Source of the DNA: Methanothermococcus okinawensis
GTDB taxonomy: Archaea > AGJL01 > Methanococci > Methanococcales > Methanococcaceae
NCBI GenBank assembly: GCA_015663075.1
Contig: DQSV01000012.1
Location: forward strand, 1-35,171
Direction: 5' to 3'
Length of the DNA stretch: 35,171 bases
Shown: positions 1 to 35,171 of the stretch, one piece after another
Layout: each line of letters begins with the position of its first letter
How positions within the stretch are numbered: the first letter of the stretch is position 1
The notes under the pieces: generated by a model
Told to the model about the DNA's origin: nothing
Database searches by the model: none
What the model saw: only the letters and a program-made list of their open reading frames with translations
Translations under genes and position numbers: made by a program

Positions 1-83
1 CACTTATTATTTATGGTTATTCATTTTTAAATATTTTATTTAATTGATAATTAAATATCGATAATAAGTAAATATTTAAGTAA

Positions 84-440
84 TTATTCTATCTTTACTT
101 CCTTTTCATACTTCCAAACACCATGTAGGTTGCAATACATGTAGGCACTTAATTTCATATTATGGCCCTTATGCTCTCCAGAGGGTGCCTTTACATATAG
201 TACTACATCAGGCTTAACATACTGAGTTAAATCCACCCTAGTTAAGGTAATATCTCCAATTTTAAGTTCAATGAATTGGATAAAATGATCGTCATCCATT
301 GGGTGATCTACCCCTGCACTACGTATTCTAACTTCAAATAGTTCCCCAGCTTTAACTACATCTTTACATTCAATTAATGGAGTATGCTTTTTTTCAAAGT
401 CTGTACCCTCTACAATAGTCTTTGCATCTACACAACTCAT
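84..440 (-). CDS. Superoxide reductase (neelaredoxin type, class II)
   Basis: Small 118-residue protein with the desulfoferrodoxin iron-binding fold. It is expected to reduce superoxide to hydrogen peroxide in the cytoplasm without making oxygen, the usual defence in strict anaerobes. The Fe(His4-Cys) site is visible: H19 in EKKHTP, H46 and H52 in HPMDDDHF, then C103 and H106 in CNLHGVW. The N-terminal four-cysteine desulforedoxin domain is absent, so it is the short class. The usual E-K-H-x-P ligand loop is shifted: the residue two before H19 is Lys and the Glu lies three before it. GGGG sits four bases before the ATG. It is transcribed with the AhpD-like gene upstream on the same strand, consistent with an oxidative-stress pair (inference). 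Confidence 0.93.
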   Translation of the reverse strand: MSCVDAKTIVEGTDFEKKHTPLIECKDVVKAGELFEVRIRSAGVDHPMDDDHFIQFIELKIGDITLTRVDLTQYVKPDVVLYVKAPSGEHKGHNMKLSAYMYCNLHGVWKYEKEVKIE

Positions 441-554
441 AATACCCCTTACTATATTTTAATTAATTAAAATAATTACAATACATACTTCGGAATACCT
501 ATTATATAAACATATCTCTACGAAATTAGGCAAAAATTTCTAAAGTTAAGCCGA

Positions 555-869
555 TTATAGTTCATTTAAAATTTTTACGGCTTTAACAAATGGGGGCATA
601 CCTGAAGTTAAAAGCACCACCTTTAATGCATCAAATATTTCATCCTTTGTAATACCTAATTCTGACATACCGCTTGACATCTGTTTTTTAGTGGCCCTCT
701 CATCCCCTGCTGCTGCAGTAATTGCCACTGCTATCAATTTCTGGGTTTTATAGTCCAATGCCTCTCCAGTATATACTTCATTATTTAAATCAACGATTAT
801 TTTATATAATTCTGGATAATTTTCTTTTATGTATTTCATCCCCTCTCCTACAAATACTTCATTTTTCAT
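555..869 (-). CDS. Carboxymuconolactone decarboxylase / AhpD-like protein
   Basis: A 104-residue all-helical protein of the CMD/AhpD-like family; the segment ALDYKTQKLIAVAITAAAG is the family core helix. Family members act as peroxidase partners or decarboxylases, but this copy contains no cysteine, so the CxxC redox pair of AhpD is missing and a peroxidase-reductase role is unlikely. The start is the internal ATG at 869 because GGAGG stands six bases before it; the longer frame to 947 has no ribosome binding site and an unconvincing N-terminus. It lies upstream of the superoxide reductase on the same strand, 114 bases apart. Substrate unknown. Confidence 0.85.
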   Translation of the reverse strand: MKNEVFVGEGMKYIKENYPELYKIIVDLNNEVYTGEALDYKTQKLIAVAITAAAGDERATKKQMSSGMSELGITKDEIFDALKVVLLTSGMPPFVKAVKILNEL

Positions 870-1294
870 ATTATTCCTCCACTTTTTATTAAAGTTAGGT
901 ATTGCATTATAATACTTGATTTGCAAATTAAGAATATATACTTGCAATTTATGTATATTTTTATATTTTATATATATATTTTTTGAAATAAATTTTTTGT
1001 TTATTAATAGTTTTATTTTATAGCTTATTAAATAATAATAATTGTTAAATAATAATAAAAAAACAAAATATATAAAAAACAGAAAAGGATATATAGAGAA
1101 TAAGTACTATCATACAGCATGTTCATAATGTGGTAATTAATTACAATGGTTTTAAAAATATATAATTATACAAAAAATATTTAATTTTTTAAATTAATAT
1201 AATAATTATGGATTATATAATTGATAATACTTACAGTTTAGATATATCCTGTTTTAATAACCCTTTAGAATCTTCCCATCTTAGGAGGAATATC
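870..1294. other. AT-rich divergent promoter region
   Basis: Gene-free stretch between the AhpD-like gene and the TrkA-N/DHH gene. It is composed largely of A/T runs. A TATA-like segment (TATATAAT) near 1157-1164 could serve the rightward gene and would leave a leader of about 100 bases before the start at 1295. An in-frame ATG at 1208 lies inside but has no ribosome binding site. No RNA gene or repeat recognised. Confidence 0.5.
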
Positions 1295-2764
1295 ATGATA
1301 TTGATTATTGGTTATGGGTCCTTTGGCCGTAAAGTTACAAACTATGCTAAAACGCTGGATAAAGTTGTTGTAATTGACAAAAATCCCGCAGTATTTGAAT
1401 CTATTGATAATTTGGATTTTGAATATGTTGTAGGAGATGCATCTGAAAGGGAAACACTTCTTAATGTCAATATTAAAGATGCAGATACCATATTAATATT
1501 AACCAATGAATATGTGGTAAATAAAAAAATAGTAGAGGTTGTAAAGGAATTAAATCCTACGGCATATGTGATTGCCAGAGGTATTGTAAAGTATCCTGAT
1601 TTGTATTCAGGAGTTAAGGTGGATAAGATAATACACCCCATTGAATGTGCAGCCAAAGAGATTGTATTTGAAATAGAGAAGTCTAAATTACGGAGAAAAT
1701 TAATGGATTTGGAGAGGATAGTTAATAATGTAAAATTAAAATATGGGAAAACTAAGGACACCATAATACTAAAAAATGAAAATACTGAAGATAACGGGAA
1801 AGCATCATTTTTAATAGTTATGCATAATAATCCAGATCCAGATTCAATAGCCAGTGCAATGGCATTAAAAAAAATATTTGAAAAATGGAATGTGAATTCA
1901 GATATCGCTTATGGGGGAAAAATAGAATTTGATGAAAATAAGGCAATGGTAAATCTATTGGGTGTAAAAATAATTCCCATTAATGATATAGACATTGCAA
2001 GATATGATGGCATTGCTGTTGTGGATACTTCAACCTCAAAACTGCTACCAATAAGTCCTAACAACTACAAAATTGATATAATTATAGACCATCATGAAAA
2101 TGGTGACTTAAGTGCAGAATACATGGATATAAGGCCTGATATAGGTGCCACGGCTACCATACTGTTAGAGTACTTAATTCAATTGAATTTAACTCCAAAA
2201 CAGGATTTAGCAACGGCTCTATACTATGCCATATGTACTGATACAAACTACTTTAAAAGAAAAACCTCTAAAAAGGACTTTGAGGCTGCAGGATATTTAC
2301 AAGATTTGATGGATCCAAAAACCTTAGAAATGATTGAAAACCCAGAAATGGATACTGAATCCATGGAAATACTTGCAAGATCCATCATAAATAGGAAAAT
2401 AATTAGAAGTAGTATAGCTCTATCCTACGTAGGTAGGGTAAATAATAGAGGGGCTCTACCAAAGGCAGCAGACTTTTTACTCAAAATGGAGGGAATAACT
2501 ACAACATACGTATTTGGAATCTCCGAGAATAAGATATACATAAGTGCAAGGACAAAAGATTTAAGAATTGATGTAGGGGACATAATGAAAAGGGCTTTTG
2601 GAGGAGGAGGACATCAAAAGGCTGCAGCAGCAAGTATTGATCTTGGTATTTTTGAATCGGTTTCCAATAAGGAATCCCTTAGGAAATTAGTTGAAGAGGC
2701 CATACAAACCAAAATACTTAATGTTATGGGCATCAGTGAAGGGGAGGAAAAGGGAAAGGGTTAA
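1295..2764 (+). CDS. TrkA-N domain fused to DHH-DHHA1 phosphoesterase
   Basis: A 489-residue two-part protein. Residues 1-125 form a Rossmann TrkA-N (RCK) domain with the nucleotide motif GYGSFG at 6-11 and an acidic residue at the end of strand 2 (VVVIDKN). Residues about 170-310 are a DHH domain: NNPDPDS at 178-184, VVDTS at 242-246 and DHHENG at 265-270, the metal ligands of RecJ/NrnA-type enzymes. The DHHA1 domain ends with GGGGHQKAA around 436-444. Family members cleave short oligonucleotides or cyclic dinucleotides; the TrkA-N part suggests control by NAD(H) or another nucleotide. The start at 1295 is preceded by AGGAGG six bases upstream, whereas the longer frame from 1208 lacks one. 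Domain calls are firm; the substrate is inferred. Confidence 0.92.
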   Translation: MILIIGYGSFGRKVTNYAKTLDKVVVIDKNPAVFESIDNLDFEYVVGDASERETLLNVNIKDADTILILTNEYVVNKKIVEVVKELNPTAYVIARGIVKYPDLYSGVKVDKIIHPIECAAKEIVFEIEKSKLRRKLMDLERIVNNVKLKYGKTKDTIILKNENTEDNGKASFLIVMHNNPDPDSIASAMALKKIFEKWNVNSDIAYGGKIEFDENKAMVNLLGVKIIPINDIDIARYDGIAVVDTSTSKLLPISPNNYKIDIIIDHHENGDLSAEYMDIRPDIGATATILLEYLIQLNLTPKQDLATALYYAICTDTNYFKRKTSKKDFEAAGYLQDLMDPKTLEMIENPEMDTESMEILARSIINRKIIRSSIALSYVGRVNNRGALPKAADFLLKMEGITTTYVFGISENKIYISARTKDLRIDVGDIMKRAFGGGGHQKAAAASIDLGIFESVSNKESLRKLVEEAIQTKILNVMGISEGEEKGKG

Positions 2765-2815
2765 AACTTAAAGGAATTAAAAACTATCTTTTATTTTAAA
2801 ATATTATAAGATAAT

Positions 2816-3106
2816 ATGCTTAAGGAATTAATAAATAAAATAATCTGGCATCCTGATTATTCTGCTGAAGATTATGAAATAATTTACTTACATAGAGTGG
2901 GCCCGAGAGGAGATCATAAAAATAAAGAAAGTAATCCCACTCATGCATATAAAAAAGTTCCGATAAGTGAAGTATTCATTGAATATTCCTTTATTGTTTG
3001 TAATGTAAATAACCAAAGGACCCATATTCCCCTTCATAGAATACTGGAAATTAGAAATAAAAGAACGGGGGAGATTTTATATAAAAAATCTTATCCCTAT
3101 CATTAA
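2816..3106 (+). CDS. DUF504 / MJ1316-type RNA-end recognition protein
   Basis: A 96-residue protein starting MLKELINKIIWHP, typical of the archaeal DUF504 (UPF0248, MJ1316) family. The stretch YLHRGP-like (here YLHRVGPRGD) followed by a conserved HIPLHRI near residue 73 fits the family, whose domain is described as recognising RNA cyclic-phosphate ends. The role in archaea is not established. It begins 51 bases after the DHH phosphoesterase on the same strand, so co-transcription is likely, and a nucleic-acid function would suit both. The Shine-Dalgarno sequence is weak. Confidence 0.88.
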   Translation: MLKELINKIIWHPDYSAEDYEIIYLHRVGPRGDHKNKESNPTHAYKKVPISEVFIEYSFIVCNVNNQRTHIPLHRILEIRNKRTGEILYKKSYPYH

Positions 3107-3133
3107 GATTTCAAAATAATTAAAAAGAAAAAT

Positions 3134-3240
3134 CATATAAAAATTTAGAAATCTTATCATTATCCTTTTTTGATAATCCTAAGTACTGAGGATATGTAAT
3201 ACTTTGACAAGAATGGTTGTTATAAAAACATATAGTTAGG
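3134..3240 (+). other. Gene-free stretch with two hairpins
   Basis: The 429-base gap 3107-3535 has no gene. It contains a 6-bp perfect hairpin (arms 3159-3164 and 3172-3177, seven-base loop) and a nested one (arms 3192-3197/3228-3233 enclosing 3207-3210/3217-3220). The sequence GTACTGAGGAT at 3183-3193 resembles the 5' part of the candidate RNA near 9353, and TAGAAATC occurs near 3146 as in the element at 24706. T-rich DNA follows (3260-3355). It may be a diverged member of that RNA family, but the hairpins do not align well; weak. Confidence 0.2.
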
Positions 3241-3535
3241 TCAATTTAATAAGGACTTGAGAATATTCTTTATTATTTTTGTTCTTTGCAATAATTTTTT
3301 AAAAAATCCATATTTTCCTGCATTTTTTTAATTTTTTATTTTTTTTAATTTTTATATCACAATAGGTTTATGTGCTTGATTGTAAAATATTAAGAAGGAT
3401 AATAAATATAAAAATTATAATAAATAGTTAATATTTGATTAAATAAATATAAAAGAATAATAATATAAATAAAGATATTGTAAATTAAATAAAATACGTT
3501 ATAAAAGTTAACATTATTAATAAAGGGTTTTTCAC

Positions 3536-4348
3536 ATGGTTAAGGTAGAGGAGTATATGACAAGAGATGTGGATTATGTTGATCCAGAGGATTGCGTAAA
3601 GGAAGTAATTGAATTAATTAAAAAAACTTCCCATGATACATTTCCAGTAGTATCCAAGGGCAAGGTTGTTGGTATAGTTTCAGTTCATGATTTAATAGGC
3701 AGGGATGAAGAAGAAAAAATAAAGAATCTAATGGTTAAAAGGGAAGATATGATAACTACAAGACCTGATGTAAATATACGGGATGTGGGAAGAATTATGT
3801 TTAGAACAGGGTTTTCAAAACTGCCTGTTATTGATAAGGACAATAGACTATTAGGTATAATAACAAATACCGATGTTATTAGATCCCAAATTGAAAAAAC
3901 CACTCCCGAAAAATTAAATAAAATATTAGATACCTATAGGAAATTAGGATATGAAGTTAACCTATATAAGGATAGCATTCCTGTTTACAAAATTAGGCCC
4001 ACTCAATCAAAGATTTATGAGGATGAATTACAAGGAAGGATTTATGAATTAAAAAGAGGGCTGGCTGAACCTATAATAGTTATTAAAAAGAACAGTGAGT
4101 CCAAAAAAAATGATTACTATATACTTGTTGATGGACACCATAGGGCCATAGCCTGTAACCTATCTAAAATACCTCTATTGGAGGCATATGTTATCGAAAT
4201 AAAAACTGACAAGCAACTGGGTATTGAAAAAACTGCCGAAAGTCAGTCTTTAAAAACATTAGATGACGTTAAAATAATTGATGAAGATAAAAACAATTCC
4301 CGTGAAATATATGAACTTAGTTCTAAAAGAAGTAGTAATTTTTATTAA
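3536..4348 (+). CDS. CBS-pair protein with ParB/sulfiredoxin-like domain
   Basis: A 270-residue fusion. Residues 1-120 are two CBS motifs (FPVVSKGKVVGIVSVHDLI; LPVIDKDNRLLGIITNTDVI), which usually bind adenosine nucleotides. Residues about 145-225 are a ParB/sulfiredoxin-like domain: a PTQ-KIYEDEL strand near 155-165 and the signature DGHHRA at 199-204. It is probably not a partition protein: there is no ParA and no helix-turn-helix. The same catalytic fold makes O-phosphoserine from free serine in the ADP-dependent serine kinase of Thermococcus. That is a candidate function, not shown. The last 45 residues look disordered. Only a weak AGGG precedes the ATG. It has its own long upstream gap, so it is probably a single-gene unit. 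Confidence 0.85.
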   Translation: MVKVEEYMTRDVDYVDPEDCVKEVIELIKKTSHDTFPVVSKGKVVGIVSVHDLIGRDEEEKIKNLMVKREDMITTRPDVNIRDVGRIMFRTGFSKLPVIDKDNRLLGIITNTDVIRSQIEKTTPEKLNKILDTYRKLGYEVNLYKDSIPVYKIRPTQSKIYEDELQGRIYELKRGLAEPIIVIKKNSESKKNDYYILVDGHHRAIACNLSKIPLLEAYVIEIKTDKQLGIEKTAESQSLKTLDDVKIIDEDKNNSREIYELSSKRSSNFY

Positions 4349-4408
4349 AAATATTTCTGTAAATAATAAAAATTAAAAATATAATATAATAAAATAATTT
4401 AATTTAAC

Positions 4409-5380
4409 CTATAATTCTTTATAGTTCAATGACTTTTTAAGCACTTCAATATTTGGCTTTCCATAACTTAATAATTTTCCTGTTTTTATATCATTTATTG
4501 TAACAACTGCAGGTGCAAACATTCCCTTATCTATTTTGTAGAAATCATAATTTGCATCTTTAAATACCTCCAAGAAGGGCCTTCCATAATCTGATGATGT
4601 ACAGGAGGGCAATTTCTTACATAGATTTTCAATATCATCTCCCTCTTCGCTCTCTATATAGTAGTAGGTTTTACCTCCATAGAGTACCATATCATTTGTA
4701 GCCCCCATCATAACTAAATCATCCCCAACAATTGGAGCAATAGGAGCAATACCTGCTGCATGTTTAACCTTCTTTACATCAAAGTGAAGGGCTTCTAACA
4801 TTTTATAGGTTCCATTTTCCACTACCCTACCACTTATCTGTATTGATCCAACCAAGGAGGCTGTTGGAGCCACCAATAGATATACATTTTCAGTATTTAC
4901 TCCACATTTTTCAGCAACATATTCGGCAACATCTTCATTTGGAAGTTTTGAGGATTCTAAGCACAATATGGCTACGTCAGCATTATCCTCATAATCAATT
5001 TCTTCATAAGTATTTTTAGGCATTTTTGCAAGGGCCCTTGCAGGTCCTGAACCCATAGCAAAGTATTTACCAACCTTCACAGCCCAGCCAGCCTTTTGGG
5101 AACCTAAGGTGGATATGGCAGGATGGGAGGTAATTACCTTTATTAATGGTAATGCTAATTCATCATTTAAAGTCCCATTTAATGCAATACCCACATAGGC
5201 CAATCCTCCTAAGCATACCTTGGTAAAGGCTTTACCGGCTTCAAAACTACCTATTACATTTACTCCACAATCTAAAACCTTTGCTCCGTTTTCAAGGGTT
5301 ATTACTTCAATATTTAACTCATCCTTATTTTTTATCATATCCTCCACTATTGGAAGGGATTTTAAATTTACACTCATCAT
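4409..5380 (-). CDS. mch: Methenyltetrahydromethanopterin cyclohydrolase
   Basis: Full-length Mch (323 residues; about 320 is usual). It interconverts formyl-H4MPT and methenyl-H4MPT, the third step of CO2 reduction to methane, in the cytoplasm. Family stretches include [14 protein letters not shown] at the N-terminus, the glycine-rich GSGPARAL and [14 protein letters not shown]. Three ATGs follow each other after GGTGAA; the first is only one base from it. I prefer the second at 5380 because related proteins start M-x-S-V-N, though the third (5377) is equally well spaced. The gene stands alone on its strand, with a TATA box and inverted repeat about 90-115 bases upstream. Confidence 0.97.
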
Positions 5381-5467
5381 CATTTCACCATATTACTTTT
5401 TATAATTAATATGCTATTTTTTAGTTGTTATTGGTTATTTATTAATTATTATTAAATTTTTTGGTTG

Positions 5468-5493
5468 TACATAATTTATTTATGTATATATAG
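5468..5493 (-). promoter_or_regulatory. Probable mch promoter with inverted repeat
   Basis: Read on the minus strand, TATATATA-like sequence at 5486-5493 is followed by a 7-bp inverted repeat (TACATAA, five-base spacer, TTATGTA; 5468-5486) lying between the TATA box and the expected start point near 5463. Position fits an operator, but such repeats are easier to get by chance in this AT-rich DNA. Confidence 0.4.
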
Positions 5494-5653
5494 CATATTT
5501 ATTAGATAACATTTATATTAATTATTATTTTTATTAAATATCATGGATTCAGAGAAATAAAATAAAATTTATATATTTAAGTACATCAGCATGGATTAAA
5601 TATTTTTAACAAATAAAATATCATCAATAAATATATTAAGTCATTGTGAAACC

Positions 5654-6046
5654 ATGGATAATTCCATTTATAAATTTTTACATGATCTAAATACAAATTT
5701 TAAAAGAAAAACATTAAGGGAACTTTTATCAGAGGATAAACCCCATGTTATAATTAATGGAAAGAGACATAGAATAAAGAAAAAAGAATTAAATTTAATA
5801 AATGAACTAACTCCTACTAAGGATTTAAAGATACCAATACTATTAGAGATAGATGCCTCATTGGAATCTGGGACAGTAAAAATAAATGGCCATGCTGAGA
5901 TAAATTTAATTTCCAAGATATTGAACAGAGAAATAAATTTATTTACTGAAGAGCCCTCAATATATATCTATAAACCAGAATTAAAAATTTTAAGGAGACA
6001 ATTACCTACCACCACAACATATATCTTCAAGATAGGTTCCTATTGA
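5654..6046 (+). CDS. DUF61 (UPF0216) family protein
   Basis: A 130-residue protein of the archaeal DUF61 family, recognised from the pattern of a basic N-terminal half (LRELLSEDKPHVIINGKRHRIKKKEL) followed by IPILLEIDAS. Function is unknown. The two small membrane-protein genes follow closely: the next ATG lies ten bases after this stop, so the genes are probably co-transcribed. GTGA precedes the start at a plausible distance. Confidence 0.85.
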   Translation: MDNSIYKFLHDLNTNFKRKTLRELLSEDKPHVIINGKRHRIKKKELNLINELTPTKDLKIPILLEIDASLESGTVKINGHAEINLISKILNREINLFTEEPSIYIYKPELKILRRQLPTTTTYIFKIGSY

Positions 6047-6056
6047 GTGATATAGT

Positions 6057-6239
6057 ATGGAAATCAGAAAAAAGAAATATAGGGGCACTGATCCATTTAA
6101 AAGAATGATGAACAATCAAAAAAATATAGAAAAACTATATAAAATATATTACCTTATAAATATATGGGTATGGCTTGCCATGGTTATAGGATCTATAATT
6201 TTCATAATATGGGCAATTAAATACTTAAATTTAATTTAA
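6057..6239 (+). CDS. Small single-pass membrane protein
   Basis: A 60-residue protein with a basic N-terminus (MEIRKKKYRGTDPFKR) and one long hydrophobic segment at residues 30-58, so probably a single membrane helix with the N-terminus in the cytoplasm. No family recognised. It starts ten bases after the DUF61 stop, with GAGTGAT just before it overlapping that stop, which suggests coupled translation. Confidence 0.65.
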   Translation: MEIRKKKYRGTDPFKRMMNNQKNIEKLYKIYYLINIWVWLAMVIGSIIFIIWAIKYLNLI

Positions 6240-6297
6240 ATTTGGAATTTTATTATGTATTATGTAAAGTAGTAATAAATCTTAAAATGGGATTGTT

Positions 6298-6561
6298 ATG
6301 AATGAATATGTAATATACTTTACCATGTTTGCACTAATAATTGGGGCCCTATCTTCATTAAAATTATGCTTTCATAAAAATACCTCCAATGTACTAATTG
6401 GAGAGGGCCTAATGGCCATAATAGTGGCAACCTTTTTAGTGGTATTATCAGTGGGGTTTAATATATCCTTTGGGGAAACTGTGGCATTGTTCATATTGGT
6501 GGCTGGACCTGTGGGAACAATAGCCTTTTCAAGGGTAATGAAAAAAAATAGGATGGAATAG
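6298..6561 (+). CDS. Small membrane protein resembling MrpF/EhbB-type subunits
   Basis: An 87-residue protein with three predicted membrane helices (about 5-21, 33-53 and 60-78) and a short basic tail. The last helix and tail (VAGPVGTIAFSRVMKK) resemble the ending of MrpF/MnhF cation-antiporter subunits and of small subunits in the methanogen Eha/Ehb hydrogenases. Whether it joins such a complex is inference; no antiporter genes are adjacent. It follows the 60-residue membrane protein by 58 bases and may belong to the same transcript. Confidence 0.7.
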   Translation: MNEYVIYFTMFALIIGALSSLKLCFHKNTSNVLIGEGLMAIIVATFLVVLSVGFNISFGETVALFILVAGPVGTIAFSRVMKKNRME

Positions 6562-6595
6562 ACATCCCCTATTAAAATTATAATAGATATTATCC

Positions 6596-6607
6596 TTTTT
6601 TTGTTTT
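6596..6607 (+). terminator. Poly-T terminator after the DUF61 cluster
   Basis: A run of seven T, one G and four T, about 35 bases after the 87-residue membrane protein and followed by further T-rich DNA to 6660. Archaeal termination commonly uses such U-tracts. The convergent thrS stop lies 110 bases further on. Confidence 0.5.
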
Positions 6608-6719
6608 CATTTAATTATTAATTACTTTATTATTTTTAATTATTATTGATTTTTTATTTTTATTTATGTTATGGATTATAAGTTAAGATTGTGTGCTAAC
6701 TACAATAAAAAGTTAAAGA

Positions 6720-8615
6720 TTATTTAAATATTGGATGCAATGAACAACACATTGGTAAACTTAATGGCCTATAGGGGTATCCCTTAGATTCCTCCTTTAT
6801 TCTTTTAATAAGTTCATCTACTGTCATTTTCTCTTTAAAACTCTTCTTTAATGTGGATTTTTTTCTAATAGTAACTGTTAAAATATTGTTATTTACTTCC
6901 TCATCACCAATTACCACAACATAAGGAACCCAATCCCTTCCTGCATTTCTTATTTTTTTACCAACACTATCCTCTCTATCATCATAATCCACTCTAATAC
7001 TATTTTCCTTTAATTTCTCAGCAACACCTAGTGCATATTCTTTATGGTTTTCAGAAACTGGAATAACCCTTACTTGAATTGGAGAGAGCCATACTGGTAG
7101 CATTGGAAGGTAACCATCCTCAAAATCCTTAAATGCCCTTTCCAAGAGAGCACATATTACCCTTTCAATACTTCCAGTTGGGGAACAGTGTAGTATTATA
7201 GGATAGGCTTCCCCGTTTCCATTATGTACTTTAATACTAAATCTTTTGGCACTTTCAACGTCTATTTGCACAGTTGGGTTTTCAATGGGCCTTCCAAAAC
7301 TATCTATTACTGCCATATCCACCTTTCCAACCCAATAATGACTCCTCTCTGGAATTAATTCAAGAAGTACTCCCTTTCCATATTTTTCCTTATATTCCTT
7401 TGCCATTTTAAAGAACCACTTTTTATTCTCCTCAAAGAAATCCTCAGTATATCTAAATATTACAGAATATGGGGTATTTAAATCATCTCCTGTTTTTAGG
7501 CACATCCAAAATTGATTTTCAAATTCCTTCATTGCCTGATCCATATTTAGACATACTGTATGCATATCTGGCATAGTAAAGGCCCTTAATCTCTTTAAAC
7601 CTACTAACTCTCCCCTTTGTTCATATCTAAAACTGTATGTTGAAAGTTCATATAATTTTAAAGGTAGATGTTTTGGAAGTATGTACATGTCCTTTTTCAT
7701 CATAAACTGTCCAAAACATGCTGCAAATCTAAGCATCAATTCTTTATTTCCTTGGGTAAATCTGTACTGCCTCTCTCCAAATTTATCAGCATGCTCCCTA
7801 ATGGATTTATTCTCTAAGTTATACATAACTGGAGTTTCAACTGGCATGCCTCCATTTTCTATAACTATGTTGTATATGTAATCCTGTAGAAGGTCCCTAA
7901 TAAGTTTTCCCTTGGGATACCACCTAAAGTGGCCAGCATCTGAGGAGGGTTCATAATCACAAATTTCCTTTTCCCTTATGTATTTTACATGAGGGGGCTC
8001 CTTTTTATACTTCTTACTATCCTTTATACCCAACTCCTTAATGGCCAAGGCCCTTAATTCCTCATCCTTTATTACTTCATTTATCTTTTCTCTGTCCAAT
8101 TCTATAAGTTCCTCACTATCTACATCCAATAGATAGAATTTTGGTTCCTTTTCCCCTATGTTTTTTTCATCAATTGAGGTATCTTCAGGAGAGGGCATAT
8201 CTCCAGTAATTTTTCTAGATAATTCACTTAGGGGATGTCCCTTACAACTTATCTTAAAGGATTTATACCATCCAAAGGGAGCCCTCAATACATTGTAATT
8301 TTTTTCCTTTAATTCCCTTTCAACGCCCATAAGTATTTCCCTTGCAACCTTTGGAGAGGCCAAATCACTTGATAGATGGGCATAAGGGTATATTACTATA
8401 TTATTAACCTTTAGATTTTCGGCAGTTTTTATTATTTCATTTAATGTGTTTTTTAAAACAGTCTCTTGATTACTTTCATCTTCCTTTTCAACAGCCATAA
8501 ATACTGTCAAACACTCCTCCATTTTTCCCTCTGGTGTGATAATATCCTCTGCAATTTTTGTTCTTTCTGTAACTTTAAATTCCAAGTAATCAGAATGTAT
8601 CAACAGTATCTTCAT
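6720..8615 (-). CDS. thrS: Threonyl-tRNA synthetase, archaeal type
   Basis: A 631-residue enzyme that charges tRNA-Thr. Residues 1-145 are the archaeal editing domain related to D-aminoacyl-tRNA deacylase (MKILLIHSDYLEF start; FGWYKSFKISCKGHPLSE near 115-131), which removes mischarged serine. The class II catalytic core follows, with zinc ligands C300 (FAACFGQF), H352 (PDMHTVC) and H476 (LHCSPTGS). The C-terminal 110 residues form the anticodon-binding domain. The bacterial-type N1/N2 domains are absent, as expected. GAGGGATAAT precedes the ATG. It is a stand-alone gene, 136 bases downstream of ribL on the same strand. Confidence 0.97.
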   Translation of the reverse strand: MKILLIHSDYLEFKVTERTKIAEDIITPEGKMEECLTVFMAVEKEDESNQETVLKNTLNEIIKTAENLKVNNIVIYPYAHLSSDLASPKVAREILMGVERELKEKNYNVLRAPFGWYKSFKISCKGHPLSELSRKITGDMPSPEDTSIDEKNIGEKEPKFYLLDVDSEELIELDREKINEVIKDEELRALAIKELGIKDSKKYKKEPPHVKYIREKEICDYEPSSDAGHFRWYPKGKLIRDLLQDYIYNIVIENGGMPVETPVMYNLENKSIREHADKFGERQYRFTQGNKELMLRFAACFGQFMMKKDMYILPKHLPLKLYELSTYSFRYEQRGELVGLKRLRAFTMPDMHTVCLNMDQAMKEFENQFWMCLKTGDDLNTPYSVIFRYTEDFFEENKKWFFKMAKEYKEKYGKGVLLELIPERSHYWVGKVDMAVIDSFGRPIENPTVQIDVESAKRFSIKVHNGNGEAYPIILHCSPTGSIERVICALLERAFKDFEDGYLPMLPVWLSPIQVRVIPVSENHKEYALGVAEKLKENSIRVDYDDREDSVGKKIRNAGRDWVPYVVVIGDEEVNNNILTVTIRKKSTLKKSFKEKMTVDELIKRIKEESKGYPYRPLSLPMCCSLHPIFK

Positions 8616-8751
8616 ATTATCCCTCTTTATTTAAATATAGGATTTTTATATAGGATTTAATTTTTATAGTATATATTTTTGAGTAATATATGATATGGTT
8701 GAATATGATGTGGTTAATAAATATTTATAATATTTATCAAAACTTAGTATT

Positions 8752-9201
8752 CTAAATTTCTCCCTTTTGCCATCTCCTTATAATTTCTTTAATAATATCA
8801 TAGGAACTATGAAAGGGACATTTTACATATTGGTTGGTCTTTATGACATTTATATTTAAGTTATACTTTTTTAACTCCTCCTTTAACTTATTTACATTAA
8901 ATGTTGTTTGATCAGGGCCTAAAACTATAATATCCGGTTTTATATTCAATATTGGTTCTAATTTATTAGTTAAACTTCCAAGTATTGCTTTATCCACTGG
9001 CTTAAGTGCTTCTACTGTAAGTCGGCGTTGTTCTTCAGGTATTATCGGTTTTCTACCCTTTATTTTTTCAACGGTTTTATCCCTGGATACTATAACAATT
9101 AATTTATCTCCCAAACTTTTTGCATATTTAAGGGTGTTGTAATGTCCAGGATGTATTATATCAAAGGTGCCTGCAGTTACTACCACTTTATTTTTTCCCA
9201 T
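8752..9201 (-). CDS. ribL: FAD synthase RibL
   Basis: A 149-residue nucleotidyltransferase of the cytidylyltransferase-like fold: [16 protein letters not shown] with the HPGH adenylyl-transfer motif at 17-20, and a lysine-containing [16 protein letters not shown] loop. It matches archaeal RibL, which joins FMN and ATP to FAD. The characterised Methanocaldococcus enzyme is thiol-dependent and has two C-terminal cysteines; here the only cysteine in the whole protein is C128 (KCPFHSS), with His at the likely second position. A related glycerol-3-phosphate cytidylyltransferase activity is the main alternative. GTGGATAA precedes the start. Confidence 0.88.
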
Positions 9202-9330
9202 AGTTATCCACTTTATATATTAATAATCATATCATATGCTTTAATAAAATAATAATTATTATATTAAAAAAATAATATAAAGGATAAAATAAAATAAGAA
9301 ATAATATTTTTAAATCTCTCTAACTTAGAT

Positions 9331-9420
9331 TGTCATAAATTTTATAATGTTGGTACTGACAAAGGATCGCTTGCTCTTCCAGTGTTTGGGAGCACATAAT
9401 GAGAATAATAGAAAATTTCT
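9331..9420 (+). ncRNA. Candidate structured RNA, copy A
   Basis: In the 305-base gap between ribL and trkA. A hairpin is formed by 9372-9378 and 9388-9394 (7 bp, two G-U pairs) around a nine-base loop CCAGTGTTT. It is preceded by TACTGACAAAGGAT at 9354-9367. An AT-only outer stem (9337-9343 with 9412-9418) is possible. From CTTCC onward it matches the element at 24738 in 13 of 19 positions, with the differences mostly transitions. It could instead be part of the trkA leader. Confidence 0.4.
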
Positions 9421-9506
9421 AATTATTATATGATTATTTCTTAAGTGTTTATAATATCTTAGGTTTTAAACTTAAAATTATTAATTTAAAATTATATTGG
9501 GATATT

Positions 9507-10157
9507 ATGTATATAATTATCGCTGGGATCGGCAGAGTGGGGTTTGCCTTAGCAAAATCCCTCTCTGGAAAAAATCATGACTTAGTACTTATAGATACAC
9601 TTAAAGAGATATGTGAAGAGGTAGCCTGCGAAATAGATGCCATAGTAATTAACGGAGATTGTACTCGTATTAAAACCCTTGAAAATGCAGATATAGAAAG
9701 TGCAGATATGTTTATTGCAGTTACTGGACAGCAAGAAATAAATTTAATGAGTGCATTGCTTGCTAAGAACTATGGGGTTCCCAAAACAGTTGCCCGAGTT
9801 AGAGATCCTGAGTATAAAGAGGTATTTGAGAATTTAAATATAGATGTTGTTGTTAGTCCAGAACTTGTGGCTGCAAATTATATTGAAAAGCTTATAAATT
9901 TGCCAGGAATAGTTGATTTAACAGTTATTGGTAGAGGGGATGCAGAAATTCTTGAGTTAATTATTAGAGAAAATTCCAAGGTAGCCAATAAGCGTATAAA
10001 GGAATTGGGCAGACAAAAGGATTATTTAATAATTGCAGTATATGAAGACAATGAATTAACAATACCTGATGGAGAAACAATTTTAAAGGTAAATAGTAGA
10101 ATTATTATTTTAGCAAAAAAGGATGCTGTGCATGAGGTTAGAAAGTTGTTTGTATAG
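9507..10157 (+). CDS. trkA: TrkA-type potassium uptake regulatory subunit
   Basis: A 216-residue cytosolic protein with an N-terminal TrkA-N domain (GIGRVGFALAKSL; acidic residue at LIDT after strand 2) that binds NAD(H) or ATP, and a C-terminal TrkA-C domain (about 130-216; GETILKVNSRIIILAKKDAV). It gates a Trk/Ktr potassium channel. No TrkH/KtrB membrane subunit gene lies next to it, so the partner is elsewhere. GGGAT lies just before the ATG. It converges on cbiQ with 22 bases between the stops. Confidence 0.9.
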   Translation: MYIIIAGIGRVGFALAKSLSGKNHDLVLIDTLKEICEEVACEIDAIVINGDCTRIKTLENADIESADMFIAVTGQQEINLMSALLAKNYGVPKTVARVRDPEYKEVFENLNIDVVVSPELVAANYIEKLINLPGIVDLTVIGRGDAEILELIIRENSKVANKRIKELGRQKDYLIIAVYEDNELTIPDGETILKVNSRIIILAKKDAVHEVRKLFV

Positions 10158-10179
10158 GGGAAGCGTTATATATATTTTA

Positions 10180-10968
10180 TCAAAACACCTTAAAATCCTT
10201 TGTTAAATAAATTATAATTATTAAAAATATGTCAAATGCAAGTATTAACAAAATATATTTGATATTTGGAGATTCTATTTTAGAAAGTAGTTTTAGATTA
10301 CCATTGTATCCCCGGGAGTTCAGGATGATAAATAATCTCTCTCCTCTATCCCAGGAGGTTATAAATAAATTGGCTGCTAAAATTCCCAGGGATTTATATG
10401 TTGTTTTTAAATCCTTGTATCCCAGTCTAGTTTTTTGGGCATTTTCTATTCTAATGGCTTCGTCAATTAGTACAAATATATATCTGTACATCATCATTGC
10501 AATATCCAATATGGATGAGGGAACCCTTAACTCCTTTAAAACATAGAAGAGTTTAGTCATTGGCGTAGTTAATGCTAAAAACAGTGTACATGCAACCCCA
10601 CCTAACATTCTGCTAAATACTAACAGCCCCATATTTACCCCATATTCATAGAAAGAAATGTTATAACCAAAAATACCTATAGAGAATAGTTTATCTCCAA
10701 CTCCAGAGTATATAATGGCCATAAGTATTATAGTAATTATGCCAAACCCTATGGGAGTTCCTATAAGGGGTAAATATATTTTTAAGGGAACCTTTGCCTT
10801 GAAAATTGTTAAATATATCATTATAATGGCAATAATTAAAGGCACAATTATGGAGTTGGAAAGAACACAGATTAATAATAAAGATATTGCAAATATTACC
10901 TTTAATTTTGGATTAACATTATATAATCCATTATTATGGGCTATATTATCTATAGTATTCTGTAACAT
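10180..10968 (-). CDS. cbiQ: Cobalt/nickel ECF transporter T component CbiQ
   Basis: A 262-residue integral membrane protein with about five helices, the T subunit that couples the ATPase to the substrate-binding CbiM. The coupling-helix motif with Arg-Gly is visible (ILNSRGYNG near 225) and the preceding cytoplasmic region RIENAQKTRLGYKDL fits the family. GGTGA stands four bases before the ATG. It follows cbiM and cbiN, but 128 T-rich bases (on the coding strand) separate it from cbiN, and cbiO, normally next, is not downstream: trkA converges there instead. Confidence 0.92.
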   Translation of the reverse strand: MLQNTIDNIAHNNGLYNVNPKLKVIFAISLLLICVLSNSIIVPLIIAIIMIYLTIFKAKVPLKIYLPLIGTPIGFGIITIILMAIIYSGVGDKLFSIGIFGYNISFYEYGVNMGLLVFSRMLGGVACTLFLALTTPMTKLFYVLKELRVPSSILDIAMMMYRYIFVLIDEAIRIENAQKTRLGYKDLKTTYKSLGILAANLFITSWDRGERLFIILNSRGYNGNLKLLSKIESPNIKYILLILAFDIFLIIIIYLTKDFKVF

Positions 10969-11017
10969 AAATTCACCTTAAAATAATTTTTTTAAAAAAT
11001 TAATACTAAAAACTGTA

Positions 11018-11050
11018 AAAAATAAAGTAAAATACAAAAATAAAGTAAAA
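11018..11050 (-). repeat. Tandem T-rich repeat between cbiN and cbiQ
   Basis: Two exact copies of a 15-base unit (11018-11032 and 11036-11050), period 18. On the coding (minus) strand it reads TTTTACTTTATTTTT. The whole gap 10969-11096 is a string of T tracts on the coding strand, so it may act as a partial terminator that lowers cbiQ expression relative to cbiMN. Confidence 0.45.
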
Positions 11051-11096
11051 AAATAAATAATATAGTAAAATAATATAATTAAAAATAAAAAAATAA

Positions 11097-11393
11097 TTAT
11101 TGGGAGGTTAATTCCTTTTTACCGCTATAATATCCAATGAAATATCCTATGATTATGGCACCTATTGCAGCCTGTAACGCAAAGAGAAAGGATTCTATTT
11201 CTCCACTTGGAGGCTCCCATATTGGTTTAAACCAAGGTTTATAATTTGGATTCATTTTCTCTATGGCCTCTCCTCCTATATCATCTGATCCCTCAAAATA
11301 CCCTTGCTTTTCCCCTTTACCAGCGTACATTATAAGTGGGGCAATGATTAATAATATAACTCCTAAGATCATAATAATATGTTTTGTTTCCAT
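11097..11393 (-). CDS. cbiN: Cobalt/nickel transport accessory protein CbiN
   Basis: A 98-residue protein with two membrane helices (about 5-24 and 68-90) joined by an extracellular loop. The loop and second helix carry the family signature: PWFKPIWEPPSGEIESFLFA in part, followed by LQAAIGAIIIGY. CbiN stimulates metal loading of the ECF transporter, where it contacts CbiM. Its ATG abuts the cbiM stop codon directly, and its Shine-Dalgarno GGAGGTG lies inside the end of cbiM, so the two are translationally coupled. Confidence 0.94.
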   Translation of the reverse strand: METKHIIMILGVILLIIAPLIMYAGKGEKQGYFEGSDDIGGEAIEKMNPNYKPWFKPIWEPPSGEIESFLFALQAAIGAIIIGYFIGYYSGKKELTSQ

Positions 11394-12101
11394 TTATTCA
11401 GCACCTCCAGTATTGGTATTTAATGAAGATGTGTAGTTTGGAACTTCACTTTCATCAATAACTCCTAACTTCAAAAGTATATCTGGCCTTAACTCCTTTA
11501 TCTTATCCCATAGTAATGCTGTTAATAAACCTTCTGCAATTGCAAGGGGTACCTGAGTAATGGCATAAATACCTAAGAACGTTGTCACTGTAGTCATTGG
11601 ATTATTTCCTGGAAATGCCAATGTAAGTTCTATTGAGGTGGTAACATAAGTAATCCAATCTGCAGCAATGGCTGCCAACATAATTGCCCATGTGGATTTC
11701 ATCTTTCCTTTTAGGATTTTCCATACAATTGCCCCTGCAAGGGGACCCATAATACCCATGGAGAATACATTTGCTCCTAAGGTGGTTATACCACCATGGG
11801 CCATGAGTAGGGCTTGGAAGATTAATACTATGGTACCTAAAACTGCAGTAATTGGAACTCCAAAGAGTACGGCACCTAATCCATTACCACATGGGTGGGA
11901 ACAACTCCCTGTAACAGAGGGCATTTTAAGGGAACTCAATATAAACATAAAAGCTCCTGCAATGGCCAATAACGGTTTTACCTCTGGCTGCTCCTTTATC
12001 ATTTTATTCAACTGCATAACTCCATAGATTACTACTATACCTGATAGGATATACCAAAAGGCACACCACTCAGGTGGTAGAAATCCTTCCATTATGTGCA
12101 A
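11394..12101 (-). CDS. cbiM: Cobalt/nickel-binding ECF transporter S component CbiM
   Basis: A 235-residue membrane protein, the substrate-specific subunit that binds Co2+ or Ni2+. The start is set as TTG at 12101: GGGTGAT precedes it by three bases and it yields the family N-terminus MHIMEGFLP, in which Met1 and His2 are metal ligands. The upstream in-frame ATG at 12113 overlaps the Shine-Dalgarno sequence and would bury that terminus. A further conserved ligand His is H69 in GSCSHPCGNG, flanked unusually by Cys67 and Cys71. Neighbours cbiN and cbiQ confirm the system; sequence alone does not settle cobalt versus nickel. Confidence 0.94.
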   Translation of the reverse strand: MHIMEGFLPPEWCAFWYILSGIVVIYGVMQLNKMIKEQPEVKPLLAIAGAFMFILSSLKMPSVTGSCSHPCGNGLGAVLFGVPITAVLGTIVLIFQALLMAHGGITTLGANVFSMGIMGPLAGAIVWKILKGKMKSTWAIMLAAIAADWITYVTTSIELTLAFPGNNPMTTVTTFLGIYAITQVPLAIAEGLLTALLWDKIKELRPDILLKLGVIDESEVPNYTSSLNTNTGGAE

Positions 12102-12294
12102 GATATCACCCATAGATTTTTTTAGTTATTATTCTTTAGTAGGTATTATTAATTAAAGAAATATATAAAAATATAAACTTCTCTTTAAATTTCATAATAT
12201 ATATAATTTTCTATTTAATTTTATCTTTTCTAAAATAAATTTTATTAGATATTATACATGTTTGAAATTATTTATTGTTGATTATGGGAAAATT

Positions 12295-13005
12295 ATGAAA
12301 AAATTAATAGAATACTACAACACATTGGCCAGGGAGTATGATAAAATATATAAAAACAAAAGTATAGAGTATATGAGAATCATAGAGCAGGAAATATTGA
12401 ATAGTGAAGTTAAAAAAAATTATTTAATTTTGGATATAGGGTGTGGAACTGGAGAGCAATTGAATTATCTAAGGGATTACAATATATTGGGCCTTGATAT
12501 ATCCTTGGAGATGGCTAAGAGGGCTAAAAATAAAACTGGAAAATTTCTTTTTGTAGGAAATGCTGAATATCTTCCCTTTAAAAATAAATCCTTTAATTGT
12601 GTAATATCCCTTTTCGGAGCCTTAAACCATGTGCAGATAAATAGGGCATTTAAGGAGGTAAGGAGAGTATTAACAAAAAATGGAGTATTTATATTTTCCA
12701 TTGCAAATGTTTATAACTTAGGTTGGATAATTGGATCCCTAAAAAAAAGAGGATTAACTAAAACCAAAAGGGCTATTGAACATAAAAAGGGAGATATTGT
12801 AAAGTATGTAGGTGGAAATAGAATAAAAGTAAATACAAAATTTTATAGTATAAGAGATATTGAAAATATATTAAAAAAATATAATTTTTATATAAAATAT
12901 ACCTTTGGAACCAATATCACAAATTCTCCATTGGACAGAGTAATATACAAAACCTTTTTAAAGAATTTTGGGGCATACATTGGTGCTGTGGCTATTAGAA
13001 AATAG
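12295..13005 (+). CDS. Class I SAM-dependent methyltransferase
   Basis: A protein of about 236 residues with the UbiE/Methyltransf_11 pattern: motif I LILDIGCGTGEQLNYL near residue 46, an acidic motif II (LGLDIS), and NAEYLPFKNKSFNCVIS as motifs III-IV. Substrate unknown. It starts YYNTLAREYDKIYKN, common to the small-molecule or tRNA-modifying methyltransferases of this class. I prefer the ATG at 12295 because homologues start close to the YYN helix; a TTG at 12262 is in frame but has no ribosome binding site. It is transcribed away from cbiM. Confidence 0.85.
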   Translation: MKKLIEYYNTLAREYDKIYKNKSIEYMRIIEQEILNSEVKKNYLILDIGCGTGEQLNYLRDYNILGLDISLEMAKRAKNKTGKFLFVGNAEYLPFKNKSFNCVISLFGALNHVQINRAFKEVRRVLTKNGVFIFSIANVYNLGWIIGSLKKRGLTKTKRAIEHKKGDIVKYVGGNRIKVNTKFYSIRDIENILKKYNFYIKYTFGTNITNSPLDRVIYKTFLKNFGAYIGAVAIRK

Positions 13006-13190
13006 AGAATAACTTATATCAATGAAACAAGAGAGTAATAAGAATTGAATAAAAACATATAAAAAATTAGTAAAAAATAAAAAGATAATTAAAAAAATAA
13101 AAATATAAATTAATAGTCTAAAAAATGGTAATTTTATTATATTATTAAAATTGTGGACTTAACAATAATTTTTTAAGGTATTACTCTTAT

Positions 13191-13200
13191 TTTATATAAT
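13191..13200 (+). promoter_or_regulatory. TATA box for methanogenesis marker 2
   Basis: TTTATATAAT lies about 45-54 bases before the start codon at 13245, predicting a transcript start near 13222 and a short leader carrying the GGGG ribosome binding site. The rest of the 239-base gap is A-rich with no other structure. Confidence 0.5.
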
Positions 13201-13244
13201 ATTCTTAATATACTACATTAAATTACAATTAAAAAGGGGATTTT

Positions 13245-14219
13245 ATGGATTTAAGAGAAATAGTTAATGAGTTAAAGAATTTTGAAGGTGTTACTCGAAA
13301 AAAAGGGATAAAGGAGATAATATCCACTTTTAAATTCAATGACAGAGATTATAATTTTAATATAATATCCGATTTTGGAGATGATGCTGCAATAATTGCC
13401 ATTAATGATAAAGATGCCTTGTTATTGGCGGCTGATGGCATATGGGGCAAAATATTAGAGGTGGATCCCTGGTGGGCAGGTTATTGTTCAGTATTGGTAA
13501 ATGCCAATGATATAGCAGCCATGGGGGGTAAGTCTATAGGTATGACAAGTATAATTGGTATAAAGGATTGGAAAATATGCAAAGAGATTTTAAAGGGCAT
13601 AAATTACGGTGTAGATAAGTTTGGCATACCCATGGTTGGAGGGCATACCCATCCAGATGCCAATTGTAATGTTTTAGATGTTTCAATAACTGGTATTGTG
13701 AATAAAAACAACATCTTAAAGAGCAATGGTGCAAAGATTGGAGATAAAATAGTATTTGCTTATGATTTAGAGGGAAGGATTTATGAAAAATTTAGTTTAA
13801 ATTGGGACACCACCACTATGAAATCAAAAAAATTAGTAAGAGACCAATTAAAAGCCCTTGAAATTGTTGGAGAGAGAAAACTTGCCAATGCCTGTAAGGA
13901 TATAAGTAATCCTGGAGCCTTAGGTACCTTAGGCATGCTTTTGGAAGCCTCTAAAAAGGGAGGCTATGTAGATATAAGAAGGATACCTAAGCCTGAAAAT
14001 ATTCCATTAATTCAGTGGTTAAAGATATATCCTGGATGTGGATTTGTATTCACTGCCTCGGAGAAGGATGTTTCTACCTTAAAAGAGATTTTAGAGGAAG
14101 TAAATATCACTGCCGAAGTTTGTGGAGAGGTTATTAAAGAGAGAGAACTTGTAATACATGATGGAAAGGATAAAGAGGTTTTGTTTGATTTTAATAAGGA
14201 GTATATCTGTGGATGTTAG
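13245..14219 (+). CDS. Methanogenesis marker protein 2 (AIR synthase-related)
   Basis: A 324-residue protein of the AIR synthase/selenophosphate synthetase (PurM/SelD) superfamily. Seen: the nucleotide-binding FGDDAAIIAI and DALLLAADGIWGK segments, the N-terminal core VNANDIAAMGGKSIGM, GGHTHPDAN near residue 132, and a C-terminal half with SNPGALGTLGMLLEAS and the GFVFTAS strand. This is the form found almost only in methanogens (methanogenesis marker 2). Its reaction is not established. It is preceded by GGGG and a good TATA box. It converges with the hydrogenase gene with only two bases between stop codons. Confidence 0.88.
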   Translation: MDLREIVNELKNFEGVTRKKGIKEIISTFKFNDRDYNFNIISDFGDDAAIIAINDKDALLLAADGIWGKILEVDPWWAGYCSVLVNANDIAAMGGKSIGMTSIIGIKDWKICKEILKGINYGVDKFGIPMVGGHTHPDANCNVLDVSITGIVNKNNILKSNGAKIGDKIVFAYDLEGRIYEKFSLNWDTTTMKSKKLVRDQLKALEIVGERKLANACKDISNPGALGTLGMLLEASKKGGYVDIRRIPKPENIPLIQWLKIYPGCGFVFTASEKDVSTLKEILEEVNITAEVCGEVIKERELVIHDGKDKEVLFDFNKEYICGC

Positions 14220-14221
14220 TT

Positions 14222-15346
14222 TTAAATTCTTTTCTTTTCTATGGCCATTATTAACCTATCTGTACATGTAAAACATGGATCACAACTTGCAATAATTAAC
14301 TCTGCATCAGATACATGATATCCCTTTAATATAGCCTCCATACAGGCTAAATTGGTCTCTGTAGGAGTTCTTACCTTTGACTGGGTTACCCTACCTTCAC
14401 TATTTATACCATAGGAATAATACACTTGCCCCCTTTGGGCCTCGTTGTAGGTATCTATAGGTTTAAATTCTGTTATTTCGTAGTTAGGATTGTAAAATTC
14501 CTTTGGTAGATCATAAAGGCCCTTTAAGGCCTGTCTTATTATCTTAGTACTTTCAAAACACTCATACATTCTCACAAGTATCCTGGATAGAACATCCCCA
14601 TCATCCAATATTATTTCCTCAAATTCAAAGGAGTCATACTCAGGAACATGACCCATCTTTCTCATATCACTTTTTATGCCACTGCCTCTGGCTGTGGGAC
14701 CCACTGCATGATACTTTGAGGCAATCTTTCTGTCCATTACTCCAATATCCTTCATACGAGAAACCAGCAAAGGATCATTTAAGGTTCTATCAAGAAGTAT
14801 TTTCATTTTTTCATCGAATTTATCCATCCTCTCAATGAGATTAGGTATATGTTTATCAGATATGTTGCATCTTGGTCTTATTCCCCCTATTACAGGACAG
14901 GAATATTGAATCCTACTTCCACTTACATCAAATAGTGTTTGCATTATAGGTTCTCTGAGCATAAAGGCTCTCATGGACATGGTTTCATGGCCCAGTATCT
15001 CAAAGGCATGGCCAAATAACAATGTATGAGAATGTAATCTTTCCAATTCCTCCACTATTACCCTTATGTAATTTGCCCTCTCTGGAATCTCAATATTACT
15101 CCCTATTTCAGCAACCCTAACTGCACACCATAGATGAATATGGGAGCATATACCACATATTTTTTCAGTAAGTATTGTGGCTTTTTCTGGAGGTAATCCC
15201 TCCATAAGAAGTTCTACGCCCCTATAATTAACTCCTATTATAAGTTCTGCATCCTTTACTATTTCATCCTCAATGAACAATCTTAATCTATGGGGCTCAA
15301 GTATTGAAGAATGAATGGGACCTATGGCTATCTCTCCTTCATACAT
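14222..15346 (-). CDS. ehbN: Energy-converting [NiFe] hydrogenase large subunit, EhbN-like
   Basis: A 374-residue catalytic subunit of a group 4 [NiFe] hydrogenase. Both nickel-binding motifs are present: EKICGICSH with C64/C67, and DPCFTCTDR with C358/C361 close to the C-terminus. The short tail after the last motif suits group 4 enzymes. Methanococci have Eha and Ehb; ehaO lies inside a long eha operon whereas ehbN is known to be separate, so the isolated position favours EhbN (inference). Ehb uses the ion gradient to reduce ferredoxin for CO2 assimilation. Start supported by GTGATA. It diverges from hdrC, sharing a 244-base promoter region. Confidence 0.9.
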
Positions 15347-15447
15347 AATATATCACTTTTTATTACTTTTAAATTTTTAAATAAAATAAATAATTAAATA
15401 TTTTAATAAAGTACTTTGGACATAATGATTATAATAATTATTATTTT

Positions 15448-15463
15448 TCATTATTAATAATGA
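15448..15463. promoter_or_regulatory. 16-bp perfect palindrome between ehbN and hdrC
   Basis: TCATTATTAATAATGA is its own reverse complement. It lies about 100 bases before the ehbN start in the divergent region. It could be an operator; the all-AT core makes chance occurrence fairly likely. Confidence 0.3.
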
Positions 15464-15495
15464 TAAATATTTTTATAATTCTATTTAAAAATAAA

Positions 15496-15529
15496 CTTTA
15501 TAAAACTAATATTATACATCTGTATAATA
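15496..15529 (+). promoter_or_regulatory. hdrC promoter with 9-bp palindromic operator candidate
   Basis: A TATA-like TTTATAAAA (about 15498-15505) is followed by the palindrome TATTATACA-TC-TGTATAATA at 15510-15529. The palindrome covers the region expected for transcription start (about 15527) and ends 61 bases before the hdrC start. Nine-base arms with a two-base spacer are typical of a dimeric repressor site. No regulator is identified. Confidence 0.5.
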
Positions 15530-15590
15530 GTAGAGTGCATATAACTATTTTTAAATATAGTGTATTAAAGAAATGAAAATTGGTGATATA

Positions 15591-16172
15591 ATGGTTATGA
15601 ATACTAAGGATTTTAATCAAGAGTTTCCAAAAAAATTGGTAGAAGTTGGAAATAGCATAGGAGAAGGTGAAGTGATAAATTCATTTGGTAGATGTTATCA
15701 GTGTGGAACCTGTACTGGAGGATGTCCAAGTGGAAGAATAACGGCATATCGTACAAGAAAATTAATAAGAGCAGCAATATTTGGATATGGAGATTACATA
15801 AAAAGTGAAGATCTTTGGAAATGTACAACATGCTACACCTGTTATGAGAGATGCCCCAGGGATGTAAAGATTACAGAGATTATTAAGGCCATGAGAAATA
15901 TTGCCTTTCAGATGGGACATGTGGCCCTTGCTCATAGAAAAACTGGGTTGTATGTTTATTTAACAGGCCATGCTGTACCTGTAAATGATGAAATGAAGGA
16001 AGTTAGGAAAAAATTAGGTTTAACTGAGGTACCTCCTACAACTCATAAATATCCCGATGTATTAGAACACATGAGAGGTATTATGGAGGATAGTGGTTTC
16101 TGTGAAAATGCTGGAATAGACCCTAAAACAAAAAAATTAAAGGAAATTAAAATAAAAGATTGGTCGAATTAA
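15591..16172 (+). CDS. hdrC: Heterodisulfide reductase subunit C
   Basis: A 193-residue iron-sulfur protein with two [4Fe-4S] motifs: C35-x2-C38-x2-C41-x3-C45 ([12 protein letters not shown]) and C78-x2-C81-x2-C84-x3-C88 ([12 protein letters not shown]). HdrC passes electrons from HdrA to HdrB in the soluble HdrABC complex that reduces CoM-S-S-CoB with flavin-based electron bifurcation. The start at 15591 is chosen because GGTGAT lies three bases before it; the ATG at 15573 would overlap this site. hdrB follows after a 167-base gap. Methanococci carry two hdrCB sets; which one this is cannot be told here. Confidence 0.95.
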
Positions 16173-16289
16173 GATATTATAAAAAATAAATTAAAATAAA
16201 AAAAATAATAGAATATAAAATAAAAAAATAATCATACATTATTAAAAATAATTATTCATTAAAAATATAGGGAAAACCCTCAAAATAGG

Positions 16290-16324
16290 ATAATAAAATC
16301 CAATATCATCTCAAGGATTATTAT
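16290..16324 (+). promoter_or_regulatory. Hairpin in the hdrC-hdrB intergenic leader
   Basis: Arms 16290-16301 and 16315-16324 pair over 10 bp with a two-base bulge, ending seven bases before the hdrB Shine-Dalgarno (GGTGA, 16331). A small AGGG/CCCT hairpin precedes it (16269-16280). The rest of the 167-base gap is A-rich and lacks T tracts, so it looks like an untranslated spacer or processing site and not a terminator. Confidence 0.35.
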
Positions 16325-16339
16325 AAAAATGGTGAAACT

Positions 16340-17239
16340 ATGAAAGATTTGGAATATTTATTCTTTTTAGGATGTATAGCACCTAATAGATATCCGGGTA
16401 TAGAGAGTGCAACCTATAAGGCCTTGGATAAATTAGGTATAAAACTACATCCATTTGAAAAGGCCTCATGCTGTCCAGCACCAGGGGTTTTCGGTTCATT
16501 CGATTTACCAACATGGCTAACCCTTGCAGCAAGAAACCTATGTGTTGCAGAGGAAAATGAAATGGATGTATTAACAATATGTAATGGATGCTATGGTTCC
16601 CTATATGAGGCAAATCACATATTACATGACAATGAAAAGGCAAGGGAAAAGGTAAATAAGGCCCTTTCAAAATATGGTTATGAGTATAAAGGGACCATAA
16701 ATGTAAGACACCTTCCTGAGGTATTGTATTTTGATTACGGCGCTGATGCAATAGCCGAAAAAGTTGAAAGACCCCTTAATTTGAATATTGCTGTTCATTA
16801 TGGATGCCATTATTTAAAACCAACAGATATTAAACATATTGAAAGTGCAGAGAGGCCAAAATCCTTTGATGCCCTTGTAGAGGCAATTGGTGCTACATCA
16901 ATAAACTACATAGATAAACAGATGTGCTGTGGTGCTGGTGGAGGTGTAAGAGCAAGGGATTTGGAAACAGCACTAACTATCACTGAAACAAAAATTAAAA
17001 ATATGCTTGCTGCTGGGGCAGATTGTATTACAGAGGTATGTCCCTTCTGCCACCTACAATTTGATAGGGGCCAGATAGAAATAAAGGAAAAGTTTGGAAG
17101 GGAATATTCACTACCAGTTATCCACTACTCCCAGTTATTAGGTCTTGCCATGGGTATGAAACCTGAGGATGTTGCCCTTAATTTGCACTTTATATCCTGT
17201 GATCCAGTCCTTGAAAAATTAGGATTATTGGAACAATAA
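16340..17239 (+). CDS. hdrB: Heterodisulfide reductase subunit B
   Basis: A 299-residue catalytic subunit that splits CoM-S-S-CoB at two noncubane iron-sulfur clusters. Both CCG-type domains are visible: N-terminal [24 protein letters not shown] and ICNGCYGS; C-terminal [20 protein letters not shown] and [23 protein letters not shown] precedes the ATG. It is downstream of hdrC and likely expressed with it. hdrA and the F420-non-reducing hydrogenase or formate dehydrogenase that complete the complex are not in the window. Confidence 0.96.
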
Positions 17240-17318
17240 ATTATATAAATATAATTTTTTTAAATATTAATTATTTATTTATACCAGTTATATATATTGT
17301 TTTAATTTTATATCATTT

Positions 17319-17702
17319 TCATTTTATTATTTTGTTTTTAAGTTTATAATAATGATATTCTACGGTCTTTGGGTTTATTCCAGTTATTTTTGAGATTTCC
17401 AATGGCTTTTTATCAAGATGGTTGGCAACTATGTCTTCATTCTTGGAAGGCCTTCCAGTCTTTACTTTTAAAGGTTCAACATTTAATCCAATATCTTCCA
17501 AGGCTTTAATAAGTTTTTTATTTGTACGATTATATTTAGAAATGGGTAAATATATTGTATCCACATTGGAATTTTCCAATAGATATATAATTAAGTCTTT
17601 TGATAACTCAGTGTTAATATATATTCTTTCTTCATTTTTAATATCAATATTTCTTAATTTTTCCATAATATCCTTTATGGATTTTCCCCTAAGTTCCATC
17701 AT
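17319..17702 (-). CDS. DUF1699-like putative DNA-binding protein
   Basis: About 127 residues. The N-terminal part (ERIYINTELSKDLIIYLLEN, then DTIYLPISKYNRTNKKLI) resembles the archaeal DUF1699 pattern; the C-terminal 45 residues look like a helix-turn-helix (EISKITGINPKTVEYHYYKL) following a basic KTGRPSKNED linker. A regulator is therefore likely, target unknown. The start at 17702 is fixed by GGTGA five bases before it; the frame extends to 17741 but without a ribosome binding site. It is divergent from another HTH regulator 105 bases away. The family call is from memory of pattern only. Confidence 0.65.
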   Translation of the reverse strand: MMELRGKSIKDIMEKLRNIDIKNEERIYINTELSKDLIIYLLENSNVDTIYLPISKYNRTNKKLIKALEDIGLNVEPLKVKTGRPSKNEDIVANHLDKKPLEISKITGINPKTVEYHYYKLKNKIIK

Positions 17703-17807
17703 AGATTCACCAAATAAATAACGATTCATAAGTATTGACAATTATATATACTAATATATGGCTATATTAATAAAACATATAACTCATAAAATAAGGGAGG
17801 GGTAAAT
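17703..17807. promoter_or_regulatory. Shared divergent promoter of two regulator genes
   Basis: The 105 bases between the DUF1699-like and XRE-type genes hold a TATATATAAT-like box (about 17741-17751, minus strand) and a TATATTAATAAAA segment (about 17763-17775, plus strand). The compact layout suggests joint or mutual control. Confidence 0.45.
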
Positions 17808-18830
17808 ATGAGAGAGATTATTATATCAGAATGCGTTGCCATGCTACAAAGATTTAATTTTATAGTATCTCAAACATTTGGTAGATCATGCTTTGATATA
17901 CTTGCCAGAAGAAATAATATTACATATTTAATAAAAATATTGAAAAATATAGATAGTTTAAGTAATGAACAATCAATGGAACTTATAAAAATATCCAAGA
18001 TATTAAATGCCACCCCATTGTTAATTGGGCTTAGAACGAGAAATCTCCCTATGGAGGATGAAGTGGTATATGAAAGGCATAATATAAAATCCATAACTCT
18101 AAAAACATTTGAATTATACCTAAAGGGAAGCCCTCCAATCGTATATGCTGGGCGGGGAGGGTTCTTTGTGAATATTGATGGTGATAGATTAAGAGTTGTT
18201 CGAGAAAAGTTAAATATATCCATGGGGGAGTTGGCCGAGTATTCAAATGTTTCAAGAAAGATGATATATAAGTATGAACAAAATATGGCCAATCCAACCA
18301 TAGAAGTGGCCTTAAAGATAGAGGAATATTTAAATGTTCCTCTTATAAGGGATATTCCTTTGGAATTAAATACTGACCTTAATGAAAAAATAGAAAAAGA
18401 AATATGTTCCAGAAATGATAATAATTGTAAAGAAGAGGGACATGTTGAAGAGGAGGAGGGAGATTTTAAATTATATGTTATGGATTTACTCAATCATTTG
18501 GGATTCAACATAACTGAAACTAAAAAGGCCCCATTTGATGCTGTTGTAGAAAAAAAGGGTATTGAATCTGCCACCATTGAAGAGTACTGTGGAGAGGGCC
18601 TATCCAATAACCCCCTATTGCTAACAAATATAGAGGAAAGGGAGACTGAGGAAACTAAGAAAAAGATGTTGATTGTAAATCAATTATCAAATATATTAAA
18701 TAGTGGTTCATTATTGGTCTTGGCAAAGGAGGATATTCATAATATAAACTATGTAAAAACCATAAATATAAGAATATTGGAAGAAATGGATGATGCTTTA
18801 GAGTTATTTGATTACATAACCAATAAATGA
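17808..18830 (+). CDS. Archaeal HTH-type transcriptional regulator (XRE family)
   Basis: A 340-residue protein of a conserved archaeal putative regulator family. The middle (about 127-178) is a Cro/C1-type helix-turn-helix: RLRVVREKLNISMGELAEYS followed by VSRKMIYKYEQNMANPTIEVA. The N-terminal 110 residues resemble a PD-(D/E)xK nuclease-like fold (GRSCFDILARR, then YLIKILKNID), and the C-terminal 120 residues seem to repeat that fold (LLNHLGFNITETKKAPFDAVV), so the HTH is sandwiched between two similar domains. A Glu-rich linker lies near 205-222. GGGAGGGG precedes the ATG. Target genes unknown; divergent from another regulator. Confidence 0.85.
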   Translation: MREIIISECVAMLQRFNFIVSQTFGRSCFDILARRNNITYLIKILKNIDSLSNEQSMELIKISKILNATPLLIGLRTRNLPMEDEVVYERHNIKSITLKTFELYLKGSPPIVYAGRGGFFVNIDGDRLRVVREKLNISMGELAEYSNVSRKMIYKYEQNMANPTIEVALKIEEYLNVPLIRDIPLELNTDLNEKIEKEICSRNDNNCKEEGHVEEEEGDFKLYVMDLLNHLGFNITETKKAPFDAVVEKKGIESATIEEYCGEGLSNNPLLLTNIEERETEETKKKMLIVNQLSNILNSGSLLVLAKEDIHNINYVKTINIRILEEMDDALELFDYITNK

Positions 18831-18941
18831 TTAATTAAGTAGATAATTTAATAATCTTAATAAATAATTAAATAATTAATAAAAAATTATAATATAATAT
18901 ATTTTCATTAATTAGTATGTAAGGAGGTAATAGGTGAAAGA

Positions 18942-19868
18942 GTGACTTTTTTTAATAATTATTATTTTTTTGGGTTATTATTGTTGGTGATTTTATTATC
19001 TTCCTACTGTTTTACAAGGATTTTTATGAAGGTAGTGATAAATTACAAATATGGAATTGATCTACATAAAAAAAATAAAAATAAAATCCCTGAAATGGGG
19101 GGCATAATCCCAGTAGTAATAGCCTCCTTGATATTAATGCCCTTTAATTATATACTATCCTTAGTATTATTGTTAGTTGGGAGTATAGGTGTGTATGATG
19201 ATCTATTTAAATTATCGCCCTTTAAAAAACTCGTATTACTTGGATTGGTTGGGGGGATTGTAGGATATATGTTATTTGGTTTTGACCCATTTAAAATAGT
19301 TATTATGGCCATAGGAGTGTCCATATCCTCAAATTTTACAAATATGTTGGCAGGATTTAATGGATTGGAGATTGGATTGGGAATAATATCCACATTTTTT
19401 TTAGGGTTAATTTTATTATTGAATGGAGAATATACTGGCTTTAAATTAGTTATGTTATTTATAACATCCTATATAGGATTTTTTTTGTTAAACAAGTTTC
19501 CTGCAAAAGTATTTCCTGGAGATGTTGGAACGTTACCAATTGGGGCATTTCTTGCTACAATTGCCATAAAGTATAATTTAATTCTTGAATATATTATAAT
19601 AATGACGCCCTATATCATTGATGCCTTATTAAAGTATATATCAGCAGGAGTTACCAAAAGAGAAGATCATAAACCCACAACATTAAGAGAAGACGGAAAA
19701 CTTTATGTATCTGGAGGTTATCTTTCCCTCCCAAGGATTATTTTAAAAAAGTATCCTATGAAAGAATACGAAATTGTTATATTTATTTGGGGCATAGGTG
19801 TATTTTTTGGCATAGTTGCCCTTTTATTTGGAATCATAATTAAAAATAAGTTTTTTAACCTCTTCTAA
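18942..19868 (+). CDS. Glycosyltransferase family 4 / WecA-AglH-like sugar-phosphate transferase
   Basis: A 308-residue membrane protein with about nine to ten helices of the MraY/WecA/ALG7 superfamily, which transfers a sugar-1-phosphate from a UDP-sugar to a polyprenyl phosphate. Seen: the early MGGIIPVV, the YDDL acidic pair near residue 87, GFNGLEIGLG after NFTNMLA, FPGDVGTLPIGAFLA near 187-201, and a late cytoplasmic loop with HKPTTLRE. In Methanococcus the homologous AglH starts N-glycan assembly on dolichol phosphate; that role is likely but not certain. Start is GTG at 18942, after GGTGA four bases upstream and AGGAGGT further up. Single-gene unit. Confidence 0.88.
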   Translation: MTFFNNYYFFGLLLLVILLSSYCFTRIFMKVVINYKYGIDLHKKNKNKIPEMGGIIPVVIASLILMPFNYILSLVLLLVGSIGVYDDLFKLSPFKKLVLLGLVGGIVGYMLFGFDPFKIVIMAIGVSISSNFTNMLAGFNGLEIGLGIISTFFLGLILLLNGEYTGFKLVMLFITSYIGFFLLNKFPAKVFPGDVGTLPIGAFLATIAIKYNLILEYIIIMTPYIIDALLKYISAGVTKREDHKPTTLREDGKLYVSGGYLSLPRIILKKYPMKEYEIVIFIWGIGVFFGIVALLFGIIIKNKFFNLF

Positions 19869-20143
19869 AATATAATAACAATTAAAAAAAAAATTAATAA
19901 AATAAATATTAAAAAATTAATAAAAAATTGTTCCATAAAAAAATTAATATATCAAGAAAAAATTGTAGTATGTAGAAAAAAGCAATATAATATATAATAC
20001 ATTAAAAATATTATTTTAAGAAAGTTAATGAAGTATATATCCATTACAAAGGGTAAATCTGCCATTATTATCATAATCATGTAACAGAAGATAAGACAAA
20101 ACCAAAAAAACCGATATATATATAATTATTTTTAGACAATTAG
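19869..20143. other. A-rich intergenic region before tRNA-Ala
   Basis: No gene seen. Mostly A-rich runs. A small possible fold lies at 20040-20100 (TTACA with TGTAA enclosing a 5-bp ATTAT/ATAAT hairpin), including ACAAAGGG that slightly resembles the RNA candidates. Too weak to call. Confidence 0.4.
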
Positions 20144-20217
20144 TGGACTGGGCGGGATTTGAACCCGCGGCCTCCGCATAGCCAATGCGGCGATCTCCCA
20201 GACTGATCTACCAGCCC
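20144..20217 (-). tRNA. tRNA-Ala (anticodon GGC)
   Basis: A 74-base cloverleaf on the minus strand. Acceptor GGGCTGG pairs with CCAGTCC and contains the alanine identity pair G3-U70; discriminator is A. Anticodon stem CCGCA/TGCGG encloses loop TTGGCTA, anticodon GGC. The T arm GCGGG-TTCAAAT-CCCGC is standard. The 3' CCA is not encoded and no intron is present. Confidence 0.98.
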
Positions 20218-20242
20218 ATGATAGAGCATACCTAGTTACTTC

Positions 20243-20256
20243 TAATATATATATTT
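20243..20256 (-). promoter_or_regulatory. TATA box of tRNA-Ala
   Basis: A TATATATATTA-type box centred about 33 bases before the tRNA 5' end on the minus strand. The alternating TA sequence reads alike on both strands, so it could also serve the structured region to its right. Confidence 0.6.
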
Positions 20257-20266
20257 TTTGGTTATG

Positions 20267-20400
20267 ATTCTTGAGACTATCAAGAAGAATGATTATATAT
20301 ATTAAAGGTAGAGTCCTTTAAATCTTACTTCTTTCTCAGAATGTTTTTTGATAGAAATACTTGAAGAATTCTTTTCCAGGTTAAGGGGAAGATTTTTCTT
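20267..20400 (+). ncRNA. Candidate structured RNA, copy E (three hairpins)
   Basis: Within the 454-base gap between tRNA-Ala and the DNA ligase gene. Hairpin 1: 20268-20274 with 20280-20286 (7 bp). Hairpin 2: 20302-20308 with 20315-20321 (7 bp). Hairpin 3: 20371-20377 with 20385-20391 (7 bp, extendable by T370-A392 and AAGAA 20364-20368 with TTCTT 20396-20400). Upstream of hairpin 3, TAGAAATACTTGAAGAATT resembles the 5' part of the element at 24706. T-rich sequence follows. Alternatively a leader or terminator. Confidence 0.4.
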
Positions 20401-20671
20401 TAATTTATTTTAGATGTGGTTAGAGATTTTTGCAATATTCTATAATTTTTGGAGGCCTAACTTGATAATCTCTTTATTATTTTTAATTTTTTTAATAGTT
20501 ATTATTTTTTTAATAGATTATTTTGTTAGGACTATATACTGTATTTTGATTTTCTATAGTTCTTTATTCTTAATTTCAAGTATCCTATTTTTAAAGTATA
20601 GTTTTATAATAAATCTAAGGATATTTAAATAGTGGAAATTATTTCTAACAACTATTTACAGTGGTGATAAA

Positions 20672-22408
20672 ATGCTATTTTTAGAGGTATGCAAAATATT
20701 TAATAAAATAGAAAATACTCCTAAGAGATTGGAAAAGATGGATTATTTTATAGAATTAATAAAAATGGCAGAAAAGGAAGGTTCTCCCTCTAATTTAAAA
20801 AAAATATGTTATCTATCCATTGGTAGAGTTTATCCTGAGTATGAAAATAAGGAATTGGGAATAGGCCCAAATATATTAATGGAGGCAATTAAGAGTATAG
20901 GCATTAAAGAAAAGGAATTATTAAAGTCCATTAAAGAAACTGGGGATATTGCCCTATCCATTGAAAAATTAAGTTCCCAGATAAAACAGGTTTCCCTATT
21001 TCAAAAACCCCCCACCCTTGAGGAAGTCTATGAAACCTTAAAAAAGGTAGTGGAAATTGAGGGGGTAAATTCCCAAAAAAAGAAAATACGTCATATATCC
21101 AATTTATTTTTAATAACTTCCCCCCTTGAGAGGAGATATATTGCAAGGATTATCTTGGAGGATATGAGAATAGGTATGAATGTGCCAACAATATTAGGTG
21201 CCTTTTCAAAGTACTTCAATGTTCCAAAGGAAAAATTGGAAAGAATATACTCTGTTGTAAATGATATTGGCATTATAGGCGCAAAACTAATGTTGGGGGT
21301 AGATCTGGATAAAGACCAGGATTTAAAGTTAAGATTATTTAGACCAATAAAACCAATGTTGGCTCAACTTATTCCTTCAATTGAGGATGCAATAAAGGAA
21401 ATAGGCACCCCACAATTTGAAACAAAATATGATGGGGCAAGAATCCAAGTGCATAAAAAGGGAAATGCTGTTAAAATATACAGTAGAAAACTTGAAGACA
21501 TTACAAACTCCCTACCAGAAATTGTTGAGGAGGTAAAAAAATTAAAGGAACATAGTATGATAATAGAGGGAGAATGTGTGGCCATTGATTTAAATACTGG
21601 GCATCCAAGACCCTTTCAGGATATACTAAGAAGATTTAGAAGAAAGTACTATATTGATAAAATGAGGGAGGAGATAACTTTAAGGGCATATTTTTTTGAT
21701 ATACTTTATTGCAATGAGATATTAATTGATAGGCCCCTAAGGGAACGTAGAAAAATATTGGAGAAGATCCTATTTGAACATAATAATTGGGAAATGGAGA
21801 GGGAAAAAATAGAAAGGGAAATTAAATCCCCTAAAAAAATAGATATATCCTACAAATTGACAACAGATAGTGTGGAAAGGGTTGATGAATTTTATAGATG
21901 GAGTTTAAGTATTGGCCATGAGGGCATTATGATTAAAAACCCTGATGCTCCATATACCCCTGGAAGTAGGGTTAAAACAATGTATAAATTTAAACCAACG
22001 TTGGAAAGTTTGGATGTAGTAATAACAAAGGCTAAAATAGGAATGGGAAAGAGAAAGGATTGGTATGGTTCCTTTGAAATATCCATTAAAAATGGGGAGA
22101 ATGGAGATCTATGTCCCATTGGCCATGTGGGTAGTGGCTTAAGTGAGGAGGAATTGGATAAATTAAGTAAAATGATAGAATCTATAAAAATAGAGGAAAT
22201 AGAGGGGGAGGTAATTGTTGAGCCTAAAATTGTATTGGAGGTCACCTATGAGGAAATACAGGAATCTGATAAATACGAATGTGGCTATGCCCTTAGATTC
22301 CCAAGGGTTGTTAAAATAAGAGAGGATAAATCCCCCGAGGATATTAATACCTTGGAGGATGTTAAAAGAATATTCCATATTCAAAAGGGAAAGGGAATAA
22401 TTAAATAA
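20672..22408 (+). CDS. lig: ATP-dependent DNA ligase
   Basis: A 578-residue archaeal replicative ligase that seals nicks, including Okazaki junctions. Residues 1-210 are the DNA-binding domain. The adenylation domain holds motif I ETKYDGARIQVH with the AMP-linked K252, then motif III (RAYFFDILY), motif IV (GHEGIMIKN) and motif V (YKFKPTL). The OB-fold domain follows and the C-terminus lacks a clear PCNA box by eye. GGTGAT precedes the ATG by three bases. Next to it downstream and convergent is thpR, with six bases between stops. Confidence 0.97.
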   Translation: MLFLEVCKIFNKIENTPKRLEKMDYFIELIKMAEKEGSPSNLKKICYLSIGRVYPEYENKELGIGPNILMEAIKSIGIKEKELLKSIKETGDIALSIEKLSSQIKQVSLFQKPPTLEEVYETLKKVVEIEGVNSQKKKIRHISNLFLITSPLERRYIARIILEDMRIGMNVPTILGAFSKYFNVPKEKLERIYSVVNDIGIIGAKLMLGVDLDKDQDLKLRLFRPIKPMLAQLIPSIEDAIKEIGTPQFETKYDGARIQVHKKGNAVKIYSRKLEDITNSLPEIVEEVKKLKEHSMIIEGECVAIDLNTGHPRPFQDILRRFRRKYYIDKMREEITLRAYFFDILYCNEILIDRPLRERRKILEKILFEHNNWEMEREKIEREIKSPKKIDISYKLTTDSVERVDEFYRWSLSIGHEGIMIKNPDAPYTPGSRVKTMYKFKPTLESLDVVITKAKIGMGKRKDWYGSFEISIKNGENGDLCPIGHVGSGLSEEELDKLSKMIESIKIEEIEGEVIVEPKIVLEVTYEEIQESDKYECGYALRFPRVVKIREDKSPEDINTLEDVKRIFHIQKGKGIIK

Positions 22409-22414
22409 AATTTA

Positions 22415-22933
22415 TTAATCCCATCTTTTAATTACTTCATAAATTGGACCTCCTTTTGTTAATGTACTTTTCATTAAAATTATACTATTTACATTGAGAA
22501 CTCCCAAATCAATATCTTTATGTTTATTTATCCTATCTTTAAGGAGTTTTTTATTTTTAATAAATTTTACTCTACCTATGGTTATATGAGGAATATATTC
22601 TCTCTCCCTTTTAAAATTTAAATTCAATAATTCATTATCAATTTCTTCAAAGAGGGGCACAAGATTGGAGGCTCCTACCCAAATTACTCTTATATAATCT
22701 TCATTTGGAAAAACCCCTAAATTTCCTATATGGCTTTTAATTGTTCTTATGGGCAATTCCATATTCGTTATTTTTTCTAATGTTATTTCATCAACCTCCC
22801 CTAAGAATTTAACTGTTATGTGTAAATTCTTCCTTTCAACTAATTTTATACCCTCTAAGTTAAAATTCCTTTTTAAATCTTCTAATTTTTCAACAATATC
22901 CTCACTTAACTCTATGGCTAAAAAGCACCTCAT
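22415..22933 (-). CDS. thpR: RNA 2',3'-cyclic phosphodiesterase (ThpR/LigT)
   Basis: A 172-residue 2H phosphoesterase. Both catalytic tetrads are seen: HITV at 38-41 (NLHITVKFLGEV) and HITI at 116-119 (YIPHITIGRV). The enzyme opens 2',3'-cyclic phosphates on RNA, with a proposed role in tRNA processing. The gene starts four bases after the trm112 stop; the GTGAAACC before its ATG overlaps that stop, which indicates translational coupling. The third gene upstream is a methyltransferase, so this looks like an RNA-modification operon. Confidence 0.94.
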   Translation of the reverse strand: MRCFLAIELSEDIVEKLEDLKRNFNLEGIKLVERKNLHITVKFLGEVDEITLEKITNMELPIRTIKSHIGNLGVFPNEDYIRVIWVGASNLVPLFEEIDNELLNLNFKREREYIPHITIGRVKFIKNKKLLKDRINKHKDIDLGVLNVNSIILMKSTLTKGGPIYEVIKRWD

Positions 22934-22937
22934 GGTT

Positions 22938-23153
22938 TCACTTTTTCAATAGTATAGGTATTTCTTCCACTATATCATAGATTTTGTTGCATTTTTTACA
23001 GAGAAGTTTATATTCATTGTTATTGCCATTGTTAATAATATTATCAACATTCAAAATATTTTTTTTAGGGTACTCTTTAAGTTCTAAATCCCCTCCACAG
23101 GAGGGACACTGTAGTATATATAGATATTTCTCTATCCAGATCATATTAAACAC
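22938..23153 (-). CDS. Trm112-like zinc-binding protein
   Basis: A 71-residue Trm112 family protein with two cysteine pairs, C16/C19 (CPSCGG) and C52/C55 (CKKC), and the C-terminal DIVEEIPILL typical of the family. In eukaryotes and archaea Trm112 binds and activates several SAM methyltransferases for tRNA, rRNA and release factor. The start is GTG at 23153 or ATG at 23144; neither has a clear Shine-Dalgarno sequence. It sits between a methyltransferase gene (69 bases upstream) and thpR. An asparagine-rich insert occupies residues 40-47. Confidence 0.88.
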   Translation of the reverse strand: MFNMIWIEKYLYILQCPSCGGDLELKEYPKKNILNVDNIINNGNNNEYKLLCKKCNKIYDIVEEIPILLKK

Positions 23154-23222
23154 TTACTTTTTACTGTAGAAGATAATATTTATAGGTTGTGGGATATATA
23201 TTATTTTGTACTCTATAAAAAA

Positions 23223-24035
23223 TTAAAGTTTATATCCCTTAATAATATGTCTTATTCTTTTTCCTGTTTTAATCTTATCTGTTTTTAAGGTTAATCCTAA
23301 ATTTTTCATTTCCCTTTCCAATATCCGTCTTCTTTCCTTGGGTTTATGGGGCATCATCAGTCCAATAATTCCCCCATTGGTTATATTCTCCATACCTTCT
23401 CTAATAATTTTTAATGAAAAGTCCTCTCCGTAGTTTCCCCCTCCAATAAGTTCAACCTCCTTAGCATAGGCCCCTCCAAAACTTCTTTTTGAGGGTACAG
23501 AGTTTATACTGTAGAAGGGGGGATATGATATAATTAAATCAAATTTTTTATTATTTAACTCTTGAATACCCTTGATTATTTTGCCTCTGGAATCAATTAT
23601 TTTTACCTTACCCTCTAAATTATTATTAATAACATTTTTCTTTGCTATTTCAATGTATTCCTTTACTACCTCTGTGGCATAGACATTACAATTATAGTAC
23701 TTTGCAATCATTATTGCTATAATGCCAGAGCCAGTTCCAATCTCCAAAATATTTTTTATTTGAGAATGGGATTTTTGAACCTCATTTCCAATACTTCTTT
23801 CCTCAAATATGTTTTTTATAAATAAATACCTATTAATTGGGGTAGGTATAAGGGCATCCCTGTGAAAATCCATCTCTAAGTTAAATACATACTTTAATAT
23901 CATTTTATTGTATAAATATAGACCTTCCTTATTTTTAAAATCTAATCTTATTTTCCCGTTTTTGTAAAAAACATATTTTTTTAAATCCTTGTTTAGTAGT
24001 ATGGCATCCTCTATTTTCAATCCCAATGATTTCAT
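23223..24035 (-). CDS. SAM-dependent methyltransferase, RlmF/METTL16-like
   Basis: A 270-residue protein. Motif I is ILEIGTGSGIIAI at about 96-108, followed by an acidic strand (YATEVV). The catalytic-type motif is SYPPFY at 170-175, an xPPF variant as in N6-adenine and RlmF/METTL16 enzymes. The segment DALIPTPINRYLFIKNIF before motif I resembles the same family. It is predicted to methylate RNA or protein; the substrate is unknown. GGTGAT is spaced three bases from the ATG. The downstream trm112 gene suggests it could be a Trm112-activated enzyme (inference). Confidence 0.8.
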   Translation of the reverse strand: MKSLGLKIEDAILLNKDLKKYVFYKNGKIRLDFKNKEGLYLYNKMILKYVFNLEMDFHRDALIPTPINRYLFIKNIFEERSIGNEVQKSHSQIKNILEIGTGSGIIAIMIAKYYNCNVYATEVVKEYIEIAKKNVINNNLEGKVKIIDSRGKIIKGIQELNNKKFDLIISYPPFYSINSVPSKRSFGGAYAKEVELIGGGNYGEDFSLKIIREGMENITNGGIIGLMMPHKPKERRRILEREMKNLGLTLKTDKIKTGKRIRHIIKGYKL

Positions 24036-24190
24036 AAAATCACCAAAAAATTATATTAAAATAAAAAATTATTAAAATAAAAAAAATGAAGCAAATATTA
24101 AAATAAATAATATAAAAATATAAAGAAATAATATAAAAAAATAAAAAATTATTAAAAAAACTGATTTTTTTTTACAATACCCTATAAAAC
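24036..24190. terminator. T-rich (minus strand) terminator region after hypA
   Basis: Low-complexity stretch of A runs on the plus strand, i.e. T tracts in the direction of hypA transcription. Repeated ATTAAAATAAAAAATTATT-like units are present. Probably terminates hypA and separates it from the methyltransferase gene. Confidence 0.4.
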
Positions 24191-24580
24191 TTATTGATCT
24201 TTATCCACTTCATCAAACTCCAATGTTATATTTTTAATATTGAACTCTTTACCTCCCCTTATTTTTAAAGATAGACTTTGGCATTTTGGGCATAATATAT
24301 CAAATTCATCCTTTGCATCCAAATCTCCCTCATAACCACAGTTATTGCACAATACCCTTGGTTTTATATACTCCACCTCTATCTCTGCCCCCTCACATAA
24401 TGTAGATTGAGAGACCACTTCAAAGGCAAACTTCAACTGCTCCACATTTATAAATGTCAACTCTCCAATCTCCAAGTTTATTTTACTTACTCTTTTAATG
24501 TTTTCGTCTTTAAAATCACTATTATTTATAGTATCTAATATAGTATTTAGCATTGATGTGGCATAGGATAATTCATGCAT
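24191..24580 (-). CDS. hypA: Hydrogenase nickel-insertion protein HypA
   Basis: A 129-residue nickel metallochaperone. The N-terminal MHELSYATSM gives the nickel-binding Met-His-Glu, and the zinc site is C78/C81 (CNNCGY) and C97/C100 (CPKC). It delivers Ni to [NiFe] hydrogenases with HypB, so it serves the Ehb-type enzyme encoded in this window and others. AGGTG is five bases before the ATG. Single gene here; hypB and the other hyp genes are not adjacent. The 390-base upstream gap holds the strongest RNA candidate. Confidence 0.96.
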   Translation of the reverse strand: MHELSYATSMLNTILDTINNSDFKDENIKRVSKINLEIGELTFINVEQLKFAFEVVSQSTLCEGAEIEVEYIKPRVLCNNCGYEGDLDAKDEFDILCPKCQSLSLKIRGGKEFNIKNITLEFDEVDKDQ

Positions 24581-24705
24581 TTTTGCACCTTAAAATAATT
24601 ATATGGAGATATTATAATTATCCCTTCATTATTAAAAATTTTTATTTTTTTAAGTTAATATTTTAGTATAGTAAAATGTATAACATTTTAAACTTATTAT
24701 AAATA

Positions 24706-24789
24706 TAGAAATCCATACTTAAAGGATTCCTCTGCACTTCCTGTGCTTAGAAGTGTAGGGTGAAGAGGAATGGTAGTGTGAGATTTCTA
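24706..24789 (+). ncRNA. Candidate structured RNA, copy B
   Basis: An 84-base fold in the gap between bioA and hypA. Outer stem: 24706-24719 with 24775-24789 (14 bp, one bulged A at 24781, one G-U). Asymmetric internal loop TAAAGG/GGT. Middle stem: 24726-24733 with 24764-24771 (8 bp perfect). A seven-base 3' bulge AGGGTGA. Apical stem: 24734-24740 with 24750-24756 (7 bp) and a nine-base loop CTGTGCTTA. In all 29 bp. T-rich sequence follows on the plus strand (24791-24950), so + is preferred. No known family recognised. Confidence 0.55.
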
Positions 24790-24970
24790 CTTTTTAAGTA
24801 TTATTTTTCTTTAACTTTTTAAAATACTTTTAATTTTTTCCATTATATCTTAAGATTTATGTTATTTTGTTATTTTTTTAGATTATTTTGATTTAATTTA
24901 TTTTTTATTTATTTTTTATATTATAGATGTGGGTTTAAGAATTTTATATTCTTGACTATATTTTATTATT

Positions 24971-26374
24971 TTATCCCAAAGTTTCTTTAATGGCCTCATA
25001 TAGATTAAAACATAAAAATTCAATTTCATCCTCAGTAATTGTCAAGGGTGGAACAATTATTATTGTATTAAATATAGGCCTCATATATATACCCCTTTTT
25101 AATAGGTTTTCTGCAACCCTATATGCCACCTTTTCCCTGATTGGATAAGGTTCCTTATTATTTTTATTCTTTACCAACTCTATGCCTATCATAAAACCCC
25201 TTTTTCTAATATCCCCAACATGTTCCAATTCTTTTAATCTATCTAGGGATCTGTGGAGCATTTCTATTTTTTTACCTATTTTTTTAAAGACTTCATCTCC
25301 TTCAAGTATATCTAAGGTAGCAATTGCTGAAGTACATAGTAATTGATTCCCTGTATATGTGTGTCCATGGAAAAACTGCCTATGCTCTTCAAAATTTCCT
25401 AAAAATTGATTGTATATCTCTTCCCTTGCCATAGTAATTGCAAGGGGTAGATATCCTCCAGTTATTCCCTTTCCAATAGTAATTATATCTGGTTTAGATA
25501 TTTTCTTTAATTTTTCATTATCTGAAAATAGATATTTTCCAAGTCTTGCAAAGGTTGCAACTTCATCAAGTATAAATAAAATACCTTCCTCCTTGGATTT
25601 TCTCGCTACTTCCTCTATGTAATTAGGTGGATAGGGTATCATACCTGCAGAGCCCATTACCCCTCCTTCCAATATTATACAGAATAACTCATCCTTATGC
25701 TCCTCTATGAGATTCAACATATCCTCTAAGCAATCCATACTACAACCTTTTTCCATTCTTTCATCCGTATCTTTAAAATTATGGCCATATTTACATCTAT
25801 AACAATAAGGGGTATTTCCATAATATCCCTTAAAGAGCAGAGGCCTAAATATTCCATGGAAGGTCTCGCTACCTCCAACACTCATGGATCCTATGGTGTC
25901 TCCATGATAACCCTCCTTAACGGAGAGGAACTTTGTTCTCTCTTTATTGCTCTCAGAATCCTTTAATTGATAGTACTCAAAGGCCATCTTAAGGGCAATC
26001 TCAACAGCCTCTGAACCATCCTCTGAGTAAAATACTTTATTTAAATGAGGGGGAGCAATTTCAACAAGTTTCTTTGCCAAAATTATGGAGGGCAGGTTGC
26101 CACTTCCTAAAAGTGTAGAGTGGCATATTTTATCAGTTTGTTTCTTTATTTCTTCAATTATTCTTTTTTCACTATGACCAAAGAGGTTGCACCATATTGA
26201 GGATACTGAATCCAAGTATTTTTTACCATTTATATCTATTAGATAATTTCCCTCACCCTTTTCAATTATTAGATTTTTAAAGGGAGGATCATATTCCTTC
26301 ATTTGAGTATATGGATGCCATAGGTATTTTTTATCCCATTCAATAAGTTCTTTGAGAGTATAATCCTTAGTCAT
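24971..26374 (-). CDS. bioA: Adenosylmethionine-8-amino-7-oxononanoate aminotransferase
   Basis: A 467-residue class III PLP aminotransferase that makes 7,8-diaminopelargonate in biotin synthesis. The BioA hallmark WHPYTQMKEY lies near residue 20, the PLP-binding lysine is K302 in IGKGITGGYLPLA, and the Asp that contacts the pyridine N is in FILDEVATF. A CYRC...CSMDC insert is like that of the lysine-using BioK branch, so the amino donor may not be SAM. The start at 26374 is set by GGTGAT three bases upstream; an ATG at 26386 overlaps that site. No other bio genes are adjacent. Confidence 0.95.
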   Translation of the reverse strand: MTKDYTLKELIEWDKKYLWHPYTQMKEYDPPFKNLIIEKGEGNYLIDINGKKYLDSVSSIWCNLFGHSEKRIIEEIKKQTDKICHSTLLGSGNLPSIILAKKLVEIAPPHLNKVFYSEDGSEAVEIALKMAFEYYQLKDSESNKERTKFLSVKEGYHGDTIGSMSVGGSETFHGIFRPLLFKGYYGNTPYCYRCKYGHNFKDTDERMEKGCSMDCLEDMLNLIEEHKDELFCIILEGGVMGSAGMIPYPPNYIEEVARKSKEEGILFILDEVATFARLGKYLFSDNEKLKKISKPDIITIGKGITGGYLPLAITMAREEIYNQFLGNFEEHRQFFHGHTYTGNQLLCTSAIATLDILEGDEVFKKIGKKIEMLHRSLDRLKELEHVGDIRKRGFMIGIELVKNKNNKEPYPIREKVAYRVAENLLKRGIYMRPIFNTIIIVPPLTITEDEIEFLCFNLYEAIKETLG

Positions 26375-26570
26375 ATTATCACCCATATGTAAAATTAAAC
26401 TTTATGTAAATTAAAATTTCTTAATTATGTTTTTAAAACAATTTAATGATAATGTATATAAATCATTTTAGAGAAAATGTAGAATATAGCTAAATTATAT
26501 AGTATTAACAACCATATACTTAGGATAAATATATAGAACATTAAAAGATTAAGATATGTTGGTGGTGTTT

Positions 26571-26909
26571 ATGTCAAAGACTAGCCTTGGTTTAGAAGAA
26601 AATATTGAAGGTTTGTTGTGTTATTTATTAGGAGTAATAACTGGTATCATATTTTTAGTCTTGGAGAAAGAAAGTGATTTTGTTAAGTTCCATGCAATGC
26701 AATCTATAGTAACCTTTTTAAGTTTATTTATATTAAGTATGGTAGTAGCAGTTATTCCATTTGTTGGAGTCCTAATTAGTTTATTAGTAAATCTTATAAG
26801 CCTTGCTTTTTGGATATTAGGTATGTATAAAGCATACCAGGGAGAAAAATATAAATTCCCAATATTTGGAGATATTTCAGAGGATTTGCTTAAAAAAATT
26901 AATATCTAA
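26571..26909 (+). CDS. DUF4870-like small membrane protein
   Basis: About 112 residues with three hydrophobic segments (roughly 15-32, 42-66 and 70-90). KTSLGLEENIEGLLCYL at the start and VKFHAMQSIVTF in the middle match the widespread DUF4870/Tic20-like small membrane family of unknown function. The ATG at 26571 is preferred because GGTGGT lies just before it; an in-frame ATG at 26556 lacks one. Single-gene unit followed by T tracts. Confidence 0.8.
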   Translation: MSKTSLGLEENIEGLLCYLLGVITGIIFLVLEKESDFVKFHAMQSIVTFLSLFILSMVVAVIPFVGVLISLLVNLISLAFWILGMYKAYQGEKYKFPIFGDISEDLLKKINI

Positions 26910-26966
26910 GCATATCCTCCTTTGAATATTCCTAAATAATGATTATATAATTTATAAATATTATTT

Positions 26967-27005
26967 TTGTTATTTTTAATATTATTCATTTTTTAACTTT
27001 TTAAT
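26967..27005 (+). terminator. T-rich terminator after the DUF4870-like gene
   Basis: Several T runs (up to six) on the coding strand 55-95 bases after the stop, of the kind used as archaeal terminators. Confidence 0.4.
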
Positions 27006-27093
27006 ATCTTATTTATTTTATTGAAAAATTTAATAAATGCCAAAAATAACTTTTATCATAACTATTTTTTTATAATAATTGTGCGTGAAAAAA

Positions 27094-27435
27094 ATGAGCG
27101 ATAATAATAAAAACGACAACAAAAATAGAGAATTATTATTAGTATGCCCAATATGTAAGGGAAATGATTGTATAATAAAATCTGCTGTCAAACTATACTT
27201 ATCAATGGTGGAAAAATTCCCTAAATACCAAGATGAGAATAGTGAGTCAATATATCAAAGGTATCCCACTGTTGGGGATGTAGGAGAATGTAAAAAAACC
27301 TTTAAGAGAATATGGTTATGTCCTCACTGTAAAAAACCCTTTGAATCCAACTATACTCTTGAAAATGCCACAATTAACTGTCCCAATTGTGGTAGTACCT
27401 TATGTATCCCAGTATCTCATAGGACATTCTGCTGA
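27094..27435 (+). CDS. Zinc-ribbon protein of unknown function
   Basis: About 113 residues with three CxxC pairs: CPIC near residue 18 (CPICKGNDC), then CPHC and CPNC in the C-terminal third, the pattern of zinc ribbons. The N-terminus is Asn/Lys-rich (SDNNKNDNKNRE). No family recognised; a nucleic-acid or protein-binding role is possible. Start uncertain: the ATG at 27094 has only a weak GTGA upstream, and a TTG at 27079 is in frame. The gene stands alone between convergent dph6 and the upstream membrane protein. Confidence 0.7.
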   Translation: MSDNNKNDNKNRELLLVCPICKGNDCIIKSAVKLYLSMVEKFPKYQDENSESIYQRYPTVGDVGECKKTFKRIWLCPHCKKPFESNYTLENATINCPNCGSTLCIPVSHRTFC

Positions 27436-27496
27436 TTTTTATTAAGACCATATATTTATTAAAAATAATGGTTAAATAAAATACTATTTTATCCTT

Positions 27497-28171
27497 TTAT
27501 ACCCTTTTATCAACTAATATGGCATCTTTAACAATATAGTAGCCATTTATTTCATTCCAGATTATATCATAATCTAAAACCTCTATTTTTTTATTGAAAA
27601 AGGGAGCATCAAAAACAAAAGTTTCTGCCTCGCCCCCTTCAAAAGCCTTATTTATCCCATATTTTTCCATGATTTTAAGTAACTCTTTAATATTTTTTTC
27701 ATTTACGGTTTTTCCAAGATATTCCCTACCTAATCCATAGGCCGATACACTAACAATTTTAAATTCAAAAAATTTTGAAGTATCTCTAAGTATCAATTCC
27801 TGATCCTTATGCCAAAGGGGTGCAAAGGATTTTATATTTAATTCTTCACATATATGATCTATTCTAGTTCTCTGATATTCACTTGCAAGGGCTCCACTAA
27901 CTACTCCCTCAATATCCAATTTTTCCAGTGCCTTTTTTAAGTCTAATACTTCTTTTTCCTTTTCTCCTGTTGTATTTACTTTTATCAATGGAATCCCAGT
28001 ACTTTCTGAAACTAATTCAGTTAGTTCTACATTTGGAACATGAAACATATAACTTTCTTTATTTTTTGAGACCACATTAACGAGATATTTAACATCCCAG
28101 CCTTGATTTAATGCCCACCATAGTGCATATGCTGAATCCTTTCCCCCGGAGTATAATGCAGCTATTTTCAA
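27497..28171 (-). CDS. dph6: Diphthine-ammonia ligase (Dph6-like)
   Basis: A 224-residue ATP-pyrophosphatase. The PP-loop SGGKDS is at 8-13 ([18 protein letters not shown]), and the family marker [13 protein letters not shown] lies near the C-terminus, with [15 protein letters not shown] in the middle. It amidates diphthine to diphthamide on elongation factor 2. The start is TTG at 28171: GGGTGA lies five bases upstream and gives the usual [13 protein letters not shown], while the frame from an ATG at 28192 overlaps the ribosome binding site. Confidence 0.93.
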
Positions 28172-28340
28172 GATTTTCACCCTAAGAATCATTAAATAAT
28201 AATCTTTATATAGAAGTTTAAAGAAGTAATTAATATATTATTAATTTTAGTTATTGATTATTATTTGTTGATCATAATTGTCGTTATGTTTATTAAATAA
28301 ATTAATTGTCAATTATAAAAATTAATAGTAGGTAATTGAT

Positions 28341-28706
28341 ATGCCAAAGATAAAGGACATAATGAATAAAAATTTTTTAAAGATGTCCCCTGAGATGATA
28401 GGAGGAGAGGCTGTCGAGACATTATACAAAAATAAAAAGGCCTATGCTCCAGTTGTTGAAGATGGAAAACTAGAAGGATGGATTACAGCCTTGGATATCT
28501 TAGCAGGATGTAAACATTCAAAAGTTGAGGATTTAATGCTCTATGTTGATGAAATAAAAGTATTAAATGAGGAGGATGAAATAACTGAGGACTTGATAGA
28601 TGAAATGATTAAAGGGGAGATCATTGCTTATCCTGTTGTTGATGCTAAGGGTTATGTTATAGGTACTCTATCTATTTTTGATTTAATGAAAATTAAAAAT
28701 AATTAA
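28341..28706 (+). CDS. CBS-pair protein
   Basis: A 121-residue protein made only of two CBS motifs (YAPVVEDGKLEGWITALDIL; AYPVVDAKGYVIGTLSIFDL), with IKDIMNKNFLKMSPE at the start. Such proteins bind AMP, ATP, SAM or MTA and regulate partners. Partner unknown; nnr lies 132 bases downstream on the same strand. AGGTAA upstream is a weak ribosome binding site. Confidence 0.85.
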   Translation: MPKIKDIMNKNFLKMSPEMIGGEAVETLYKNKKAYAPVVEDGKLEGWITALDILAGCKHSKVEDLMLYVDEIKVLNEEDEITEDLIDEMIKGEIIAYPVVDAKGYVIGTLSIFDLMKIKNN

Positions 28707-28838
28707 TTCTAAGAAAAAGATCCTACTCAAGAGAAGTATTACACCATATTTATAAAGATCTAGTAAATCTATCCTCCATATATAAAAAAGTTTAAAATAT
28801 TATTTCCTAACCATAATAATTTTAAAAATGGTATTGTT

Positions 28839-30359
28839 ATGGATAATCTAAGATTATTTAATAATTTATTAAAAAGTTACTATTATGACCTTGAACAGAA
28901 TAACCCCTACATCTCCCAAAGAGACATGAATATTATTGACAATAATTGTGAATATCTTGGTATTAATAAAATATTACTAATGGAAAATGCAGGTAAATCT
29001 GTTGCCAATGAAGTTATAAATTATTTAGTGGATCAGGGAAATAGGATATATGCATTTTGCGGTCTTGGAAACAATGGGGGAGATGGGTTTGTAGCAATTC
29101 GTCATTTAATGGAGTACTGCAATTATAGAGATTCTTTGAAGGTAATATTACTTGGAAGGGAAGAATACATAAAAACCCATGAATCTAAGGAAAATTTTAA
29201 AATATTAAAAAATATATCTCAATTGGATTTAAGATTGGAGATAAAGGAACTTCCCTGTAGTGAAGGAGTATTAAAAATAATTAAGGAAATAGAGGATAAT
29301 ACCACTGATAACATAATAGTTATAGATGCCATGCTTGGAACAGGGATTAAAGGAGAACTTCGGGAACCCTTTAAAACCTTAGTGGGGGAATTAAATAGGT
29401 TAAAGGCCTTTAAGAAAAATTTAAAAATAATATCTGTGGATGTTGAAACCAGAGGGCTAATAGGGGATGTTATTATATCCTTCCATAGGAACAAATTAGA
29501 AAATGATATAAATAAGACTCTAATTAAAAGTATTGGTATTCCCTCAATTGCCAATAATGTAGTTGGCTTGGGGGATATGGTGGCATTAAAAAACATAGAT
29601 CCAAATTCACATAAGGGAAATAATGGAAAGGTTTTAGTTATTGGGGGTTCAAAGGAATACTTTGGTGCTCCAATTTTATCTGCACTATCTTCCTCAAAAA
29701 TTGTGGATTTAACAACTGTGGTTTCAGTTAGGCCTACAATAGAGGCTCTAAGGAACTATCCCCATCTAATAGGTTATGAGGTTGAGGGGGATTATATCAG
29801 GGAAAATCATTTAGATGAGATAATAGAACTATCCAAAAATTATCATGTTGTAATTCTTGGAAATGGATTGGGAGTAAGGGAGGATACTAAGGAGTTTGTA
29901 AATAAATTTATAAATGAAGTTGGAAACAAAAAAATGGTAATTGATGCCGATGCCATAAAGGTTATTGACTATAATAATTTTAAATTTACTGAAAATTACA
30001 TATTTACACCCCATAAAAGAGAGTTTGAATATATGGGGATTGATTTGGAGAATGTTGATTCTATTAAGGAAATAAAATCAACCATTGTATTGAAGGGTAG
30101 GTATGACATAATATTCAACAATCAAAGTATAAAAATAAATAACACAGGTAATAGGGGCATGACAGTGGGAGGTACTGGAGATGTACTCTGTGGTATAATA
30201 GGAGGATTATTTTGTAATAACGAGGCATTTCTTTCTGCATGCTGCGGGGTATTTGTTAATGGTTACAGTGGAGATATGTTACTCCAAGAAAAGGGATATT
30301 ATTACACTGCAATGGATGTTTTAGAGAACATACCGAGAGTATTGAGCATATTTAAATAG
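28839..30359 (+). CDS. nnr: Bifunctional NAD(P)H-hydrate epimerase/dehydratase
   Basis: A 506-residue fusion that repairs damaged NAD(P)H. Residues about 25-235 are the epimerase (NnrE/YjeF-N): LMENAGKSVANEV, GLGNNGGDGFVAIRHL and DAMLGTGIKGELREPF. Residues 245-506 are the ATP/ADP-dependent dehydratase (NnrD): NGKVLVIGGSKEYFGAP, FTPHKREF and the C-terminal TVGGTGDVLCGIIGG. The usual epimerase SVDVPSG segment reads SVDVETRG and the following stretch is short. An extra 25 residues precede the first conserved helix. Ribosome binding site weak (GGTATTGTT). Confidence 0.93.
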   Translation: MDNLRLFNNLLKSYYYDLEQNNPYISQRDMNIIDNNCEYLGINKILLMENAGKSVANEVINYLVDQGNRIYAFCGLGNNGGDGFVAIRHLMEYCNYRDSLKVILLGREEYIKTHESKENFKILKNISQLDLRLEIKELPCSEGVLKIIKEIEDNTTDNIIVIDAMLGTGIKGELREPFKTLVGELNRLKAFKKNLKIISVDVETRGLIGDVIISFHRNKLENDINKTLIKSIGIPSIANNVVGLGDMVALKNIDPNSHKGNNGKVLVIGGSKEYFGAPILSALSSSKIVDLTTVVSVRPTIEALRNYPHLIGYEVEGDYIRENHLDEIIELSKNYHVVILGNGLGVREDTKEFVNKFINEVGNKKMVIDADAIKVIDYNNFKFTENYIFTPHKREFEYMGIDLENVDSIKEIKSTIVLKGRYDIIFNNQSIKINNTGNRGMTVGGTGDVLCGIIGGLFCNNEAFLSACCGVFVNGYSGDMLLQEKGYYYTAMDVLENIPRVLSIFK

Positions 30360-30545
30360 GAGAATACTCCAAATTTAATATTTAATATAATAATAACCTA
30401 ATAGTATTTTACATTTATCTCAACATAAACATAAATTTAATTCAATATATCAATTAATATATGTATTTAAAAATATGGATGTATAACTAATAATTTTTAT
30501 ATACTAGTATCATCTATAATCATAAAATAATTTTGGAGGGTTCTT

Positions 30546-31424
30546 ATGGAAGAGGGTTATTCTAAAGGAGATTTACATATACATACTAAATATTCTGGAA
30601 TAACAAAATATATGGGGTTAAAATTTCCAGATTCTGTGGAGGAACCTAGGAATGTTTTGAAGTATGCAAAAAGAAAAGGATTAAGTGTAATAGCTATTAC
30701 AGATCACAATACAATAAGGGGGGGCCTAGAAACTAAAAAACTTGAAAGGGAATTTAACATAGAGGTTATTGTAGGAAGCGAAATAATGACAAGGGATGGA
30801 GAGGTTATTGGACTATATCTAAATGAAGAGATTCCGAAAAACCTCTCTGCCGAGGAAACCATAGAATTAATTCATGATCAAGGGGGTTTGGCAATAGGTC
30901 CCCATCCATACAGTCCAATATGTAAGGCACTAGGGGATAAAATATTCCAATTGGACTTGGATGGTGTAGAGGTGTTTAATGCCTACCATAGGGACGGTAT
31001 TGTAAATAATATTGCATTAAATAAGGTTTTAAAAAATTATTATAAAAAACCTACTGCCTTTATAGGAAATAGTGATGGGCATATGGCTAAAATGGTAGGC
31101 AATGGCTATACAGTTTTCAAGGGAGATTCCAAGGAGGACCTCTATAATTCAATAGTTAATAGAAAAACTACATTTGGAGGTACACCAACTCCTTTAATGG
31201 ATATTATTTTGTGGAGTTATACTATAGTATATAAATCTGAGAAAAAACTTATTAAGTCATTGTTCTTTAAAAATGAATTGAATATATCCCTCTATAAAAA
31301 GCTTTTAGCAATGTTTGGGGGGTTAATATATATTGGCACTCCTCTGCCTATTATTTCGGGCATTATTGGTAATTACTACCTTAAAAGAAAAGCTAAAAAT
31401 AAATTAAAAGAATTTTATATATAA
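30546..31424 (+). CDS. PHP-domain phosphoesterase
   Basis: A 292-residue protein with the PHP metal-binding motifs: GDLHIHTKYSG at 8-18, AITDHNTIRGG, VGSEIMTRDGEVIGL, GPHPYSP and a late NSDGHM. Related enzymes are 3',5'-nucleoside bisphosphate or histidinol phosphatases; the substrate is not known here. The C-terminal 60 residues contain one or two hydrophobic segments (MFGGLIYIGTPLPIISGII), so it may be membrane-attached. GGAGGG is well spaced from the ATG. A 10-bp palindrome ATACTAGTAT lies at 30501, in the promoter region. Confidence 0.88.
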   Translation: MEEGYSKGDLHIHTKYSGITKYMGLKFPDSVEEPRNVLKYAKRKGLSVIAITDHNTIRGGLETKKLEREFNIEVIVGSEIMTRDGEVIGLYLNEEIPKNLSAEETIELIHDQGGLAIGPHPYSPICKALGDKIFQLDLDGVEVFNAYHRDGIVNNIALNKVLKNYYKKPTAFIGNSDGHMAKMVGNGYTVFKGDSKEDLYNSIVNRKTTFGGTPTPLMDIILWSYTIVYKSEKKLIKSLFFKNELNISLYKKLLAMFGGLIYIGTPLPIISGIIGNYYLKRKAKNKLKEFYI

Positions 31425-31475
31425 AATACCTTTAGATTCATATATGGTCAAATACAACCGATTTAAGCTTAATTA

Positions 31476-31484
31476 CTATATATG
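31476..31484 (+). promoter_or_regulatory. TATA box of candidate RNA C
   Basis: CTATATATG, centred about 27-30 bases before the outer stem of the structured element, the normal archaeal TATA-to-start distance. Confidence 0.45.
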
Positions 31485-31506
31485 AAAGTATTGAAAGCAA
31501 TTATTG

Positions 31507-31590
31507 ATGGAAATAATTCTGTCAGAGGATTTATCTACCCTCTCAGTTCTTAGAAGTACCTAAGGGGATAATAGGACTTTTATTTCTTAT
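31507..31590 (+). ncRNA. Candidate structured RNA, copy C
   Basis: Lies in the 272-base gap between the convergent PHP gene and mtnA. Outer stem 31510-31516 with 31580-31586 (7 bp), then 31521-31523 with 31575-31577; internal loop AGAGGAT/TAG; inner stem 31531-31535 with 31567-31571 and 31538-31541 with 31563-31566. The loop region has CAGTTCTTAGAAGT, sharing CTTAGAAGT with copy B. Same order of parts as copy B though the apical stem is weaker. A TATA box and later T tracts (31630-31690) support plus-strand transcription. Confidence 0.45.
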
Positions 31591-31696
31591 GTCTTTACTC
31601 TAAGTATTTTGAAATTTAGACCATCTATTTATTTTAATTATTTTTTATTATTTTTATTTTTTTAATAATTGTTATTTTTTCAGGATTTTTTTGAAA

Positions 31697-32683
31697 TTAA
31701 GGTTTTTTATTTATAGTAATGATTTCTTTCTCTGTAATTATACCAGTAATTAATTCAGGAGGAGTACTATCAAAAGCATAGTTATAAACTCCAACTCCTT
31801 CTGGGGCTATTCTACTTCCATCAATGAATAATACCTCTTTTTCATCCCTTTCCTCAATTTCAATATCATTTAAAGAGTTTTTAAAATCAAAGGTGGAGAG
31901 GGGTGCCGCCACATAAAAGGGAATATTATGATACTTAGCAAGTATGGCAAGGGAATAAGTGCCTATTTTATTAAATACAGTATAATCCTTTAAAATTCTA
32001 TCCGCCCCTACTATAACTTTATCCACCAATCCTTTTTTCATTAAAAAGCCTGCAGTATTGTCAGTTATTATTTTGACTGGGATACCTTCGTAATTAAGTT
32101 CAAATGCAGTTAATTTTGCCCCTTGCAATCTTGGTCTTGTCTCATCCGCTATAACCCTTATGTTTTTACCATTATAGTAGGCAAATCTTATAACACTTAG
32201 GGCAGTTCCATAGGAGGATGTTGCAAGGGCTCCAGCATTACAGTGGGTTAGTATGGTGTCTCCATCCTCAATAATTTTTTCCCCTATTTTCCCTATTTTT
32301 TTACAGATTTCTATATCTTCCATGTGGATAAGTTTAGCCTCATCAATGATAGGTTTATTATTATTGTAGGCGTTCATACATCTATTTAGAGTCCAGAATA
32401 AATTTATGGCAGTAGGCCTAGTGTTCTTTAATGTATTATAGGCCCTTTCTATGTCCTCATTTTTTATCTCGGCAAGTGCCATACCATAGGCTGCAGATAT
32501 TCCTATTGCAGGGGCACCCCTTACAACCATGTCCCTTATGGCAAAGGCCACATCCTCATAGGTGTTGCATGGGAAATATTTTAGTTCATTTGGCAGTGCT
32601 CTCTGATCAATTAATATTAATTGGTTATTATCATCATCCCATATTATGGGCTTAATTTCTTTATTTATTTCTTCTTTGTCCAT
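31697..32683 (-). CDS. mtnA: S-methyl-5-thioribose-1-phosphate isomerase
   Basis: A 328-residue member of the MtnA/eIF2B-alpha-like isomerases. Catalytic residues are C148 (LTHCNAGALAT) and D228 (VGADRIL); RGAPAIGISAAYGMAL and ADETRPRLQGA are family blocks. It converts methylthioribose-1-phosphate (or 5-deoxyribose-1-phosphate) to the ribulose form, recycling products of SAM chemistry; in Methanocaldococcus this feeds a deoxypentose route toward lactaldehyde. eIF2B-type regulatory paralogues lack this catalytic pair, which argues against them. Single-gene unit. Confidence 0.94.
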   Translation of the reverse strand: MDKEEINKEIKPIIWDDDNNQLILIDQRALPNELKYFPCNTYEDVAFAIRDMVVRGAPAIGISAAYGMALAEIKNEDIERAYNTLKNTRPTAINLFWTLNRCMNAYNNNKPIIDEAKLIHMEDIEICKKIGKIGEKIIEDGDTILTHCNAGALATSSYGTALSVIRFAYYNGKNIRVIADETRPRLQGAKLTAFELNYEGIPVKIITDNTAGFLMKKGLVDKVIVGADRILKDYTVFNKIGTYSLAILAKYHNIPFYVAAPLSTFDFKNSLNDIEIEERDEKEVLFIDGSRIAPEGVGVYNYAFDSTPPELITGIITEKEIITINKKP

Positions 32684-32811
32684 TGTATCCCGGAAAATTT
32701 AAATTAATAAATATAATTATTATTTTTTTAATTTAATTTTTATAACCACTATTATAAATTTACTACTTTTAATAGATTTAATTATTTAATAGATTTGATT
32801 AAATAGATTTA

Positions 32812-33822
32812 CTACTTAATAGATTTTAGGACAGATGAAACCACCATTTCTCTTATATTTTTAACATCCTTTTCAATGATTTCAAGGATTTCATGGCTTT
32901 TCTTTCTTATGCTATCCCCTCGATTTCTACTATAGGGACATTCTTCCTTATCTCTATAGTACTCAATGCCACATTCATCTAAGGCCCTCTCAATATTTTT
33001 TTCTGAAACACTTAATAGGGGCCTTATAATAGTGCATTCTTGTAGATCAAGTTCAAATTCCTTAAAATTAAATGTAGCGGCGTTAAAGTTTTTTACTGGT
33101 TCCAATGCCTTTATTCTATCTCCCTTAAATATATTAGCCAATATTGTATCTGAATTATCCTCCAATGTATGGCCAAAGCATATTTTTACTTTACCATTTA
33201 CTTTATTATTTACATTGGAGTTATTTTGGCCATCCTTTTCAATGTTTTCCAATATATTCTTAGCAAAATTTGTTAATATGTACCTCCTAACTATGGAACA
33301 TGAAAAACAGGGAGAATAAACAATACCTGTGGAGTTATCTGACAATAATTCTGACATTTTAACAATATCTTTATCAAAGGATATTATCTTATGGGGAATA
33401 TTTAAGGCATTGCAGTGCTCTATTATCTTCTTCATGTTGTTATTTTGAGGGTTCCAAGGTCTAATGCCCTCTATATTTAAATCCACAGTAATGGCATATA
33501 TTTTTATTCCATATCTACGTCTATAGGGTTCTAATAAGTGAAGTAATGCTAAACTATCCTTTCCCCCACTTAATCCAACTATTACTGTGTCCCTTGGAGT
33601 TATTATTCCATACTTTGAAATATATCTACCCATACTTTGGGAAATTAACTCGTAATTCTTTGAATAAATTAATGGCATTCCAAAGTTTTTCTCTATCTCC
33701 TTTATTTTTCCCTTAGATAATCTCGCCAATCTCTTACTGTTTATTATTAATTTGTCCCTTCTAATTGTGATATAGGATGGATTGCAGTACCTTTTTAACT
33801 CATTTACATCTATATCTACCAA
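32812..33822 (-). CDS. PP-loop ATPase, TtcA/TtuA-like tRNA thiolation enzyme
   Basis: A 336-residue protein with the PP-loop SGGKDS at 85-90, the conserved VDLNIEG strand, and the CxxC pair C172/C175 (SPCFSCSIVRR) with a third Cys, C295 (KEECPYS), positioned as [4Fe-4S] ligands in TtcA/TtuA. GHTLEDNSDTILANIFKGD is the family helix. It is expected to install a thiouridine or 2-thiocytidine in tRNA. It lacks the N-terminal zinc fingers of TtuA, favouring the TtcA side. A low-complexity Asn/Lys insert covers about 196-212, a feature of this strain or genus. Confidence 0.85.
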   Translation of the reverse strand: MVDIDVNELKRYCNPSYITIRRDKLIINSKRLARLSKGKIKEIEKNFGMPLIYSKNYELISQSMGRYISKYGIITPRDTVIVGLSGGKDSLALLHLLEPYRRRYGIKIYAITVDLNIEGIRPWNPQNNNMKKIIEHCNALNIPHKIISFDKDIVKMSELLSDNSTGIVYSPCFSCSIVRRYILTNFAKNILENIEKDGQNNSNVNNKVNGKVKICFGHTLEDNSDTILANIFKGDRIKALEPVKNFNAATFNFKEFELDLQECTIIRPLLSVSEKNIERALDECGIEYYRDKEECPYSRNRGDSIRKKSHEILEIIEKDVKNIREMVVSSVLKSIK

Positions 33823-33957
33823 TATGATTCACCTTAATCTTATTGTGTTAAAGTCATTTTAATTTTCTTTAGATTTTTTGGTTTCTTCTCTTACTTTATT
33901 TAATTAAATTTAATAATATTTATATTAATGGTCTGTTTTGTGTTTTTAATATAATTG

Positions 33958-34039
33958 TTTAGTAATATCATATAAAATCAAATAGAAAATTATATATATA
34001 TGATATAATAACACAAAATTTTATAATTGTATTACTAAA
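33958..34039 (+). promoter_or_regulatory. Promoter with flanking inverted repeats, substrate-binding protein gene
   Basis: A TATATATATATGATATA box at about 33991-34007 lies between TTTAGTAATA (33958-33967) and its exact reverse complement TATTACTAAA (34030-34039). Each half is preceded by ATAATTGT. The downstream half covers the expected start point (about 34030). Fits a metal- or cobalamin-responsive operator pair (inference). Confidence 0.45.
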
Positions 34040-34066
34040 TAATATGAAATTAACAAAGGTGATATT

Positions 34067-35171
34067 TTGGATTTAAAAAAATTAGGTGCATTACTATTGT
34101 GCAGTTTACTGATAATTACAGTATCGCTAAGTGGCTGCACATCAAAAAGCGCTGGAAATAATGAAAATATAAATACTCAAATTACCAAAAATGCTCCAAC
34201 TGCTGAAAATAAAGTTAGTATGAATGTAGAAAATAACGAATATATGACTGTCAAAGATATGTGGAATAGGGAGGTTAAATTTAAAAAGGATATAAACAGA
34301 GTGGTTTTACTTGACTTTACTGGAACCTATTTAAAGATAATGAAAATTTGGGGTATAGACAATAAAATAGTTGGAGTTGACAGCTCCCAGAAGAAAAATG
34401 AATTCTTAAAGGTAATATATCCAAGGATAGAGAATATCACTGATGTAGGTAGTACATCAAAGGGATTGAACTACGAAGCCATTGCATCAACTAAGCCTGA
34501 CATTGTAATAATAAGGGCATTTTCAACAGATAAAGAGAGAGAGCAGAGGTATCAAAAGATCATAGATAGATTAAATGAAATGGGAATCCCAGTAGTATTA
34601 CTTTTACATCCAACATCCTATAATAATCCAAATATAAACACTATGTGGCAAGAAATAGAGATAATGGGAAAGATATTTAACAAAGAAAAAGAGGCCAAGG
34701 ATTTAATAGACTATCTAGATGGTTATGTGCAATTAATTAGAAATAGAACAGAAAATATTCCAGAGGATAAAAGGCCAAAGGTTCTATTATATGCAACTCC
34801 TGATTATATGTTAGGTGCCCAAACAATCCAATCCTACTTCTTAGAGGATATAGTACATGGAAAAAACATTCTTGAAAGTGGTAGATGGATGAAAACCTCT
34901 CCAGAGGATATTCTAAAATTAAATCCAGACGCTCTAATAGTCCTTGGGCATCAAGGATATATAAGTCCAGAAGAAATATACTCTGGAAAGAATATATGCC
35001 TAGACTGGGGATTATTACAGAATGTTAAGGCAATAAAGGATAGAAGGGTTGGAAGTTTAGGTATAACAGAATGGAGAGCTACAATAGAATTCCCAATAGG
35101 GTTGCTTAGGGAGGCCAAAACATTATACCCAGATAGATTTGCTGATATAGACCCTGATGAAGAAGAAATTA
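34067..35171 (+). CDS. ABC transporter substrate-binding lipoprotein (iron/cobalamin type), partial
   Basis: Open to the window edge, at least 368 codons. Starts with TTG at 34067, three bases after GGTGAT. The N-terminus KKLGALLLCSLLIITVSLSGC is a signal peptide (shown here in part: LIITVSLSGC) with lipobox LSGC, so the mature protein is membrane-anchored outside the cell. The rest reads as a BtuF/FhuD-type binding protein: VVLLDFTGTYLKIMKIWG, GVDSS, YEAIASTKPDIVII, then DALIVLGHQGYIS toward the end. Such proteins bind corrinoid, siderophore, haem or molybdate-like ligands; ligand unknown. Permease and ATPase genes would be beyond the window. Confidence 0.85.
   Translation, partial: MDLKKLGALLLCSLLIITVSLSGCTSKSAGNNENINTQITKNAPTAENKVSMNVENNEYMTVKDMWNREVKFKKDINRVVLLDFTGTYLKIMKIWGIDNKIVGVDSSQKKNEFLKVIYPRIENITDVGSTSKGLNYEAIASTKPDIVIIRAFSTDKEREQRYQKIIDRLNEMGIPVVLLLHPTSYNNPNINTMWQEIEIMGKIFNKEKEAKDLIDYLDGYVQLIRNRTENIPEDKRPKVLLYATPDYMLGAQTIQSYFLEDIVHGKNILESGRWMKTSPEDILKLNPDALIVLGHQGYISPEEIYSGKNICLDWGLLQNVKAIKDRRVGSLGITEWRATIEFPIGLLREAKTLYPDRFADIDPDEEEI

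Follow-up and report, generated by a model that had tools for sequence, protein, structure and literature searches.

A hairpin between hypA and bioA in Methanothermococcus okinawensis and the MITE family of IS630/Tc1-mariner type to which it very probably belongs

The hypA-bioA interval and its 294-bp unit

The window analyzed was a stretch of 35,171 nt (contig DQSV01000012.1, positions 1-35,171) from Methanothermococcus okinawensis. A hypA gene (24191-24580, minus strand; Pfam HypA, 2.3e-30) and a bioA-like class-III aminotransferase gene (24971-26386, minus strand; Pfam Aminotran_3, 8.9e-84) enclose an interval with no ORF of at least 80 aa, which agrees with the gene-free gap described in a sequence-only reading of this DNA. 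The same reading had drawn a long fold at 24706-24789 on the plus strand. This fold is real, with an MFE of -33.5 kcal/mol (z -5.5) that none of 200 shuffles equaled. The three proposed stems were recovered in part: the 14-bp outer stem with its 1-nt 3' bulge and the 8-bp middle stem were as drawn, while the top of the MFE structure was slightly different. The 7-bp top with a 9-nt loop (GCACTTC/GAAGTGT), as originally proposed, agrees with the consensus of the family described below, whose apical block, GCACTTCC-AGTGCTTA-GG, lies in this hairpin. A check of the fold against Rfam, which the reading had suggested, returned no known family even at relaxed E-values. The hairpin is thus like the structured RNAs of Rfam in having a strong single-strand fold of similar size, and unlike them in having neither a match nor covariation.

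The hairpin lies inside a 294-bp unit at 24667-24960 (plus strand), a length that includes a TA at each end; if the TA is counted as a target duplication, the element proper is 24669-24958. Its terminal inverted repeats (TIRs) are TATAGTAAAATGTATAAC.. and ..TTATATTCTTGACTATA, and its target is TA. The left repeat, TATAGTAAAATGTATAACATTTTAAACTTA (24667-24696, plus strand), scored 29.0 bits in a scan for TIR pairs, and the right repeat, TATAGTCAAGAATATAAAATTCTTAAACCC when inverted (24931-24960, minus strand), scored 20.1 bits. Small differences distinguish the left ends from the right ends. A T-rich inner tail (24785-24925, plus strand) leads from the hairpin to the right end. The arrangement is that of an insert of ~300 bp in which the conserved left sequence recurs inverted at the far end, TA-TAGTCAAGCACATAA ... 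TTATGTTCTTAACTA-TA. The idea that the left end was only a promoter was dropped because the same sequence is present, inverted, at the other end.

Copies, families and insertion sites

The three closest genomes were compared: the window's own (G000, 81.6% complete), AD-155-M21 (G006, 54% complete) and AD-155-C09 (G007). The latter two were named in a scan of the genome collection as Methanothermococcus sp. SCGC AD-155-M21 and AD-155-C09, and are genomes of single cells collected at the Von Damm vent field (PMC8417812). By BLAST, the hairpin sequence occurred many times on both strands of the window's own genome. A covariance model gave 39 matches there (about 30 strong), at least 86 in C09, where all candidates scored, and 37 in M21 (about 10 strong). 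G004 had two matches, and a search of 37 further genomes gave none.

The copies in the three genomes fall into two families. Family A includes the element in the window. The older family B has the apical hairpin CTCCC-AGTGCTTA-GGAG in common with it, as well as the GATTTCTACTTTTTA tail, and differs from it in the 5' half. Two of the lookalikes pointed out in the sequence-only reading are family-B elements: one at 9269-9471 (plus strand; R1 E 2e-4, R2 E 7e-17), which lies between divergent genes, and one at 31514-31655 (plus strand; R1 E 3e-3, R2 E 5e-13), which is truncated on the left. The third, near 20.37 kb, had no match even at E 10. A further family-B element at 3103-3286 (minus strand), which had been overlooked, was found by sequence search.

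Copy numbers and coverage were taken from sampled stretches of each genome rather than from whole genomes. These held 308 elements in 750 kb of C09, 52 in 376 kb of G000 and 37 in 352 kb of M21, covering 8.7%, 2.9% and 2.3% of the bases, respectively. Only two of the 397 elements in this 1.48 Mb lay mostly inside ORFs. The TIR-pair scan of the three genomes recognized 83 pairs (75 in C09, 7 in G000 and 1 in M21) with a median length of 296 bp, and a reversed-sequence control gave none. Many copies, above all those of family B, have degenerate ends, and a recognizable pair is limited to these 83 elements. The nearest full-length copies are at most 92% identical and, therefore, no very recent jump was seen. 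Some copies abut head to tail (L266:5961-6760 in G007:C17, L083 in G007:C79 and L023 in G000:C13), which suggests nested or tandem insertion. Two contigs of the window's genome, G000:C19 and G000:C41 (L004, L012), end inside near-identical copies, and the repeats probably break its assembly.

Filled and empty orthologous sites were paired by mapping flanks among the three genomes. This replaced a global gapped alignment, which had split the insert at empty sites. Only comparisons reaching about 85% identity across at least about 900 nt were kept; matches of ~70% reflect AT-rich chance or paralogy. At the window locus, the insert is absent from M21, where the bioA-hypA gap is about 105 nt compared to about 390 nt in the window. 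This empty allele has an extra difference of ~8 nt beside the junction. C09 has a decayed copy in the same place. The cleanest empty alleles were found opposite two C09 copies: the flanks of L277:4678-4981 are rejoined at one TA in M21, and those of L277:10552-10863 at one TA in both M21 and G000. At a third site of this kind (L282:2975-3132), a 330-nt insert has no counterpart in M21 or G000. The filled copies, in turn, have a TA at both ends. The M21 bioA gene itself lies in inverted pieces adjoining a contig end (L225:1-1030, G006:C53), probably as a chimera of single-cell amplification.

A transposase with matching ends

Among 12 congeners, a DDE_3 transposase of the IS630/Tc1-mariner type was found only in C09, in several copies, some of them decayed (L309-L313). 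The best insertion sequence (L306:902-2015 in G007:C32) is an IS630-type element of 1,114 bp with a TA target, and its ends, TATAGTCAAGCACATAATTCCTTGAACTCA and TATAGTTAAGAACATAATTCTCTGAACTCA, are those of the MITE. Its transposase is split into two overlapping ORFs (989-1468 and 1465-2010), possibly by a frameshift, with hits to PF13358 (9e-28) and NF033545 (97.6 bits for the first ORF and 126.1 bits for the second). The MITE and this insertion sequence have essentially only their ends in common, their interiors being unrelated; the window element is 294 bp long and has no transposase.

Neither the window's own genome nor M21 yielded a transposase at their respective levels of completeness and, therefore, a mobilizer for these two genomes is inferred. 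C09, which has the transposase, is also much the richest in copies. This would fit cause and effect, with a possible loss of the transposase from G000 and M21, but both of these genomes are incomplete. Adjoining ORFs at a candidate autonomous element in M21 (C63/C8) turned out to be ordinary genes, and a viral origin was set aside after neither the hairpin pattern nor the transposase matched any viral contig. A distant IS630-type transposase with 39% identity (L317, G032:C64:9225-9743) occurs in another family of the order.

These data make it very probable that the hairpin at 24706-24789 is an internal part of a non-autonomous DNA transposon, a MITE of the IS630/Tc1-mariner type. The palindromic interspersed repeat, which the sequence-only reading had offered as its alternative, appears to be the right interpretation because of the TIRs, the TA target, the sites empty in relatives and the matching IS630 transposase. 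In the proposed mechanism, a unit with no gene of its own would be bound at its inverted ends, which start with TAGT after the TA, by the transposase that the sister genome C09 has kept, and this enzyme would excise or copy the unit. The unit would then be joined to a TA dinucleotide, which would be duplicated. Repeated jumps into intergenic DNA could have produced tens to hundreds of copies, and inserted copies would decay through point changes and indels. Judging from sequence, either the C09 transposase or an extinct relative in the common ancestor would have moved the copies. The hairpin would either be carried along passively or have a role in transposition, and would not be a cellular RNA.

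Other prokaryotic MITEs include Correia, ERIC, Chunjie and QMITE (reviewed in PMC10969869). Like these, the elements described here are short, intergenic and multi-copy, with inverted ends, variable size and sequence, and truncated copies. They differ in being of the TA/IS630 type in Methanothermococcus, in their strong antisense orientation bias and in their density, which reaches one per ~2.4 kb in the sampled DNA of C09. Literature searches found no report of an IS630/Tc1-mariner-type MITE for this lineage, and the paper describing the C09 genome does not mention transposons (PMC8417812). The MITE family is previously unreported, the kind of mobile DNA is itself familiar, and the hosts are some deep-sea-vent methane-producing archaea. 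What had been a putative new RNA family becomes a family of mobile elements accounting for about 9% of the DNA sampled from one vent methanogen. Its density and orientation bias make it a natural subject for work on how MITEs may shape intergenic DNA in a small-genome archaeon.

Orientation, the fold and other explanations

In the sampled stretches, all three kinds of gap, convergent, divergent and co-directional, contain elements. Where the flanking genes are co-directional, 198 of 236 elements lie opposite to them (p 3e-27), and copies with intact ends already have this bias (43 opposite, 10 same). Our preferred explanation is that T-rich, hairpin-bearing inserts that would stop sense transcription are purged; an insertion preference is a possible source as well. 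Elements neighboring each other at 0.5-6 kb were on one strand in just 102 of 190 cases. There is a small chance that the hairpin of the MITE is functional, as an RNA or as a protein-binding site, and helps either to transpose the element or to silence or end antisense transcription. If true, this would explain why 84% of the copies are opposite to their flanking genes. Families A and B both have the apical block AGTGCTTAG with hardly any variation, and few positions in either are kept better than this loop, which, like the better-folding plus strand, would suit such a role. This loop may be a protein contact in transposition.

The same bias, together with the hairpin and T-tract, could also indicate that the MITE was domesticated, with copies serving as terminators or gene boundaries and their orientation selected. 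We consider this unlikely. The elements are present in all three kinds of gap, purging or an insertion preference suffices for a bias that intact-end copies already have, and a terminator of the flanking genes is expected in the same orientation as the genes, not the opposite one.

The sequence-only reading had favored a small RNA under structural selection, in which pairs are kept while bases differ. As a family of trans-acting small RNA genes, each copy would have a left-end promoter and a folded RNA maintained by selection. The strong fold, the conserved apical block and a T-rich tail that could terminate transcription would suit such genes, as would the observation that 120 of 123 family-A copies have a better fold on the plus strand than on the complementary one. 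Part of this strand advantage is accounted for by four positions at which G-U is the majority state, and these majority G-U pairs are inherited from the source copy. The pairing itself did not behave as selection on structure requires. Across 45 family-A copies, the proportion of cells that pair is 83.2%, and with shuffled partners it is 82.8%; two-sided changes are no commoner than chance whether partners were shuffled or slid. Departures from Watson-Crick-majority pairs are equally divided between G-U (100) and A-C (103), which argues against selection on a plus-strand RNA, since such selection would favor G-U. An alternative helix, ATACTTAAAG/CTTTTTAAGTAT, is 92% paired but has few two-sided changes, and the family-B alignment yielded no RNAalifold consensus fold. 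The reading had itself named copies lacking compensatory changes as evidence against its proposal, and the covariation and departure counts are of that kind. Orthologous sites also vary in presence, and there are hundreds of decaying copies. A small-RNA gene family is, thus, very improbable. More generally, a strong fold within a repeat family is no evidence that an RNA is functional unless covariation has been tested.

Least probable, to the point of being hardly credible, is a REP/BIME-like palindrome or an element of the IS200/IS605 type that moves as single-stranded DNA by way of its hairpin. Such an origin would fit the hairpin, the high copy number, the intergenic location and some head-to-tail tandems. 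The TIR scan and the empty sites contradict it, since they show inverted terminal repeats, a TA target and a mobile unit of ~300 bp rather than the hairpin, and so does the matching IS630 transposase.

In a more distant congener (G001), relatives of the MITE's left end are followed by different hairpins (L115, L126, L127 and L216), perhaps representing a further MITE family.
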